Positions 1 to 64,000 of a stretch of DNA of 64,000 nt are shown one piece after another (position 1 is the first letter of the stretch; every line of letters begins with the position of its first letter). The translations under genes were made by a program, and so were the position numbers. The DNA lies in contig JAHCLO010000019.1 of assembly GCA_026125285.1 (NCBI GenBank), positions 1 through 64,000 of the forward strand, in the 5' to 3' direction. This DNA comes from Verrucomicrobiia bacterium. Lineage in GTDB: Bacteria; Verrucomicrobiota; Verrucomicrobiia; Limisphaerales; JADLHS01. The notes under the pieces are model-generated. The model worked only from the letters and a program-made list of their open reading frames with translations. It was not told the DNA's origin and searched no databases.

Positions 1-110
1 GAGGCCACTCCCCAAGAGTGCGAGTTGCAGGACACTGCGAGGCGACTGAAACACTGTCTTTCCCCAACTCGTGCTTGCTGCTGACGGTGGCAGGCATAGG
101 ATACTGACCC

Positions 111-1229
111 ATGAAAAAGCCCATGCACGCAATACTTCTGATGCTGGTTTCAAGTTTGACTTGTCCCCTGCTGGCCCAGGACATTCGCACGCTGGGGTTG
201 GGCGCGACCGCGCCGGACTTCGACCTGCCCGGCGTGGATGGCAGGAGCTGGGCGCTCAAGGATTTTGCGGACGCCAAGGCGTTGGTCGTCATTTTCACCT
301 GCAATCATTGCCCGACCGCGCAGTATTATGAGGAGCGCATCAAACAAATTGCCGCCGACTACAAAACCAAAGGCGTCGCGCTCGTCGCCATCAGTCCCAA
401 CGACCCGAAATCCGTGCGGCTCGATGAACTGGGCTGGACGGACCTGAGTGATTCGCTTGCCGAGATGAAACTGCGCGCCCAGGAACGCGCGTTCAATTTC
501 CCCTACCTCTACGACGGTGACGCGGAGGCGGTCTCACGACTCTACGGGCCGGTCGTTACGCCCCACGCGTTCGTGTTCGATGCCGCACGCAAATTGCGCT
601 ATGTCGGTGCGATTGATGACTCGGAGCGGATTCAACACGTGAAGAAGCATTACCTGCGGGAAGCCCTGGAGGCGGTGCTGGCCGGAACGGAACCGCCCGT
701 GACTCACACCAAAGTGGTCGGGTGCTCCGTCAAATGGGCGGGCAAGGAATCGCAAGTTCGGGCCTACATGGAAAAACTCGCCGCCGAACCGGTCACGGTT
801 GCCAAGGCCGATACCGAGATGCTCCGGGCGCTGCGCAAGAACGAATCGGGCAAGTTCCGGCTGGTGAACTTTTGGGCAACCTGGTGCGCGCCTTGCGTGG
901 CGGAGTTTGACGACTTTGTCACGGTCAACCGCATGTATCGGCATCGGGACTTTGAACTGGTCACCGTCTCGATCAACCGGCCTGACGAGGAGATGGCAGT
1001 GCTGGAGTTCTTGAAGAAAAAGCAGGCGTCGAATCGCAACCTGCTCTTTGCCTCCTCCGACCGCGCACCATTGATCAACGCTTTTGATCCTGACTGGCAG
1101 GGCGAAGTCCCTTACACCGTGCTGATCAATCCCGAGGGAAAAATCATTTTCAGCGAGAAAGGTAGCGTTGATTTTCTCGTGCTCAAGCGCGCCATCGTCA
1201 AGGCGATGAACGAGCGGAAACCGTGGTGA
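111..1229 (+). CDS. Secreted tandem thioredoxin-fold (redoxin) protein
   Basis: The 372-residue product has an N-terminal signal peptide (first ~22 residues, ending near LLAQ). It then shows two thioredoxin-like domains. The first is AhpC/TSA/redoxin-like, with TAPDFDLPGVDG and a CNHC pair at residues 64 and 67. The second carries a classical WCAPC site at about 259-262. By family knowledge it should act outside the cytoplasm in thiol-disulfide exchange or peroxide handling; the substrate is unknown. The N-terminal type with a CNHCP motif is common in secreted redoxins of Verrucomicrobia and Planctomycetes. The gene lies 76 nt upstream of the GH5 start on the same strand. The double-domain architecture is read directly from the sequence. 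Confidence 0.88.
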   Translation: MKKPMHAILLMLVSSLTCPLLAQDIRTLGLGATAPDFDLPGVDGRSWALKDFADAKALVVIFTCNHCPTAQYYEERIKQIAADYKTKGVALVAISPNDPKSVRLDELGWTDLSDSLAEMKLRAQERAFNFPYLYDGDAEAVSRLYGPVVTPHAFVFDAARKLRYVGAIDDSERIQHVKKHYLREALEAVLAGTEPPVTHTKVVGCSVKWAGKESQVRAYMEKLAAEPVTVAKADTEMLRALRKNESGKFRLVNFWATWCAPCVAEFDDFVTVNRMYRHRDFELVTVSINRPDEEMAVLEFLKKKQASNRNLLFASSDRAPLINAFDPDWQGEVPYTVLINPEGKIIFSEKGSVDFLVLKRAIVKAMNERKPW

Positions 1230-1305
1230 TTTGACCGCGATTAGCCAGGATGCCTTTCCCGTTGGACATTTTCTAGCCGCGCGGTTTAATCGGGTCATCT
1301 GGGTT

Positions 1306-2331
1306 ATGAAGGCTACCATTCTCTTCATCTTATCAACACTCGCCGTCACCACGGCACTCGCTCAACCAAAAGCCGTGGATGCGTTCGAGCAAAACAAAAG
1401 ACTCGGCCGCGGCGTGAACATCATTGGCTACGATCCCATCTGGCGCTCCAAGGAGCAGGCGCGGTTTCAGGAGAAGCACTTTCGCCTGCTCAAGGAGGCA
1501 GGCTTCCATTCCGTCCGCATCAACCTGCATCCCTTCCGCCACATGGAGGCCACGGACGGCTGGCCGTTGCGCGATTCCTGGTTCGAGGTGCTGGACTGGG
1601 CGATGAAGCACCCGCAGGCACAGGGCTTGATGATCATTCTCGATTTGCACGAGTTCAACGCCATCGGCAGAGACCCGGAGGCCAACAAGGAGAAGTTCCT
1701 GGCCTTCTGGCGGCAGCTTTCGGCGCGTTACCAGGACGCGCCTTCAAGCGTCGTGTTTGAAATCCTCAACGAGCCATCGCAAAAGCTCACCCCCGAAATG
1801 TGGAACGGCTGGTTGCGCGAAGCGCTGGCCATCATTCGCGAGAAGAACCCGACGCGCACAGTTATCATCGGTCCGGCGTTCTGGAACTCCGTTGACCGTC
1901 TGCACGAACTGGAATTGCCGGACACCGACCGCAACCTGATTGTGACTGTTCATTACTACAAGCCGATGGAGTTCACGCATCAGGGCGCGTCGTGGACGAA
2001 TCAGCGCGACAAACTCGGCGTGGACTGGCTGGGCACACCCGAACAACTCGGTGCGATCAAACGCGACTTTGATAAAGTGGCGGCGTGGGCCAGGGAACAC
2101 AACCGTCCCATCTACCTCGGCGAATTTGGCGCCTACGACAAAGCGCCGATGGAGTCGCGTGCGCGCTACCTTTCCAGCGTCACGCGGGCGGCGGAGGAAC
2201 GTGGCTGGAGCTGGGGCTATTGGCAGTTCGACAGCGACTTCATTCTCTATGACGTGAAGCGGGATGCGTGGGTCGAACCCATTCTGCGTGCTTTGATACC
2301 GCCCCCCGCCGGAGCGGGCAATCAGCCGTAA
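1306..2331 (+). CDS. Secreted glycoside hydrolase family 5 (cellulase-like)
   Basis: The 341-residue product begins with a clear signal peptide (MKATILFILSTLAVTTALAQ), which favours the ATG at 1306 over an upstream TTG at 1231. The body is a GH5 TIM barrel. It shows RGVNIIG near the N-terminus, ILNEPS with the presumed acid/base Glu at residue 156, and IYLGEFGAY with the presumed nucleophile Glu at residue 273. GH5 enzymes hydrolyse beta-1,4-linked glucans or mannans with retention of configuration; the exact substrate cannot be told. The C-terminus (SWGYWQFDSDF) is typical of the family. It probably acts in the periplasm or outside the cell on plant or algal polysaccharide. Confidence 0.9.
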   Translation: MKATILFILSTLAVTTALAQPKAVDAFEQNKRLGRGVNIIGYDPIWRSKEQARFQEKHFRLLKEAGFHSVRINLHPFRHMEATDGWPLRDSWFEVLDWAMKHPQAQGLMIILDLHEFNAIGRDPEANKEKFLAFWRQLSARYQDAPSSVVFEILNEPSQKLTPEMWNGWLREALAIIREKNPTRTVIIGPAFWNSVDRLHELELPDTDRNLIVTVHYYKPMEFTHQGASWTNQRDKLGVDWLGTPEQLGAIKRDFDKVAAWAREHNRPIYLGEFGAYDKAPMESRARYLSSVTRAAEERGWSWGYWQFDSDFILYDVKRDAWVEPILRALIPPPAGAGNQP

Positions 2332-2665
2332 ACAAACTGAGAGCGGTGCCGGCGACCGTTTGTGCCGCGCGGCCACCGGATGACCGGCATGGGAAGGAAG
2401 CTTGCACGGGAATCGGGGCAACAAGGGTGGCTCTCGGTGATGGTTTCCAAATTGAAGAATCGGCAATCTCGCCGGCAGCGCCCATGTCCCTGTCGGCGTG
2501 TGGCCGGGTGCCGAGGCGAGGATTTTCCGGAGCGCGACTGTGGGCGGAGCACCAGCCGCAGCACGTCCAAAACTGTGATTTCCACTGGATCATTCGTAGC
2601 TGCTGCGGCTGGTCTTTCAGACACAACCGCGCTCCTTGGTTTGTGGCTTGGCGGCACTGTGCTCG
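2332..2665. other. Intergenic, no recognisable gene
   Basis: This stretch separates the GH5 gene from the convergent PEP-CTERM gene. Several short frames are open on both strands, but none resembles a known protein or has a ribosome binding site. No clear inverted repeat or terminator was found. Confidence 0.5.
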
Positions 2666-3301
2666 CTACTTTTGCTTGAAGACCCGCTGGCCAAAGAGCG
2701 CAGCGCCAAGAAGCAGCAACGCCCAGGTGCTGGGTTCGGGAACGACGTTGGAGAAAACCATGTTGTCGAGCGACCAGCGATAAGTTGGGACCTCGACTCT
2801 GGTAACGTCGGCAAACCTCGAATCAAAATAGAACGTCTGGAAATCGTTCAAAGGACCGGCGCCGTCAATGATCCCGTCGGTGACAAACTCTGTTGTCACA
2901 GTCGAGCCGTCCAGTTTGTATCCAACGAATTGTACGCTCAACGGCGACTGGTAAAGCGTGCTGAACTCCGCCAAATCCACAGATACCAAACCGAACCTGG
3001 CGCCAAAGGCCGAAGATACACTTAGAGAGTCTCCCAACCCTGCCAGGAGGTATGCGGTCCCGTTTCGCGGAAAGCCAGTTTGGTCTGGCTGGCCGCCCGA
3101 GCGGGTGAACTGACCATTTTGACCTATGGGCGCGAACTCGATTCCTTGCTCGTAATAATAGTTGATACCGAGAATGTGATTTGGCGCGATCTGCGGGCCG
3201 CCATCAAAGGTCACTGTCCATTGAAATGTTCCCTGTGCCTGGCTCCACACTGCCAACAACAACATTAGAGCGGGAGTGCCCAGTTTCATGCCAATGCTCA
3301 C
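2666..3301 (-). CDS. PEP-CTERM sorting domain protein, paralog A
   Basis: The 211-residue product has a signal peptide (MKLGTPALMLLLAVWSQAQG), a beta-rich body, and a C-terminal VPEPST motif followed by a hydrophobic segment and a short basic tail. This is the PEP-CTERM sorting signal recognised by an exosortase in EPS-producing bacteria. The GTG at 3301 was chosen because AGGAGG lies five bases upstream, exactly as in paralog B; the ATG at 3289 is too far from it. The body aligns along its length with paralog B (shared YYYE, FVGY, VTTEF, DGI.DG.GPL.DF.TFYFD). The function of the exported domain is unknown; no exosortase gene is in this window. Confidence 0.85.
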   Translation of the reverse strand: MSIGMKLGTPALMLLLAVWSQAQGTFQWTVTFDGGPQIAPNHILGINYYYEQGIEFAPIGQNGQFTRSGGQPDQTGFPRNGTAYLLAGLGDSLSVSSAFGARFGLVSVDLAEFSTLYQSPLSVQFVGYKLDGSTVTTEFVTDGIIDGAGPLNDFQTFYFDSRFADVTRVEVPTYRWSLDNMVFSNVVPEPSTWALLLLGAALFGQRVFKQK

Positions 3302-3315
3302 GGCTGCCTCCTTTT

Positions 3316-3432
3316 TCACGGGTTGAGAATTAGACACCAGGAACCGGAGATGAAGCCGGAACGCTGGTTGGTGTCGTCCACAATGTAAAGACTCCAAACG
3401 CCGCGCCGGTGCGTACCAATAAGATTGCTCAA
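3316..3432 (-). pseudogene. C-terminal remnant of a P-domain-like secreted protein (copy A)
   Basis: On the minus strand, immediately upstream of paralog A, about 39 codons read GVWSLYIVDDTNQRSGF...SGSWCLILNP then stop. This resembles the C-terminal strand pattern (GTW.LYVVDD...G.I..W.L.I) of proprotein-convertase P-like domains. The frame runs into the 3' end of paralog B without a start codon, so only a tail remains. A sister tail precedes paralog B. Confidence 0.55.
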
Positions 3433-4073
3433 GATGCCCTCCGTTTTCTCCTGAGCAATCGAAAACCCAGAATCGTTGCCCCAAGAAGGACCAACGCTCC
3501 TGTGCTCGGTTCGGGAATCACATCGAAGAACACCAGATTGTCCAACGCATACGTATGTGATGGCACCTCAAACCTCACGAGATCGAAGAAGCGGTCGTCG
3601 AAATAGAACGTCTCGAAATCCGGGAGTGGCCCTGTGCCATCCATGATTCCATCGGTTGTGAACTCGGTTGTGACAACGCCTCCATCAGCGCGGTATCCCA
3701 CAAATTGGACCGTCCGGCTAAATTGGTACAGAATGCTAAATTCCGACAGGTCCACTGAATGAAGACCAAAACGACTGACCCCGCCCCGCGAACCCGACAA
3801 GGAATCGAAAGCTGCAAGGATTAGGTATGCAGAGCCATTCTCTGGGAAAGCTGATCTTCCCCCACCCATACGCCCGAACTGGTCGCCAAGGTTTATTGGC
3901 GTAAATGTCATACTGTCTTCGTAATAGTACGTCACTCCTATATCGGTTCCAGGAGGAATGGGTGGGGGGCCGTTAAAGGTGATCGTTCGCAGGAAGCCTT
4001 GCCCACACGCTACGCTAGCGACACAAATAATGATAGCACAGGATGCCCGAAGAAAGGTGTTTCTGAAGTTCAC
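3429..4073 (-). CDS. PEP-CTERM sorting domain protein, paralog B
   Basis: The 214-residue product starts at a GTG with AGGAGG five bases upstream. It has a signal peptide (about residues 1-25), a beta-rich body, and a C-terminal IPEPST motif with transmembrane helix and Arg/Lys tail (RLLRRKRR). It is a diverged duplicate of the neighbouring paralog A, in the same orientation, about 770 nt away. Exosortase-type sorting to the cell surface or exopolysaccharide is inferred from family knowledge. The coding sequence looks less G+C-rich than the flanking genes. Confidence 0.85.
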   Translation of the reverse strand: MNFRNTFLRASCAIIICVASVACGQGFLRTITFNGPPPIPPGTDIGVTYYYEDSMTFTPINLGDQFGRMGGGRSAFPENGSAYLILAAFDSLSGSRGGVSRFGLHSVDLSEFSILYQFSRTVQFVGYRADGGVVTTEFTTDGIMDGTGPLPDFETFYFDDRFFDLVRFEVPSHTYALDNLVFFDVIPEPSTGALVLLGATILGFRLLRRKRRAS

Positions 4074-4089
4074 AGCAACCTCCTTTTTG

Positions 4090-4272
4090 TTACGGATTGA
4101 GGATCAAACACCACGAACCCCACATTGACCCTAAACGTTGGTCTGTATCATCCACAATGTAAAGTTTCCAGAAGCCACGAGGGTCCTCGCCGATGAAACC
4201 GCCATTCGTGACCTTCGTCCGCATGTTGCTTTCTTCCCCATCGGAGCATGGAGCTTTCCGATTCCACCCGAA
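4090..4272 (-). pseudogene. C-terminal remnant of a P-domain-like secreted protein (copy B)
   Basis: Minus-strand frame upstream of paralog B. It ends in GFWKLYIVDDTDQRLGS...GSWCLILNP then stop, and is closed upstream by an in-frame stop after about 60 codons. It is clearly related to copy A at 3316-3432 (shared LYIVDDT.QR.G and GSWCLILNP). It is too short for a protein and has no start. Confidence 0.55.
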
Positions 4273-4396
4273 TCAATCGCACCGCAAAGAAGTCTCGTCC
4301 ATCGGGAATTCCCCTTAGACGGAACTTGCGCGTGGGCAGGCAACAGAAGCGTGGTTTCCGCACCGCCCACGAGTTGTTTCACTCTGCAACCAGAAG

Positions 4397-5710
4397 CTAA
4401 CTCAAATCCAGTGGCCCGCCGTCGCAGAGTGTCGGTTTGCCAAATGTTTCGAGGCGATGCCCGACCGCGTGCGCGAGCGCGAGGTGCAGACGGTTGTGCG
4501 CCACTTTGGGCAGCTTGAGTGAGCGGCCCATTTGGAAGCCGAATCCACCGCCGAGGAGCACGAAGGGAATGTTGTCCAGCGTATGTGAATTGCCCTTGCC
4601 CAGTTCGTTGGTCCAGACGACCAGCGTGTGGTCCAGCAGGCTGCCTTCGCCGCCGGGTTCGGGGGTGGTGGCAAGTTTCTGCGCGAGGTAATTCAATTCG
4701 CCGGCAAACCACTGGTTGATCTTCACCAGCTTGGCCTGGGACGTTTCATCGTTGTCCGGTTCGTGCGAGAGCGCGTGATGGCCGTCCTTGATGTCGAGCC
4801 AGTTCATGCGGGCGGAGCCGACGGACTTGGTGTATTGCAGCGTGGCCACGCGCGCCATGTCGTTGACAAAACTGTTCACGAGCAAATCAATCTGCATCCG
4901 GCTCAGGCGCGGCACATTGTCATTTTGGTCCGCCACGCCTTCTTCGAGGGCGGGTGGGCCGACGCGCAGTTTCTGACGGTTGGCCTCGCCGATTTCCTGC
5001 TCCATCTGCCGCACGAGGGCTTCGTGCTCCTCCAGCATCCGGCGATCCTCGGCACTGATGAGTTTCCGAACCTTCTTCAAATCATCGCGCACGTCGTCCA
5101 GCACACTTTGCAGGTGTTCGCGGTCCTGCAACTGTCCGTAAAGCTTGGCGTACATCTGATACGGATCGGAAATCGGCGCCACGGGTTGGTTTGGTCCGGC
5201 GTAGGACATCCGCGTCCACGGATCGGCACGGTCGGTGACGCCCACGCCAAATTCCAGCGAGCCAAAGCGCGTGCGCGTGTCCTCGCGGCTTTGGAAATGG
5301 TTTTTGATTTCCTGATCAATCGAAATCCCGCTCGCCCAGCCCGCCGGCGTGTGGGAGCCGCCCTGAATGTTGCCGGGGAACAAATCAATCGCCGTGAGCA
5401 GGCAACTCATGCCGCGCATGTGATTGTCGCCGTCGCCACGCACGCGGTTGCAAACGCCGTTCAGGATGAGCAGGCGATCCTTGAACGCTTCGAGGGGTTG
5501 CATGATTTCCTTGAGCGCGAAATCGCGCCCCGTCTCGTCCGGCCAGAAGGACGGCTGCACCGTGCCATTCGGACTGAACATTATGATCAATCGTTGGCGC
5601 GGGCGTGCGGGCGCGGCCAGGCCGAGGCTGGGCAGGCCGATGAGAAAGGGCAGGGTCGCGGCGGAGATGCCGAGTTGCTTGATGAATCGTCGGCGATGCA
5701 ATGCGTTCAT
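4397..5710 (-). CDS. DUF1552 domain protein, Tat-type export signal
   Basis: The 437-residue protein begins with a twin-arginine-like leader ([23 protein letters not shown]) and matches the pattern of DUF1552 proteins: [17 protein letters not shown] near residue 45, [28 protein letters not shown] and [19 protein letters not shown]. These are secreted proteins of unknown function, related to the DUF1501/sulfatase-like superfamily, and are numerous in Planctomycetes and Verrucomicrobia. DUF1552 genes usually sit beside DUF1592/DUF1588 cytochrome-type partners. Here the nearest large gene, on the same strand about 450 nt upstream, is a DUF1549/DUF1553 protein. No active-site assignment is attempted. 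Confidence 0.88.
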
Positions 5711-5802
5711 GGTATTATTGGAGCATACTTAACCACAGATGGACGGAGATGGACACAGATTTCTTAGAATGTTGCGCAACCCTCCCCCCGAACCCTGCGC
5801 TC

Positions 5803-5873
5803 GTAGCCGCCGACGTGAGGAGGCGGAAGGGCTTGAGCGCGAGTCGAATCCGCCTCCTCACGTCGGCGGTTAC
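5803..5873. repeat. Palindromic repeat element (family 1), intergenic copy
   Basis: Two 25-nt arms, 5803-5827 and 5849-5873, are reverse complements at 24 of 25 positions (left arm GTAGCCGCCGACGTGAGGAG...). They surround a 21-nt loop. Similarity to a second copy at 7371-7443 continues outside the arms, suggesting an element of about 110 nt (5785-5890). It lies between two minus-strand genes. Confidence 0.8.
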
Positions 5874-6006
5874 GGTTCGGGGGTTCGAGGTGCAAAGCTC
5901 CACGCGAAGAATTCACACCCTGGTCCTGTCCCGCTGGGATAGAATTCCCCCAAATGGTTGGCGCCTTGCCTCCTTGAACCATGAGGGTTGAGTGCTCCAG
6001 GCCAAA

Positions 6007-6105
6007 AGCGGCGCTGAAGACGCGCGCACTCCAAACGCTGGCGCGAGTTTTCAGCGACTGCCGACCGCGCGAAGCATCTGGAGTGCGCGCGGCTTTAGCG
6101 CCGCT
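6007..6105. repeat. Palindromic repeat element (family 2)
   Basis: Imperfect inverted repeat. The left arm (6007-6033) begins AGCGGCGCTGAAGACGCGCG and the right arm (6079-6105) ends GGCTTTAGCGCCGCT; both contain the GCGCACTCCA/TGGAGTGCGC core. It sits 54 nt downstream of the DUF1553 stop codon. It could be a structured mobile repeat or a transcript end; no T-run marks it as a standard terminator. Confidence 0.7.
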
Positions 6106-6158
6106 CTGGGGAGCGGGATCATGGAGAGTGATGCTGCAGCAACTCATTGGCATTGCCT

Positions 6159-9100
6159 TCATCGCTGCACGACAAACTCATCGAAGTTCATGATCGCATT
6201 GACCAACACGGCAGTCGCGGCGAACTCCGCGCGCGGCAAAGATTCATCCCATTTCGATTCGCCTGTCGCGAGCAGCTTTTCCGCGGCGCCGGATTCCTTC
6301 GCGTAGAAGTTCATTTGCTCGTCGAACAACTGGCGCAACACCGCAGTCTCCTTCTCGTCCGGGGAGCGTCCCGTCAGGGATCGAAAGGCCGCTTGAATTC
6401 GCGCCTCCAGATTCCCCGGATGCGACTTGAGCAATCGTTCGCCCAACACGCGCGCGGCTTCCACAAACTGCGGATCGTTCAACAACACGAGCGCTTGGAG
6501 CGGGGTCGCGGTGGTTTCGCGTTTGGCGGTGCAAACCTCGCGCGTCACGGCATCAAACGTCAGCATCGAAGGTGGCGGCGCGGTGCGACGCCAGAACGTG
6601 TAGAGACTGCGGCGGTAGAGTTTGTCGCCGTGATCTTGCGCGTAGGTTTTGCCGGTGCCGGATTGCTCCCACAATCCGGCCGGTTGATACGGTTTCACGC
6701 TCGGACCACCGAGGGTGCGATTCAACAAACCGCTCGCGGCCAGCGCGCTGTCGCGAATTTGTTCCGCCAGCAAACGCTGCTTGGGACCGCGCGCGAGCAA
6801 CAGGTTTTCGGGGTCGCGCTCCATCAATTCCCGCGTGGCCTGCGAGGATTGCTGGAACGTGGCCGAGTTGACGATCAAACGATGCAGCGCTTTCACGTCC
6901 CAACCGTTCTCCATGAACCAGCCGGCCAGCCAGTCGAGCAATTCAGGATGCGTGGGCAGTTTGCCCTGGCTGCCGAAATCCTCCTGCGACGCCACGAGAC
7001 CGCGCCCAAAGTGCATCCGCCAGATTCGGTTCACGACCACCCGCACCGTGAGCGGGTTCTGGCGGTCAATCATCCATCGCGCCAGCCCCAGGCGATTGCG
7101 CGGCTGATCGGCGGGGAACGGGTGAATGTCAGAAGGTGTGTCGGGCTGGACGCGTTCGCCCGGGGCGTCGTACGCGCCGCGTTTCAGCAGGAACGTTGGG
7201 CGCGGCTGGGGGAGTTCCTGCATCACCATGATTTCGCGCACGTCGTTGACGAGGTGGTTTTCCTGCTCGCGCAGTCGCTGCAATTCAGCAACCGCCACCC
7301 GGGAGGGTTCGTGATGGCGAGCCAGGTAGTGATCGAACAACGCTGTCCCCTCACCTTGAACCTCACTGGTGTAGCCACCGAGGTAACGAGGCGGACGCGC
7401 TGGAGTGTCAACGCCATCCGCCTCCTCAAGTCGGCGGCTACGGTTCTGCTGTCCGCTTTCGCCTGGGGAGAGGATCAGGGAATGAAGCTCGTTCGTTCCA
7501 CCTTCGCTACGTGCGATCAAGTTTATCTCAACCTCCGTGAGGCAAACATCGAACACTTGAAGATCATCAATCAACCCATTCTTGAATCCGCTGTCGCGAA
7601 AACGGCCCGCGAGTGTCAGGTGAACGTTGCCGACGTCGGCGTCACCCCATTCCCTGCGATGCACGATGTCCTTGTAGAGATTGTCGCGAACAATTTCCGT
7701 CTCCATGCGGGTGCCGTTCAAGTAAAGGTTGATGCCGGCTGCGCGGCTGGAGCCATCGTAGGTCACGGAAATGTGCGACCATTCATTGGTGGGCAACGCC
7801 TGTCTGGCACGCACTCCGATTGCGTTGCCCGGCCAGAAATGAATGAGCCCGAAAAAAGGCCGACCGTGTTCCAGCACCAATTCGTAACCGCGGCTGGCGG
7901 AGTCCGTCCACGCGCGCGACCGGTGCAACACCACGGCGCGCTCCTGCGGTTCTGTCGGCTTGAGCCAGAGACTGAACGAAAACGCGTCGGTGCGACTGAA
8001 TTCACCCACGCCTTTGCAGATCAGTTCATTGTCACCGCTGAATTGGAGGGCTTGGCCGTCAACCCCGGCCACACTTGTTGGCCCGTCCACCAATCGCGCA
8101 AAGTTCGTTGGATTGACGCTGTCCGGCGTCGCGTTGCTGACGATCGTGTTAAAACCGAAACGGGCAACCGGTTCTGGTGCTGGCACGCGGCCATTGTCTC
8201 TCTGCCAGGCGCGAAACGCTGGTGCGGCTTCGCGAGAGATTTGTTCGGCGCGCTCGAGGGTCATGGCCAGCTGTACTTTAAGTTCTGCCAGTTTGCGCGA
8301 TTCCTCCTCCGACCAAAGCAACATCGTTGGCGTGGGAGTGGCGCGCGTGAAATGGGAATACAGGCCCGACTCGTCAATGTTGTTGAAGAAGGCGAACAGC
8401 GAATAGTAATCGCGCTGGCTGATCGGGTCGTATTTGTGATCGTGACAGCGCGCACATTCGAGTGTCAGCCCGAGCATCGCCGTGCCCATGGTATGCACGC
8501 GGTCCGCGGCGTATTCGGTGCGGAATTCTTCCTCGACGCTGCCGCCTTCATTCGTCTGCCGATGCAACCGGTTGAACGCCGTGGCCAGCCGTTGTTCGCG
8601 CGTTGCGTCGGGAAGCAAGTCGCCGGCGATCTGCCACAGAATGAACTGGTCGTAGGGCAGATTTTCGTTGAACGCGCGAAGCACCCAATCGCGCCACGGC
8701 GACATGTCGTATTCCACGTCGGACTGATATCCGTAAGTATCGGCGTAACGGGCGAGATCAAGCCAATCCAACGCCATGCGCTCCCCGTAGGCGGGTCGGC
8801 TCAGGTAATAATCCACGGCGCGTTCGTACGCCTGCGGGGAATGGTCGGCGAGGAAAGTATCCATTTCCTCAAGCGTCGGCGGCAAGCCGGTGAGATTCAG
8901 CGCCAAGCGACGGATCAGGGTTCCCCGATTTGCTTCATTCGCTGGCCGGAGGCTCTCTGCTTCCAAACGGGTCAATACGAATGAGTCAATGGGATTGCGA
9001 ATCCACTGTTCGTCGGGTGGCTGAGGGGGTGTGACCTGACCAACCGGTATGAATGACCAATGCGCCTGATACTCCGCTCCCTCGGCCACCCAGCGTTTGA

Positions 9101-9548
9101 GCAGCTCCTTGTCCGCGGTCGAAAGTCTCAGATTCGACTTGGGCGGCGGCATCAGGTCGTCCTCATCGGTGGCCAGGATGCGCTGTACCAGTTCGCTTTT
9201 GTCGGGATCGCCGGGCTTGATGACGGCCCAGCCGTCGGCCAACTCCTTCAACGCGCCCTGCCGGGTATCCAGGCGCAGCTTCGCCTTGCGCGCCTTTTCG
9301 TCCGGCCCATGACACGCGAAACAACGGTCGGATAAGAGGGGACGAATCTGGGAATTGAAATCAATCTGGCCGGCGTCATCGGCACGGGTCAAGTGAACAG
9401 GAACCACGCTAAACACAAGGAGGAGGCGAACAGTCAGCGACAAGGACAACGCCGCTCGTCGCAGAACCGGCTCAGGGGCGGGCCAAGAGCAACGCTTCGC
9501 ACAGGGGAAGCATTGCTGACAATGGGCTTGTAGGGTTCGCGACAACAT
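6159..9548 (-). CDS. PSCyt1-DUF1549-LamG-DUF1553 secreted protein
   Basis: The 1129-residue product has an N-terminal hydrophobic export segment (about 35-56) and a Planctomycete cytochrome-C-type domain with CFACH heme site (Cys76, Cys79, His80) and the DLMPPPKS motif. A DUF1549 domain follows (ARYADTYGYQSDVEYDMSPW; ECARCHDHKYDPI), then a LamG/concanavalin-like domain (about 500-680). A DUF1553 domain closes the protein (NRLGLARWMIDRQNPLTVRV; VNAIMNFDEFVV at the end). Such proteins are thought to be periplasmic or surface proteins linked to polysaccharide use. Between LamG and DUF1553, residues about 695-735 are encoded by a palindromic repeat of the same family as 5803-5873, inserted without breaking the frame. 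Confidence 0.88.
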   Translation of the reverse strand: MLSRTLQAHCQQCFPCAKRCSWPAPEPVLRRAALSLSLTVRLLLVFSVVPVHLTRADDAGQIDFNSQIRPLLSDRCFACHGPDEKARKAKLRLDTRQGALKELADGWAVIKPGDPDKSELVQRILATDEDDLMPPPKSNLRLSTADKELLKRWVAEGAEYQAHWSFIPVGQVTPPQPPDEQWIRNPIDSFVLTRLEAESLRPANEANRGTLIRRLALNLTGLPPTLEEMDTFLADHSPQAYERAVDYYLSRPAYGERMALDWLDLARYADTYGYQSDVEYDMSPWRDWVLRAFNENLPYDQFILWQIAGDLLPDATREQRLATAFNRLHRQTNEGGSVEEEFRTEYAADRVHTMGTAMLGLTLECARCHDHKYDPISQRDYYSLFAFFNNIDESGLYSHFTRATPTPTMLLWSEEESRKLAELKVQLAMTLERAEQISREAAPAFRAWQRDNGRVPAPEPVARFGFNTIVSNATPDSVNPTNFARLVDGPTSVAGVDGQALQFSGDNELICKGVGEFSRTDAFSFSLWLKPTEPQERAVVLHRSRAWTDSASRGYELVLEHGRPFFGLIHFWPGNAIGVRARQALPTNEWSHISVTYDGSSRAAGINLYLNGTRMETEIVRDNLYKDIVHRREWGDADVGNVHLTLAGRFRDSGFKNGLIDDLQVFDVCLTEVEINLIARSEGGTNELHSLILSPGESGQQNRSRRLEEADGVDTPARPPRYLGGYTSEVQGEGTALFDHYLARHHEPSRVAVAELQRLREQENHLVNDVREIMVMQELPQPRPTFLLKRGAYDAPGERVQPDTPSDIHPFPADQPRNRLGLARWMIDRQNPLTVRVVVNRIWRMHFGRGLVASQEDFGSQGKLPTHPELLDWLAGWFMENGWDVKALHRLIVNSATFQQSSQATRELMERDPENLLLARGPKQRLLAEQIRDSALAASGLLNRTLGGPSVKPYQPAGLWEQSGTGKTYAQDHGDKLYRRSLYTFWRRTAPPPSMLTFDAVTREVCTAKRETTATPLQALVLLNDPQFVEAARVLGERLLKSHPGNLEARIQAAFRSLTGRSPDEKETAVLRQLFDEQMNFYAKESGAAEKLLATGESKWDESLPRAEFAATAVLVNAIMNFDEFVVQR
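7371..7443. repeat. Palindromic repeat element (family 1) inside a coding frame
   Basis: Left arm GTAGCCACCGAGGTAACGAG... (from 7371) and right arm ...CTCCTCAAGTCGGCGGCTAC (to about 7441) match the arms of the 5803-5873 element and each other as inverted repeats. Similarity extends to about 7345-7455. The element is translated as part of the DUF1553 protein (RRLEEADGV...PPRYLGGYT) with no stop or frameshift. Confidence 0.75.
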
Positions 9549-9778
9549 GGTTGATCGGTTCAGGTTGCCACTGCCCGCTGAAAAATCACGATAATTCTGG
9601 TAACTGCATTGCGGGTCGGACCGATGCTGATGGAGGCAGGATTTTTCTGAACACCCGCCGGCAGATGCGGCCGGGTTGTGCGAGTGTTCTGTGCTTGTGT
9701 TTTGAAGGCGGGAACCATACTAAAGCCCTCAAGAGCACCGCGCGGTTCGCGACTGTGTCCATTGTTGCCCGGAAAACT

Positions 9779-10462
9779 ATGAAAACATTCTTGCCCTGGC
9801 TCATCGCTCTGCTTGCATTGGGCAGCGCCTACTTTTTCCATGCCTCCCAGCAATCCAAGTCCGCGGAGCTGGCGGAGCTGAAACAGGAGTTGGTGGAATT
9901 GGACCGCCTGCGCGCGGAGAATGAAGAGTTGAAGGCGGGTCGGGTGTCCAGCGACGAACTGGTCCGCTTACGCAAGAACACCGAAGACCTGCTCCGCTTG
10001 CGCAACGAAGTCCGCCAGTTGCGGGACGACAAGCAGCAACTCTCGCAACAAGCCAGCGCCGCCCAGGCCCAAGCCGAGCAGGCTCGCGCCCAGACCCAGG
10101 CCGCCCAAGCCCAGGCGCAAGCCATCCAGGCCCAAGCCCAAGCCCTCGCCACAAACGCGGCACTCTCCCCAGAAGCCCTCCGCGCCCAGCAGTCATTCCA
10201 GCAGCGTTATGGATTGGCGATGACTCCCGAGCAGGCGCAAGTCAACGCCTGCGCGAGCCAACGCCGGCAGATTGACGGCGCCAAACAACAGTGGGCGCTG
10301 GAGAACCAGAAACCGGCCGGCACCCAGCCAACTTGGGAAGACGTCGCCGCCTACCTTAAGGATGGGGTTGTGCCTCCGTGTCCGGCGGGTGGCAGCTACA
10401 CCTTGAACGCAGTCGGAATGGCCCCGACGTGTTCAATTCCCGGTCACGCCCTGCAACAATAG
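9779..10462 (+). CDS. Membrane-anchored coiled-coil protein with pilin-like C-terminus
   Basis: The 227-residue protein starts at ATG 9779 with a hydrophobic segment (MKTFLPWLIALLALGSAYFF) serving as anchor or signal. Residues about 25-125 form a long coiled coil rich in Glu/Leu, then in Gln/Ala (AQAQAEQARAQTQAAQAQAQ). The C-terminal part (CASQRRQIDGAKQQWALE, then PTWEDVAAYL, CPAGGSYTLNAVG, PTCSIPGH) resembles the C-terminal region of verrucomicrobial type IV pilin-like proteins, but the pilin N-terminal helix is replaced by the coiled coil. An upstream in-frame ATG extension (from 9551) has no signal-like character and was not used. Function unknown; cell-envelope location inferred. Confidence 0.75.
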   Translation: MKTFLPWLIALLALGSAYFFHASQQSKSAELAELKQELVELDRLRAENEELKAGRVSSDELVRLRKNTEDLLRLRNEVRQLRDDKQQLSQQASAAQAQAEQARAQTQAAQAQAQAIQAQAQALATNAALSPEALRAQQSFQQRYGLAMTPEQAQVNACASQRRQIDGAKQQWALENQKPAGTQPTWEDVAAYLKDGVVPPCPAGGSYTLNAVGMAPTCSIPGHALQQ

Positions 10463-10566
10463 GCAGGAGTCAACCGTCATCTCCCGCCCCGGTTTCACCC
10501 AGCCGGCAAACCTCTGGTTCAAGTTGTTCAGTAAGCGGATTCGGGTGGGCAGCAGAATTTTCATCC

Positions 10567-10594
10567 TTGGCTTTGGGCATAAGTTGCGTAGATT
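10567..10594 (+). promoter_or_regulatory. Putative sigma-70 promoter of tkt
   Basis: TTGGCT (10567-10572), 16-nt spacer, TAGATT (10589-10594). The expected start point would lie only a few bases before the ATG at 10604, giving an almost leaderless transcript. No Shine-Dalgarno sequence is visible. Confidence 0.4.
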
Positions 10595-10603
10595 GCCCGT
10601 TCC

Positions 10604-12442
10604 ATGATTGAAACTGACATCGAATTGCTGAAAGGTATTGCCAATCAGTTGCGGATTCACTCCATTGCGGCCACGACTGCGGCCGGCAGCGGCCATCCCA
10701 CCTCGTGTTGTTCCGCAGCGGACGTAACAGCAGCGCTTTTTTTCGGTCAGATGCGTTATGACCCGAAGAACCCGCAGTATCACAACAATGACCGTTTCGT
10801 GCTTTCCAAAGGCCACGCCGCCCCCCTCCTGTATGCCGCTTGGGCGGAAGCTGGCCTCTTTCCCGCCGAGGATTTGCTCAAACTGCGCCAGCTTGGCAGC
10901 GACCTGGAAGGGCATCCAACCCCGCGGCTGCCGTTCGTGGACGTGGCCACGGGTTCATTGGGTCAGGGCTTGAGCGTCGGAGTGGGCATGGCGCTCGCCG
11001 CGCGGTTGGATCAACTCGATTTCAACACTTACGTGCTGCTCGGCGATGGTGAAATCGCCGAGGGCGCGGTTTGGGAGGCCGCTTCGTTGGCGGGCATATA
11101 CCGGCTCAACAACCTCATTGCGGTCGTGGACTTGAACCGACTCGGCCAGAGCCAGGCCACGGCGTTCGGACACGACGTCGGGATTTATCGTAAACGCTTT
11201 GAAGCCTTCGGCTGGCGCGTCGAAGACGTGGATGGGCACGACCTTGAGGAAATCATGGAGGTCTTGAGCGGCGTGGGCCTGAATGATCAACCGTTGGTCA
11301 TTCTCGCCAAAACGTATAAAGGCGCCGGCGTTTCCTTTTTGCAGGACAAGGACGGTTGGCATGGCAAGCCGTTGAACGCTGAGGAGGCGGCAAAAGCCAT
11401 CGCGGAATTGCAGCCCAGTGCCCGTTCGGCCGCCGGGGTGGCCATCCCCGTGCCTAACAAGTTTTCCCAGCCGCCGAACACCGCGCCTGCCAGTTATCCA
11501 CCGCTGACCTATAAGTTGGGCGACGCCGTGGCGACGCGCGAGGCGTACGGCAATGCGCTCACGCGCATCGGCGAGGCGGATGCCCGCGTGGTGGCGCTGG
11601 ACGGTGATACCAAGAACTCCACATTTGCCGAGAAGTTTTTCAAGAAGCTGCCGGATCGTTTCACGGAATGTTTTATCGCGGAACAGAACATGGTGGGCGT
11701 GGCGACGGGCATGGGGGCGCGCGGCAAGGTGCCCTTTGCCTCCACGTTTGCCTGTTTCCTCGCGCGCGCCTACGACCAGATTCGCGTGGCGGGCATTTCC
11801 ATGGCCAACCTCAAGCTGGCCGGTTCGCACGTGGGCGTGAGCATCGGTGAGGATGGCCCTTCGCAAATGGCCTTGGAGGACCTGGCCATGATGCGCGCCA
11901 TTGCTGGCAGCACGGTGTTGTATCCCAGCGACGCCGTGAGCACGGAGAAGTTGGTGGAGCAGATGGCCTTGACCCGCGGCATCAGCTTCCTGCGCACCTC
12001 GCGCCCGAAAACGCCGGTGATTTATGGTAACGAAGAGCCCTTCCCCGTTGGCGGGGCAAAAGTGCTGCGGCAGAGCGAAAGCGACAAAGCCACGATCGTG
12101 GCAGCGGGGGTCACGTTGCACGAGGCCCTGAAGGCGGCGGATGCGCTCAAGCAAGAAGTCATTGGCGTCACCGTAATTGACGCCTACAGCATCAAGCCGC
12201 TGGGTAAGGAGGTCATTCTCAGTGCCGCGCAGAAAACCAACCACACGGTCATCACCGTCGAGGACCACTACGCCGAAGGTGGTTTGGGTGATGCCGTGGC
12301 GGGTGAACTCAGCGCCGCAGGAATCAAGGTTCACAAACTGGCGGTGACCGGGCTTCCTCGATCAGGCAAGCCGGAAGAATTGCTGGCGAGGTTCGGCATT
12401 GATGCCGCCGCGATTGTGAACAAGGTCAAGGCGTTGGCTTGA
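10604..12442 (+). CDS. tkt: Transketolase
   Basis: The 612-residue protein has the full transketolase arrangement. The N-terminal thiamine-diphosphate domain shows TAAGSGHPTS with His31, LSKGHAAPLLYA, and the GDGEIAEGAVWEA motif that binds ThDP/Mg near residues 147-155. The pyrimidine-binding domain has FIAEQNMVGVATGMG and the C-terminal domain ends at ARFGIDAAAIVNKVKALA. It is slightly shorter than E. coli TktA (about 660) and resembles the short bacterial/archaeal/animal-type enzymes. It transfers two-carbon units between sugar phosphates in the pentose-phosphate pathway, in the cytoplasm. It is followed by a strong terminator and appears monocistronic. Confidence 0.96.
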   Translation: MIETDIELLKGIANQLRIHSIAATTAAGSGHPTSCCSAADVTAALFFGQMRYDPKNPQYHNNDRFVLSKGHAAPLLYAAWAEAGLFPAEDLLKLRQLGSDLEGHPTPRLPFVDVATGSLGQGLSVGVGMALAARLDQLDFNTYVLLGDGEIAEGAVWEAASLAGIYRLNNLIAVVDLNRLGQSQATAFGHDVGIYRKRFEAFGWRVEDVDGHDLEEIMEVLSGVGLNDQPLVILAKTYKGAGVSFLQDKDGWHGKPLNAEEAAKAIAELQPSARSAAGVAIPVPNKFSQPPNTAPASYPPLTYKLGDAVATREAYGNALTRIGEADARVVALDGDTKNSTFAEKFFKKLPDRFTECFIAEQNMVGVATGMGARGKVPFASTFACFLARAYDQIRVAGISMANLKLAGSHVGVSIGEDGPSQMALEDLAMMRAIAGSTVLYPSDAVSTEKLVEQMALTRGISFLRTSRPKTPVIYGNEEPFPVGGAKVLRQSESDKATIVAAGVTLHEALKAADALKQEVIGVTVIDAYSIKPLGKEVILSAAQKTNHTVITVEDHYAEGGLGDAVAGELSAAGIKVHKLAVTGLPRSGKPEELLARFGIDAAAIVNKVKALA

Positions 12443-12465
12443 CCTGATAGTTGCTTCAACCAGGG

Positions 12466-12502
12466 TCCCGCGAACCTTACCGGCTCGCGGGATTTCTGTT
12501 TT
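12466..12502 (+). terminator. Rho-independent terminator of tkt
   Basis: TCCCGCGA (12466-12473) pairs with TCGCGGGA (12485-12492) around an 11-nt loop, followed by TTTCTGTTTT. It lies 24 nt after the tkt stop codon. Confidence 0.8.
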
Positions 12503-12532
12503 GGCCGACTGACCAGAGCCAACGGTGCGGCC

Positions 12533-12652
12533 TTAATCGTTCGGCACCCAGCCCTGGCCGGGGATGTATTCGCGGCTGCCGGAATGGCTCTTGCATCCCG
12601 CGCCCACGGCCAGCGCGGCTAGCAACAGGATCAACACACAAAGCTTTGACAT
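12533..12652 (-). CDS. Small secreted peptide or lipoprotein, 39 residues
   Basis: A short minus-strand frame begins ATG at 12652 and encodes a basic start (MSKLC), a hydrophobic stretch (VLILLLAALAVGAG) and a Cys at position 20, followed by a polar tail ending in EYIPGQGWVPND. This is the layout of a very small lipoprotein, although Gly at -3 makes the lipobox weak. Comparable tiny lipoproteins occur in many Gram-negative genomes. No good ribosome binding site was seen. It lies between tkt and the yqgE-like gene, on the opposite strand. Function unknown. Confidence 0.5.
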   Translation of the reverse strand: MSKLCVLILLLAALAVGAGCKSHSGSREYIPGQGWVPND

Positions 12653-12711
12653 GAAGTGAATTTAGTCGAGATTAGCAGCGCGGCAAGCATCTGTATCATC
12701 TGAGGCCGGTT

Positions 12712-13275
12712 ATGCCGGAGAAACCGAAATACGTCAAAGGGCAGTTCCTGCTGGATAGCGGTGAATTGGTTGGTTCTTTTTTTCAGCGCACGGTGGTCTT
12801 GATCTGCCAGCACGACGCCGAAGGCGCATTTGGCTTGGTGCTCAATCGCGCGACCGGCACCAAGGTGGGCGAAATGATCGTGGCCGACCTGCCCGATACT
12901 CTCAAGGAATGTCCGCTGTATCTGGGCGGGCCAGTGCAACCCACCGCGCTGAGTTACCTGCACACGGATGCCTTCCTCCCCGAAGCGAACGTCCTGCCAG
13001 ACGTAAACTTGGGTCATTCCCTCGACACCCTCGTCGAGATCGGCGAATCCTTTTCGCCGCAAAAGAAGATCCGCCTGTTCGCCGGCTATGCCGGGTGGAG
13101 CGGCGGGCAATTGGAGGATGAACTTCGGCGCAAGGCCTGGGTGACATTTCCGGCCTCATTCGAACTCATCTTTGACACGCCCGCCGATCAACTGTGGCCC
13201 GCCATCCTGCGACGCAAAGGTGGATGGAAGAACAAACTCCGTGCCCAGATGCCCGAAGACCTTTCGTGGAATTGA
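12712..13275 (+). CDS. YqgE/AlgH family protein
   Basis: The 187-residue product has the family hallmarks: GQFLLDSGELVGSFFQRTVV at the N-terminus, GAFGLVLNR, LYLGGPVQ, and FAGYAGWSGGQLEDE near residues 123-137. Length matches the family (about 185). These are cytoplasmic proteins of uncertain function. In some bacteria the gene is linked to ruvX (yqgF) or to alginate regulation, but neither partner is present here, so context gives no help. Confidence 0.92.
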   Translation: MPEKPKYVKGQFLLDSGELVGSFFQRTVVLICQHDAEGAFGLVLNRATGTKVGEMIVADLPDTLKECPLYLGGPVQPTALSYLHTDAFLPEANVLPDVNLGHSLDTLVEIGESFSPQKKIRLFAGYAGWSGGQLEDELRRKAWVTFPASFELIFDTPADQLWPAILRRKGGWKNKLRAQMPEDLSWN

Positions 13276-13763
13276 TCGGCTACCCGGCTCACGCTACGGA
13301 TCAACCGGCGTGCCACACGAAGAACGAACGTCACACCCTACGGCGTGCATGGAGTGAAGTGCCCTACCCTGACGCGGGATTTTCTTGTCGCGGCACCAGC
13401 ACCTCCGCGAGAGGCAGTATCGCTGCTGACCTGATTCTCCTGCATGGCAAACAGGACACTCTTGTCCGCTAATGAGGCGCCGATCCGCCTCTGAACCAAT
13501 ACGTGCGGCACTCGTGACTGCCAACATGAATGATTCGCGAGGCTGGCTCTGTCCACCCGGAAAGTCTGCGTCTATGAGCGATCAATTCGCAGATTCAGCC
13601 AATCTGCGTAGGATTGGCAAGGACTCTCGCCAACATCGCGTCGTGCGTGCCAGTGGGCTTGTTTGATGGGCTTCGATCCGTCTGCCAGAAGTTATTGAAC
13701 TTGTTCACAAAGTCACGGTTGGCGTGGACCAAGGTATATCTCTTGCGCCGCAGCGGTGCGGGT
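13276..13763. other. Intergenic, no convincing gene
   Basis: Nothing recognisable was found on either strand. A minus-strand frame at 13595-13795 overlaps the start of the next gene and resembles no family. A short direct similarity (GCAGATTCAGCCAATCTGCG near 13589) forms a small hairpin. The stretch may be decayed sequence. Confidence 0.4.
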
Positions 13764-14432
13764 ATGGAATTGGGATCAATGAACTCACCGGCCACGCGAC
13801 GGGATATTCAAGTCACCTTGGACGGCCAACGCGTGGATTTGCCTGCGGAACGTCGCTCTCTCACAGCCATTCGCGCCTATTTGGAAGCGTTGGCCATGGA
13901 ACAGCAGAGAATCCTCTGCGCGTTCTGCGTTGATGGCCGACCCGCCAACCTCGCGCACTTCCCCGCAGATCGAAATGGGTTCACGCACGTCGCGGCAGAG
14001 ACGGTTGACTTGGACGACCTGCCCCGGCAGCTCATCCGGACGGCGTTGCACCAGACTGTGCAGGCGCGCGAGCAGGCGCTGGCGGCGGTGGTGCTCGTGC
14101 TGATCAACGAAGGCGTCGTCGCACGCGAGTTCTGGTGGAAACTGGCCGCGGACCTCAAAGCGCCGCTCCTGACTTTGAGCTTGGTGCCGGAATCCGTCTG
14201 CGGCCCCGCCAACGGGAGCGCTTCACTCACGCAACTGCGCAAATGGCAACTCCAGCAACTGGCCGGCATCATCCGCGAGGTGGACGAAGCCTGCTGGACG
14301 GAAGACCCGAACTGTCTTTCAAACACCCTCGAAAACCGCGTGTTGCCCTGGCTGGACAAACTGCACGAATCGCTGGATCTCTGGCACAAGACCGCCCTCG
14401 CAGGCGCCGGCGTACTTTGCGGCGCAATCTGA
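13764..14432 (+). CDS. Conserved-looking hypothetical protein
   Basis: A 222-residue cytoplasmic-looking product if started at ATG 13764; ATG 13779 is equally possible, and a longer frame opens at 13614. The first ~45 residues of the long form look non-native, so the shorter start is preferred. There is no signal peptide or membrane segment. The sequence is Leu/Ala-rich with predicted helices (LTAIRAYLEALAMEQQRILC; LRKWQLQQLAGIIREVDEACW). No motif was recognised. G+C-rich third codon positions and steady amino-acid use support coding. It points toward the convergent rhomboid gene. Confidence 0.55.
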   Translation: MELGSMNSPATRRDIQVTLDGQRVDLPAERRSLTAIRAYLEALAMEQQRILCAFCVDGRPANLAHFPADRNGFTHVAAETVDLDDLPRQLIRTALHQTVQAREQALAAVVLVLINEGVVAREFWWKLAADLKAPLLTLSLVPESVCGPANGSASLTQLRKWQLQQLAGIIREVDEACWTEDPNCLSNTLENRVLPWLDKLHESLDLWHKTALAGAGVLCGAI

Positions 14433-14608
14433 CTCGGCGATTGGAACACGCCATGCAGTGTATGGCACGGGCATCGCCGATTTCCAAGTCGGCGGCGCGG
14501 AAAAAGCAAGGCTTTCACCGTGTGGGCATTGCGAGCGCCGACGGGTCTGGATACCCGTGTTTCGACTTGGAACTCGGCGATGCGCCACCGCGGGATAGTG
14601 ATCCGTTG

Positions 14609-15508
14609 CTACTGCTCCGGCCTTCGCGAGGCCAGATATGCTGAGAGTCGCCCACAAACCAAGCCCATGATCAAGCCCGCCAGATGGGCGGTGTTGGCCA
14701 CCCGCCCGATGATACCTACGTAACAAATCACAAACCACACCAGCAGAATCGTGATGCTCTGCGGGTCAAGCCCCAATCCCGAAGCGCGGTCATACTTTCC
14801 ACGCATCCACACATACCCTGCCAGGCCGTACACCACACCCGACATGCCGCCAAATCTCGGATGGTGGAAATAGTATTGGGCCAAGTTTGAAACGAGGGCG
14901 ATGCCGGCCACCAGCAAGGCCAGTCGCCAAGCGCTTTGCCGACCCTCAATCATGCTGCCCAATTGATATAGCCACAGCATATTGAAGATCAGATGAATCG
15001 GGCCAAAGTGGATGAAGATCGGCGTGAACAGCCGCCAGACTTGTCCGGCCAGGACTTCCGGCAGGAATTTGTTCCTCGAAAACTCGGGGTCTGCAATGTG
15101 CAGATGCCGCAGGAAATCGAAATCCTTCCCCAGCCCGGAGTAGAGCGCCACGATTACGCACACAATGATCAAGCCATACGTCAGCACCCCTACTCCGTAG
15201 CCGCCGAATTTTGGAAACAGGCTGCGCGCCGTGCGTACGCGCCGCTGATACTCCGCCAACTCCTTTGCCTCGTCCGCACGCACCTTGGCCGCCACGGTCG
15301 CAGCCTGGTGAAACTCTGGCGCGTCTGGATTGGCCCGGTAGCGGGCAAGCGCGGCTTGTGCCTCGGCAATGTGGTCCTCGTCCACCACCCACACGGACCA
15401 CGAACCGTCCGGCTCATACTCCGTCTGGTTGCGCACGCCCGCGGCGACCAGAAAGTCGCCGAAGACACGGGCCATTTTTTCATCCGCCAGATAGCCGATA
15501 CTTCTCAT
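14609..15508 (-). CDS. Rhomboid-family intramembrane serine protease
   Basis: The 299-residue protein has a soluble N-terminal region (residues 1-100, with a small alpha/beta domain like the GlpG cytoplasmic domain) and then six or seven membrane helices. Rhomboid signatures are present: HLIFNMLWLY with oxyanion Asn176, GMSG with catalytic Ser223, and ANTAHLAGL with catalytic His275. It should cleave membrane proteins within or next to the lipid bilayer; the substrate is unknown. The gene is followed at its start side (60 nt upstream) by the DUF456 membrane protein on the same strand, so the two may be co-transcribed. Confidence 0.93.
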   Translation of the reverse strand: MRSIGYLADEKMARVFGDFLVAAGVRNQTEYEPDGSWSVWVVDEDHIAEAQAALARYRANPDAPEFHQAATVAAKVRADEAKELAEYQRRVRTARSLFPKFGGYGVGVLTYGLIIVCVIVALYSGLGKDFDFLRHLHIADPEFSRNKFLPEVLAGQVWRLFTPIFIHFGPIHLIFNMLWLYQLGSMIEGRQSAWRLALLVAGIALVSNLAQYYFHHPRFGGMSGVVYGLAGYVWMRGKYDRASGLGLDPQSITILLVWFVICYVGIIGRVANTAHLAGLIMGLVCGRLSAYLASRRPEQ

Positions 15509-15568
15509 TGGAGGTCGTTGTGCAATCCGCTTGTGATGCGTTCTCGTTGCGCGTGATCCGACTCACGG

Positions 15569-16069
15569 TCAATTGACCGAGCGGAAGATGACGTTCGTGG
15601 CAAACAACCCGATCATGAGCACACAAATCGAAACCTTCCCGATCACCCCCAGCAACAGCCCTAACACGGCACCCGTGCCGGCCTGGGCCGCTTTGCGGAA
15701 TTCCTGTCGCCCGAGCAATTCGAACAGAACCGCGCCCACGAAAGGGCCCAGAATCAATCCGGGTAAGCTGAAGAACATCCCAATGATCCCGCCGAGCACG
15801 GCGCCCAACGCGCCGCGCCAGGTAGCCCCAAACTTCTTTGCGCCCACTACACTGGCCAGAAAGTCGAAAACCAACGAGAGCAGCGTCAGCAACACCAACA
15901 CCACCAACACGGTATTGTTCACGCCGGTGTTGCCGAAATAGAGTCGGTGCGCCACGGCCGCCGCCAGCGCAATGGGCGTGCCTGGCAGCGCCGGCACAAT
16001 CGTGCCAATCAGCGCGACCAACATGACCACCAGCGCGAGGCTGAATCCCAGCATTTGCTCAATTGTCAC
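15569..16069 (-). CDS. DUF456 family membrane protein
   Basis: About 166 residues from GTG 16069; TTG 16093 and ATG 16054 are alternatives and none has a clear ribosome binding site. The family pattern is visible: ALIGTIVPALPGTPIALAA, then FDFLASVVGAKKFGATWRGALGAVLGGIIGMFF, then GLILGPFVGAVLFELL. DUF456 proteins are small, Gly-rich, four-helix inner-membrane proteins of unknown function. It is upstream of the rhomboid gene, same strand. Confidence 0.85.
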   Translation of the reverse strand: MTIEQMLGFSLALVVMLVALIGTIVPALPGTPIALAAAVAHRLYFGNTGVNNTVLVVLVLLTLLSLVFDFLASVVGAKKFGATWRGALGAVLGGIIGMFFSLPGLILGPFVGAVLFELLGRQEFRKAAQAGTGAVLGLLLGVIGKVSICVLMIGLFATNVIFRSVN

Positions 16070-16296
16070 GGCGGCAGTGTAACACAAACCCAATCAACTC
16101 CAAGCCGGCAGAATGGGCGCCGACGAGAATCGCTTTGCGCCGGAATCCCTGACGAAACCAGCAGCCCATCCAACAGCCCGGACAACCGCCGCGATTGCGT
16201 GCAGGTGGACTTCGCGGTTTCCTGGACGCCGTTGATGGCCGATTGAGTGGGATTGGCCGGGGTTCAGACATATATTGCGCACGCGCCACGAGATGA

Positions 16297-16500
16297 AGCC
16301 ATCACAACAACAAGGTCCTGAAAACGCTCCGGGACAACGGCGTACTCTTTGTCGCCGCCGCCGGCAAGGACACCTGGAACAACAGCTCGATCACCACCCA
16401 TTATCCATCGTCCCGCGACCTGCACAACATCCTCGCCGTCACCGTGCCTGTCGTCGTGCCCGTGAATGTGATCGTGCATCCGAACGCCTGGACGCGCTGA
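16297..16500 (+). pseudogene. Fragment of a subtilisin-like (S8) protease
   Basis: An open stretch after an in-frame TGA encodes NNKVLKTLRDNGVLFVAAAG, then WNNSSITTHYPSSRDLHNIL, then AVTVP. This is the core strand of S8 proteases around the oxyanion Asn (FVAAAGN...YP...NILAV), although the Asn is Lys here (AAAGK). The frame has no start, lacks the catalytic Asp, His and Ser regions, and ends in unrelated residues. It is a decayed remnant. Confidence 0.6.
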
Positions 16501-16539
16501 GGCTTGTTCCCATGAATGCGCGAATCAAACTCCTGAAAC

Positions 16540-16760
16540 TTCGTAGCAGCGGACGTGAATCCGCTCCATTTGAATTCCTTGAGAGATGGAGCCGACTGAC
16601 GTCGGCTGCTACCGTTCGGAGGCGACGGCGCCTTCCCGGAGCGCGGACAGCTTTGTCCGCGCGTTGGAGTTCAAGCTTTAGCTTATTCTCCCCTGACGGC
16701 CCAAGGCTTGAACGCGAGCGGAACTCGCGGACTCAGCGGTCCGCGCTCCTACAATTCGTA
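16540..16760. repeat. Cluster of degenerate palindromic repeats
   Basis: GTAGCAGCGGACGTGAATCC (from 16542) pairs imperfectly with the GACGTCGGCTGCTACCGTTCGG segment ending about 16619, like family 1 elements. A second pair follows: GGAGCGCGGACAGC near 16637 and CGGTCCGCGCTCC near 16738. The whole interval 16094-16832 contains no intact gene; besides these repeats it holds only the S8 fragment at 16297-16500. Confidence 0.6.
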
Positions 16761-16793
16761 ACACCCGCCGTGAAGAGGCTCACTCTCTCAATT

Positions 16794-16830
16794 CCGAAAT
16801 CCGAATAGACCAGAGCCTCGTTACCTCGGC
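16794..16830. repeat. Direct repeat, left flank of HNH module
   Basis: CCGAAATCCGAA (16794-16805), a 10-nt gap, then CCTCGTTACCTCGGC (16816-16830). The same pair recurs at 17665-17702 in the same orientation. CCTCGTTACCTCGG is also present, as reverse complement, in the family 1 element at 7371-7443. The HNH gene's stop codon starts 3 nt after the repeat. Confidence 0.7.
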
Positions 16831-16832
16831 TG

Positions 16833-17246
16833 CTACGGATAATGGCCGGCATGAGACAATTTGTGTCGCGCTTCCTCGCGGTCCGGGTCGTCGAAGTGCA
16901 ACAACACGGCTGTGGCGCGGGCGACGGGTGTCAGTGGTATGATGCGCCCACCCTGAGCGCGGAAATGCTCGGACCACGAATCGGTCCTCGGATTAAAGAG
17001 GGAGACGATGCGGTGGGTTGCCGGGTCCACCGAGGCGATGTTCGGGCCTTTGAAGCGATTGCAGTGGAGGCAGGCGAAAGCGAGGTTGGCCAGTTCGGTT
17101 TGTCCCCGGTGTTGCGTGGCGATGACGTGGTCGGCCTCGTGGGCGAAGAACGCGCCCGTTTCGGGCATCAGACAGTATTCGCAGCGGCCTCTGGCCCGTT
17201 CCCGAACGGCGGCTCTGAGGGCGGCCGGTATCTGCGGTTGACTCAT
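16833..17246 (-). CDS. HNH endonuclease
   Basis: The 137-residue protein has CEYC (zinc pair) at about residues 22-25, then FAHEADHVIA with the catalytic-type His, then NLAFACLHCNRFKG with the Asn and the second zinc pair. This is the HNH pattern of small stand-alone nucleases. It probably nicks or cuts DNA, or acts as a toxin-like nuclease. Its start overlaps the stop of the upstream gene by four bases (ATGA), so the two are translationally coupled. Confidence 0.85.
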   Translation of the reverse strand: MSQPQIPAALRAAVRERARGRCEYCLMPETGAFFAHEADHVIATQHRGQTELANLAFACLHCNRFKGPNIASVDPATHRIVSLFNPRTDSWSEHFRAQGGRIIPLTPVARATAVLLHFDDPDREEARHKLSHAGHYP

Positions 17247-17590
17247 GCCGCAGCCGAACGTAGCGCCTGCACTTCGGTTTTAATGAGCGTGACGAACCGG
17301 TCCACCTCGCACATCTCGTCCAGTTCGGCCTCTTCCGCCGGAGTCAATGAGCCGTCCTGGTTGCGGCGGAGCAGTTCCTGGGCGCGCGCTGTGGCGTGTT
17401 CGGATGGACGGAACGCGAGGATTTCTTCCCCTGATGGCCGGCGGGCCAGAAAGGAAACCACTTCCCGGCGCAGTGCCGAACTGGCCGACCAGGTGCGGCG
17501 CAATCCGCGCGCGATGATTTCAGCGAGGTGGTCGCGTTCCGTTTCCAATTGCCGGGCCAACTGGTCAGGAATCTCGATGGTCAACTGCAT
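17243..17590 (-). CDS. Small protein coupled to the HNH gene, antitoxin-like
   Basis: 115 residues from ATG 17590, chosen because MQLTIEIPDQLARQLE is a typical start for ribbon-helix-helix or Phd-like antitoxins. The middle is helical and Arg-rich; the C-terminal part (NQDGSLTPAEEAELDEMCEV) is acidic. A TPAEEAELDE segment is frequent in small proteins encoded before HNH or PIN nucleases. The gene ends four bases into the HNH gene. An antitoxin or accessory role is inference from size and coupling. Confidence 0.6.
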   Translation of the reverse strand: MQLTIEIPDQLARQLETERDHLAEIIARGLRRTWSASSALRREVVSFLARRPSGEEILAFRPSEHATARAQELLRRNQDGSLTPAEEAELDEMCEVDRFVTLIKTEVQALRSAAA

Positions 17591-17664
17591 GGACAGGAGG
17601 CTAATCCGGAGCGCCGCCGTCGTCAAACCTTGCGTAGCAGAGTCCAACGTGAGGAGACCAAAAT

Positions 17665-17702
17665 CCGAAATCCGAAACTGGCTTGATCCTCGTTACCTCG
17701 GC
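17665..17702. repeat. Direct repeat, right flank of HNH module
   Basis: CCGAAATCCGAA (17665-17676), an 11-nt gap, then CCTCGTTACCTCGGC (17688-17702). It matches the left flank at 16794-16830. The two copies frame the HNH gene pair. Confidence 0.7.
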
Positions 17703-17707
17703 CACGA

Positions 17708-17950
17708 TTGATCGGCCTTGTTTTAACAATGTGGGGTTCGTTGGTTGCTTCTGCCGTCGAACTCCAGATCGGTCAGGCCATAGCTCCGCCGGGCGCCGTG
17801 GCGAGCGTGCCTGTCAACGTCAGCGGCGCATCCGATGCCGTGGCCGCGCAATTCGACGTATGCTTCAATTCATCTGTCGTTTGGCATCGGTGAAGTCAGG
17901 ATCGCAAGCAACGCACGGGCCTTGTCTGGCAGCGTTTCCTAGCTCATGGA
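17708..17950 (+). pseudogene. Truncated cohesin-like secreted protein
   Basis: An ATG at 17708 opens a signal-peptide-like start (MIGLVLTMWGSLVASAVE). It is followed by LQIGQAIAPPGAVASVPVNV, SGASDAVAAQFDVCFNSSV, the beginning of a cohesin-type fold. The frame stops at 17893. In another frame the sequence continues FGIGEVRIASNARALSGSVS before a second stop, suggesting one frameshift plus truncation. Nothing of the remaining protein is present. Confidence 0.55.
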
Positions 17951-18075
17951 AGTATTTTACCGGTTCGTGCAGGGGCGGCAGCTTGCGGATCCCGCAATTT
18001 GCGGCGCGGAATCTGGCGGATCTCGTGTGCGGCGGGCTAAACCACCGCAGGTGTTTCCAAGGCCTTTTTGAATGT

Positions 18076-18104
18076 TTGACCTTCCGGGGGGCGGTCCCTA
18101 GACT
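18076..18104 (+). promoter_or_regulatory. Putative sigma-70 promoter of serA
   Basis: TTGACC (18076-18081), 17-nt spacer, TAGACT (18099-18104). A start point about seven bases later leaves roughly eight bases before ATG 18119. No Shine-Dalgarno sequence is seen. Confidence 0.55.
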
Positions 18105-18118
18105 CCCGCGTTCGTTTT

Positions 18119-19717
18119 ATGAAGATTTTGGTTTGTGACCCGATTTCGCCCAAGGGGATTGCGCTCCTTCAACAAAGGTCGGAATTCCAGGTCGTCGTAT
18201 TGCCCAAACGCCTTTCCGAGGCCGATCTACTCCCACTGGTCGGGGACGCCACGGCGATGGTCGTGCGTTCCGAGACCCGCGTGACACGTAAGGTCATCGA
18301 GGCCGCGCCCAAGTTGCGTGTAGTCGGACGCGCCGGCGTGGGGGTGGACAACGTGGACGTGGAAGCGGCCACGCAACGCGGAGTGGTGGTGATGAATACG
18401 CCCGGTGGCAACACCGTTTCCACCGCCGAGCTGTCCTTCGCCATGATTCTAGCCCTCGCCCGCAAGGTGCCGCAGGCACAAGCTTCCATGATCGAGGGCA
18501 AGTGGGACCGCAAGCAATTCCAAGGGATCGAACTGGCCGGCAAAACACTCGGCGTGCTGGGTATGGGGCGCATTGGGACGGAGATCGCCAAACGCGCCCT
18601 CGCCTTCGGCATGAGGGTGATGGCCTACGATCCGTTCCTCACGGAAGCCCGAGCCCGGACGTTGGGGATCACCCTGGCAACTGATCTTGACGAACTGTAC
18701 CGTGACGCAGACTTCATCACCGTCCATCTGCCCGTGACGGAACTGACCCGGGGCATGCTCAACAGTGCGGCGTTCGCCCGGATGAAGCCTGGGGTGCGTC
18801 TCGTGAATTGCGCCCGCGGTGAGATTGTGGTCGAAGCTGACTTGCTGGCCGCGCTGGATTCCGGCCAGGTGGCCGCAGCGGCGCTAGACGTGTTCATCGC
18901 CGAGCCATTGCCTGCGGACCATCCTTTCCGCAAACACCCGGGCATTACCCTGACGCCGCACTTGGGCGCCAGCACGATGGAAGCGCAAGAGAAGTGTGGG
19001 ATCGAAGTGGCCGAAGTGATCACTTCCTATTTGCTCACCGGCGAAGTGCGTAACGCGGTGAACCTGCCTTTCCTGGATGCGGTAACTTACGAACTGGTCA
19101 AACCTTACATGACCCTGGGGGAGAAACTGGGCCGATTGCTGGCGCAACTGGCGCCGCCCCAGGTGGACCGCTTGCACATCACTTACGGTGGCAAGGCGCA
19201 GGAACTGCCCAACATTGACCCCGTCACGCGGGCGATCGTGCTCGGCTTCCTGTCGCGCGCGGCCGTGAAAGACCTCAACAACGTCAACGTGCGCAGCATC
19301 GCCGCGACCCTGGGACTGACGGTTGAGGAAAAGCGCTCGAACGAACCGGTGACGTTCAACGAGTGGCTGCACGTGCAGGTGTTCAACAACGGCGAGAAAG
19401 TCATTTCCGCCGGCGGCACGTTTTTTGGTTCCCCCAACAACCCGCGCATTGTGCGGCTGTACAGCACACCGGTGGAAATTCCCATCAGCGGCACCCTGCT
19501 GCTGCTCACCAACAAGGACCGCCCCGGGATCGTGGGCTACCTCGGCACACTCCTCAGCAAACACCGGATCAACATTGCCAACATGAGCCTGCATCGCGAC
19601 GAAGCCGGGGGGCAGGCTTTGACGGTGCTGACTCTCGACACCGAACCCACTGCGGCCGTGCTGGACGAACTTCAGCAGGATCCGGACATCCACAACGTAA
19701 AGGTTGTGATCCTTTGA
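18119..19717 (+). CDS. serA: D-3-phosphoglycerate dehydrogenase
   Basis: The 532-residue protein is a long-type PGDH. A substrate-binding half precedes the NAD-binding Rossmann motif GVLGMGRIGTEIAKRA. Catalytic residues are visible as Arg233 (NCARGEIV), Glu262 (AEPL) and His281 (PHLGAST). An intervening (ASB) domain and a C-terminal ACT domain (GTLLLLTNKDRPGIVGYLGT onward) complete it. It oxidises 3-phosphoglycerate to 3-phosphohydroxypyruvate, the first step of serine synthesis. The ACT domain suggests allosteric control, commonly by serine. A likely promoter lies just upstream. The next gene follows after 35 nt on the same strand. Confidence 0.96.
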   Translation: MKILVCDPISPKGIALLQQRSEFQVVVLPKRLSEADLLPLVGDATAMVVRSETRVTRKVIEAAPKLRVVGRAGVGVDNVDVEAATQRGVVVMNTPGGNTVSTAELSFAMILALARKVPQAQASMIEGKWDRKQFQGIELAGKTLGVLGMGRIGTEIAKRALAFGMRVMAYDPFLTEARARTLGITLATDLDELYRDADFITVHLPVTELTRGMLNSAAFARMKPGVRLVNCARGEIVVEADLLAALDSGQVAAAALDVFIAEPLPADHPFRKHPGITLTPHLGASTMEAQEKCGIEVAEVITSYLLTGEVRNAVNLPFLDAVTYELVKPYMTLGEKLGRLLAQLAPPQVDRLHITYGGKAQELPNIDPVTRAIVLGFLSRAAVKDLNNVNVRSIAATLGLTVEEKRSNEPVTFNEWLHVQVFNNGEKVISAGGTFFGSPNNPRIVRLYSTPVEIPISGTLLLLTNKDRPGIVGYLGTLLSKHRINIANMSLHRDEAGGQALTVLTLDTEPTAAVLDELQQDPDIHNVKVVIL

Positions 19718-19752
19718 ACGGCCAATCTACCAACCATCAAATTCATCACCTT

Positions 19753-20850
19753 ATGATTCACCAAACCATGAGACTGTTCTGGGCGGCGCTATTCGCGGCG
19801 CTGCTGGCTGCATCTGTCGGCTTCCGCCCGTCGGCTGCGGCTCAAGCCGCTGGCGGCGCGGTGTCCAAGCCGGCGGACAAGATCACCGAGTTGTTCGGTG
19901 ACGCGGTGCTGGCCAGGGGCAAAGGCGTAGAAATCAAGCGTAGCGAGTTCGACACCGCCTTGATGAGCATCAAAGCCAACGCCGCCGCGCAGGGACGCAA
20001 CATCCCGCCTGAATTCATGAGTACGTTGGAGCGCCAAGTACTCAATGACTTGATCGGGATGCAACTTCTCTTGAACAAAGCCTCCGCGGCGGACAAAACT
20101 CGGGGCCGGGAACAATTCGAGACGTCATTCCAGAAATTCAAAACGGACTCCAACGTGACCGATGCCGAATACGAGGAACGCCTGGCGCTGCAACTGCGCG
20201 CCCAAGGCTTGTCGCGGGAGCAGTGGGAAAAACAACGGGTGGACCAGATGACCGTCGGGTTCACCCTGGAGCGCGAGTTGAAGGTCAGCGTCAGCGACGC
20301 TGAAGCCCGAAAGTTCTACGACGACAATCCGTCGCGCTTTGAGAAGCCGGAGATGGTGCGCGCCAGCCACATTCTTCTGAGCACCCGAGACGCGGGCACG
20401 GGCACCGACCTGCCCGAAGCGAAGAAGCAGGAAAAGCGCAAACAAATGGAGGCCATCCTCAAACGCGCGCGCGCCGGCGAGGATTTCGCCAAGCTCGCCA
20501 AGGAATTCTCCGAGGATCCCGGCTCCAAGGACACAGGCGGCGAATACACCTTCCCGCGCGGCCAGATGGTGCCGGCGTTTGAATCCGCCGCTTTTTCGTT
20601 AAGCCCCAACCAGATCAGCGATATCGTCACCACCCAGTTCGGTTATCACATCATCAAGTTGAGCGAGAAAATTCCCGCGCGAAAGTTGGAATTCGCGAGA
20701 GTCGCGGACGAAGTGAAGGACGGCTTGAAGCAGCAGGAAATCCAGAAGCACCTGCGCGATTACGTCGAGCAGCTCAAAGCGGAAGCCGGGGTGGAAATCC
20801 TGGATGAGAAGCTGAAGATGCCCCTAGTTGGTCCGGGCGCAAAGCCATAA
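19753..20850 (+). CDS. Exported PpiC-type peptidyl-prolyl isomerase (SurA-like)
   Basis: About 365 residues from ATG 19753 (ATG 19768 also possible), with a signal peptide (MRLFWAALFAALLAASVGF). Residues about 50-170 form a helical SurA-N-like region (FDTALMSIKANAAAQGRNIP; QREQFETSF-type helices). A parvulin domain follows: MVRASHILLST, then GEDFAKLAKEFSEDPGSKDT, GGEYTFPRGQMVPAFE, and TQFGYHIIKL. It should assist outer-membrane or secreted protein folding in the periplasm. A longer frame overlapping serA lacks a signal sequence and was rejected. Probably co-transcribed with serA. Confidence 0.92.
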   Translation: MIHQTMRLFWAALFAALLAASVGFRPSAAAQAAGGAVSKPADKITELFGDAVLARGKGVEIKRSEFDTALMSIKANAAAQGRNIPPEFMSTLERQVLNDLIGMQLLLNKASAADKTRGREQFETSFQKFKTDSNVTDAEYEERLALQLRAQGLSREQWEKQRVDQMTVGFTLERELKVSVSDAEARKFYDDNPSRFEKPEMVRASHILLSTRDAGTGTDLPEAKKQEKRKQMEAILKRARAGEDFAKLAKEFSEDPGSKDTGGEYTFPRGQMVPAFESAAFSLSPNQISDIVTTQFGYHIIKLSEKIPARKLEFARVADEVKDGLKQQEIQKHLRDYVEQLKAEAGVEILDEKLKMPLVGPGAKP

Positions 20851-20870
20851 TCCCTTCGAACCTTTAGGAA

Positions 20871-21338
20871 TCAGAGCGAGAACTTCTTAGAATATCGCTT
20901 TTTCGATTCTTCCTCTTCCACCGCGCCCGGGCTTTCCGACGGCGCGGTTTTGGTTTCGGGGGCTGGTGCGGGCTGCGCGGTTGGCGCCGATGGTTCAGCG
21001 GCTGCGACTTCGGCCGGCGCTTGCGGAGTTTGCGCCGCCTCGACGAACGCCAAGCGCACGGTCATGAGCGACTGTTTGAGCAACGTCTCCTCGTTCCGCG
21101 TCAGGTTGCCCTTAGTCTTGGCCTCAATCACTTCCAACTGATCAATGAAGAACCTAGCCGCCTCCAGATCGCACTCGGTCTGGCCCGTTTGCGGGTTGGG
21201 CGCCTTGCCCAGGAGCATCATCGCGAGGTTCGATTGTTGGAGAATCATCCGGGCAAAAACTGCGGACTGCATCTCCGCTCGACTTAAATCCGGGGGCACG
21301 TCGGACCCGAGTTGCGCTTCTGTGGATGTTTCACTCAT
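20871..21338 (-). CDS. DUF1844 family protein
   Basis: The 155-residue protein starts at ATG 21338, two bases after the upstream stop, with GAAAGG as ribosome binding site inside the upstream gene. The conserved N-terminal part (FARMILQQSNLAMMLLGKAP, then DLEAARFFIDQLEVIEAKTK, then LTRNEETLLKQSL) is DUF1844. A long Pro/Ala/Glu-rich disordered tail ends in KKRYSKKFSL. DUF1844 proteins are small, widespread and of unknown function. It is translationally coupled to the LON-domain gene. Confidence 0.88.
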   Translation of the reverse strand: MSETSTEAQLGSDVPPDLSRAEMQSAVFARMILQQSNLAMMLLGKAPNPQTGQTECDLEAARFFIDQLEVIEAKTKGNLTRNEETLLKQSLMTVRLAFVEAAQTPQAPAEVAAAEPSAPTAQPAPAPETKTAPSESPGAVEEEESKKRYSKKFSL

Positions 21339-21339
21339 A

Positions 21340-22071
21340 TCAAGCCTTTCGATGATTGCGAATATCGCGCAATAAAAATTCAATGAGCCGCCGCAAACGC
21401 GTTTCCACGTCCAACGCCTCCAGAATCGCCTGCCGTTCCCGCGCTCCCTTCAAGACGGCGCACGATACCAGGTCCACCGCATGCTCTGGCTTGGCAATGG
21501 AATCCAGATACCCCATGACATCCTTGGCCGAGAATGGCGGCGGTTGGGTTTGCGCGTCTTTCCCCGCGGGCGACAGAAACGAAAACGGAAACGGCAGTCC
21601 GAGTTCAAACCGAACCTGCAGGAGTTCGCGCACCTTGGCCAGCAGCGCGTCCGCGGCCACGCTGTCGCATGGCGGCGTGAAAAGTGGCCGGATGTCTTGG
21701 AGGCGATAGGGCCGATAGCGGATGACGGAAACCAGTTCCACCCGGGCCACCCCCTGCAGAACCAGGTGGGAGGTGCCGTCTGGATGGCTGACGGCCACGC
21801 GGATCAATCCCAGCCCGGCCACCGGCATTGGCGTTTCGCGCGCACTACCCGGCCGCCGCATCGCCACGCAGAACATGCGCTCGCCGTGCAACGCGTCGGC
21901 CAGCATCCGGCGGTAGCGTGGCTCGAAGATGTGGAGCGGCAGCCACGCCTGCGGCAGCAGGGTGGCGTTCGGCAGCGTCATCACGGGAACTTCCAGCGGC
22001 AGCTTCACGCCCCCCAATGTAGGAAACTTCGCGCCCGGCGCAAGGGACAGATGCACGCTTGCCAAAGTCAT
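21340..22071 (-). CDS. LON substrate-binding (PUA-like) domain protein
   Basis: The 243-residue product carries the N-terminal domain of Lon protease without the ATPase or protease parts. LPLEVPVMTLPNATLLPQAWLPLHIFEPRYRRML matches the PLF.L..V.LFPG..LPL.IFEPRYR pattern, with GERMFCVAM and GLIRV following. A helical region completes it. Stand-alone LON-domain proteins occur in many bacteria; function is unknown. The gene directly precedes the DUF1844 gene and is divergent from the coiled-coil gene at 22098. Confidence 0.9.
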   Translation of the reverse strand: MTLASVHLSLAPGAKFPTLGGVKLPLEVPVMTLPNATLLPQAWLPLHIFEPRYRRMLADALHGERMFCVAMRRPGSARETPMPVAGLGLIRVAVSHPDGTSHLVLQGVARVELVSVIRYRPYRLQDIRPLFTPPCDSVAADALLAKVRELLQVRFELGLPFPFSFLSPAGKDAQTQPPPFSAKDVMGYLDSIAKPEHAVDLVSCAVLKGARERQAILEALDVETRLRRLIEFLLRDIRNHRKA

Positions 22072-22097
22072 GCCCCCCCGGCATGTTAGGCGCCAGT

Positions 22098-22907
22098 ATG
22101 AAAAACTTGATTGGGGTCATCATCCTGGCCGCCGCCTGCATTGGTCTGGCCGTGGTGTGGGTCACTACGAAGAAGCGGGCTGCGGAGGAGAAACTCAAGG
22201 ACACTGAAACCATATTGTTTCACTCCAACAAATGGGTGGATACCAGCGGCAAACTGGATGAGCAGATCCAGTTTAACATTCAGTTGACCAACAAGCTCAC
22301 CACCGTTGAACAAACGTACACCGACACAACCAACAAGCTCACCCTGGTTTCCCGGGAGCTCGCCAACGTTTCCAACGCGCTCGCCAAGACCGAGGCCACA
22401 CTCAAGGCCGAACAGGAGGAGGTCGCCAAGCGCGATGCGAAAATCGCTGGGCTGGAATCGCAGAATGTGGCGCTGGACCAAAGAGCCATTGATTTGAGCG
22501 TGGCGCTGACGAACCTCACCGAGCAAATCACCGAAACTCAGCGCAAACTCACCGCTTCCGAGGGCGACAAGGCTTTTCTGGAACGCGAACTCACGCGTCT
22601 CATGGGCGAGAAAGCCGAGCTGGAACGGCAGTTCAACGATCTGGCCGTACTTCGCCGCCAGGTGGCCCGGCTCAAGGAAGAGCTTTCCATCGCCCGCCGA
22701 CTGGATTGGATTCGCAAGGGCCTCTTCGCCACTACCGATCAGAAAGGCGCGCAACAACTCCTGCAGGCCGGTCCCACCGCGCCGGCACCCGTCGAAGCCC
22801 GGACCAATCTCTACGACTTGAACGTGGAGGTCAGCGCCGACGGCTCGGTGCGCGTCATTCCGCCGCTCACCAACGCACCGGCAGCGACCAATGCCCCGGC
22901 ACCATGA
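22098..22907 (+). CDS. Membrane-anchored coiled-coil protein
   Basis: The 269-residue protein starts at ATG 22098 with one hydrophobic helix (LIGVIILAAACIGLAVVWV), then a long coiled coil (about 30-210) with leucine heptads and KL.....L repeats. The C-terminal end (LYDLNVEVSADGSVRVIPPL, then TNAPAATNAPAP) is low complexity. It resembles periplasmic tethered coiled-coil proteins, function unknown. Its stop overlaps the moaA start by four bases (ATGA), so the two are translationally coupled even though no functional link is evident. Confidence 0.72.
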   Translation: MKNLIGVIILAAACIGLAVVWVTTKKRAAEEKLKDTETILFHSNKWVDTSGKLDEQIQFNIQLTNKLTTVEQTYTDTTNKLTLVSRELANVSNALAKTEATLKAEQEEVAKRDAKIAGLESQNVALDQRAIDLSVALTNLTEQITETQRKLTASEGDKAFLERELTRLMGEKAELERQFNDLAVLRRQVARLKEELSIARRLDWIRKGLFATTDQKGAQQLLQAGPTAPAPVEARTNLYDLNVEVSADGSVRVIPPLTNAPAATNAPAP

Positions 22908-23962
22908 CCGGAGCCGGGTCGTTGGTGGATTCCCATGGGCGGATTCTGCGCGACCTGCGCGTCAGCCTGACTGACCGATGCAATTTCCGGTGCCTGTATT
23001 GTCTGCCGGAAACCGAAGCCGCCCAGAACTTCTATCGCGGCCACTGGGCGCATCTGCCCAATCCGACACCCATCGTCCAGCAATGGGTCCCGCGGGGCAA
23101 CCTTCTCAGCTTTGAAGAGGTTGAACGTGTCGTCCGCCTGGCGGTCAGTCTGGGTCTGGAAAAAATCCGGCTGACCGGCGGCGAACCTTTGTTGCGCCAC
23201 GATGTCGAGCAACTCGTCGCGCGGATTGCCCAAACGCCGGGTCTGGCGGACCTCGCCATGACCACCAACGGCTTCCTCTTCCCGTCCAAAGCTCGGTCGT
23301 TGCGCGAGGCCGGATTGCGACGGGTCAGCTTCAGCTTGGATTCGCTCGATCGCGACAACTTCCGGAAAATCACCGGTCGCGATGGCTTGGCCGAAGTATT
23401 GCAGAGCATCAGGCTGGCACAGGAACTGGGATTCCATCCCGTCAAAGTCAACGCCGTGATTATCCGCGAAATCAACGATCATGAGATCGAATCCCTCGCC
23501 GAGTTCGCGCGGACCCATGACCTCAGCCTCCGTTTCATCGAATTCATGCCGCTGGATTCCGCCCGTGCGTGGCAAAAGGAGATGGTGGTCAGCGGCACGG
23601 AGGTCCTCGCCCGGCTGCAAGCGCGCTTTGCATTGCACCCCGTGGCGCCGGACAATCCCTCGGCCACCGCGAAACGTTGGAGATTGCCGGATGGCCGCGG
23701 AGAAATCGGAATCATCGCACCAGTGAGTGAACCATTCTGCGGCCACTGCAACCGCATCCGCCTCACCGCCGACGGCAAAATCCGCACCTGCCTTTTCAGT
23801 GTGACCGAGCACGATCTCCGTCCGCACCTGCGCGGCGGCGCCTCCGACGAAGCGATCACGGAATGGTTGCGCGCCGTCGTCTGGCAAAAGGAAGCGCGCC
23901 ATCACATCGGCGAGCCGGATTTCGTGTCCCCGCCGCGCTCGATGAGTTGCATTGGCGGGTGA
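22904..23962 (+). CDS. moaA: GTP 3',8-cyclase (molybdenum cofactor synthesis)
   Basis: The 352-residue radical-SAM enzyme has the N-terminal cluster motif CNFRCLYC (Cys26, Cys30, Cys33) and the C-terminal cluster CGHCNRIRLTADGKIRTC (Cys279, Cys282, Cys296). It also has LTGGEPLLRHD, the conserved R in TNGFL..., and the Gly-Gly terminus (CIGG). It converts GTP to 3',8-cyclo-H2GTP with S-adenosylmethionine, the first step of molybdopterin synthesis. Compared with usual MoaA, about 20 extra residues lie just after the first cluster (FYRGHWAHLPNPTPIVQQWV). No other moa gene is in this window. It starts at ATG 22904 overlapping the previous stop. Confidence 0.95.
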   Translation: MTGAGSLVDSHGRILRDLRVSLTDRCNFRCLYCLPETEAAQNFYRGHWAHLPNPTPIVQQWVPRGNLLSFEEVERVVRLAVSLGLEKIRLTGGEPLLRHDVEQLVARIAQTPGLADLAMTTNGFLFPSKARSLREAGLRRVSFSLDSLDRDNFRKITGRDGLAEVLQSIRLAQELGFHPVKVNAVIIREINDHEIESLAEFARTHDLSLRFIEFMPLDSARAWQKEMVVSGTEVLARLQARFALHPVAPDNPSATAKRWRLPDGRGEIGIIAPVSEPFCGHCNRIRLTADGKIRTCLFSVTEHDLRPHLRGGASDEAITEWLRAVVWQKEARHHIGEPDFVSPPRSMSCIGG

Positions 23963-23967
23963 TTGCT

Positions 23968-24483
23968 TCAGCGCGCCTTCGCGCGTTTCGGCCCCACTAC
24001 CCGCGGAGGCAACAGCCATTCGAGACTGGCACAGCGTCCGCAGCGCAAATGCTCCACCTCCAGACGGCACAACGCGCCTTTCTTCAGCGCCAGCAGGAGG
24101 TTCGGCCCGCCGGTCACCAGCATTGAAATCAGGCCGCTGAGATCCGGTTCGTGGCCAACAAGCAATAGACTTCTCGGTGCGGGACGCAACGCGTTCAGTT
24201 GCGCCACCAGTTTTTCCATATCGCCCCCTGGGGCGAGATGTTGGGTGAATTCCACCCGCCCATGCAAACGCAGGCCGCGTTCGACGATGTCCGCTGTCTC
24301 CCGCGTCCGCCGCAGCGGACTGGTGAAGATGACGTCGAGGGGGATTTCCAATTGCCGCAGGGTATGGGCGAGCAGTTTCGTTCGTTGGATGCCTTTCACC
24401 GTGAGAGGCCGATCCGCGTCGTGCTTAAACTTGGGATCGCCCCGTTCAACTGCTTCGCCATGCCGCAAGATGTAAAGTTTCAT
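23968..24483 (-). CDS. sixA: SixA-type phosphohistidine phosphatase
   Basis: The 171-residue histidine phosphatase has MKLYILRHGEAVERGD with the RHG catalytic His at residue 8, then RPLTVKGIQRTK, SPLRRTRETADIV, and LLVGHEPDLSGL with the second His. Small size and the RHGEA start fit SixA, which dephosphorylates phosphohistidine. ATG 24483 is chosen because the family starts there; it lies five bases after the CHAD stop. It is the last gene of a ppk1-CHAD-sixA set, which suggests a role in polyphosphate or phosphate signalling. Confidence 0.88.
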   Translation of the reverse strand: MKLYILRHGEAVERGDPKFKHDADRPLTVKGIQRTKLLAHTLRQLEIPLDVIFTSPLRRTRETADIVERGLRLHGRVEFTQHLAPGGDMEKLVAQLNALRPAPRSLLLVGHEPDLSGLISMLVTGGPNLLLALKKGALCRLEVEHLRCGRCASLEWLLPPRVVGPKRAKAR

Positions 24484-24488
24484 AAGCG

Positions 24489-25370
24489 TTAAACTGATTG
24501 GCCGGACTTCCGGCCGGTCCATTTCTCCGGGGTGAATTTCAGCAGGTCATCAATACTTACGAGGAAAGTGCTGATTGCCGTCCGCCGTTTACGCTTCAAA
24601 TCCGCCCCAAGTCTTCGCACCGCAACGGTCGGCAATTCCGTTTGTTCCACCGCCTGGGCCACACCGGCCAGCAGGACTTCGAGGTCTTGAATGTCTCCCA
24701 TCAACGTCTGAAAGTCCTGCATGCGGCGCAGGCGTTTGTTGGTCAGGCGCGGAAACAAAGGTTGCAGCAATTCGCTCAGGTAACGGAAGCGTTTGAAGGC
24801 CACGCGCAGGCGGTGAATTGTCTCCGTATCGCGCCGATCTACCTGCCGGCGCAACTCCAACACGGAGGCGAAGACTTCCCGCAGTGCCGTGGCGGCGACA
24901 TTCGCTCCACCCCGAGCAGCCGCACGGGCGGTTTTGCGTAATTCCTTCTCGATGGCTTTCAGCCGGCGTTCGAGGCGCACCGGTTTCATCCGCCGGATGA
25001 CCCGCCGCAGTTCCTCGGTCAACCGTTGCTCGCGCTGTTGCAGCCCGGATTCCAACGCCCGCGCCTCCGGAAAATCGGCCCAGCGCGGTTTCAACAGCAG
25101 TAACTGCACATGCGTGTCGCGCAACTCGTCAAACGCGTCCAGCCGTTCGTTATACACCCGGCGGAGCTTCTTCAACGAGTCGCCGATGCCCAAGGCGCGA
25201 AACAAATCCAGCAGCGCCAACATCCGGCGCGTTTCGATCCGCAGCTCATGAACGGAATCCTCCGAGAACCTGGCCTGGCACCGTGCCAGGCGACGGCGGT
25301 ATCGCCGGCGCATCCCGCGCAGGCTCGCGGCCAGATGCGCGGCGAGGAGGGCGGGAAGCGGTGGATTCAT
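24489..25370 (-). CDS. CHAD domain protein (polyphosphate binding)
   Basis: The 293-residue, Arg/Lys-rich, all-helical protein has the CHAD pattern of conserved His and basic residues: SVHELRIETRRMLALLDLF (HxxRxxxRR-like) near residue 40 and TIHRLRVAFKRFRYLSELL near 195. CHAD domains bind polyphosphate through this basic surface and are often encoded beside ppk. Here the gene starts eight bases after the ppk1 stop. It probably binds polyphosphate granules or chains made by the PPK1 encoded upstream. Confidence 0.92.
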   Translation of the reverse strand: MNPPLPALLAAHLAASLRGMRRRYRRRLARCQARFSEDSVHELRIETRRMLALLDLFRALGIGDSLKKLRRVYNERLDAFDELRDTHVQLLLLKPRWADFPEARALESGLQQREQRLTEELRRVIRRMKPVRLERRLKAIEKELRKTARAAARGGANVAATALREVFASVLELRRQVDRRDTETIHRLRVAFKRFRYLSELLQPLFPRLTNKRLRRMQDFQTLMGDIQDLEVLLAGVAQAVEQTELPTVAVRRLGADLKRKRRTAISTFLVSIDDLLKFTPEKWTGRKSGQSV

Positions 25371-25378
25371 GCGTGCCG

Positions 25379-27517
25379 TCAGAATGGGCGTCGGGCCAGC
25401 TTCACTTCCGGGTACTTGCGTTTGGCCCGGCGGGATCTGCCTGGAGTTGGGACGCCGTTTCGCGCCCGGGCGATGAATTCATCTTGACTGTGGCGTGCCT
25501 GGCTTGGACGGGGTGGCGACAATAGGTGATAAGTCCCATCGGTTTGCAGGCTTCGGGCGCGCGTGTTGTCCGCCAGGGGAAGGGCCAGCAGTTCGGCCAC
25601 CACCCGTTCACGCAGGTTACCGTCTTCGATGGGAAACACGGTTTCGATGCGGCGAAAAAAGTTTCGCGGCATCCAGTCGGCGCTGCCCAGGAACACCTCT
25701 GGCTGGCAGGCACTCTCGAAATAGAAGATCCGACTGTGCTCCAGAAAGCGGCCCACGATGCTGCGCACGGTGATGTTATCGCTCACACCCTTCACCCCGG
25801 GCCGCAGGCAACATATCCCGCGCACGATCAGATCAATCCTCACTCCGCCCTGCGAGGCCCGGTACAGCGACTCGATCATCGCGCGGTCCACCAGTGAATT
25901 CATCTTGGCCACAATGCGCGCCGGAAATCCCGCGGCCGCATGGCTGATCTCCCGCTCGATCAGGGCCGTCAGGCGCTGATGCAGATCAAACGGTGCAACC
26001 AACAACCGCTGCATCGGCCGGAATTGGCAGATACCCGTCAGCAGATTGAACAGGCTGGTCACGTCCTCGCCAAACTCCGGCTGGCACGTTAGCAACCCGA
26101 CGTCGGTGTACAGCCGGGCGGTGGCCGGATTGTAATTGCCCGTCCCCAGATGCACGTAGCGGCGGATTTGATCTTCGTCGCGCCGCACCACCAGCGTGGC
26201 TTTCGCGTGGATCTTGTAGCCCACCAAACCGTAAACGACGTGAACGCCGGATTCCTCCATCTGCCGGGCCCACTGGATGTTGTTGGCCTCGTCGAATCGC
26301 GCCCGCAACTCGACCACCGCCGTGACCTGCTTGCCATTCTTCACGGCTTCCATCAGGGCGCCGATGATGCGCGTGTCGCCGCCGGTGCGATAGAGCGTTT
26401 GCTTGATGGCGAGCACGTGGGGATCTTGCGCGGCCTGCTGTAAAAAGTTCAGCACGCTCTCGAAACTCTCGTACGGGTGATGCAGCAGAATGTCCCGCTC
26501 CCGGATGGCCTCGAACAAATCCGGCTTTTGACGGAGTGAAACTGCCACGCTCGCGAGGAAAGGGGGGAAGCGCAGTTCGGGTGAGTGATCCCCCTCGCAC
26601 AGCATCATCAGCCGCACGGGATTGAGCGGGCCGTCAATGATGTACAGGTCCTCCTCGGTCAGATGCAGGCGTTGCAGGAGATCGGTTCGCACTTCGGTGG
26701 GACAATTGCGTTCCACTTCGAGCCGCACCGCATCACCGCGCCGGCGGCGTTGCAGTTCGTTTTCCACCGCCGCCAGCAGGTTTGCCACTTCCTCCTCGTC
26801 AATATACAGCTCGCTGTTGCGGGTGACGCGAAAGAGCCAATGGCCAAGGATTTTGGTCCCAGGAAAAAGCTCCTTTAGGAAGTGGCCAATCACCCGGCCA
26901 AGAAAGACATAGTCCTGACGGCCATCCTGGCGGGGCAGGCGGACCAGGCGGGGCAGGGAGCGCGGCACCTGCACGACCGCGAGCCGGTGCGCCCCGCGAT
27001 CCCCTGGTTGCGCGGCAACTTTCACGATCAGGTTCAGCGAACGGTTCAGCAGTTGCGGAAACGGATGCGCCGGGTCAATCGCCAGCGGCGTGAGCACCGG
27101 CAGTACTTCCGACGCATAATACTTTTCAAGCCACTTGCGATCCCCGGCATCAAGTTCGTCCACCTCCAGAAAGCGAAAGCCGTTCGCCCTTAGGTCGGGT
27201 ACCAACTGCCGGCGCCAGCAATCGTACTGGTCGCGCACCAGGCGGCGCACCCGTTTGGTAATCGCGCGAAAGATTTCCGTGGAGGTCAGCCCGTCCACAC
27301 TGCGCGTAACGACATCCGATTCGATCTGCTGCTTGATCCCCGCCACGCGAACCTCGAAGAATTCGTCAAGATTCGAACTGACGATACAGAAAAACTTGAG
27401 CCGCTCCAGCAGCGGATTCTCCGGGGTCATCGCTTCGTCGAGCACCCGCTGGTTGAATTCCAGCCAGCTCAATTCACGATTAATGAAATGCTGCGGCTTG
27501 TATCGGGTTTCGTTCAC
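25379..27517 (-). CDS. ppk1: Polyphosphate kinase 1
   Basis: 712 residues from GTG 27517. This start is preferred because the typical PPK1 N-terminus (YKPQHFINRELSWLEFNQRV) begins right there, and the longer frame would overlap the squalene-synthase-like gene. Motifs include FPQLLNRSLN, KQTLYRTGGDT, KNGKQVTAVVELRARFDE, and GYKIHAKATLVVRR with His437, equivalent to the autophosphorylated His435 of the E. coli enzyme. RYVHLGTGNYNP follows. It reversibly polymerises the gamma-phosphate of ATP into polyphosphate. First gene of a tightly spaced ppk1-CHAD-sixA operon. Confidence 0.96.
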   Translation of the reverse strand: MNETRYKPQHFINRELSWLEFNQRVLDEAMTPENPLLERLKFFCIVSSNLDEFFEVRVAGIKQQIESDVVTRSVDGLTSTEIFRAITKRVRRLVRDQYDCWRRQLVPDLRANGFRFLEVDELDAGDRKWLEKYYASEVLPVLTPLAIDPAHPFPQLLNRSLNLIVKVAAQPGDRGAHRLAVVQVPRSLPRLVRLPRQDGRQDYVFLGRVIGHFLKELFPGTKILGHWLFRVTRNSELYIDEEEVANLLAAVENELQRRRRGDAVRLEVERNCPTEVRTDLLQRLHLTEEDLYIIDGPLNPVRLMMLCEGDHSPELRFPPFLASVAVSLRQKPDLFEAIRERDILLHHPYESFESVLNFLQQAAQDPHVLAIKQTLYRTGGDTRIIGALMEAVKNGKQVTAVVELRARFDEANNIQWARQMEESGVHVVYGLVGYKIHAKATLVVRRDEDQIRRYVHLGTGNYNPATARLYTDVGLLTCQPEFGEDVTSLFNLLTGICQFRPMQRLLVAPFDLHQRLTALIEREISHAAAGFPARIVAKMNSLVDRAMIESLYRASQGGVRIDLIVRGICCLRPGVKGVSDNITVRSIVGRFLEHSRIFYFESACQPEVFLGSADWMPRNFFRRIETVFPIEDGNLRERVVAELLALPLADNTRARSLQTDGTYHLLSPPRPSQARHSQDEFIARARNGVPTPGRSRRAKRKYPEVKLARRPF

Positions 27518-27623
27518 GGCGACAGCCAAGATAGCCGAATCCGCTCTGGACAGGCAACCGGGTTCGGAAAGTGACGTTTGTGTGACGGACGAGGCACAGG
27601 TGTTAATGGTTTGCGCCACGGCG

Positions 27624-28646
27624 TTACTCCGGTCTTGGCGGCGCAGCGAGCTGACTGGCCTCGAACAGGCGCTGCCAGGCGGAAGGCCAGGCATAACAGA
27701 TTACCGATTGCACAACCACGCGTCGCACCTCGCGGCGGCTGATCTTTACACGGCGCTCCGGGACGAGGATTCTCTCAACGCGCAGACGTTGGAGAGTTTT
27801 CATCCCGATCAGAATTGGCCAGGCGCACGCCAGGCGCACGCGCATCTGGCCGCGGGGCACCGTGTCCGTGTAGGCCCAACCGACCGCCAGATGATCCGCG
27901 GCCAGGTCCAAGTAACGATTGTAGAGCGGACGTAACTCCTCTTCGCATTCGGTCTGTAGCAAATCCCCCGCCTGCATTCCGGCTGCCAATAGCCTGTCCG
28001 CCGGCAGGTAACAGCGGCCTTTCCGCAAGTCCGCTGGTAAATCCCGAAGAATGTTGACCAGTTGCAGCCCTTTGCCAAACCGAACGGCACCGGCCAGAAA
28101 CGCCTGATCATCCAGACTGGCATCGGGAAATAGGTGCGCGCGGCACATCCTCGTCCAGAACTCCCCAACACATCCCGCGACGCGATAGGTGTAATCGTCC
28201 AATTCCGCTTCGTTCCGCAGCGCAAAAACGTTTCCCGCTGACGCGTCGGCGAACCGCTGCAAGTCCAATTCCTGTCCGCTGGTAATGGTGTCCAGCACCT
28301 GTTGAAGCAGGGGGAGGTCCTTGCGGGTTGAACGACCCAACAGCGCGAGGCTTTCCTCGACTCGCTCCAGCAAGGCGCGCTCCGCGGGCGATCCCTGCGA
28401 CTGCGCCAGAGCGCCGAAGCTTAAAGGCGTGCGGCTGGTCCCCAATATCCGCCCGCGCAACTGCTGGAGCGCGGCCAGCCGCGCCGTCACGGGAATGATC
28501 TCCGTATCCGCGATGGTGTCCGTCGTGCGGGCGAGCAGGTAAGCGAAACCCATTTGCGGACGCACAGCGCCGGGGAGGACGCGCAAGGTGAGGTAAAACG
28601 ATCGTGAAGTCTCCCTCAACAGATCATTCAAGCTGGGCGGCGACAT
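27624..28646 (-). CDS. Squalene/phytoene synthase family protein
   Basis: The 340-residue protein has the trans-isoprenyl-diphosphate synthase head-to-head motifs. SRSFYLTLRVLPGAVRPQMG lies near the N-terminus. The first Asp-rich region is DTIAD (TTDTIADTE, about residues 42-50), and the second is VNILRDLPADLRKGRCYLP. YRVAGCVGEFWT lies between. It should condense two C15 (or C20) prenyl diphosphates; the long C-terminus (to QLAAPPRPE) and hydrophobic VVQSVICYAWPSAW segment favour the squalene-synthase type. No hopanoid hpn partner genes are in this window. It starts three bases after the thioesterase stop, indicating an operon. Confidence 0.9.
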   Translation of the reverse strand: MSPPSLNDLLRETSRSFYLTLRVLPGAVRPQMGFAYLLARTTDTIADTEIIPVTARLAALQQLRGRILGTSRTPLSFGALAQSQGSPAERALLERVEESLALLGRSTRKDLPLLQQVLDTITSGQELDLQRFADASAGNVFALRNEAELDDYTYRVAGCVGEFWTRMCRAHLFPDASLDDQAFLAGAVRFGKGLQLVNILRDLPADLRKGRCYLPADRLLAAGMQAGDLLQTECEEELRPLYNRYLDLAADHLAVGWAYTDTVPRGQMRVRLACAWPILIGMKTLQRLRVERILVPERRVKISRREVRRVVVQSVICYAWPSAWQRLFEASQLAAPPRPE

Positions 28647-28649
28647 GGT

Positions 28650-29045
28650 TCAGCCTGCCTTGCTCTGCACGCGCCGGGCGAAACCGCCCACCGTCACCAC
28701 CGCGCGCCGGTGAACGCCACGCAGAATCAACTCCCGGTCATCCCGAGCTTCGATTTGAAAATCCACGAACCGGCGCGACGCGCCAATCACCCGGGCCGTG
28801 GCCGTGACCGTTGCCCCCAGCGGGGTCGGGGCGAAATGCCGTAATTCAAGCTCCACCCCCACGCTGCGCTCGTCAGTTTCGAGAAACGGCGCGATGGCCT
28901 GGCGCGCCGTGCGTTCGAGGATGCCAACGAGATTCGGCGTGCTCAATACCGCCGGCATCCCGTCCGTGGCGAACTCGATGCAATGCCGGCTCTCCACGAC
29001 GAACTTCGTCTCGCCCGTGGTGCCGATCTTGGGAGTCATTTTCAT
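28650..29045 (-). CDS. Hotdog-fold thioesterase
   Basis: The 131-residue protein matches small thioesterases of the FlK (fluoroacetyl-CoA thioesterase-like) type: VLSTPNLVGILERTARQAI, then SVGVELELRHFAPTPLGATVTATARV, the latter being the characteristic hotdog strand. The physiological substrate is unknown. It is the first gene of the minus-strand set leading into the squalene/phytoene synthase. Confidence 0.85.
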   Translation of the reverse strand: MKMTPKIGTTGETKFVVESRHCIEFATDGMPAVLSTPNLVGILERTARQAIAPFLETDERSVGVELELRHFAPTPLGATVTATARVIGASRRFVDFQIEARDDRELILRGVHRRAVVTVGGFARRVQSKAG

Positions 29046-29164
29046 AATCTGGCCGGCTTCAGACTAACAATGTATTTGCCCGCCGCCAGCCAAAGTCGCC
29101 TTGAGTAAACTCAGCGTCTGAAAGTGGCGGGCGAAGTAGGTTGCCTGAATGAGCTTCCCATGGC

Positions 29165-29240
29165 TGGTACCCCCACCCTGAATTGAACAGGGATCAACGG
29201 TTTAGGAAACCGCCGCTCTATCCATTTGAGCTATGGGGGC
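29165..29240 (-). tRNA. tRNA-Arg (CCU anticodon)
   Basis: 76 nt including encoded CCA. The acceptor stem is GCCCCCA/TGGGGGT with discriminator A. The D arm has AGCTCAAATGGATAGAGC, the anticodon loop is TTCCTAA with anticodon CCT, and the T arm is CCCTG-TTCAATT-CAGGG. The first acceptor pair is G-U. Confidence 0.95.
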
Positions 29241-29539
29241 AGGTGGTGTAGCCAGCGCGACCCGTGCGGATGTCAAGCGCAACCATTGCTTTCGCTTCAG
29301 CCGTTCAGCCCAATTCTGCCAAGGTCGCGAGTGCAATTCGCGCAACGACTCACCATGGACTTACTATGCCTGCCGCGAAGGTCACGGCAAGCTGTTTCAC
29401 CACTTGCTCACCCCTAACTTCAGCCTGTCAGCCGCCGCCGCGCTGGTTAGCGCTGGAAATGTCCTCCGCCAGCCCTTGCGTCCGCGGCGGCGTTGAGGCA
29501 GCTTTGCGTTGGCGAGTGGTCGCGAACACTGTTTTGGCA

Positions 29540-30019
29540 ATGAAGATCGCATGGCTTCAACCGTGGTTTCGCCGCAGGCGCGAAGATCGGACGCCCACGC
29601 TGGCGGCGGCGATCAGCCGGTTGCCTTTCACCCGATGGCACCGGCCGGGGACGAACTGCCCCCCGGTGCTGGCGGAATCGCCGCGTTTTGACGGACAGGA
29701 TATTCCCATTCAGCGCTTCACGCTTTCACTGGCGCATCATCTCGACGTGAGTCAGGCCGCCCAGTATTTGATGCAGCACTTGGATTGCGACTCCTGGCAT
29801 GTGGAATGTCGTCACGAGCATCAAGCGGTCGCTCAATTGACGCGCAACGGAGCCGCCCGCTACGGCGTTTCTTTTGACTGCACGCCTCCCGTCGAGAAGG
29901 CGGTCTATCACGGCAGCCGGACTTGGGCGCTGACCATCATTCCCTTGCATGGCCGAGACAATATTCCGAGTCACCAACTGGCGGAGATCAAGGCCGGACT
30001 GGCTGCATTGCACGACTGA
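29540..30019 (+). CDS. Hypothetical protein
   Basis: 159 residues from ATG 29540; an upstream extension in the same frame (from 29264) is low-quality sequence and overlaps the space next to the tRNA. There is no signal peptide or membrane helix. The C-terminal two thirds (FTLSLAHHLDVSQAAQYLMQ; GVSFDCTPPVEKAVYHGSRT; WALTIIPLHGRDNIP) look like a folded small domain. No family was recognised. It faces the convergent gene at 30104. Confidence 0.5.
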   Translation: MKIAWLQPWFRRRREDRTPTLAAAISRLPFTRWHRPGTNCPPVLAESPRFDGQDIPIQRFTLSLAHHLDVSQAAQYLMQHLDCDSWHVECRHEHQAVAQLTRNGAARYGVSFDCTPPVEKAVYHGSRTWALTIIPLHGRDNIPSHQLAEIKAGLAALHD

Positions 30020-30103
30020 CGTGATTTTGTGGCGGCGGAGAGCGGCGGAGAGCTGCGGGCGGTAGGCAGGCCACTGGAAGCGCGAGAAATTCTAGTTGTG
30101 CTC

Positions 30104-31126
30104 TCAATCCTCCCCAAGTTCTGGCGAGTCAACCACGTGCCTTTTCGCAAGCTCATCAAGCGAGAGCCGGAACATCCGGTTGGTCGCCCCCAGGTCTTCT
30201 GGCAGGAACAAAATCTCGTCGCCTGAAATCGCCATTCCCTCTTGCGCAAACTGCAAGCCGTCATGCAAGGGCAGCTTCATCGTCCGTTGCTGGAAACCGG
30301 CCTCAAGGAAATTCGTGAAGCACAGCACGCGGCTTTCGGTTAACGCCTGCGGCAAACCGGGAGATCGGTAGAGGCCGGAGGCACAAAGCTGGCCACCAAT
30401 CAGTTTCCAATCTTGCACGGCCACGCCTGCGCGCGGTGCGGAACCAGCTTGCACGCCGAGTTCCCGCAGCCGGAGTTCCGGAGCGGTCAAGATCTGCTGC
30501 AACTGACCCTCGAGATTCCACACATAGACTTTTTCGGTATCCCAATTGGCGCCCAACAACCATCCGCGTTCCACTGAAACAGCCAGAGCGCCGATATGGT
30601 CATCCACGGAAAACTCAAGCTCTGGTTTGAGGGATCGGCCGGCGGTCAGGGCTTCCAAGCGATATGCGCGAAGGAGGCTGCGACCGTTCCGTCGGCTTTC
30701 CGCGAGCGGAATCCAGAGCCGCGTCCCGTCCGATTGCAGTCCGCCTGGATGATCGAGAGCGGTAAGCCCGCCTTGGGCGTCGAGGGGCGTGATGTCCCAG
30801 ACGTCCCACTTCCTGGCGGTCAAGTCAGTTCGCAACAACAAGGCGCGCTTGGGCACAACGTCCTCCCGGCGAGCGGTGACGAAGTACTTGCCTTCCACAA
30901 TTTCCAAGCCTTGCGTATGCGCGCTGGCAGGTTGACCCTGGATTCGGAGCGGTGGTAGCGGCACTTCTTCGACTGCCAACTCCGCCGCCGGAGGTTCAAC
31001 ATATCCACCAACAAGCGCAGCCAGCGCCACGATCGGGAGGCGTTTCCAAATCGGCGCCCAGCCTGCACACCGCAAGCCTTGCAGGCCGCCACAAACCAGT
31101 TCTCGGGTTGAATTCACTTGCGGCAT
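30104..31126 (-). CDS. Secreted beta-propeller-like hypothetical protein
   Basis: About 340 residues from ATG 31126 with a hydrophobic export segment (LPIVALAALVGGYV). The body is repetitive in a propeller-like way: FVTARREDVVPKRALLLRTD, LTALDHPGGLQSDGTRLWIP, IGALAVSVERGWLLGANWDT, and EGMAISGDEILFLPEDLG. This resembles SMP-30/NHL-type or DUF6454-like folds, but no catalytic residues were identified. Divergent from the TauE/SafE gene. Confidence 0.7.
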   Translation of the reverse strand: MPQVNSTRELVCGGLQGLRCAGWAPIWKRLPIVALAALVGGYVEPPAAELAVEEVPLPPLRIQGQPASAHTQGLEIVEGKYFVTARREDVVPKRALLLRTDLTARKWDVWDITPLDAQGGLTALDHPGGLQSDGTRLWIPLAESRRNGRSLLRAYRLEALTAGRSLKPELEFSVDDHIGALAVSVERGWLLGANWDTEKVYVWNLEGQLQQILTAPELRLRELGVQAGSAPRAGVAVQDWKLIGGQLCASGLYRSPGLPQALTESRVLCFTNFLEAGFQQRTMKLPLHDGLQFAQEGMAISGDEILFLPEDLGATNRMFRLSLDELAKRHVVDSPELGED

Positions 31127-31261
31127 GGTAAAGATGCGCCGCGGTGCCACAACCCTCAGTTTAAGATGGATTGCCGAAGTCGAGCAGACTGCCGGCGAAT
31201 TAGTTGAGCCATCGCTTTTGCCTCGCTTTCCGGCACGGCTCCGCCTACACGAGTGCGGGAG

Positions 31262-32059
31262 ATGGAGTGGCCGGCGCTTTTACTGGCTGGATTCGCGGTG
31301 CTGTTTATCGGCGTCGCGAAGGCCGGCTTTGGCGGCGGACTGGGCATGCTGGTCACGCCGCTGTGTGTGCTCGCTTTCGGGCCAAAAACCGCCATCGGGG
31401 TCCTGCTGCCGTTGTTGTGTGCCGGCGACGTGTTTTCCCTCTACCACTATTGGCGACGGTGGCGTGCGGAGAACCTCAAGTATCTTCTGCCAGGGGTGGC
31501 GGTTGGTGTCGTCATCGGCGTGCAACTCATCGGCCAGTTCTCGCCGCGCCAGCTCAATCTGGCCATCGGCCTGATCGCCGTGCTGTTCGTGATCTTCCAA
31601 GTCATCCAAGATCGTATTTTCCGGGCGGAAGGTGCGTTCGCTCCGAATCATCGCATCGGGGTGCCGTGCGGCATCGGCATGGGCATTACCTCCACTTTTG
31701 CCCACGGCGCCGGGCCGGTGGCGGCGATGTTCCTGATCCCCCAACGCTTGCCCAAGGAAGTCTTCGTGGGCACCAGCGTGCTGGTCTTCACCTTCGTGAA
31801 CTGGATCAAGCTTCCGTTCTTCTGTGTGGATCGTTCGCTGGTGAACCTTCCGGTGTTCGCCGCGGAGCCGTTGATCACTCCGGCCACCCTCCTGACGAGC
31901 GCGAAGTTCTTTCCGTTGGTGCCGCTCGGGGTCTGGCTGGGTGTGTGGCTGAACCGTCGCTTTTCCGAAACCGCCTTTGTGAACTTGATCTACGCGATCC
32001 TCTTTATCACTGGCCTGCAATTGATCTGCAACTTTGACCTGGCCTCACCGTTCCGCTGA
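31262..32059 (+). CDS. TauE/SafE family permease
   Basis: About 265 residues from ATG 31262 (GTG 31253 is an alternative). The protein has seven to eight membrane helices and family motifs: GVAKAGFGGGLGMLVTPLCV near the start, its repeat CGIGMGITSTFAHGAGPVAA in the second half, and VGTSVLVFTFVNWIKLP. TauE/SafE proteins export sulfite, sulfoacetate or related anions, or act as small-anion transporters. No sulfur-metabolism gene is adjacent, so substrate is unknown. Confidence 0.92.
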   Translation: MEWPALLLAGFAVLFIGVAKAGFGGGLGMLVTPLCVLAFGPKTAIGVLLPLLCAGDVFSLYHYWRRWRAENLKYLLPGVAVGVVIGVQLIGQFSPRQLNLAIGLIAVLFVIFQVIQDRIFRAEGAFAPNHRIGVPCGIGMGITSTFAHGAGPVAAMFLIPQRLPKEVFVGTSVLVFTFVNWIKLPFFCVDRSLVNLPVFAAEPLITPATLLTSAKFFPLVPLGVWLGVWLNRRFSETAFVNLIYAILFITGLQLICNFDLASPFR

Positions 32060-32249
32060 CCAATCACCGGCAGGGCTGTGACCCTTGCGCCACCGGTCAA
32101 CCTGCGTTCCGTTCCCACCTGGGGCCTTGCCGCGACGCACACGAATAAAACCAACCACAGGAACCAGCAACCCAACCACGCCCGGGCGAGTGGCATGCCG
32201 AAACATTTGTAAGTCACCCGACCGTACTTTAGCCTGCATCAGGCTACCG

Positions 32250-32870
32250 ATGAGTGTGAAAGTTAAAATTTGCGGCCTCACCAATGCCGCTGATGCCTTG
32301 GGCGCCGCGGAGGCTGGCGCGGACTTGTTGGGCTTTGTGTTCTATGAACGAAGCCCGCGCCATGCCCCCATAGCGGTGGCGGCTGCGATCGCGCGCCAGG
32401 TGCCGGCTTCCGTCGCGAAAGTGGGCGTGTTCGTGGATGCGCCCGAGGAACTGGTCAGGCGGGCCATCAGTGAATGTGGCTTGAGTGTGCTTCAGTTTCA
32501 CGGCAACGAGACGCCGGAGTTCTGCATCCAGTTTGGCGTGATGAGCATGAAAGCGCTTCGCGTTCGGGACGCTGCTTCGCTGGATGTTCTGCCGGCCTAT
32601 CACACGGATGCGTGGCTGCTGGATGCCTACAGTGCCGGCCAGCTTGGCGGCACGGGGGAAACCTTCAACTGGGAACTGGCCATCGCGGCGCGGAAGCTTG
32701 GCCGACCAATCTTCCTCGCAGGGGGCCTGATCCCGGAGAACGTTGCCGATGCGGTGCGCAGAGTGCAACCCTTTGGCGTGGATGTCTCCAGCGGGGTCGA
32801 ATCGGCGCCGGGCCGCAAAGACCTGGGAAAAGTGCGCGCCTTCATCACGGCCGCCAAACAAGCCGGCTGA
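32250..32870 (+). CDS. trpF: Phosphoribosylanthranilate isomerase
   Basis: The 206-residue TIM-barrel enzyme starts VKVKICGLTNAADALGAAEA with the catalytic-type Cys in KICGLT. GADLLGFVFYERSPRH, VGVFVD, LQFHGNE, LDAYSAGQLGGTGETFNW with the catalytic Asp, and LAGGLIPENV and GVDVSSGVESAPGRKD phosphate-binding loops follow. It catalyses the Amadori rearrangement in tryptophan synthesis. trpB lies 1.2 kb downstream on the same strand, separated by a methyltransferase gene. The three genes have short gaps and may form an operon. Confidence 0.96.
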   Translation: MSVKVKICGLTNAADALGAAEAGADLLGFVFYERSPRHAPIAVAAAIARQVPASVAKVGVFVDAPEELVRRAISECGLSVLQFHGNETPEFCIQFGVMSMKALRVRDAASLDVLPAYHTDAWLLDAYSAGQLGGTGETFNWELAIAARKLGRPIFLAGGLIPENVADAVRRVQPFGVDVSSGVESAPGRKDLGKVRAFITAAKQAG

Positions 32871-32900
32871 TTCCGCCCGCCCGAAACCCCTCTGGCTGCG

Positions 32901-34013
32901 ATGAACGACGCGCTCCGACTCGAAAGTGAACAGCTCGTTCGCTCCTGGGCACAGTACGACGCTTCCTTCCTGCGCGATTATCTGGTCGCCGACGTGGAAG
33001 ACCCGCGCCTCAACATCCAGAGCATTCTGTCGCGACACTTTCTGCTGGCCGAATTATTTCCCGGCCGGTTTGCGGAATTGATGCTCCACGAACTGCGCTT
33101 TGCGACCGTGATGAACTGGTTGAACAGACACGCCGTCGGCTCGGAGGAGCGTGGTGCGATTCTGCATGCGTTGCGACACCGCGCCGACAACGCCGAGGGC
33201 CAACCCATCCCACATTTTGTCACCCAAACATTTGCCGCGCTGCCCGCAAACCCCGCCGGATTCTTCATTCCCAACTACCTCGCACACTATCTTGGCGAGG
33301 AATCTCGTGAGTCGCAGATGATGTCGGTGGATGAGGATCCCTCAGAGAATTCGCTGCATGAGCCTCCGGATCGTGCGCCGAGCAGTGAGGCAGACATGCA
33401 GCCTACAAGTTGGTTACGCCACAATCAGCCTCGCCGGGAGGAGCGCGACCTGTTTCTTGCTCTCTGGCGCGAGGCGCTGGCTGGTGAATCGCCGCAACCA
33501 GTCTCGGTGCTTGAACCGGCGTGCGGCTCGGCCAATGACTATCGGTTCCTGGTTGCCGGCGGAATCGCGCGCCTGATTGAATACACCGGTTTTGACCTGT
33601 GCGAAAAGAACGTTGCCAACGCCCGGGCCCTGTTTCCCGACGCCCGCTTCGAAACCGGCAATGTCTTTGACATCGCCGCGCCCGACCAATCTTGCGACCT
33701 GTGTTTCACGCACGATCTACTGGAGCATCTCTCGTCGGCAGGATTGGAGCGCGCCGTCCAGGAACTTTGTCGCGTCACGCGCCACGGACTCTGTGTTCAT
33801 TTCTTTCGGATGGATGAGATCGCAGACCACGTTGTGCGTCCCATTGGGGATTACCACGTGAACACTTTGAGTCTGGCGCGAACAGATGCGCTCTTCGTCC
33901 GCCACGGCTTTGCAGTTCAGCCGCTGCATGTCGGATCGTATCTCCGCCAACGCGTTGGGTGTCAGGAGACGCATAATCCCAATGCGTACTCCTTCCTCGC
34001 CTTTCGCCTTTGA
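32901..34013 (+). CDS. SAM-dependent methyltransferase
   Basis: The 370-residue protein has a variable N-terminal half (residues 1-190, helical) and a C-terminal class I methyltransferase domain. Motif I is VSVLEPACGSANDYRFL (about 199-215). The acidic loop is YTGFDLCEKNVANAR, and FTHDLLEHLSSAGLERAVQE is motif IV-like. The N-terminal part (LRDYLVADVEDPRLNIQSIL, SRHFL) resembles no domain I can name. Substrate unknown. It is encoded between trpF and trpB but has no recognisable role in tryptophan synthesis. Confidence 0.8.
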   Translation: MNDALRLESEQLVRSWAQYDASFLRDYLVADVEDPRLNIQSILSRHFLLAELFPGRFAELMLHELRFATVMNWLNRHAVGSEERGAILHALRHRADNAEGQPIPHFVTQTFAALPANPAGFFIPNYLAHYLGEESRESQMMSVDEDPSENSLHEPPDRAPSSEADMQPTSWLRHNQPRREERDLFLALWREALAGESPQPVSVLEPACGSANDYRFLVAGGIARLIEYTGFDLCEKNVANARALFPDARFETGNVFDIAAPDQSCDLCFTHDLLEHLSSAGLERAVQELCRVTRHGLCVHFFRMDEIADHVVRPIGDYHVNTLSLARTDALFVRHGFAVQPLHVGSYLRQRVGCQETHNPNAYSFLAFRL

Positions 34014-34097
34014 TCTCATCAGCCAGGCGGCGCTTTCCTGATTTGGCTTTCACTTTCCCGCTTTCTCCGCGCAGTCATTTCAACTACTTTTGCCTCC

Positions 34098-35312
34098 ATG
34101 AACACTGCCGTTGCTGAGAATCTGCCCGATGCCCAAGGCCATTTCGGTCCCTATGGCGGACGTTACGTGCCTGAGACGTTGATGCATCCGTTGCAGGAAC
34201 TGGAGGCCGAATACTTCCGCGCGCAGCACGACCCGGAGTTTCAACGCGAACTTTCCTACTACCTCACGGAATTCGTCGGTCGCCCCACGCCACTTTACTT
34301 CGCCGAGCGCCTCACCAAAGACCTTGGCGGCGCAAAGATTTATCTCAAGCGCGAAGACCTGAACCACACCGGCGCGCACAAGATCAATAACGCCATGGGC
34401 CAAATCCTCCTGGCCAAGCGCATGGGCAAAACCCGAATCATCGCCGAGACCGGCGCGGGTCAGCACGGCGTGGCCACGGCGACCGTCGCTGCGATGTTCG
34501 GCTTGAAATGCGTCATCTACATGGGCGCGGTGGATTGCGAGCGGCAGATGCTCAATGTGTATCGCATGAAGATGCTCGGCGCGGAAGTCGTGCCTGTGCA
34601 CGCCGGCCAGAAGACGCTCAAGGAAGCCGTCAACGAAGCCATGCGCGACTGGGTCACGAACATCCGCGGCACGCATTACATTCTCGGCACAGCCTACGGC
34701 GCGCATCCGTATCCGGTCATGGTCCGCAATTTTCAGCGCGTCATTGGCGACGAAGCCCGCGCGCAAATTCTCGAAAAGGAAAAGCGTCTGCCCGACCTGC
34801 TCATCGCGTGTGTCGGCGGCGGTTCAAACGCCATCGGACTGTTCTATCCGTTCCTTGATGACCCGAGCGTGCGCATGATCGGCGTGGAAGCGGGCGGACT
34901 CGGCATCCAGCCCGAACAACACGCGGCACGGTTTCACGGCGGTTCACTCGGCGTGTTGCAAGGCACGCGCAGCTACATTTTGCAGGACGACTTCGGGCAG
35001 ATTCAACTTACCCACAGCGTCAGCGCCGGACTGGATTACGCCGCCGTCGGACCGGAACACGCGTTCCTGCACGACGCCAAACGCGTGGCCTACACCTACG
35101 CCACTGACGACCAGGCGCTCGAAGCGTTCATGAAACTGGCCCGGCTCGAAGGCATCATCCCCGCACTCGAAAGCGCGCACGCCATCGCCGAATGCATCGT
35201 CCAAGCGCCGAAGCTGGGCAAAGACAAGATCATCATCGTGAACCTCTCCGGACGCGGCGACAAAGATGTGGCGCAAGCCGCAGACAAGATCGGTTTGCAG
35301 ATGCCGAAGTGA
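34098..35312 (+). CDS. trpB: Tryptophan synthase beta chain
   Basis: The 404-residue protein has all TrpB features: [17 protein letters not shown] at the start, [13 protein letters not shown], and [17 protein letters not shown] with the PLP-binding Lys. [28 protein letters not shown] for the PLP phosphate, and [12 protein letters not shown] follow. It joins indole and serine to make tryptophan. trpA, the usual next gene, is absent; instead accessory genes follow. The last 24 codons (35241-35312) recur three times downstream as 72-nt repeats. Confidence 0.97.
35241..35312 (+). repeat. trpB-tail repeat, copy A (functional trpB 3' end)
   Basis: The 72-nt segment from AACCTCTCCGGACGCGG to the trpB stop encodes [20 protein letters not shown] and MPK, then stop. 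It is the reference copy; the three others lie at 35773, 38563 and 39218. Confidence 0.9.
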
Positions 35313-35349
35313 ACTTGCTTTGCCGGAAACGCAGGATTATTGTCGCCCC

Positions 35350-35559
35350 ATGAAATATCCGGTGATTCTCATCAAATCAGATGAAGGGTTTGCCGTATCC
35401 TGTCCGGCGTTGCCCGGTTGCTGGAGTCAGGGAAGTACCGAAGCGGAAGCGCTGACCAACATTCGCGAGGCCATCCAGCTCTGGTTGGAAGTCGCCGAGG
35501 AAGATGCCCGGGCGGAAGCCGGTCGCGAATGCGGCACACTCGCCGAAGTGACGGTTTGA
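35350..35559 (+). CDS. hicB: HicB-type antitoxin (first pair)
   Basis: The 69-residue product starts MKYPVILIKSDEGFAVSCPA and continues LPGCWSQGSTEAEALTNIRE, the partial RNase-H-like fold of HicB antitoxins. The DNA-binding C-terminus of larger HicB proteins is missing, as in short HicB forms. Only one base separates it from the hicA-like gene. It should neutralise HicA and may repress the pair. It is the first cargo after the trpB 3' end. Confidence 0.88.
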   Translation: MKYPVILIKSDEGFAVSCPALPGCWSQGSTEAEALTNIREAIQLWLEVAEEDARAEAGRECGTLAEVTV

Positions 35560-35560
35560 T

Positions 35561-35773
35561 ATGCCGAGACTTCCCGGCATCAGCCAGCGCGACGCCGTGC
35601 GCGTGTTTCAAAAACTCGGCTACCACCTTGCCCACGAAAGCGGCCACACCATCATGAGCAACGGCAAAATCCGGCTTGTGATACCGCGCCACAATCCCAT
35701 CAACGCCATCACCATGGGTGGCATTGCCAAAACCGCCGGCCTGACTCCGGATGAATTTAGGAAACTGTTATGA
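35561..35773 (+). CDS. hicA: HicA-type mRNA interferase toxin (first pair)
   Basis: The 70-residue product reads MPRLPGISQRDAVRVFQKLG, YHLAHESGHTIMSNG, then IPRHNPI, matching HicA (double-stranded RNA-binding-like fold, catalytic His in SGHTIM). HicA toxins cleave mRNA when not bound by HicB. The TGA stop overlaps the first base of trpB-tail copy B (35773). Confidence 0.88.
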   Translation: MPRLPGISQRDAVRVFQKLGYHLAHESGHTIMSNGKIRLVIPRHNPINAITMGGIAKTAGLTPDEFRKLL

Positions 35774-35844
35774 ACCGCTCCGAGCATGGCGACAAAGACG
35801 TGGCGCAAGCTGCGGACAAGATCGGTTTGCAGATGCCGAAGTGA
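35773..35844 (+). repeat. trpB-tail repeat, copy B
   Basis: Exactly 72 nt, identical to copy A at 64 positions, with the trpB frame and TGA stop kept ([19 protein letters not shown]). Its first base is the last base of the hicA stop codon. Confidence 0.9.
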
Positions 35845-35876
35845 GTTAAACTGCGCATCGCGTCAGCAAGGGGAGT

Positions 35877-36638
35877 ATGGCGATTAGCGACAAGACACGA
35901 AAGATTCTCTGGGCTCGTTCTGGTAACCGGTGCGCGTATTGTCGCTGTGAACTGGTGCAAGATCGGAGTGATAGCGATCCTGAATCAGTGATTGGTGATG
36001 AGTGTCATATCGTCGGCCAGAAAATTGATGGACCACGTGGAGCAAATACTGACCGAGGAAACATAGATGAATATGAAAATCTGGTCTTGCTCTGCAAAAC
36101 TCATCACAAGTTAGTAGATGATCAGCCGACAAAGTTTTCAGTCGAGTTTCTTTGTTCTCTAAAGACGGTTCATGAAAATTGGGTTAAGCAGAGTTTGGAG
36201 CCGCTGAAACAAAAAGGTCAGCAACTCAAAATCTGGCTCTTGGATCGAATACACACAGGCAAGGAATTGATGGCAGTCTTTGAAGGTGTATGCACACATC
36301 TCTTGGATCACGACGAGCCACAAAGCGAGCAAGAGATGGAGCTGCTCGGAAATTTTCTCCAAGACGTCCAAGATTGGATTGATGCGAGGGGTGACATTGA
36401 GAGTAGCGGTCGGGTTCGAGCTGGTTTTGAGTTGAGCAAAAGGATCAAGGAACTGGAAGCCGTGGGCTTCTATGTCTTCGCATTGCCAGTTAAACAACGT
36501 ATTAAGCTCAATGACAAAACAGAACTTTGGCCTTCGGGTATTCTAACAGTTGTCCGTAAATCAAATCCGGGAATAACAGCATTGGGCCAATTAGCGAGTT
36601 TGTTGAAGGTTGGAGCAAATTCATTTCCATCCGACTAA
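35877..36638 (+). CDS. HNH endonuclease, atypically A+T-rich
   Basis: The 253-residue protein has an N-terminal HNH domain. Zinc Cys are in RCAYCRCE (about 19-22), then GDECHIVGQKIDGPRG with His, then ENLVLLCKTHHKLVDD with the Asn and second zinc ligands. The C-terminal half is helical (GKELMAVFEGVCTHLLDHDE; LLGNFLQDVQDWIDARGD) and unassigned. Stand-alone HNH proteins of this kind occur in mobile and defence contexts. The gene is visibly richer in A+T than its neighbours, which suggests recent transfer. It lies 32 nt after trpB-tail copy B. Confidence 0.85.
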   Translation: MAISDKTRKILWARSGNRCAYCRCELVQDRSDSDPESVIGDECHIVGQKIDGPRGANTDRGNIDEYENLVLLCKTHHKLVDDQPTKFSVEFLCSLKTVHENWVKQSLEPLKQKGQQLKIWLLDRIHTGKELMAVFEGVCTHLLDHDEPQSEQEMELLGNFLQDVQDWIDARGDIESSGRVRAGFELSKRIKELEAVGFYVFALPVKQRIKLNDKTELWPSGILTVVRKSNPGITALGQLASLLKVGANSFPSD

Positions 36639-36826
36639 GATTGCGCCGTTAGGCGCGGCATCTTCCCTACGCCGCTCCTAACGGAGCTTTGAAATTCTCC
36701 GGCTGGTCCTACAAAGATTTCGCCCCTAACGTGGCTGGAAAGATCACGCACTTCAGATGGTAAGTGAACGGCCTGCCATCCCGCGTCGCGCTTGCCAGTT
36801 CGCATGGTCAGCGTTAGTCTGCGAGC
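36639..36826. repeat. Intergenic palindromic repeats, no gene
   Basis: The first half contains GCCGTTAGGCGCGGC (36647-36661) and CGCCGCTCCTAACGGAGC (about 36672-36689), which are partial inverted copies of each other. Further CCTAACG segments follow (CGCCCCTAACGTGG near 36722). This is a palindromic element of another type than families 1 and 2. It separates the HNH gene from the second hicBA pair. Confidence 0.5.
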
Positions 36827-37045
36827 ATGAAATTAAACCTCACCGCCGTATTTCTCCCGTTTCCTGAAGGTTACGCTGCGTTCGTGGAGGAGTTGCCTGG
36901 CGCGAATACGCAAGGGGCGACGCTGGAGGAGGCCCGCGCGAATCTCGCTGAGGCGGTTGCCATGGTGCTGCAAGCCAACCGCGAACTGGCCGAGGAGGAA
37001 TTGCGTGGACACGAGGTCATCCGCGAAACCCTGGCGTTGACATGA
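36827..37045 (+). CDS. hicB: HicB-type antitoxin (second pair)
   Basis: The 72-residue product (MKLNLTAVFLPFPEGYAAFV, EELPGANTQGATLEEARANL, AEAVAMVL) has the short HicB fold. It overlaps the downstream hicA-like gene by four bases (ATGA). Antitoxin role follows from family knowledge and the gene order. It differs clearly in sequence from the first HicB, so the two pairs are not recent duplicates. Confidence 0.85.
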   Translation: MKLNLTAVFLPFPEGYAAFVEELPGANTQGATLEEARANLAEAVAMVLQANRELAEEELRGHEVIRETLALT

Positions 37046-37227
37046 AGCGGCTGGATTTGATCCGCCACTTGGAACAGCACGGGTGCGAGTTTCTGCGCGA
37101 AGGCGGCAATCACACCATCTACGTCAACCGCGCCACCAAGAAGGTTTCCGCCGTCCCGCGCCACCGCGAAATCATTGAGTTCACTGCCCGCAAGATTTGC
37201 ATGGACTTGGAAATCCCGCGTCCGTGA
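37042..37227 (+). CDS. hicA: HicA-type mRNA interferase toxin (second pair)
   Basis: The 61-residue product (MKRLDLIRHLEQHGCEFLRE, GGNHTIYVNRATKKVSAVPR) shows the HicA motif GGNHTIY with the catalytic His, followed by the VPRHREI strand. It is coupled to the preceding hicB by the ATGA overlap. The acetyltransferase-like gene starts 10 nt downstream. Confidence 0.86.
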   Translation: MKRLDLIRHLEQHGCEFLREGGNHTIYVNRATKKVSAVPRHREIIEFTARKICMDLEIPRP

Positions 37228-37237
37228 GACTCGCTTC

Positions 37238-38527
37238 ATGGCCACCAAATCCACTTCCCGGAATCCGCTGAAACGCGTCGCCACCACTTTGCGCGAATTG
37301 CGCGAGCGGCATGAGGAGCGGCATCGGCCCAGTGGATTTGATTTCGCGCTGGCTGATCGCGTGGATTTCCTCAACGGCGCGGCGTGGGACGCCGTTACCG
37401 CGCGCGGCAGTCAGTTTCTCCAGCGCAAGGTTCTCCGCGTCATCGAGGCGCACGGGCCGGACAATCTCGTGCCGCGTTACGCGCTGATTTTCCGCGGGCC
37501 ACAACCGGTCGTCGCTGTGGCCGCGCAACTCGTCACGGTGACCAACCAGCATTTGCTCAAGGAAGAATCGGGCGGCGGCAGGAACGGCAGTTCGTTGCAA
37601 CGCGTGTTGACGCCGGCGGCCAAACTCGCGACCTCGCAGTTGAACGAGCCGCTGCTGGTGGCGGGCAATCTGATGTCGTGGGGCTTTCATGGCATCGCGT
37701 TCGCCGCGGGCGAAGATCCGGCAGCGCTTTGGCCGGGCGTGGCGGAGGCGTTGTATCGCATCCGGCGCGCGGAACGGTTGCTCGGCCAGACAAATCTCGT
37801 GCTGGTCAAGGACCTCACGGAACGCGAGCAGGGGCTGGAGGCGTTGCGGCGCTTCAGCTATCGCCCCATGGAAACCGAGCCGAACATGGTGCTCGCGCTC
37901 CATCCCGCGTGGCGCACCTACGATGATTACCTCGCCGCGCTCGACGCGAAGTATCGGCGAAACGCCAAGGATCAGGTGAAGAAGCTCACGACTGCCGAGT
38001 GCGTGGTGGAATCACTGACGGACCTCACGTCGCACGCGGCCCGGTTGCATGAGTTGTATCTGGCGGTCCATCGCAACGCGTCGGTGCGACTGGTCACGAT
38101 TGCGGAAAGTTATCTGCCGCAACTGGCGCTTGCGTTGGGCGATGATTTCCGCTGCACCGTCATCCGGCGCGGCGAACAGATTCTCGGCTTCGTCACCACC
38201 ATCCGCGACGGCGGCACGGCCATCGCCTACTACATCGGATTTGATCGCGCGGCGGCGGAAGGGTTGCCGATTTATCTGCGCTTGTTGCATACCACCATTG
38301 CCGATGCGATTGGATGGGGCTGCAAATCGTTGTCGCTCGGTCGCACCGCGCTCGAACCCAAAGCCGCCCTTGGCGCAAAGCCTGAACCGATGTCGGTCTG
38401 GCTGCGACATCGCGTGCCGGCAATGAACTGGATTCTGCGTGGTTTGCTTGGCGCCGTGACGCATGAGGAAGCGCCGGAACGGAATCCGTTCAAGGCAACG
38501 ATGCGGTCGGATGTAGCATCGTTGTAG
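37238..38527 (+). CDS. GNAT-fold / BioF2-like acetyltransferase protein
   Basis: 429 residues from ATG 37238, chosen because the upstream extension overlaps hicA. The C-terminal 200 residues resemble the GNAT fold of BioF2/FemAB-like proteins: RNAKDQVKKLTTAECVVESL, RRGEQILGFVTTIRDGGTAI, and SLGRTALEPKAALGAKPEPM as the final conserved motif. The N-terminal half is related but not assigned. Substrate unknown; cell-wall or small-molecule acylation are possible. It follows the second hicBA pair and precedes trpB-tail copy C. Confidence 0.75.
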   Translation: MATKSTSRNPLKRVATTLRELRERHEERHRPSGFDFALADRVDFLNGAAWDAVTARGSQFLQRKVLRVIEAHGPDNLVPRYALIFRGPQPVVAVAAQLVTVTNQHLLKEESGGGRNGSSLQRVLTPAAKLATSQLNEPLLVAGNLMSWGFHGIAFAAGEDPAALWPGVAEALYRIRRAERLLGQTNLVLVKDLTEREQGLEALRRFSYRPMETEPNMVLALHPAWRTYDDYLAALDAKYRRNAKDQVKKLTTAECVVESLTDLTSHAARLHELYLAVHRNASVRLVTIAESYLPQLALALGDDFRCTVIRRGEQILGFVTTIRDGGTAIAYYIGFDRAAAEGLPIYLRLLHTTIADAIGWGCKSLSLGRTALEPKAALGAKPEPMSVWLRHRVPAMNWILRGLLGAVTHEEAPERNPFKATMRSDVASL

Positions 38528-38562
38528 TTCGCCCGTACCAAACATCAGACGTTCGTAGGGAC

Positions 38563-38634
38563 AACATATCCCGACGCGGCGACAAAGACGTAGCGCAAGC
38601 CGCAGACAAGATCGGTTTGCAGATGCCGAAGTAG
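38563..38634 (+). repeat. trpB-tail repeat, copy C
   Basis: Exactly 72 nt, identical to copy A at 65 positions. It keeps the trpB reading frame ([20 protein letters not shown]) but ends in TAG instead of TGA. It lies 35 nt after the acetyltransferase stop and 17 nt before the Uma2 gene. Confidence 0.9.
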
Positions 38635-38651
38635 TCGGATATGGTTCCACC

Positions 38652-39218
38652 ATGCTCGCGCAAACGAAACATCGCTTCAGCGTGAAAGAGTATTACCGCA
38701 TGGCGGAAACCGGTGTGCTCAAGCCGGATGCCCGTGTGGAGCTGATCAACGGGGAGATCATTGATATGTCACCCATCAGCCCGTTTCACGGAGGTATCGT
38801 CAAACGTCTGAACGACTATTTTACCCGGGTGGCAAGTGATCGCTGGCTGGTTGTTGTCCAGGATCCGGTACGCTTGGGTGATTATTCCGAACCGGAACCG
38901 GACCTCATGCTCGTGCGGCGTTCTCAGGATTTTTACACCTCCAAACACCCGGAGGCGCAAGATGTGTTGCTCCTGATCGAGGTTTCCGACACATCCCTTG
39001 AGATTGACCGGAAGGAAAAACTACCCGCTTACGGTCAGGCCGGAATTCCTGAAGTCTGGATTGTGAACCTCAACGAACGGGCGATTGAAGTTTATCGCGA
39101 ACCGAACTTCAGCGGCTATGGCACAGCCATAATCCTACGCACCGGTGATAAAGCCAGTCCGCAAGCCTTCCCAGACGTGATGGTAGATGTGGCCACATTG
39201 CTGATGCTAACGAAGTGA
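38652..39218 (+). CDS. Uma2 family endonuclease
   Basis: The 188-residue protein has the Uma2 (DUF820) pattern: KEYYRMAETGVLKPDARVEL, INGEIIDMSPIS, then EPEPDLMLVR with the catalytic Asp of the PD-(D/E)XK fold, LLLIEVSDTSLEIDRKEKLP with Glu and Lys, and YGQAGIPEVWIVNL. Biological role is unknown. The gene's TGA stop (39216-39218) overlaps the first base of trpB-tail copy D. Confidence 0.92.
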   Translation: MLAQTKHRFSVKEYYRMAETGVLKPDARVELINGEIIDMSPISPFHGGIVKRLNDYFTRVASDRWLVVVQDPVRLGDYSEPEPDLMLVRRSQDFYTSKHPEAQDVLLLIEVSDTSLEIDRKEKLPAYGQAGIPEVWIVNLNERAIEVYREPNFSGYGTAIILRTGDKASPQAFPDVMVDVATLLMLTK

Positions 39219-39289
39219 ACCTCTCCGGGCGCGGTGACAAGAAGGAGGCGCAATCGGTGGACCTGACCAGTTTGCAGCCCTCCACGTGA
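39218..39289 (+). repeat. trpB-tail repeat, copy D (divergent)
   Basis: Exactly 72 nt, identical to copy A at 52 positions, encoding [23 protein letters not shown], stop. The first eight codons match the end of TrpB closely; the rest is diverged but still in frame and ends in TGA. Confidence 0.8.
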
Positions 39290-39329
39290 TTAAGCCAGCG
39301 CTGCCTCCAGACCCTCAGACGTGTAACGA

Positions 39330-41543
39330 TCACGTCTTCCGCACCTGAAATACTGCCAGGCAAACCTGCGCTTGCGCCGGGTCATTCAAGCACAGGGCGC
39401 CCTCGCGGATGCGCGGGGTGGGTTCGCCCTCCAGGCGCAGGGGGAATTGTTCGCTCAGTCGTTTGGCGTAACTTGCGAAATCCGCGCAGCCCTCCGCCCG
39501 CAGTTGGGTGCGGTTGATCAGGCGCAGCCAACCGGTGCTGCCTTGACACGTTTGTCGCATCAATTCCACCGCCAAACGCCCCATCGTGTAACGGGGATTG
39601 ATCTCAACCATGGGCTTGAGGCGGGACGCGCCCGCGGCATCGCGATAGACCAACGCATCAATGCCGAGCGGGCCAAGATAATCGGCGCGCCGGAGTTCAG
39701 TCTCAAGCACCACAAAAATGTCGGCGTAAAGTTGCAGTAGTCGCCGTGAGATGTCGGGTGGTGCGTGAAATCGCGCCACCACTTTGGCGGGAATGCGCGT
39801 GCGGTAATGCGGCTCCGCCCAATTGCCAACAAACTGCCCTTTGGCGTCGTTGAGCAACCCGGTGTAACCGCACAGCTTCAAACCCGCGGGCGTCATTTCC
39901 AGTTGCACGGAGAAATCGAGTTCGCGCTCCAGCCATGGCTCGATGATCAAAGTCTGTCCCCTTGCCAGCGTGCGAGTCATCCAGCAGTGATGCGACTCCA
40001 GCACGACCGGCTCAAGGAGCCGCACCGCGTTGCTGCCGGCGAGGCCAATGGCTTGTTTGACCACGATCTTGTGGTGGCCGCGTGCGCGGATGGTGGCAAT
40101 GGCTTCGAGCGCCGCGGTGATTGAGTTCACTGACACACCGATTTCATGTTCCGGGCAAAGCCAGTTCTGGATTGGCGATGGCCGATTGCCGATTGCTGAT
40201 TCGCGAGAGTGAGGATCGTCATCGCCCCTCCTGCCAGTGAGAAGCCTGCGGAGCAACTCGGCGCTCCAGGCTTTGGAGTAAAGCTGCGCGATGCCGGGAT
40301 TGAACCGCTGTTCGGGCGAGCGGTCTTCCGCGGTGAGATTGGCGAAGAGCGGGGCCAACAGCTCCACGCTGTCCGGGGACCAGGCCCACGGACGCAGGCG
40401 GCCGAGCTTGCGAGACGTGAACTCTCGAAGCGCGACTGTGCGAGGTGCGCCTGCCGCAGGCCACAGGTGCTTGCCGACCGGCTGCGGTTGGGTCTGCGAC
40501 CACCGCCGCGCTCCATCGCTTATCTCTACAAACTCCGGCAGGGGGAAGCCCGCCTGCTTGATGCGGCTGAGGAACTCCACCGAAGGTCGCCGTTCCACGA
40601 GGACGATGTCGTCCTGGCGGCAGAGGAACTGCGGCAGGTTCTCCAAATCACGCGCCAACTGAGCTTGATGCTTTGAAGGATTGAACGCTTTTCCTTCCGC
40701 GATGCGGCCTTCGGCAAAGGGGTTAAATACAAACACACTGGGAGTACGGCCCTTGGATTGCGAATACACCTCGAGTTCCGCGATGAATTGCGGATCAAAT
40801 CCCGCGGCGCGACGCCCTTCGGCATTAAGGGAAAAACCTTTCGCGCGCTGCGGTGAGAGCGGGAATTTCAGGGTGCGGCAAAACGCTTCCCAGTCGCTTT
40901 CGTCCGGCTGCTTCCAGCGCCGGAACCACTTCAAGCCATAAGCGACATGGCCGATTTCGTCGCGATAGATTCGCTCAAGCAGCCTGGCAGTTTCCGCGTC
41001 GCCGACCTGGCCAAAGCCCCGCGCGAAGTGCCGGGCGAAATCCAGATTCGCCTGCTCGAACGTGAGGCAAAGCCCGGCCACGTAATCAATGGGATTCTCC
41101 ATCGGCGCGACACAACGCCAGAAGTAACCGCTGACCGGCAACTCACCGAACGCGATGCCGCAGGATTTCATGCGTGCCAGATAGAGTCGTGTGTGTGCCT
41201 GTTCATCCTTGAGCGTTTGAAAGACGCCTTTGCGAAACGCGACCGGTGCGTCGGGAAATTTCAGCAGCACCAGCGCCATCAGTTCAGTGGCCAGCAGTTC
41301 GTGATTCGCGAAGAAGTGCAGGAGCTTGCCGCGCTCGCGTTCCTGTTCGAGGCGATGCAAGCCGGGAAAATCCGACCGCGCCGAACCGTGGGTTTTGAAA
41401 CGCAACTGCCTTGGCCGACCCGGGGCGTCAGGCGAAAGAATCGCCTCGCCTGGCCGTTCATCGGTGATCACGTCCGGGCACTGGAGTTTTTCCTCCAGCG
41501 TCGTGGCGAACAGGACACGCTCCGCAAATTCACGTAGTTCCAT
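39330..41543 (-). CDS. Fused DUF455 ferritin-like / ATP-grasp protein
   Basis: 737 residues from ATG 41543. Residues about 1-260 are a DUF455 ferritin-like di-iron domain with ligands at Glu114-His117 (DEQAH), Glu163 (FEQAN) and Glu196-His199 (DEIGH). Residues about 300-730 look like an ATP-grasp domain: HHKIVVKQAIGLAGSNAVRL with Lys496, IIEPWLERELDF, and VEINPRYTMGRL (Glu647, Asn649, Arg651). Residues 447-460 (SRESAIGNRPSPIQ) look like a translated short repeat. The activity is unknown. Predicted is a diiron oxygenase or oxidase activity joined to a carboxylate-amine (or similar) ligase. Confidence 0.8.
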   Translation of the reverse strand: MELREFAERVLFATTLEEKLQCPDVITDERPGEAILSPDAPGRPRQLRFKTHGSARSDFPGLHRLEQERERGKLLHFFANHELLATELMALVLLKFPDAPVAFRKGVFQTLKDEQAHTRLYLARMKSCGIAFGELPVSGYFWRCVAPMENPIDYVAGLCLTFEQANLDFARHFARGFGQVGDAETARLLERIYRDEIGHVAYGLKWFRRWKQPDESDWEAFCRTLKFPLSPQRAKGFSLNAEGRRAAGFDPQFIAELEVYSQSKGRTPSVFVFNPFAEGRIAEGKAFNPSKHQAQLARDLENLPQFLCRQDDIVLVERRPSVEFLSRIKQAGFPLPEFVEISDGARRWSQTQPQPVGKHLWPAAGAPRTVALREFTSRKLGRLRPWAWSPDSVELLAPLFANLTAEDRSPEQRFNPGIAQLYSKAWSAELLRRLLTGRRGDDDPHSRESAIGNRPSPIQNWLCPEHEIGVSVNSITAALEAIATIRARGHHKIVVKQAIGLAGSNAVRLLEPVVLESHHCWMTRTLARGQTLIIEPWLERELDFSVQLEMTPAGLKLCGYTGLLNDAKGQFVGNWAEPHYRTRIPAKVVARFHAPPDISRRLLQLYADIFVVLETELRRADYLGPLGIDALVYRDAAGASRLKPMVEINPRYTMGRLAVELMRQTCQGSTGWLRLINRTQLRAEGCADFASYAKRLSEQFPLRLEGEPTPRIREGALCLNDPAQAQVCLAVFQVRKT

Positions 41544-41883
41544 AACCGCGAGAACACTGTGTGGAACGGTGCTCGCAAAAGCGAGCCTCCGTTGTCGCAA
41601 GCAAGCCGGCGACTGGACGCGGACGAGGCGACAAATTGAACCCAACCGCAACAGCGATGGCAGGAGTTCTGCCCTCGGTCAAGTTCTCGCCAGCCAGAAT
41701 AATGGGCTGGCCGAGGGATATCGAGCACCAGAGCCTCCATGCGTTGGTGGCTCCCAGCCACGTGTGTTACTGCTGGCCGGGCTACCGCCGCATTGGAAAC
41801 CAACTGGCTGCACCTCCGCGGGCCGCCGGGCGTCGGTTCGATCCTCCAGGCACATGCAGCACCGGCTGGTTGTCTCACTCTTG

Positions 41884-42057
41884 CTAGAACACCACACGAT
41901 AAAACCGCATGCCGGTCGGCGGCTCGGGATCGGTCCATTCACGGGAACCGTCCGGCAACGTTTGTGGTGTACCCGGAAGCGGAAACCAGTTTTGGAGGTC
42001 GGTGGAAAACTCAGGAAAGGCTTCCGTGCCCGCATCCGTCCCCAAGCGGAATTGGAA
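41884..42057 (-). pseudogene. C-terminal fragment of a secreted protein (minus strand)
   Basis: The frame reads FQFRLGTDAGTEAFPEFSTD, LQNWFPLPGTPQTLPDGSRE, WTDPEPPTGMRFYRVVF then stop, and is closed upstream by a TGA. The pattern STDLQNWFPLPG...FYRV is the usual C-terminal end of verrucomicrobial secreted repeat proteins (compare 50340-50417). No start or upstream coding remains. Confidence 0.65.
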
Positions 42058-42344
42058 TCACCTATCAAGGCGGCACCGGCAACGACGTGGTGTTGCGCCA
42101 ATGGACGCCTACCACCAATTCCTTTCCCGTGCGACTGACGCTTCAGCCCAAGGACGCCAATTGGGTGACGCTCAGTTGGTCGTCCTACGCCTCGGGTTAT
42201 CAACTGCAATACTGCACCAATCTCGCCACCGGCGTCTGGTGGGCCGCCGGTCCGCCTTCGGGCATCAACGACGGCACGAACATCGTCGTGAATGAAATGC
42301 CGATCAACCTGCCGCAACGCTTCTTCCGCGTGGTTCAGCCGTAG
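42057..42344 (+). pseudogene. C-terminal fragment of an autotransporter-repeat-type protein
   Basis: The frame begins abruptly with ITYQGGTGNDVVLRQW. It continues VRLTLQPKDANWVTLSWSSY, QYCTNLATGVWWAAGPPSG, and INLPQRFFRVVQP then stop. TYQGGTGNDVVL matches the end of the intact gene at 46281-50417 (ITYQGGDGNDVVLV). No start codon or signal peptide belongs to it; the sequence upstream is non-homologous. Confidence 0.7.
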
Positions 42345-42546
42345 GCGGCTCTGACGCCACCGAAGCCATGGGTTCCGAGTTGGCGTCCGCGCTCCGCACA
42401 AAAAGGTCATCCGTCCCCGGGGGCTCTCGGTGGCAGCCGCCGCGCTTCGGCTCGTTGTAGTGGAGGACCAACGCGAAACGCCGGCTGCTCCGGACGAACC
42501 CAGATGATCTCACCGCCGCAATTCTGTGGTCGCCCATCAGCCCGGC

Positions 42547-43194
42547 TCAAGGTCCCGAGGTGCCGCGGGCGCGCAGCAGCTTCTCAATCGCGATCATCGC
42601 CGCCGCGGTGCGCGTCTCGACATTCAGCTTCTCGAAGATGTGGCCGAGGTGAATCTTCACCGTCTTCTCGCTCATGCCGAGAATCGTGGCCACATCGGCA
42701 TTGGCCTTGCCCTGCGCGACCCAGAGCAGCACCTCCGCCTCGCGCACGGTAAGGCCGAGCGATTCGAGCGGCGTGGACGAGCTGAAGTCCGGCCCGGCGT
42801 CGGCCAGCGCGGCGTCGCGATTCTCGCGTTTGCGTTGCAGCCGCGCCCGCACGGCCGCCAGCAGGTCCTCGGCGTCGAGCGGTTTGCAGAGGTAATCATC
42901 CGCGCCCATGTTCATGCCGGCACGCTGCTGATGGCGCTCGCCCTGCGCGGTCAGGAAGATGAACGGAATCTCCGCCGTCTTCGGGTCGTTGCGCAACTGG
43001 CGGAGCACTTCATGGCCGTCCATTTCGGGCATGGAAACGTCGCAGATGATCAGCGCAGGCCGCTCGGACTGCGCCAGCTTGAGGCCGTCGCGGCCATCCC
43101 CCGCCGAACTCACGGCGTAGCCTTCCATGTTGAGAATGATTTGCAGGTTCTCGCGGGTTTGTTCGTCGTCTTCAATAATCAGGAGCCTGGTCAT
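42547..43194 (-). CDS. Response regulator, REC plus LuxR-type HTH
   Basis: The 215-residue protein starts MTRLLIIEDDEQTRENLQI with the acidic pair, then LIICDVSMPEMDG with the phosphorylated Asp52, FLTA at about residue 84, and CKPLD with the conserved Lys. A Q-linker (LQRKRENRDAALAD) leads to a LuxR/NarL HTH (LTVREAEVLLWVAQGKANAD, VATILGMSEKTVKIHLGHIF, EKLNVETRTAAA). ATG 43194 is the family-typical start. It lies 16 nt after the histidine kinase stop on the same strand, so the two form a two-component pair. Confidence 0.95.
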   Translation of the reverse strand: MTRLLIIEDDEQTRENLQIILNMEGYAVSSAGDGRDGLKLAQSERPALIICDVSMPEMDGHEVLRQLRNDPKTAEIPFIFLTAQGERHQQRAGMNMGADDYLCKPLDAEDLLAAVRARLQRKRENRDAALADAGPDFSSSTPLESLGLTVREAEVLLWVAQGKANADVATILGMSEKTVKIHLGHIFEKLNVETRTAAAMIAIEKLLRARGTSGP

Positions 43195-43210
43195 AAATCT
43201 GGATTGGGTT

Positions 43211-45937
43211 TCAGGATGAAAACGCGGGTGAGGGTTGGTCGCCGCCGTTGAACCGGCGGCGGAAAACCCGGGTGCCGTCAAACAACGGCAGCGTCACAAA
43301 AAACGTCGTGCCCTCGCCCTCGACGCTGCGACAGCGGATTTCGCCGCCATGCAGGTCCACGCAGCGTTTGGCGATGACGAGGCCGAGGCCGCTACCGGGT
43401 TTCTGACCGACGTTGCTGCCACGGTAGAAGGCTGTGAACAGCCGCGCCTGGTCGGCGGCGGGAATGCCGCAGCCGTGGTCGCGCACGATGAATTCCGCGT
43501 CCACGCCGCGCCGCGCCAGCGTGAATTCGACGGGCCGGTCCGGCGGCGAATACTTCACCGCGTTGCCAAGGACGTTCGTCAGAATGTGCTGCAACAAACC
43601 TTCGTCGGCGCAGGCGTCGGCGTGGCTGTCCTCCGCGGTGAAGCGAATGAAGTCCTCGCGGGCGGAGGCGGACTCGATTTCCCGTGTCATCCGCCGGCAG
43701 AACGCGACCAGGTCCAGCGGCGCGGGCTGGCAATTGAGCGCGCCGGCGTCGAATTTCCCGAGCAACAGCACGTCGTCAATCAGGTCGTTCATGCGATGCA
43801 CGGACTTACGGATGGCGCGCAACTGGGCGGCACGCTTCGCGGGCGGCAGCCGGTCGAGATAGCGATCCAGGATGTTGCTGGAGGAGAGGATGACCTCGAG
43901 CGGCGTGCGGAATTCGTGGCTCACCATGGAAACGAAGCTGCTCTTCAACTGGTTCAATTCCTTCTCGGCTTCGAGGGCCACGCGCAGATCGTGTTCGGCC
44001 CGCTTGCGCTCGATGGCCAGCGCGGTCTGGCCGGCGACGAAGCTCAGGATTTGCTTTTCCTCCTCGCCATACACGCGTTCGTTGTGGTGATCCTGCACCG
44101 CCATGACGCCGAAGGGCCGGCCGCCGCTGGCCGTCAAAGGAACGCCCAGCCAGATTTTGGCCGGCGCGCCGCTTTGCACGTATTCCCCGGCGGCCTTGAG
44201 TTGCGCAATCTCCTCCAGGTCGGCCAGCGCCGCGCGCCCCGTGCGCAGGACGTATTCCGTCATGCCGCCCCGGGCCTTGCGCGCCGGCGGCGGCGGGTCC
44301 ATCTCGTCCCGATGATACGGAAAACTCACCGTGTCCGTCCCGGCGTCGTAAAGCGCGAGGTAGAAGTTTTTGGCCGGCATCAAAGTCCCGATGATTTCAT
44401 GGATGCGCTCGTAGAGGCTCGGCAGGTCGGCGACGTTGTGGATTGCCTCGGAAATGGCGTACAGGGCGCGTTGGACTTTTTCGGCGCGGGTCCGCTCGGC
44501 GATCTCACGCGTGAGTTGTTCGTTGGCGGCCACGAGTTCGACGGTGCGCTCGGCGATGCGGCGTTCCAGGTCCTGGTGGGACTGGCGCAGTTTCGCTTCG
44601 GCCCGGACGCGGACGAGTTTGTTCGCGCACAGCGACGCAATCGCGGTGAGCATCTTGAGATTGTCCACGGTGAAAAAGTTCTTCGCGGGATGCTCGGAAT
44701 CAATCACGCCAAGGACCTCGCCATCGGCGACGATGGGCACGGCCAGTTCGGAAAAACGCCGTTCGTCGTCCACGATGTAACGGGAGTCCAGACTGGTGTC
44801 ACCGATCAATTCCGCATGGCCGGTGGCGGCAATGGTGCCCACAATGCCCTGACCGAGAGGGATGGTGATGGGATTGAGAATGACCCGACCGCCGGGGCAT
44901 TTCGGGCCCAGCGCGGCCTTCTGCACCAGCACGCCGCGCTCGCGGTCCAACAGGTAAACCACGCACTCCGCGAAGCCCAATTGCGAGATACAATTCCTGG
45001 CGAGGTCCCAGAGGATGTCGTCCTCCGTGTGTTGTTCCAGCAACGCGGTGGCGAACGTGCTGATGCCCTGCGTGATCGCTTCGGAACGACGCCGCGCATC
45101 TTCGGCGGCGAGCAACAACCACATGCGGCGGCGCTGCCAGAGGATGAAAGCCAGCCCGGCGATGGCGACCAGCGCGAGTCCGATTACGAGACGCCCAACC
45201 ACGACGGGCGACCACCGCGGCGGGCGGGCAATCACCCGCACCTCGCCCGGGTCGTGAACCAGAATGTGGACATACCGCTGGCGGCCTTCCTCGATGCGCG
45301 CGCCCAACCGGCAGATGCCGGTGAAGGCCGCCACGGTGTCCGGGGGAAAAAGCTTCGCCGCGTCCGTCCCCGGCGGAAACAGGGCCTTGCCCAACACCCC
45401 CTCGGAGTCAAACAACAAGGACTCATTCGTCACGCCGCGCAACGTGTAGGTGCCCGCGCCCAGAACGCGGCCGGTGAGCGTGACGTATTGCGCGTCGTGG
45501 AGGTGGTTTTGCGCGGCGGTGGCGGTGACGACGCGGGGCGCCGGCAGGCGGCCCTCGCCCATCGGGCGCACGTCTGCATATTGCAACCAGCGCGCGTTTT
45601 CCACGAGGCGCGGCAGCCCGGTGACTTCCACGAGCTGACCCCGTTCGACGCGATTCGTTCCCAGAGTCTGCACGCGAATGTTTCCCGAGTCATCATGCAG
45701 AAAGAAAGCGCCCGGAGCGAAAACGAGCGTCACCGTGCCTTCGATGCGCAGGCGTACGGAATTCGTGAAATGTTGCGGGGCGTCGCTGATCTGTCCAGGG
45801 AGCACCGGGTATTGCAGCACCCGGGAGACAAGGTCGCTGGTTTGCGCGCCAAGCCCCGGTGTCCATCCGCATCCGAGGGCCCAAACCAGAGCCAGCGGCC
45901 AGCCGCCGCCCCATCGCGTTTGCGTGGTGAAATTCAT
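43211..45937 (-). CDS. Sensor histidine kinase with two GAF domains
   Basis: About 908 residues from ATG 45937. After a signal-like start (LALVWALGCGWTPGLGAQ) comes a periplasmic region (about 25-245), a membrane helix (VVVGRLVIGLALVAIAGLAF), and two GAF domains. The first is at about 280-450 (GQGIVGTIAATG...ELAVPIVADGEVLGVIDSEH) and the second at about 490-650 (WLGVPLTASGGRPFGVMAVQ). HisKA follows with VSHEFRTPLE (His674), then HATPase with NVLGNAVKYSPP, RDHGCGIP and GSGLGLVI. The periplasmic region likely senses a signal at the surface. The adjacent LuxR-type regulator is the probable partner. Confidence 0.93.
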   Translation of the reverse strand: MNFTTQTRWGGGWPLALVWALGCGWTPGLGAQTSDLVSRVLQYPVLPGQISDAPQHFTNSVRLRIEGTVTLVFAPGAFFLHDDSGNIRVQTLGTNRVERGQLVEVTGLPRLVENARWLQYADVRPMGEGRLPAPRVVTATAAQNHLHDAQYVTLTGRVLGAGTYTLRGVTNESLLFDSEGVLGKALFPPGTDAAKLFPPDTVAAFTGICRLGARIEEGRQRYVHILVHDPGEVRVIARPPRWSPVVVGRLVIGLALVAIAGLAFILWQRRRMWLLLAAEDARRRSEAITQGISTFATALLEQHTEDDILWDLARNCISQLGFAECVVYLLDRERGVLVQKAALGPKCPGGRVILNPITIPLGQGIVGTIAATGHAELIGDTSLDSRYIVDDERRFSELAVPIVADGEVLGVIDSEHPAKNFFTVDNLKMLTAIASLCANKLVRVRAEAKLRQSHQDLERRIAERTVELVAANEQLTREIAERTRAEKVQRALYAISEAIHNVADLPSLYERIHEIIGTLMPAKNFYLALYDAGTDTVSFPYHRDEMDPPPPARKARGGMTEYVLRTGRAALADLEEIAQLKAAGEYVQSGAPAKIWLGVPLTASGGRPFGVMAVQDHHNERVYGEEEKQILSFVAGQTALAIERKRAEHDLRVALEAEKELNQLKSSFVSMVSHEFRTPLEVILSSSNILDRYLDRLPPAKRAAQLRAIRKSVHRMNDLIDDVLLLGKFDAGALNCQPAPLDLVAFCRRMTREIESASAREDFIRFTAEDSHADACADEGLLQHILTNVLGNAVKYSPPDRPVEFTLARRGVDAEFIVRDHGCGIPAADQARLFTAFYRGSNVGQKPGSGLGLVIAKRCVDLHGGEIRCRSVEGEGTTFFVTLPLFDGTRVFRRRFNGGDQPSPAFSS

Positions 45938-45990
45938 GTCAGGAGACTCGCGCAAGCCGCGAGAGTAATACAGGCGCAGGAATCATCCCA

Positions 45991-46006
45991 TAGGACTTTC
46001 GGCCTA
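45991..46006. promoter_or_regulatory. Putative regulator site 1, upstream of the kinase gene
   Basis: TAGGACTTTCGGCCTA, a near-palindrome with TAGG/CCTA ends, 54 nt upstream of the kinase start. It matches the second copy at 46186-46201 in 14 of 16 positions. Confidence 0.6.
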
Positions 46007-46185
46007 ATCCCGCCATGGCTGAAGGCTTACCCACAGGCCGCCGCGCCTGCCCCGCCCGGGCGAATCAGCGTTCCTGACGCGCGCGGCATTGGGCCATGAA
46101 AGTTGCGAAACACGGCGGCAAGGCTAACGCAGCTCGGGCGCGTTGAAAACCATCATCCACCCGGCGTTGGCTGACCGCCGCCGGC

Positions 46186-46201
46186 TAGGACTTCCGACCT
46201 A
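46186..46201. promoter_or_regulatory. Putative regulator site 2, upstream of the repeat-protein gene
   Basis: TAGGACTTCCGACCTA, 80 nt upstream of the ATG at 46281. Both copies have the same orientation in this divergent intergenic region and are followed by a CCCG-containing segment. Confidence 0.6.
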
Positions 46202-46244
46202 GGTCTCCCGGTCTATTTTCAACCTGAAACCTTGGGCGTAAAAA

Positions 46245-46263
46245 GAACGTGCGAAACACGTTC
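46245..46263 (+). promoter_or_regulatory. Perfect hairpin in the leader of the repeat-protein gene
   Basis: GAACGTG (46245-46251), loop CGAAA, CACGTTC (46257-46263): a 7-bp perfect stem ending 17 nt before the ATG at 46281. No T-run follows. It may affect translation or mRNA stability, or be an operator. Confidence 0.5.
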
Positions 46264-46280
46264 ATCAATCAAAACCGCCT

Positions 46281-49200
46281 ATGAAAATGACTACTCTGCT
46301 GCGCCGCGCCATCCTCGCGTTGTGGCTCTCGCTGTGGCCGAGCCACGCCGCCACCTACACCTGGACCGGCGCGGGCTTCTTCGGCAACCAGGATTATCTC
46401 TGGAGCAATCCCAACAACTGGGCCGGCCTCGCCGCCCCGTCGCCCGGTGAGGCCAACGTCACCATCGTCTTCCCCAACAATTCCGCGCCGAAAGTCACCA
46501 CCAACGACCTCGTGGGTTTGAGCGTGTCGGCGATTCAGTTTCAGGGGTCGAATTACGTCGTGCATGGCAAGCCCGCCGGCAACCCGCTGGCGCTCTACAG
46601 CACCGGTCTTGGCGGCTGGAGCCTGATCGCCAGTCTCAACGGCAACTATTTCGCCGGCACGTCGCCGCTGGTGTTGAGCAACAGCGGCTCCGTGAGCGTG
46701 GCCAGTGGCGCGGTCTTGAGCGTTCTTTCCGGGATCAGCGGGGCCGGCAACCTGACGAAGTTCAATTCTGGCACGCTGCGCTACGCCGCCGGCGCGGCCA
46801 ACACCTTCACCGGCACCACCACCGTCAGCGACGGCACGCTGGACTTGAACAACGGCACGCTCTTCCCCGCGGCTACCTACGTCGCCATCGCGGGGCCGCT
46901 GGTCATCGGCAGCACGAACATGAGCCTCGCGCCGCAGGTCCGGTTGCTCCAGAACGACCAGATCGCCGACGCGCAACCGGTGATGATTTACGAGAACGGC
47001 CGACTGTCGTTGAACGGCAAGAACGACACCGTCGGTGCCCTGACGATGCGCGATGGCGCGGACATCAGCACCGGCGTGGGCGGCGGCTCGAGTTCGCCCG
47101 GCGTGCTGACGCTGCTGGGCAACGTGACTTGCACGAATTCGCCGCACGCCAGTTATGCCAGCATCCGCGGCCTGCTGGACCTGGGCCTGTTCACCCGGAC
47201 CTTTCACGTGGAGAGCTGGCTGCGCGTTTACGCGAACGTATCGGGCGGCAGCATCTTCAATCCCGGCATCACCAAGACCGGTTCGGGCAGCTTGCAGTTC
47301 ATGTATCTCACAAACAGCTACACCGGTCCCACCCTCGTCGAACAGGGAATGTTGCACGTCTCGGGCGGTGTTTCGCCGCTGGGCGCGACGAACGCCGGCA
47401 CCACGGTTGCCAACAACGCTGAACTTTATCTCGAAAACGTCAACCTCGATGCGGAGGCGCTGACCTTGAACGGCAGCGGCTTCACGGTGCTGGAGTTCCG
47501 CGGCTCCAACGTGTGCTCCGGCCCGATTACCTTGAACGGCGACTGCCGAATGTCCAACCAGGATTGGTTCGGGGAGACGCATGACTTGACTTTCAGCGGC
47601 GCGATCAGCGGCACGGGCAGCCTGCGAAAAACCGGCAATGGCAACCTCCGTTTTACCGGCTTCGGCGGCAACACGTTCACGGGCGGGTTGTTTTGCCAGG
47701 AAGGGTGGACCTTCTTGAGCAAGAGCGCCTCCGCGCCCGCGCTGTCCGGGCCGCTGGTGATTGGCCGCGAAGGCGAACAGTTTCAGTGGGTTTTCGTCGA
47801 AATCACGGAGATCAACCAGATTCCCAATTCCCTGCCCATCACGTTGCTGGATCACGGCTCGCTTCACACCCTGGCCGGCGTCGCGGAAACCATCGGGCCG
47901 GTGACGCTCAAAGGCGGCCTCATTTACGCGGTGGGAACCATGACGCTGGCCGGCAACGTCACCAATCAGCTTTCGGCCAACAGCATCGGCTCGCTCATCG
48001 GCGAAATCGTGCTGCCGGCCACGCGGGTGATCCACTGTGATGCAGACAGCACGTTGCAGGCGGGTGGCAACTGGGCCGGGGCGGGGGGCGTGACCAAGAC
48101 CGGGCCGGGCGAACTGCGCTTCACCCACGCTCACACTTACTCCGGCACGACACTCGTGCAGGAAGGAACGTTGACCGTTGAATCCAACGGTCGCCCCGGC
48201 TCCTCCGCCGCGGGCACGACCGTTGAAGCCAACGGCACACTGTTTCTTAAGGGTGCCAGCGTGACCAACGAATCACTGGTGCTTCAGGGCGGCGGCAACG
48301 GCGTCGCGCTCGCGTATCACAACACCAACGTCTGGAACGGTTCGGTGGAACTCCACGGCGCCGTCACCGTCAAGGCCGAGCCTGTCGCCCGCCTTTCCCT
48401 GTTTGGCGCCATCAGCGGCCCGGGCGGATTGAATCATACCGGCGACGGGACATTGATTCTGGCCGGCAACACCGACAACACCTTCGCCGGCCCGCTTCAT
48501 TGCGACGCGGGCAATCTCATTCTGAACAAATTCAGCACGGTGACAGCGGTACCCGGTGATCTGGTCATCGGCCTTCCGACCAACGGCGCGCCCGCCGCCA
48601 CCGTGGAGGTGCAAAGTCCTTACCAATTCAAAAGCTCCGGCTTTCCCAACCAGCGCGTCACCGTCAACCCAACCGGCAAGTTCCTCTCCGGGACTTACGA
48701 CCAAACCATCAGCAATCTGGACCTGCGCGACGGCTGGGTGGATGCCATCGGCGGCAACCTGGTCCTGATCCGCCACTTGACCGTCGAGGCGGCGGGGACC
48801 GGAAATTCGTATTTTTTCGGCAAAATGACGCTGCTCTATGGAAACGACGGCGATCATCAGTTTGAAGTACGCAGCAACGCGGTCTGCTGGATGTTTGCCG
48901 ACATCCGCGAAGATCCCTTTACCCAGCACCTGACCAAAACCGGCACCGGCACGCTCCTTCTGTCCGGGAGCAATACGTTCAGCGGTTCGTTCACCATCAA
49001 CTCGGGAACGGTGTATGCCGGCGGCGCGCAACCGTTTGGCACGATGGCCGGCCCGACCATTGTCAATCAAGGCGGCACGCTCGCGCCCATCTCCATGACC
49101 GCGGGCGAACCCATTTTGCTGGCAGGCAACGGCCATGCCAACGAGGGCGCGCTCCACATCAGCGGCACCAATATCTTCACTGGCCCGGTCACGCTCGCGG

Positions 49201-50417
49201 CCAACACGATCATCCAGACGGATACCAACGCGATTCTCACGCTGGCCGGAGCGGTTGGAGGTCCGGGCGGCTTCACCAAACACGGTCCGGGCGCGATGCA
49301 ATTGCTCGGCTCCCAGGCAAACACCTACGCCGGCCCCACGCTCGTGGCCGACGGCAAACTCGAACTCGGCAAGACCAACGTCGTCGCCGTGCCTGGACCG
49401 CTCATCATCGCCGGACCGAACAGTGCCAGCCTGGTGCGCCTGTTGCAGTCGGAACAGATCGGTGACAACAGTCCGGTGGTGTTGCAGGACACCGGCTGGA
49501 TCTCGCTCGACGGCCAGAACGAAACGATCGGTTCGCTGGCCGGCCTCGGCGCCGTCTTCCAATCCGGCGGCCAGACGGGTTTGCTCACCGTGGGCGGCAA
49601 CCAAACCTCCACCACCTTCCAGGGCACCATTCTCGGCGGCGGCGGGTTGACCAAGGTCGGCAACGGCACGTTCACCCTCACCGGGAACAACCTGTACACC
49701 GGCGTCACCACCGTGACGGACGGCACGCTCATGGTGATGGGCGAGCAACCCCAAAGTCAGATTACCCTCCTCACTGGTGGACGCCTGGGCGGCAGCGGGC
49801 GCGTCGGCCACATCAGCGACCTCAACGGCCACGTCGCCCCTGGCGCGAGCACCGGCATCCTGGTATGCAGCAACTACTCCACGTTCACACCGGAGAATCT
49901 GTTGGAGATTGAAATCAATGGTCCGACGCCCGGCAGCCGTTACGATCAATTGCAGGTCCTCGGCAACATTCTCCTGATCGGCGGCACGCTGCAGTTGACA
50001 GTGAACACCACCGGCGAGGCGGGGAACGAATATGTCATCATCAGGAATGATGGTCCCAACCCCGTGACCGGCAGCTTCACTGGCCTGCCGGAAGGCGCAA
50101 TGTTCAGCAACAACGGCGCCGTGTTCCAAATCACGTACCAGGGCGGCGATGGCAACGACGTGGTGCTCGTGCAGCAGCCAGCAGGCGGGGCGCTCCAGAT
50201 CACCGGCGGCTGGATGCTGCCGGACGGCGTTTTTCAACTCACCGCCCAAGTCGTGCCCCACGCCACTTACGGCGTCGAAGCCACCACCAACCTGATTACC
50301 CCCGTCGTCTGGACCTTCCTGGGCAACGCCGCCGCCAACGCGGCCGGGCAGTTGCAGTTCACGGATCCCGACGCCCCGCTCCACCCCACGCGCTTTTACC
50401 GCCTGACCCATCCGTGA
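46281..50417 (+). CDS. Giant autotransporter-associated beta-strand repeat protein
   Basis: The 1378-residue secreted protein has a signal peptide (MKMTTLLRRAILALWLSLWP, then SHAATYTW) and is built from many Gly/Asn/Thr-rich repeats: TKTGSGSLQFMYLTNSYTGP, LTKFNSGTLRYAAGAANTFT, TKTGTGTLLLSGSNTFSGSF, LTKVGNGTFTLTGNNLYTGV. These are PATR-type beta-helix strand repeats (autotransporter-associated repeat). No autotransporter barrel is present; the C-terminus (FQITYQGGDGNDVVLVQ, then TFLGNAAANAAG...FYRLTHP) is the usual verrucomicrobial tail. It probably forms a surface fibre or adhesin. The upstream region carries a possible regulator site and a hairpin. Confidence 0.92.
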   Translation: MKMTTLLRRAILALWLSLWPSHAATYTWTGAGFFGNQDYLWSNPNNWAGLAAPSPGEANVTIVFPNNSAPKVTTNDLVGLSVSAIQFQGSNYVVHGKPAGNPLALYSTGLGGWSLIASLNGNYFAGTSPLVLSNSGSVSVASGAVLSVLSGISGAGNLTKFNSGTLRYAAGAANTFTGTTTVSDGTLDLNNGTLFPAATYVAIAGPLVIGSTNMSLAPQVRLLQNDQIADAQPVMIYENGRLSLNGKNDTVGALTMRDGADISTGVGGGSSSPGVLTLLGNVTCTNSPHASYASIRGLLDLGLFTRTFHVESWLRVYANVSGGSIFNPGITKTGSGSLQFMYLTNSYTGPTLVEQGMLHVSGGVSPLGATNAGTTVANNAELYLENVNLDAEALTLNGSGFTVLEFRGSNVCSGPITLNGDCRMSNQDWFGETHDLTFSGAISGTGSLRKTGNGNLRFTGFGGNTFTGGLFCQEGWTFLSKSASAPALSGPLVIGREGEQFQWVFVEITEINQIPNSLPITLLDHGSLHTLAGVAETIGPVTLKGGLIYAVGTMTLAGNVTNQLSANSIGSLIGEIVLPATRVIHCDADSTLQAGGNWAGAGGVTKTGPGELRFTHAHTYSGTTLVQEGTLTVESNGRPGSSAAGTTVEANGTLFLKGASVTNESLVLQGGGNGVALAYHNTNVWNGSVELHGAVTVKAEPVARLSLFGAISGPGGLNHTGDGTLILAGNTDNTFAGPLHCDAGNLILNKFSTVTAVPGDLVIGLPTNGAPAATVEVQSPYQFKSSGFPNQRVTVNPTGKFLSGTYDQTISNLDLRDGWVDAIGGNLVLIRHLTVEAAGTGNSYFFGKMTLLYGNDGDHQFEVRSNAVCWMFADIREDPFTQHLTKTGTGTLLLSGSNTFSGSFTINSGTVYAGGAQPFGTMAGPTIVNQGGTLAPISMTAGEPILLAGNGHANEGALHISGTNIFTGPVTLAANTIIQTDTNAILTLAGAVGGPGGFTKHGPGAMQLLGSQANTYAGPTLVADGKLELGKTNVVAVPGPLIIAGPNSASLVRLLQSEQIGDNSPVVLQDTGWISLDGQNETIGSLAGLGAVFQSGGQTGLLTVGGNQTSTTFQGTILGGGGLTKVGNGTFTLTGNNLYTGVTTVTDGTLMVMGEQPQSQITLLTGGRLGGSGRVGHISDLNGHVAPGASTGILVCSNYSTFTPENLLEIEINGPTPGSRYDQLQVLGNILLIGGTLQLTVNTTGEAGNEYVIIRNDGPNPVTGSFTGLPEGAMFSNNGAVFQITYQGGDGNDVVLVQQPAGGALQITGGWMLPDGVFQLTAQVVPHATYGVEATTNLITPVVWTFLGNAAANAAGQLQFTDPDAPLHPTRFYRLTHP

Positions 50418-50720
50418 GTTGATCGAATCAAAGGGACGGCCTCTCCGCGCCAGGCTCGTCAGGTCCGGCGCAAACACCGAGGCGTCGGCGCGAAACTGCC
50501 GTTGCAACCGTGAACCATGTGGCACCGACCATCGGTGGTCGCCGTAGATGGCCGCATCCTGCCGCCCGGAAAGATGGATCACCCTGCGCACGAGCCTGGT
50601 TTCAAAATCCGCCCGGCGGCGCGCTGCCCTCGAACTCATCTATCCACAGTCATTCCTCGCCGGGGCTGGCAGTTTTCTGGACAAACCAGCCATACCCGTG
50701 TGAAATGTGAACTACTCACG
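50418..50720. other. Intergenic, no gene seen
   Basis: This lies between the repeat protein and the PQQ-like gene, both on the plus strand. A frame extending the next gene to 50517 exists but has no signal or family character. No terminator or repeat was identified. Confidence 0.5.
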
Positions 50721-52010
50721 ATGCGCACGATGCTTTTGGCTCTAACGTTGGCGATGCTGGCTCATGTTTCGGCGGCAACCGAACTGACCTGGCCCCAGTT
50801 CCGAGGTCCGCGGGGCGACGGTTCGAGTCTGGCGCGGAACGTGCCCGTTACCTGGAGCGAAACCAACAACCTCGTCTGGAAGGTCAGCGTGCCGGGACGG
50901 GGACGATCCTCGCCAGTGGTGCTGGGAGAAAATCTATGGCTGACGCTCGCCGTGGAAAAGAACACGCGCCGGGAGCGCATCGGGCCGGATGACATGCAGA
51001 CCACCGAACACATCACCCTGGAGGTGGTGTGTCTGGATCGTGCCGAGGGGAAGATACAGTGGCGCACAAAGTTGTTCGAGGTGGAGAATCCCGACCCGGT
51101 TCACTGGTTCAACAGTTGGGCCACGCCCACGCCGGTAATTGAGCCGGACCGGCTCTATTGCGAATTCGGCACGTTCGGCACCGCCGCGCTTCATCCCAAG
51201 ACCGGCGAGGTAATCTGGAAAACGCGGCTGCCGTTGGATCATCAGGTCGGCCCGGGCAGTTCACCCGTGATTTACGAAAATCTGCTGATACTGGTCCGGG
51301 ATGGCCGCGACGCGCAGTACGTCGCGGCGCTGGACAAGGAAACGGGCCGGCAGGCTTGGCGGACCGAACGTCCGCCCATCGTTGCTTCCAGTCCGAACCT
51401 CAAGAAATCGTTCGTCACACCGTTGCTGGTGAAAGCCGCGGGTCGTACCCAGTTGATCTCGCCCGGCGCGCACTGGGTCGTTTCGTATGAACCTTCGACG
51501 GGCAAGGAACTCTGGCGCGCGCGCCACGGCAACGGGTTCTCCATCGGCTCATGTCCGGTGTTCGGGGACGGCAAGGCGTTCTTCAGCACCGGCTGCATGA
51601 GGCCGGAGCTTTGGGCCATCCGCGCGGATGGCGAGGGCGACGTGACCGCGACTCACGCCGAATGGAAGTCCACACGCCAGGTGCCCATCATGTCCTCGCC
51701 CTTGCTGCTGGACAACGAGCTGTACTGGACGTCCGACGACGGGATTGCCAACTGCACCGATGTTCGGAGTGGCGAAGTTCACTGGCAGGAGCGTATGAAT
51801 CAACAGCACCTGGCGTCGCCGCTGCTGGCCGAAGGGCGTATTTACTTTTTCGGCAAGGGTGGGAAAACCACCGTCATCCAGGCCGGCAAACAATTCGAGA
51901 GGCTCGCGGAGAATCGGCTGGAAGGGGACGTGGTGGCAACGCCGGCCATCGTGGACGGCACGATTTTTCTGCGGACGGACACGCACCTTTACCGGATCGG
52001 CAAGGAGTAG
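50721..52010 (+). CDS. Secreted PQQ-like beta-propeller protein
   Basis: 429 residues from ATG 50721, chosen for its signal peptide (MRTMLLALTLAMLAHVSAAT). A typical start of this family follows: WPQFRGPRGDGSSLARNVPV, then WKVSVPGRGRSSPVVLGENL. Several PQQ-like blade motifs occur (ALDKETGRQAWRTERP; YEPSTGKELWRARHGNGFSI; DVRSGEVHWQERM). Such propellers are common in Planctomycetes and Verrucomicrobia and bind no identified cofactor here. The fold is read from the WRGP.G......W blades. Function is unknown; extracellular or periplasmic location is likely. Confidence 0.92.
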   Translation: MRTMLLALTLAMLAHVSAATELTWPQFRGPRGDGSSLARNVPVTWSETNNLVWKVSVPGRGRSSPVVLGENLWLTLAVEKNTRRERIGPDDMQTTEHITLEVVCLDRAEGKIQWRTKLFEVENPDPVHWFNSWATPTPVIEPDRLYCEFGTFGTAALHPKTGEVIWKTRLPLDHQVGPGSSPVIYENLLILVRDGRDAQYVAALDKETGRQAWRTERPPIVASSPNLKKSFVTPLLVKAAGRTQLISPGAHWVVSYEPSTGKELWRARHGNGFSIGSCPVFGDGKAFFSTGCMRPELWAIRADGEGDVTATHAEWKSTRQVPIMSSPLLLDNELYWTSDDGIANCTDVRSGEVHWQERMNQQHLASPLLAEGRIYFFGKGGKTTVIQAGKQFERLAENRLEGDVVATPAIVDGTIFLRTDTHLYRIGKE

Positions 52011-52119
52011 AGGACGCTTCTCGGTCTTTGAAAGGCCTGTTCTTGCTCGAGGTGGATTTTTTTATACAAATCAGCGGGTTGCGGTGTCAGTGTAAGTGAA
52101 AAGCTGCATTTCGTGGATT

Positions 52120-53520
52120 ATGAGAAAGTCATCTGCCATCCAAGAAGCGCCTCCGAAAGCTGATGCGAGTTCGCGTTGGCTGTGGGGGATGGTGGCGGGT
52201 GGCGTGGCAGTGACGTTGCTAGGGCTTCTGTTTACGCGCCTCAACCGTCCAGACGAACCTGTGGGCGAAGAAGCCCTGACAGCCACTGACACGGCCTTGC
52301 GCGACTCCGGTACAATCAAGCGTGCCGACTCAGGACGATTTTCACCCGCGGTTGAGCTTCCTCTATTGCCCGAAGAGATTGTCGCCAACAAGGTCGCACT
52401 ATTCGTCCAGAGACGAAGCCATCTCGTCCGGCAAATGGCCGAACATTTCAAGGTGAGTGTACCGGAGAAATACGAAGTGTTCTTCAAGCTCGCCGCTTCC
52501 GGGGATTTCGAGCAGTTGCAGGCGCTTTTCAAAGAGTTGGAAACAGGCCACCGCTCCGAAGACGAATGGCCCCTGTGGCAAGCCGTGAAGGAGACTTTCC
52601 ACGTTGTTGAGCAAACACAAAAGTGGCCCGCGCACCAGCTCCTCGCCTACGGTGAGGCGGTGCTGAATTCTCTCCGACCTGACATGGTCTATCTCGGTGG
52701 CACTGATGCCGGGCGATTTATTCCGACGCTTCTGAACGAAACCAGTGATGGCGGACAGCACATTATACTGACGCAAAACGCGTTTGCTGATCAATCGTAT
52801 CTGCGATACGTGAATTTCCTTTACGGCGAACGACTCAACGGCCTCACCAGTGAGGATTCCCAAGGCGCTTTCCAAGCGTATATCGCTGACGCGCAGCGTC
52901 GTCTGCAGCACGACCAACAATCACCCGACCAGCCGAAACAAATTCGGAGAGGCGAGAACATTCGGGTGATCGAAGATCGCGTGCAAGTTTCCGGTCAGGT
53001 GGCGGTGATGGCCATCAACGAACAACTGCTGACGACGCTCATGCAGAAAAACCCGGAATTCTCCTTTGCGATGGAAGAATCCTTCCTGCTGCCTTCCACC
53101 TATGTCAATGCCGCGCCGCTCGGTCCCATCATGGAACTGAACTCGCAGGCGACACTCACGTCAGGAGATGCTGCCCGGTCGCTCGATTTCTGGTACGCCA
53201 CGGCGCAACAACTCCTCCGCGATCCCGGGTTTTCCGACGCCTCAGACGTGCGCGCGGCCTGGTCCCAGATGGCGACCGCGCAGGGGAACCTGTTCGCGAA
53301 CCGCAACCTGCCCGGCGAAGCCGAGCAGGCTCATCGCATTGCGGCGGAGCTGGCTCCGACCCAGCCAGAACCGGCAATTCAGCTCGCCGAACTGCTTGCG
53401 CGAACGGGTCACACCCGTGAGGCGATCCAGATTCTCGACAGCTTCGCCACGCAGTATCCCCATCACTCGTCCAGGATTCAGGAAGAGAAACAATTCCTTG
53501 CCACCCGGCGAAATCCCTGA
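52120..53520 (+). CDS. Hypothetical membrane-anchored protein with TPR-like C-terminus
   Basis: 466 residues from ATG 52120 (GTG 52096 is possible). One transmembrane helix is present (WLWGMVAGGVAVTLLGLLF, about residues 22-41), giving a periplasmic body. The C-terminal ~100 residues have TPR-like helices (RSLDFWYATAQQLLRDPGF; QAHRIAAELAPTQPEPAIQL; LLARTGHTREAIQILDSFAT). The middle part (VYLGGTDAGRFIPTLLNETS; HIILTQNAFADQSYLRYVNF; LYGERLNG) looks conserved in type, and similar segments occur in verrucomicrobial membrane proteins with unknown role. It is not assigned. Confidence 0.7.
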   Translation: MRKSSAIQEAPPKADASSRWLWGMVAGGVAVTLLGLLFTRLNRPDEPVGEEALTATDTALRDSGTIKRADSGRFSPAVELPLLPEEIVANKVALFVQRRSHLVRQMAEHFKVSVPEKYEVFFKLAASGDFEQLQALFKELETGHRSEDEWPLWQAVKETFHVVEQTQKWPAHQLLAYGEAVLNSLRPDMVYLGGTDAGRFIPTLLNETSDGGQHIILTQNAFADQSYLRYVNFLYGERLNGLTSEDSQGAFQAYIADAQRRLQHDQQSPDQPKQIRRGENIRVIEDRVQVSGQVAVMAINEQLLTTLMQKNPEFSFAMEESFLLPSTYVNAAPLGPIMELNSQATLTSGDAARSLDFWYATAQQLLRDPGFSDASDVRAAWSQMATAQGNLFANRNLPGEAEQAHRIAAELAPTQPEPAIQLAELLARTGHTREAIQILDSFATQYPHHSSRIQEEKQFLATRRNP

Positions 53521-53629
53521 GGTGGACGCGTCGTCAACCCGTCGCCATTGGCTGCAAACTTTTTGCACACTTTTTGCCTGTTGCCCTTGCCTTGGGCAGG
53601 GAGTAGAACGTCGGCAGAAAAAGTCTTGT

Positions 53630-54373
53630 GTGAGCAACCGCCTCCAAACTTCGCAGCGTGCCTGGAGTAAGGTGCGTTTGGTTCTGGTTCTTTCGTTTGT
53701 CGCCGCTTTTGGCGCGCACCGTTCCATTAAGGCCCACAACTTTCTGCGCGAGTTCATCCAGCACAACGTTCACCTGACCGTCGGTGCGCAACATATTGAC
53801 GTCACGATAGACCTGACCTTCTTCGAGGACTGGTCTGCGCGCGAGCGTGAGGCGATGGACGCTGATGGCAGCGGAGACATCACCCGGGCAGAACAGGAGA
53901 CTTACTTGAAGCAGCTCGCGCCTGAGCTTTGCCGGCAAGTGAAGCTGCGCGTCGCCGGCCGCGAACTGGCTCTCATCCCGCTTTATGATCCGGAATTGGA
54001 TTTGCAGAATGACCCGGGCCTCGGTCCATCCCATCATCGGCTGCGGTTGTTCTTCTTTGCTCCAACGCCCGAGTTGGAGGCGGGTGACGAGCTTGTCATC
54101 GAGGCGAACCTTTGGCCGGAGGCAAAGTCTCTCGGCACGCCGCAGGCGGAAGTCCGCGATGGCGGCAAACTGGTTAGCATCGTTTCGGTGGACTCTGGTT
54201 TCACCAGCGCTCAGAGACCGGAGGAGAAGCGCCAGTTCAAGTTTCGCTGCGTACAACCACCCAACCGAACCAACCCGGCGGGATGGGAGACAAATCTTCC
54301 TGCAACTCTGGCTGCCGATCCGTCGGCTCCGTCCGCCCAACTCAAACCGTCCTCAACCCCCTCCCTGCCATGA
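53630..54373 (+). CDS. Secreted protein with EF-hand-like calcium loop
   Basis: About 247 residues from GTG 53630, chosen because a signal peptide (RLVLVLSFVAAFGAHRSIKA) follows and the longer frame overlaps the previous gene. Residues near 78-93 read AREREAMDADGSGDITRAEQ, an EF-hand loop (DADGSGDITRAE). The rest is beta-rich (HNVHLTVGAQHIDVTIDLTF; LRLFFFAPTPELEAGDELVI). Calcium binding is inferred. Its stop overlaps the start of the CehA/McbA gene by four bases (ATGA), so the two are co-translated. Confidence 0.72.
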   Translation: MSNRLQTSQRAWSKVRLVLVLSFVAAFGAHRSIKAHNFLREFIQHNVHLTVGAQHIDVTIDLTFFEDWSAREREAMDADGSGDITRAEQETYLKQLAPELCRQVKLRVAGRELALIPLYDPELDLQNDPGLGPSHHRLRLFFFAPTPELEAGDELVIEANLWPEAKSLGTPQAEVRDGGKLVSIVSVDSGFTSAQRPEEKRQFKFRCVQPPNRTNPAGWETNLPATLAADPSAPSAQLKPSSTPSLP

Positions 54374-56577
54374 ACCCAGTCCATTTCTCGTGCCGAGCTC
54401 TAAGCCTGGCAGTCGCCATCCTGATGATGTTGAGTTGCGTCCCGTTGGCCAGCGGCGCGGAGAGCGCGGCGACCGTGCCGCCGGGCGCGGTGGAGTTCGC
54501 GGGGCGATTGGCCCGCCAGCACTGGGAGCTTTTCGATCTTGAAGCACGGGCCGCTCTGGAAGCGATCAACCGTGAGCTTCGCGAGGCGCAGCAACAGCTC
54601 GACCGGGTGCGGGATGCCGAAGCGCGACGCCGCGCCACCGAACGGGCTTCTGCGGCCGCCAACCGCCTGCTTGAGCAGGTGAAGTCCAGCCCGCACCTCG
54701 TTCGCGTGGATCTGTCAGCGCCGCGTCCGACGTTTACCCCAGGAGGCCCGATCGAAATGCCCGAAGACGCCGGCGCCCTGCTGTTTGAAGTGATGGCCGG
54801 TGGGGAGGGCGTGGGTTACAGCGGGGCGACGTTCGACTTGTCTCTGCCGCCGGGTGAATCGAGCCTCGCGACACTGGAGGTCGGCGCGAACGGCACGACG
54901 TACGCCCTGCTCGGCCTCGAAAGACTTCCCTTTGGGCGAACAACTTTGGCGGTAGAATTTCGTCGGTCCGGCCAGCCGGCGGTGCGGTTGCCGCTCGACG
55001 TCACCACGCCACCACCGGGACGGCTGAAACTGACCGTGCTCTCTGACGACACCGGCAAGCCCGCACCGGCCATGGTCCAGTTGTTGTCGCGCCGGGACGG
55101 TGGCGTGCGGCAACCCGCCAACGGCATCGAGTTCGGCCTTCAGTTCGACAAGCAGGGGAAGCCAAGCGGCGCGCGAAACGCCAATCTCCCCGGGCTCGCC
55201 GATCCGTTCTGGTGCGTGCCCGGGCCGTTCGACATGACGCTGCCGCCCGGCGACTGGCGCATCGGCGTGCGCCGCGGCGTCGAGCACGAACTCGTTTTCG
55301 AGGAGGTCACCATCAAGTCCGGCGAAACCCTCGAGCGCACGTATCGGCCCGGGCGCTGGGTGGACATGCGCCAACGCGGCTGGTGGTCGGGCGATGATCA
55401 CGTACATGGCCGGATTCTTTCCGATGCCGATGCCCGCAACCTGATGGCCTGGATACAGGCCGAGGACATCCATCTGGCCAACATCGTCAAGATGGGCGAC
55501 ATCTATCGCACTTACTTCGAACAACGCGGCTTCGGCCCGAACTACCGCGTGCAGGACGGGGAGTTCGTCCTGTCGCCCGGTCAGGAATGTCCGCGCACCC
55601 ACGACCAAATCGGCCACACTCTGGCCATGAACATTACCAGCATGGTCCGCAACACGGATCGCTACTTCCTTTACGATGAAGTCTTCGATGCCGTCCACGC
55701 GCAAGGCGGCTTGAGCGGTTACGCGCACATCAATTCCGGCATCTTTCACGTGCATCGCGACATGACCTTGAACGTCCCGCGGCAAAAGGTGGACTTCGCC
55801 GAGATTCTTCAGTTCAACCAACTCGGCACCGACCTCTACTATGATTTTCTGAACCTCGGCTGCAAACTCACGGCGTCAAGCGGTTCGGATGTGCCGTGGG
55901 GCGGCACCGTCGGCGAGGTTCGCGTTTATGCGTGCCTGGAGAGCAAGCCCTTCTCGGCGGACGCCTGGTTCGAGGCTTTCGGTCGCGGACGCACCTTCAC
56001 CACCAGCGGGCCGATGATTGAATTCCGCGTGGACGACGCCCTGCCCGGCGACGAAATCCGGCTCAAGGCCGACCAGAAGCTTCGCATCCGCGCCCGCGCC
56101 TGGGGTGACCCGAAACGCATGTCCCCGGTGAAGCTCGAGATCGTCCGCCACGGCGAAGTGATCCGCGCCGCCGAATCCGGCGACGCGACAAAGCCGGAGG
56201 TTGAACTGGATTTCACCGTGGACGCGGGATTCGGTTGTTGGATTGCAGCACGCGCGCGCGGTGGCGACGGCACGAGCGCTCACACGACACCGGTTTATGT
56301 GGTGCGGGAGGGATTGCGATTCTGGAAGATGGACGGACTCGACGAGTTGTTCGCCAGGCGGCAGAATAGTCTTGAGCAAATCGAACAGCTTGTTGCCGAT
56401 GCGCGCCGTTTCAACACCGCAGGCAAGTTGGAGAATGACCGCTATCGCAAGCAACTCGCGCTGCAGGGCGGCTTGCTGCTCCAACGCGTGGCGCAAGCTC
56501 GCTTGCTTTACGAAGAACTGAAACGCACCGCCGAGGCCGAGCGTGGCGTGCGCGGGTTGATCCGGAGGGCAAACTGA
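54370..56577 (+). CDS. CehA/McbA-type secreted metallohydrolase
   Basis: 735 residues with a signal peptide (AVAILMMLSCVPLASGAES) and a C-terminal PHP-like metal-dependent domain. Metal-binding motifs are GWWSGDDHVHGRILSDADA near residue 340, LSGYAHINSGIFHVHRD near 460, and SSGSDVPWGGTV near 500. CehA/McbA proteins carry such histidine and aspartate sets and hydrolyse carbamates or other esters in a few studied cases; many are uncharacterised. An alpha-helical N-terminal part (about 30-130) and a beta-sandwich-like middle precede the catalytic domain. It is translationally coupled to the EF-hand protein. Confidence 0.88.
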   Translation: MNPVHFSCRALSLAVAILMMLSCVPLASGAESAATVPPGAVEFAGRLARQHWELFDLEARAALEAINRELREAQQQLDRVRDAEARRRATERASAAANRLLEQVKSSPHLVRVDLSAPRPTFTPGGPIEMPEDAGALLFEVMAGGEGVGYSGATFDLSLPPGESSLATLEVGANGTTYALLGLERLPFGRTTLAVEFRRSGQPAVRLPLDVTTPPPGRLKLTVLSDDTGKPAPAMVQLLSRRDGGVRQPANGIEFGLQFDKQGKPSGARNANLPGLADPFWCVPGPFDMTLPPGDWRIGVRRGVEHELVFEEVTIKSGETLERTYRPGRWVDMRQRGWWSGDDHVHGRILSDADARNLMAWIQAEDIHLANIVKMGDIYRTYFEQRGFGPNYRVQDGEFVLSPGQECPRTHDQIGHTLAMNITSMVRNTDRYFLYDEVFDAVHAQGGLSGYAHINSGIFHVHRDMTLNVPRQKVDFAEILQFNQLGTDLYYDFLNLGCKLTASSGSDVPWGGTVGEVRVYACLESKPFSADAWFEAFGRGRTFTTSGPMIEFRVDDALPGDEIRLKADQKLRIRARAWGDPKRMSPVKLEIVRHGEVIRAAESGDATKPEVELDFTVDAGFGCWIAARARGGDGTSAHTTPVYVVREGLRFWKMDGLDELFARRQNSLEQIEQLVADARRFNTAGKLENDRYRKQLALQGGLLLQRVAQARLLYEELKRTAEAERGVRGLIRRAN

Positions 56578-56754
56578 TCTTGAGCGCGCCTGACATCCTC
56601 CAGCATCGCTGCGGTTTAAGGGGAGAACGCATAACTCTGTGTTGTTGAAATCAACAGGCGCTTACGGTGGACTTGTCAAGGACGGTGGCATTGGATACGG
56701 TCAAATCGATGATGTTGGATTTAAGCGGGGCAGCCGCACGATGGAGATAGTGCA

Positions 56755-57582
56755 ATGCAACGAATCGCAGTCTTTGCTCGGAATCATGCGCAGTATCTGG
56801 TCAGTGCTTGCGCTGTGTCGGACGTTGATCCAAGCAGACTCATCACATTCCGCTCGGCCGTCCGCTGGACTCGCGCAAAGCAAGCACTAGATGAGCAGAA
56901 GATTGCACAGGTATATCTCGCCCCAATTGGTTCGAGGGGTATAGTGGAATACGAAGCTACGCTGAAAGCTATCGTCTTAAACCCGGATGCGCGAGATGCG
57001 GACGTCGCCAAGGCTCTCGACCATGCTCTACCTGAGACCACTGGCGAAGGGCTTTGGGGCAAAGATGGTCCTGAGGTAAAAACCCTCTACACCATTTCGC
57101 ACTGTCGTAGCCTTGCCTTGCCATTCCCGATCACGCTTCTGCAAAAGGCCTCAGATGGACAGCCAGTTTCTAAGGACTATGGTTACAGTTATGTTCCCGT
57201 GCTCGAACTTGACGGGTTCGCCTCTGCTGATTCGCACCCTGAGGAGATCGCACAGCCTTCGCTCTACTTTGAAGGCGCCACACGAACGATCGCAATCAAC
57301 GCCTATGAGAGAAACGCGGCTGCTCGAGAGGCTTGTGTCGCGCATTATGGCGCGAACTGCGCGGTGTGCGGGTTCAACTTTGGAGACACTTACGGTAAAA
57401 TCGCGAACGGTTTCATCCACGTTCACCACCTTATACCTCTCGCATCCGTCAAGAAAGGGTATCAGATCAACCCCATCAAGGATCTCCGCCCTGTATGTCC
57501 CAACTGCCACGCCGTGCTCCACATGCAGACGCCACCATTTGCGATTCAAGAATTGACCGCAATAATCAAGGCGAAGGTCTAA
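56755..57582 (+). CDS. HNH endonuclease with possible PUA/EVE-like reader domain
   Basis: The 275-residue protein has a C-terminal McrA-like HNH nuclease: CAVCGFNFGDTYGKIANGFI, then HVHHLIPLASVKKGYQINP, then LRPVCPNCHAVLHM (HH and Cys ligands). The N-terminal ~150 residues (VYLAPIGSRGIVEYEATLKA, IVLNPDARDADVAKALDHAL) look like a PUA/ASCH/EVE-like beta barrel, the type that reads modified bases. By analogy it may be a type IV-like, modification-dependent restriction enzyme; the reader assignment is weak. Base composition is less G+C-rich than its neighbours. Confidence 0.8.
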   Translation: MQRIAVFARNHAQYLVSACAVSDVDPSRLITFRSAVRWTRAKQALDEQKIAQVYLAPIGSRGIVEYEATLKAIVLNPDARDADVAKALDHALPETTGEGLWGKDGPEVKTLYTISHCRSLALPFPITLLQKASDGQPVSKDYGYSYVPVLELDGFASADSHPEEIAQPSLYFEGATRTIAINAYERNAAAREACVAHYGANCAVCGFNFGDTYGKIANGFIHVHHLIPLASVKKGYQINPIKDLRPVCPNCHAVLHMQTPPFAIQELTAIIKAKV

Positions 57583-57706
57583 CCCGCAATGGATTTTCAA
57601 GCGGAGAAGAAACGCAGAACCAAATTGTGTGCCGTTGAATCCGCGTGTCGTGCGTGGGCAGCGCCAAATTATGCTACATCGCGAAAGTTGGTTCCGTTGC
57701 TGTCCA

Positions 57707-59725
57707 TCAGCGTTCCAATCTTAACGCCCCGTTCTCGCGAACTACTCCCAATTTGCGGTCAATCGCCACCCCCACCGGGTCAAGGCCCGTCTGGCCAAGA
57801 CGACGGCGGAGTTCTTTTCGCAACCACCAGAAGCCTGAGTTCCACGAGTAGAGGATGTGCCCGTGCGGGTGTCCGTCCACAGTGCTGATGGATTCGTTGA
57901 AAGCCGGCACCCGCGCGATTTCCCGCTCGATGCGTTCGACGAGCAGCGCGTCCACTTCGGCGGCGGGTAGGCCGTGAACACCGGCGAGCAGGTAGTTCGC
58001 GGCGTCGTTCAGAAACCATGAACCCCCGTAGCAGTACACGCCGCTGTGGCCTGGCAACAGCGAGCCATCGGCGTGGGAAATGACCCGCAGGCCGTAAGGC
58101 GTCTTCACCTTTTCCGAAGTGCGAAAGTGCGTCAGCACCTGCTCGTCGGTGAGCAACTTCCTGCCGAAGACGGCGTAGGTGAGCGTGGCACCATACAGGG
58201 TATCCTGACCCAGGGTGTCGTGCTGCATCCGGCTGGTCGGCATGAAACCGCGGTCCACGTTGAACAGCGACCGGTAACCGTTGATGGCCCGTTCGATGTA
58301 ATGATCCGTCACTTCCAGCCCCAGTGCCTGAGCAGCGAGCAAGGCGCCGCAGTGGAATCCTTGATTGCTGGCCGGGCAATCGTCTTCGTCGTACTGCAGG
58401 ACGTCGTGGTAAGTCTTCCAGCCCTTCGGATTGGGCGCGCCGGGCAAGGATGGTGGGATGTAGAGGCCGTCCTTTTCATGGGCACGTATGAATTCATAAG
58501 CGCGGCGCACCAGTGCCTCGTTGACCGAGCCGCCGGCACGCTTCATCAACACGGCCCAGATCAGGTAATACTGCGCGTTGTCTTCGTAATCCATGCGCGT
58601 CCAGAAAACGGCGCGGTTGGCCTCAATGGTTTTCTCCGGGTCGTCCAGACCCAGCGCCGTGTAAAAACCATCCGTGACCCATTGCTTCCAACCGTAACCG
58701 GGTCCGGAAATGAAAATGTAACGTCCATCGCGCGGCTGATGGTTGGCGTCCAGGGCAAGATTGCGTCGTAGCAGGAACAGCGACGTGTTGCGCAAGATGG
58801 CTTCAAGCGTCGAGGAGTTCCAACCCTTGGCGTTGGCAACGGCGAGATGGGCGGCAACCTGGGCATCGTAATGATGGCGCGCGGGACTCGCAAAAACCCA
58901 GGTGGTGAACTGGCGCGTCTCTCCCGCGGCGAGCGATTGCCAGCCATCCATCTGATACTGGTAAGTATCGCGGGCGTCTTCGGGCGGTTTGATGATCAGC
59001 GGATACGGGTCACGGCCATCACCGGTCAGCGCCGCCAGTTTGCGTGCCGCTGGATCAATCAACACCTGACAGCGATTCTCCCACAAACCCGGCGAGTCCG
59101 TGATGAGGCCATAGACCTGTCCGCTCGTTCGCAACATGACCACCGGGAAGGTCTCGGTTCTGGTCGAGCCACGAACGGTATCGTAGAGCGTGCGCGCGGT
59201 CTCCGGGCCGGTGAATGAGGCATACTCACCCTCCACAGCAGCTTCCAACGGAAACGTCACGGCGAACTGCTCCGCCGAATCTGCCATCACCTCCAAGGTG
59301 CGTTCCACCAACGACGGAGTCTTGCGCACGATCCGGAAGCGGAAGGTCAGCGAACCCACTTGGGTCGGGCCAAGCTCCATTGCGTCGCCGCTTTGGCGAA
59401 TGGTCGGGAAGAGCACCGGTGCGGGTGGCGCACCCGGTCGAAGCAACTCGACGCCCGCGGGCGCCGAGGGAGGGGCGGTAAAGATCAATGTCTCACCCGA
59501 GCGATACTTGATGGTCACATGGCCGTTCGTTACATCGGCAATTGGGATCAGAGGCGCGCGCCCGGCGCTTGCAGTCAGCGTGAAACTGAATACGACGAGG
59601 GCGATAACTACCGAACTTGACCGAAGCCAAGCCATGGGGCGCGCCGACCGTCTTGGGCTTGGAGGCGTAGGACAGGCGTCGTTCTGGTTTAACGCTTGAA
59701 TCCTGCGGGAGGCGATGCGGTTCAT
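57707..59725 (-). CDS. Secreted six-hairpin (alpha/alpha toroid) type protein
   Basis: 672 residues from ATG 59725, which overlaps the oxidoreductase stop by four bases (ATGA); ATG 59635 would give a shorter leader. A hydrophobic segment (LRSSSVVIALVVFSFTLTAS) directs export. The N-terminal third is beta-rich, and the rest is helical with aromatic-rich repeats (GYGWKQWVTDGFYTALGLDD; YYLIWAVLMKRAGGSVNEAL; GGSWFLNDAANYLLAGVHGL; YSWNSGFWWLRKELRRR). This resembles six-hairpin glycosidases or lyases, but no catalytic residues are assigned. Its coupling to a Gfo/Idh/MocA enzyme suggests carbohydrate processing. Confidence 0.75.
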   Translation of the reverse strand: MNRIASRRIQALNQNDACPTPPSPRRSARPMAWLRSSSVVIALVVFSFTLTASAGRAPLIPIADVTNGHVTIKYRSGETLIFTAPPSAPAGVELLRPGAPPAPVLFPTIRQSGDAMELGPTQVGSLTFRFRIVRKTPSLVERTLEVMADSAEQFAVTFPLEAAVEGEYASFTGPETARTLYDTVRGSTRTETFPVVMLRTSGQVYGLITDSPGLWENRCQVLIDPAARKLAALTGDGRDPYPLIIKPPEDARDTYQYQMDGWQSLAAGETRQFTTWVFASPARHHYDAQVAAHLAVANAKGWNSSTLEAILRNTSLFLLRRNLALDANHQPRDGRYIFISGPGYGWKQWVTDGFYTALGLDDPEKTIEANRAVFWTRMDYEDNAQYYLIWAVLMKRAGGSVNEALVRRAYEFIRAHEKDGLYIPPSLPGAPNPKGWKTYHDVLQYDEDDCPASNQGFHCGALLAAQALGLEVTDHYIERAINGYRSLFNVDRGFMPTSRMQHDTLGQDTLYGATLTYAVFGRKLLTDEQVLTHFRTSEKVKTPYGLRVISHADGSLLPGHSGVYCYGGSWFLNDAANYLLAGVHGLPAAEVDALLVERIEREIARVPAFNESISTVDGHPHGHILYSWNSGFWWLRKELRRRLGQTGLDPVGVAIDRKLGVVRENGALRLER

Positions 59726-60780
59726 ATCATGTCACTCGCTTTCAGCACCGTTTCGTGGATGAGCAACTCCTCTTCGAGCGATACTCTCAAGCTCGTTTCA
59801 CCGCGCACCGCAGCAGCCAATTCGAGGAAGTCGCCGCCATAACGCGCGTAGGTCAGCGGCACGGTGTGCAGCCCCTTCGGATAAGGCCCGGCCGGGTTGG
59901 CGAGGTCGAATCTCAGCCCCGGCGGTTCGATCGGTTGCAGCATGGCCGAGCCATTGGTGCCCAGCACCTCGAAGTTGCGCGTCGGATTCGCGGAAGCTTG
60001 CATCGTGGAGTTGGTGATCACTGCCAGAGCGCGGTCGAATTCGAGGACGGCCAGCGTGTTGTCTTTCAGGCTGTCGTTGAACTGGCCGTGTTTGCGCAGA
60101 AACGGCGTGACCGCCATCGGTCTGCCCATCAGGCGCACCACGGCGTCCACCAGATGCGAGCCGAGTTCGAACATTCCACCGCCTTTGAATTCGGCCCACT
60201 CGGGCCGGCGCGCGGCGGCCAGATGGTTGGTGATACTGGCGCGCACCATGAAGACCTGCCCCAGCCATCCCTCGCGCCGGGCTTCGATGATCGCCTTGAA
60301 TCCGGGATGGTAACGCCACATGTAACCGCTTTGCAGCAGCAACTTTTTCTCGCGGGCCAGGCTCACCATCTCGCGCATGGCCTCCAGGTTCGTGGCCGGC
60401 GGCTTTTCCACGTGAACATGTTTGCCCGCCCGGAGCGCGAGCAAAGCTTGCGGGGCGTGGTCGCGCACCGCACTTTCCACGGCGACAACCCGGCTGCGTT
60501 CCAACAACTCCTCCTGACGCAGCAAGTTCGCCCCCAGTTCCGCACAAAGCTTTCGCGCGGCCGCGTCCTGCTCACAGACGCCCACGACGTCAAAGTCCGG
60601 CGACTTCAGCAGCAGGCGGAGTTTCTCCGGCCCATGCGAATGGGTGAGACCGAGGAAACCAATCGGAATTCGTGGCGGTTTGTCCCCGGCGAGCAGGCTG
60701 GTTGGCAAAGCGGCAGCCACCGTGGTGACGGCTGCCGCAGTATGGAGAAACTGGCGGCGATTCAAGGGTTGCGCTTTCAT
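59722..60780 (-). CDS. Gfo/Idh/MocA family oxidoreductase, Tat-exported
   Basis: 352 residues from ATG 60780 with a twin-arginine leader (LNRRQFLHTAAAVTTVAAAL). The Rossmann part reads IPIGFLGLTHSHGPEKLRLL, with HVHVEKPPATNLEAMREMV giving the EKP motif (Lys for catalysis and NAD binding). FELGSHLVDAVVRLMG with the conserved His lies in the C-terminal domain. Such exported sugar dehydrogenase-like proteins are numerous in Verrucomicrobia. The substrate, probably a sugar or polyol, is unknown. It overlaps the toroid gene by four bases. Confidence 0.9.
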   Translation of the reverse strand: MKAQPLNRRQFLHTAAAVTTVAAALPTSLLAGDKPPRIPIGFLGLTHSHGPEKLRLLLKSPDFDVVGVCEQDAAARKLCAELGANLLRQEELLERSRVVAVESAVRDHAPQALLALRAGKHVHVEKPPATNLEAMREMVSLAREKKLLLQSGYMWRYHPGFKAIIEARREGWLGQVFMVRASITNHLAAARRPEWAEFKGGGMFELGSHLVDAVVRLMGRPMAVTPFLRKHGQFNDSLKDNTLAVLEFDRALAVITNSTMQASANPTRNFEVLGTNGSAMLQPIEPPGLRFDLANPAGPYPKGLHTVPLTYARYGGDFLELAAAVRGETSLRVSLEEELLIHETVLKASDMI

Positions 60781-60839
60781 GGTGATGGGGATTTCGCGCT
60801 TCCAGTTTCGGGGGTGTGGTGGTGATGGAGGCGTTCCGT

Positions 60840-61394
60840 TCAAGTCGGCAACGGCGCGCCCACGTTGATTCCATGTTTGAGACAATAAGCGGCGTTGGCA
60901 GCATACTTGTTGGCCCAGTATTTCAAACCCCTCCGCTCCGTGGGGGTCAGTTTGCGCACCACTTTCGCGGGCGTGCCCAGCACCATCGAGCCGGACGGGA
61001 TTTTCATACCGGGTGTCACGACGGCCTTCGCTCCAATTAGCGATTGTTTGCCGATCACTGCGCCGTCCAAAATCACCGCGCCCATGCCGATCAGCACCTC
61101 GTCACCCACCTGGCAGGCGTGGACAATGGCCGAGTGGCCCACGGTCACGAAGTTACCCACCCGGCACGGGAAATCATCCGCCAGATGCAGGACCGCGTTA
61201 TCCTGGATGTTGGTGTGGTGTCCGACAACGATGCGGTTGATGTCGCCGCGCAACACGGCATTGTACCACACACTGGAAAAATCGCCGAGCTTCACGTCGC
61301 CCAGCACGACGGCGCTCTGGGCGATGTAAACGTGTTTACCCAAGCGTGGCGATTTCCGCAAGAAAGTGGTGAGTTGCGTTTCAAGCTTTCCCAT
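60840..61394 (-). CDS. Gamma-carbonic-anhydrase-like hexapeptide-repeat protein
   Basis: 184 residues from ATG 61394. The protein is a left-handed beta-helix with hexapeptide repeats (YIAQSAVVLGDVKLGDFSSV, WYNAVLRGDINRIVVGHHTN, IQDNAVLH) and the gamma-CA metal-ligand pattern with His residues in VGHHTN, GHSAIVHAC. LIGMGAVILDGAVIGKQSLI follows. It resembles the YrdA/PaaY/gamma-CA group; true carbonic anhydrase activity is not certain. Same strand as the oxidoreductase, 59 nt upstream of it. Confidence 0.9.
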   Translation of the reverse strand: MGKLETQLTTFLRKSPRLGKHVYIAQSAVVLGDVKLGDFSSVWYNAVLRGDINRIVVGHHTNIQDNAVLHLADDFPCRVGNFVTVGHSAIVHACQVGDEVLIGMGAVILDGAVIGKQSLIGAKAVVTPGMKIPSGSMVLGTPAKVVRKLTPTERRGLKYWANKYAANAAYCLKHGINVGAPLPT

Positions 61395-61430
61395 GCCCTT
61401 GGTTAACACCAATACGGACCACTTGGAAAA

Positions 61431-61464
61431 CAAAAAACCCGGCTCGAAAAAATCGAGACGGGTT
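61431..61464 (-). terminator. Rho-independent terminator for the Pro-rich protein gene
   Basis: On the minus strand AACCCGTCTCGA, loop TTTTTT, TCGAGCCGGGTT form a stem with one mismatch, followed by TTTTGTTTT. It lies 21 nt after the stop codon at 61485. Confidence 0.85.
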
Positions 61465-61484
61465 CCCCCAGTTCCTCCGACAAG

Positions 61485-61901
61485 TTACCGATGGTGGGGA
61501 TGATTGCGTCCACGGGGATGTCCCATTGGCGGACCTTTGTGGCAACCCAAATTGACGCTCACCACAGGTTGCGGTGCAACGCGCACCGGCGTGCGATAAA
61601 CGATGACGGGCGAGGGCGCGACCACGACCGGAGCGGGCATCACAATCACTCGTGGCGGCGGTGGTGGCGGACAATAGGTGTAAACTGGCGCAGGGTGGAC
61701 ATAGACCGGCGGGTGATAACTGTAATAACTCGCCGAGTAGGTCACCGGTTGTGCGCTCACCGCGTTCGCCAGAACAGCGCCCGCCACTACCCCCGTCAAA
61801 ATCTTTCCCGCTGTGGCCCACTCACGATCGCCCGCGTGCGCGGGCTGAAGGTTTGTCCCGGCCACTGCCAGGAGGGTTACGGCTAGTATCATCTTTTTCA
61901 T
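61485..61901 (-). CDS. Small secreted Pro/Val/Tyr-rich protein
   Basis: 138 residues from ATG 61901, with GAAAGG as ribosome binding site 6 bases upstream and a signal peptide (MKKMILAVTLLAVAGTNLQP). The mature part has a glycine/alanine segment (AGKILTGVVAGAVLANAVSA), then a low-complexity region of repeats (YSYHPPVYVHPAPVYTYCPP, VIVMPAPVVVAPSPVIVYRT). The end is His/Arg-rich. It may be a cell-envelope protein; no family function is known. A terminator follows. Divergent from the MBL hydrolase. Confidence 0.78.
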   Translation of the reverse strand: MKKMILAVTLLAVAGTNLQPAHAGDREWATAGKILTGVVAGAVLANAVSAQPVTYSASYYSYHPPVYVHPAPVYTYCPPPPPPRVIVMPAPVVVAPSPVIVYRTPVRVAPQPVVSVNLGCHKGPPMGHPRGRNHPHHR

Positions 61902-61991
61902 ATTTGGCCTTTCGTTGTCCAAACTTGGTGATGAGACGGGACGATTTGCGTTTTATTCAAGGGGCCTTCGGAGTAAAAGTGTCCTCGGAAC

Positions 61992-62921
61992 ATGACCCGG
62001 CCCGCGCATCAACGTCCGTCACCGACGAAACGAAAACTGCCCAAGTCTTTCAAGGACTTGACGCCGGCGAATCACTTCAGTCCGCGCACGTTTTTTCGCG
62101 AGTTGGTTTGGAAAGCGTTGCTCACGCGCCGCAGTGGCCAGCATCGCCAACCCGTTTTTCCCAAGCTGACGGCGGGACAAATCGCGCTGACCTGGATCGG
62201 TCACGCTTCGTTTCTGATCCAGTTCACCAATCTGAATGTGTTGGTGGATCCCAATTTTGCGAACTGGCTGTTCCTCCTCAAACGCATCAAACGTTCCGGC
62301 CTGCGCATTGAACATCTGCCGCCGATTGATCTGGTGCTGTTGACCCACGCCCATTTCGATCATTTCCACAAACCCACGTTGCGGCGGCTGCCGCATCCAA
62401 AGATTGGCATCATGCCGTGGGGGGTGGGCGACCTCGCGCACAATCTTGGCTTCGCGCGGGTCATTGAGTTGGAGTGGTGGGAGTCCTTCGTGCATCAGGA
62501 TTGGAAGGTCACCTTCACGCCGAGCAAACACTGGGGCGCGCGGACATTGCACGATCATCATCGCGGCTACGGCGGGTTCGTGCTCGAACATCAGGGCCGC
62601 CGCATCTATCACGCGGGCGACAGTGCCTACTTTGACGGCTTCAAGGAAATCGGCAGCCGGCTCGCACCCGAAGTCGCGTTACTGCCCATCGGCGCCTATC
62701 ATCCGGAATCTTTTCGCAACGTCCACATGGGGCCGGATGAGGCCGTGAAGGCGTTTCGCGACCTCGGCGCCCAGCGCTTCGTGCCCATGCACTACGGCAC
62801 CTTCCGGCTGGCGTTTGAAGAAATGGACGAACCGCCACGCTGGCTACGACAGATTGCGCAGGAAGAGAAGCTTGGCGAAAAAGTGCGCATCCTGGATGAA
62901 GGTGTACCCGAAGTTTTCTAA
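61992..62921 (+). CDS. MBL-fold metallohydrolase (UlaG/NAPE-PLD-like)
   Basis: The 309-residue protein has the metallo-beta-lactamase pattern: TWIGHASFLIQFTNLNVLVD, LLTHAHFDHFHKPTLRRLP with the HxHxDH set, SKHWGARTLH, and IYHAGDSAYFDGFKEI with Asp. LLPIGAYHPESF and FVPMHYGTF follow near the end. WGARTLHDHH is typical of the NAPE-PLD/UlaG-like branch, which cleaves phosphodiesters or lactones. The cellular substrate is unknown; there is no signal peptide. Confidence 0.9.
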   Translation: MTRPAHQRPSPTKRKLPKSFKDLTPANHFSPRTFFRELVWKALLTRRSGQHRQPVFPKLTAGQIALTWIGHASFLIQFTNLNVLVDPNFANWLFLLKRIKRSGLRIEHLPPIDLVLLTHAHFDHFHKPTLRRLPHPKIGIMPWGVGDLAHNLGFARVIELEWWESFVHQDWKVTFTPSKHWGARTLHDHHRGYGGFVLEHQGRRIYHAGDSAYFDGFKEIGSRLAPEVALLPIGAYHPESFRNVHMGPDEAVKAFRDLGAQRFVPMHYGTFRLAFEEMDEPPRWLRQIAQEEKLGEKVRILDEGVPEVF

Positions 62922-62943
62922 TTCTTTCACTGCGGCCAGGCGC

Positions 62944-62973
62944 TTGACGCCCCAAGATTTAGCGTGCTACAAG
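62944..62973 (+). promoter_or_regulatory. Putative sigma-70 promoter of nrdR
   Basis: TTGACG (62944-62949), 18-nt spacer, TACAAG (62968-62973), about 30 nt upstream of the nrdR ATG. It overlaps no other gene. Confidence 0.5.
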
Positions 62974-62981
62974 TGTGCCTG

Positions 62982-62997
62982 CCACAATTAGCTGTGG
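62982..62997. promoter_or_regulatory. Palindrome CCACA-N6-TGTGG before nrdR
   Basis: CCACAATTAGCTGTGG, a 16-nt imperfect palindrome lying just downstream of the presumed -10 element and 8 nt before the start codon. It partly fits the NrdR box pattern (acaCwAtATaTwGTgt). Confidence 0.35.
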
Positions 62998-63004
62998 TTT
63001 CACT

Positions 63005-63460
63005 ATGCGCTGTCCAAAGTGCGGTTGCCAGGACGACAAGGTCGTAGATTCGCGCGCCTCGCGCGAAGGGGCCACGATTCGGCGTCGCCGCGAGTGTACC
63101 GCTTGCGGTCAGCGTTTCACCACTTACGAGGAAATTGAGCACGAAGGTTTAATGATCCTGAAACGCGACGGTAGGCGTGAGGAGTTCGCCAAGGAAAAAC
63201 TGCTTTCCGGCATTCGCAAAGCCTGCCAGAAACGGCCCATCAGCCCGAAACTCATTGAAGACCTGGTCGAGAGAATCGTGGACACCGTCACTGATAAGTA
63301 CGAGCGCGAAGTGCCCGCCGAATTCATCGGCAAACAGGTGATGGACGGACTGCGCGAGATTGACGACGTGGCTTATGTGCGCTTTGCGAGCGTGTATCGT
63401 CGCTTTCAAGAAGCCACGGACTTCGTCCAGGAGGTCAAGAAATTGGAGGCCAAACAATGA
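63005..63460 (+). CDS. nrdR: Transcriptional repressor NrdR
   Basis: 151 residues from ATG 63005. A zinc ribbon (MRCPKCGCQDDKVVDSR, then RRRRECTACGQRFTTYE) gives Cys at positions 3, 6, 31 and 34. The ATP-cone follows (LMILKRDGRREEFAKEKLLS, then VERIVDTVTDKYEREV). NrdR senses nucleotide state and represses ribonucleotide reductase genes by binding NrdR boxes. No nrd gene is in this window. The next gene overlaps its stop by four bases (ATGA). Confidence 0.96.
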   Translation: MRCPKCGCQDDKVVDSRASREGATIRRRRECTACGQRFTTYEEIEHEGLMILKRDGRREEFAKEKLLSGIRKACQKRPISPKLIEDLVERIVDTVTDKYEREVPAEFIGKQVMDGLREIDDVAYVRFASVYRRFQEATDFVQEVKKLEAKQ

Positions 63461-64000
63461 TCCTGCTCGCCTCAGATTGCCTGCTCTTTGAATTGTCGTC
63501 GGGCGAGAGCATTCCGCTCTCCGCCGAAATGATCTCGGTGGAATTGATGGGCGAGGCAGCCGACATGTTTGAATCGGAATTCGTCAAGCACGCCGCGGCT
63601 TCGGTCTTCCATCATTACAAGCACGACCTTGGCCGCGAAACCATTACCGTGGCGGAATTCGCCGGCGCGCTGGAAAAAGTGCTGCGCGGTCTTGGAGTCG
63701 AGGTGCGCCCGGCGACTGATGAACCCGAGCAGTCTCCCAGCCTGGCCGACTTGGGCGAACTGGCGGACGAAGCCGGCGGCGCGCACGAGCTTTTCTTTTA
63801 TCCGCAGTTGCGACAGCAACTCCGCGCGCAGCTTCGGCAATCACCGCGCCTGGTGCGTTTTCGGGGCTTGCGCCGATGCGTCAAGCAACTCACGGGCGCC
63901 CGCCGCTGGAGTCCGCGTTGCGAGCGGATGCATGATCAGATTTTGGAGTACCTCAACAAGTGTCTCCGCGCCGAATCGCAATCCGCAGAATGTACCCTGG
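63457..64000 (+). CDS. Hypothetical protein, cut by window end
   Basis: An ATG at 63457 overlapping the nrdR stop opens a frame that stays open for 181 codons to the edge. It begins MILLASDCLLFELSSGESIP, then LSAEMISVELMGEAADMFES. A basic stretch (LRRCVKQLTGARRW) follows. No signal peptide and no recognisable motif were seen; the start and the coupling to nrdR are the main evidence. Its 3' end is outside the window. Confidence 0.72.
   Translation, partial: MILLASDCLLFELSSGESIPLSAEMISVELMGEAADMFESEFVKHAAASVFHHYKHDLGRETITVAEFAGALEKVLRGLGVEVRPATDEPEQSPSLADLGELADEAGGAHELFFYPQLRQQLRAQLRQSPRLVRFRGLRRCVKQLTGARRWSPRCERMHDQILEYLNKCLRAESQSAECTL

Follow-up and report, generated by a model that had tools for sequence, protein, structure and literature searches.

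The genes for BesA (8yi6) and for the Streptomyces ligase 8ynd stand alone within biosynthetic clusters. The pheganomycin peptide ligase PGM1 (3wvr/3wvq) is likewise encoded by a stand-alone gene of a biosynthetic cluster (PMC8939145). In mangotoxin biosynthesis, the HDO di-iron oxidase MboA works with the ATP-grasp amino-acid ligases MboC/MboD (PMC13185094). DUF455 (PF04305) is a family without assigned function, and the stand-alone members that we examined are 275-377 aa long and carry no ligase domain.

We analysed a 64,000-nt stretch of a Verrucomicrobiia contig (the window), which contains a gene whose single 737-aa open reading frame joins a DUF455 domain to a predicted ligase of the PGM1 type of fold. 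As in the mangotoxin system, a di-iron protein is paired with an ATP-grasp ligase of amino-acid ligase fold; however, HDO is another di-iron family, and the separate, clustered genes of that system are replaced here by one polypeptide. Unlike PGM1/BesA-type peptide ligases, the fusion gene lies outside a biosynthetic cluster, with no conserved neighbours. A literature search for DUF455 together with ATP-grasp found no paper describing the fusion.

Folds and predicted active sites of the two halves

The frame occupies positions 39330-41543 of the minus strand, with an ATG at 41543 and a stop codon at 39330-39332. In almost all full-length homologs the aligned start is the same, usually an ATG, which gives no support to a longer TTG start at 41651. 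The features of the gene, all on the minus strand, are as follows.

39330-41543, minus: entire fusion gene (737 aa), with a start position shared by homologs
41412-41543, minus: N-terminal leader of DUF455, residues 1-44, remnants retained in short forms
40782-41447, minus: DUF455 (PF04305) match, residues 33-254, Pfam E 6.3e-47, identical coordinates in the genome search
40911-41348, minus: predicted ferritin-like four-helix bundle, residues 66-211 (AlphaFold2 pLDDT 90, fold matches, invariant ligands)
41298-41300, 41202-41204 and 41193-41195, minus: predicted di-iron ligands E82, E114 and H117
41055-41057, 40956-40958 and 40947-40949, minus: predicted di-iron ligands E163, E196 and H199
40509-40757, minus: predicted pre-ATP-grasp subdomain, residues 263-345 (about), from PF18604 in homologs and a structure alignment starting at residue 263-268
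40419-40508, minus: variable linker, residues 346-375, with alignment gaps and mostly low confidence (pLDDT <50 at 349-369)
39333-40418, minus: predicted ATP-grasp subdomain, residues 376-737, from structure matches and invariant residues
40272-40274, 40056-40058 and 39657-39659, minus: putative ATP-grasp residues K424, K496 and D629
39603-39605 and 39597-39599, minus: putative ATP-grasp residues E647 and N649

The DUF455 match scores 160.7 bits against a Pfam gathering cut-off of 34.3. AlphaFold2 folds the N-terminal half into a confident helical bundle (pLDDT 90, pTM 0.89), and its nearest solved folds, among the matches listed, are a Dps-like protein, a mini-bacterioferritin, bacterioferritins, aldehyde-deformylating oxygenases and rubrerythrin (Z 14.0-15.6). 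Helical bundles yield inflated Z values on their own, and the ferritin-like argument therefore rests on the ligands; Foldseek, given the bundle alone, reaches no better than E 0.04, and sequence comparison of the DUF455 half with solved structures returned none that is close. Six ligands, E82, E114, H117, E163, E196 and H199, are invariant in 43 fused homologs and also in five stand-alone DUF455 proteins from Alphaproteobacteria and Geobacillus (Pseudomonadota and Bacillota; 20-31% identity), which share the profile match and the N-terminal leader as well. Their arrangement, E82, E114-x-x-H117, E163 and E196-x-x-H199, follows the bacterioferritin order, near its spacing. The four-helix bundle and the ExxH pairs of ferritin-like di-iron proteins are both present, and the di-iron centre itself is a predicted one. 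The HDO profile PF14518 reached an E-value of only 0.085, in 3 of 30 homologs, and neither HDO nor MiaE folds are among the fold matches listed for the bundle.

Pfam recognises nothing beyond DUF455 in the 737-aa protein and misses the ligase half (about residues 264-737); an NCBIfam search of the protein gave no match. Among 30 homologs, PF18604 (pre-ATP-grasp) was found in six, with a best E-value of 1.7e-4, and ATP-grasp_3 matched two weakly. Similarity of the ligase half to solved structures is marginal by sequence, and SAOUHSC_02373 of S. aureus is the only PDB sequence match of the ligase profile (E 0.03). Structure is decisive. Foldseek places the C-terminal half at an E-value of about 1e-13 to the Streptomyces peptide ligase and PGM1, and residues 263-737 align with PGM1 at Z 25.9 (376 residues, 3.2 A), followed by the Streptomyces peptide ligase (Z 24.3), BesA (22.6) and SAOUHSC_02373 (21.6), with PurK-type ATP-grasp proteins well below these peptide and amino-acid ligases (Z 17.8 and lower). 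The predicted model thus makes the C-terminal half a pre-ATP-grasp plus ATP-grasp ligase, with the fold and domain order of PGM1, BesA and 8ynd. Identity to these three is only 13-16%, so the likeness is one of fold. The same fold is shared with SAOUHSC_02373 / LdmS (L-Asp-L-Met ligase, NF047900), but the window protein has no match to the LdmS family model. K424, K496, E535, D629, E647, N649 and R651 are invariant in the 43 fused homologs; they include two lysines (K424 and K496) and a D629/E647/N649 triad at standard ATP-grasp positions, from which we infer ATP-site and metal-binding roles.

The first-pass annotation had placed a DUF455 di-iron domain and an ATP-grasp-like domain in one frame, and both folds are indeed predicted within the single frame. 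All of its quoted motifs are present (E114-Q-A-H117, F162-E163-Q-A-N166, E196-I-G-H199, K496 and E647-I-N649-P-R651), but its list missed the helix A ligand E82, the first ATP-grasp lysine K424, D629 and the pre-ATP-grasp subdomain. Its description of a di-iron oxidase joined to a ligase holds at the level of fold and conserved ligands. Neither of the two outcomes that it named as refuting came about: the C-terminal half has the predicted structure of an ATP-grasp protein, and the single frame recurs across independent genomes. From their residues, both halves look active. The full-length model, at pLDDT 87.9 with a pTM of 0.84 across the two domains, suggests by its high pTM that the two halves are held in a fixed arrangement, and the protein is probably soluble.

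An old fusion and its short forms

In a first sample of the order, the fusion was found in 33 of 93 genera, with some matches C-terminal only. The ligase profile detects 88 of 167 near-complete genomes of the order, almost always in the DUF455-ligase architecture, and 22 of 387 genomes across a phylum sample, in several families and a distant class; all 21 strong DUF455 matches in the phylum sample lie in frames of 648-782 aa that also carry the ligase. Distances of the two halves correlate (r 0.91), and no permutation reached this value. Purifying selection acts on the two halves (dN/dS about 0.07-0.28), more strongly on the di-iron half. Because the catalytic residues are invariant in 43 homologs and selection is purifying, the frame and its motifs are not chance. 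The fusion is genuine and ancient.

Five genomes of the order encode short forms of 476-520 aa, in which remnants of the DUF455 leader are joined to the start of the pre-ATP-grasp subdomain at about residue 264-268 and the four-helix bundle is absent. The remnant in one of them, G097, reads MELRDLAEPVLFATTLDDKLQ. In each of the five, none of 200 shuffles reached the observed resemblance to the leader; the ATP-site residues checked (K424, K496, D629, E647 and N649) are all kept in 5/5, and no separate DUF455 gene was found in these genomes. In a tree of the C-terminal half, the short forms group as a single clade, whose two deepest nodes have support of 0.998 and 0.980. The leader belongs to DUF455, which makes the fused form the ancestral one; the bundle was lost in frame in one clade, with the ligase left intact. 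The loss demonstrates that the ligase half can be maintained where the di-iron step is gone.

Stand-alone relatives of the ligase occur in Bacteroidales, as hypothetical proteins of about 370-400 aa that match the ligase profile over its full length (hhalign 99.5%, E 2.7e-23) and lack the DUF455 leader. One of them matches the LdmS model NF047900 weakly (E 8.4e-8), at 31.4 bits far below the cut-off of 475. In Prevotella and Bacteroides, the stand-alone ligase gene stands divergent beside an AAA ATPase gene and nifJ. Weak DUF455 matches were also obtained from another family of the class, in proteins of about 450 aa, and were set aside because those that were read are different ferritin-like proteins. 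At three loci, proteins of about 450-510 aa with weak DUF455 matches, often several per genome, resemble a distinct and perhaps duplicated family of ferritin-like proteins.

Gene neighbourhood and oxygen respiration

Among 37 loci we found no conserved operon and no gene family near the gene that is common across lineages. In the window, the flanking genes encode Uma2 and GNAT proteins (other strand) and a response regulator (upstream), with no sign of an operon. An upstream frame at 41739-42344 (plus strand) resembles, by eye, the C-terminal end of a large repeat protein at 46281-50417 and may be a remnant. An aminopeptidase P-like gene (AMP_N plus M24, by Pfam at one locus) lies 3' of the fusion on the same strand at five loci of one clade, and in four of the five short-form genomes, also one clade, the gene immediately downstream of the ligase is miaA (tRNA dimethylallyltransferase). 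Neither was accepted as a conserved operon, each being confined to one clade and explicable by shared descent. Stand-alone DUF455 genes directly follow a peroxiredoxin gene in Sinorhizobium and Sphingomonas (L124:4435-5747 and L125:4426-5702).

A COX1 match (heme-copper oxidase) of about 400 bits or more is present in all 24 long-form genomes tested and in one of five short-form genomes. Of 35 near-complete genomes in the order that have no match to the protein, 10 lack such a COX1 match, compared with none of 22 long-form genomes (Fisher p 0.005), as raw genome counts that ignore phylogeny. With the short forms being one clade and the counts blind to descent, the pattern only fits an oxygen-dependent role; it is compatible with one and is not proof.

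Candidate functions of the fusion

We favor a bifunctional enzyme in which the ligase makes a small amide or dipeptide and the fused di-iron bundle adds an O2-dependent tailoring step, at a probability of roughly 0.6. The pre-ATP-grasp/ATP-grasp half would activate a carboxylate as an acyl phosphate with ATP-Mg and then couple it to an amine to give a small dipeptide-like amide, as PGM1, BesA and LdmS-type ligases do. The DUF455 bundle, with its predicted bacterioferritin-like di-iron site, would oxidise either the substrate or the product of the ligase with O2. The ligase would be the conserved core and the oxidative step an add-on, lost in one clade and absent from the Bacteroidales stand-alone relatives. 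The O2 chemistry, the order of the steps and the action of both sites on one pathway are inferred, and the two-step modification suggested by the first-pass annotation is likewise conjecture. The absence of conserved biosynthetic neighbours counts against this reading, as most ligase pathways have them, and so do the marginal sequence similarity to solved structures and the weak Foldseek value of the bundle.

The main alternative is that the bundle is an oxygen, redox or iron sensor, which would switch the ligase through a fixed domain contact without being catalytic. The pTM of 0.84 suggests such a fixed arrangement, and the persistence of the ligase alone in short forms and Bacteroidales is what one would expect if the bundle were a mere control element; however, no homolog has lost any of the bacterioferritin-like ligands and the bundle is the slower-evolving of the two halves, and we consider a sensor unlikely. 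Less probable again is a protective role, in which the bundle would detoxify peroxide or oxidise iron, in the manner of rubrerythrin or ferritin, to the benefit of the ligase or the cell. Such a role would agree with the peroxiredoxin genes adjoining stand-alone DUF455 and with the Dps-like protein, bacterioferritin and rubrerythrin among the nearest folds listed, but it gives no reason for a permanent fusion to a ligase, and at the fused loci examined, where the neighbours are only partly annotated, no adjoining peroxiredoxin gene was seen.

Modification of RNA or protein, for example at tRNA position 37, instead of a small molecule, is improbable. MiaE is a known di-iron tRNA hydroxylase, and miaA adjoins the short-form gene in 4/5 genomes; against this, the four linked genomes form one clade and therefore count as one event, the window genome's own miaA lies on another contig, miaA is near none of the long-form loci examined, and the miaA-linked clade has lost the di-iron domain. 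A joining of two genes by frame or assembly error, for which nothing was found in favor, is refuted because the single open frame recurs in many genera and independent assemblies.

Both halves have known folds, whereas the ligase family goes unrecognised by Pfam in the window protein and in Bacteroidales. New here are the short forms with in-frame loss of the bundle, the ligase-alone Bacteroidales proteins and the association of the long form with COX1. Returning to the bifunctional enzyme, a tentative and rather doubtful extension is that this cluster-free, single-chain oxidase-ligase supplies Verrucomicrobiota with a generally used, oxidised dipeptide-like metabolite, and that lineages with reduced O2 respiration make the unoxidised form by deleting the bundle only. 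In the natural bundle-deleted forms, the same ligase can readily be compared with its counterpart that retains the oxidative step. The permanent link between a di-iron domain and an amino-acid-ligase fold suggests that at least some DUF455 proteins take part in amino-acid or peptide chemistry.
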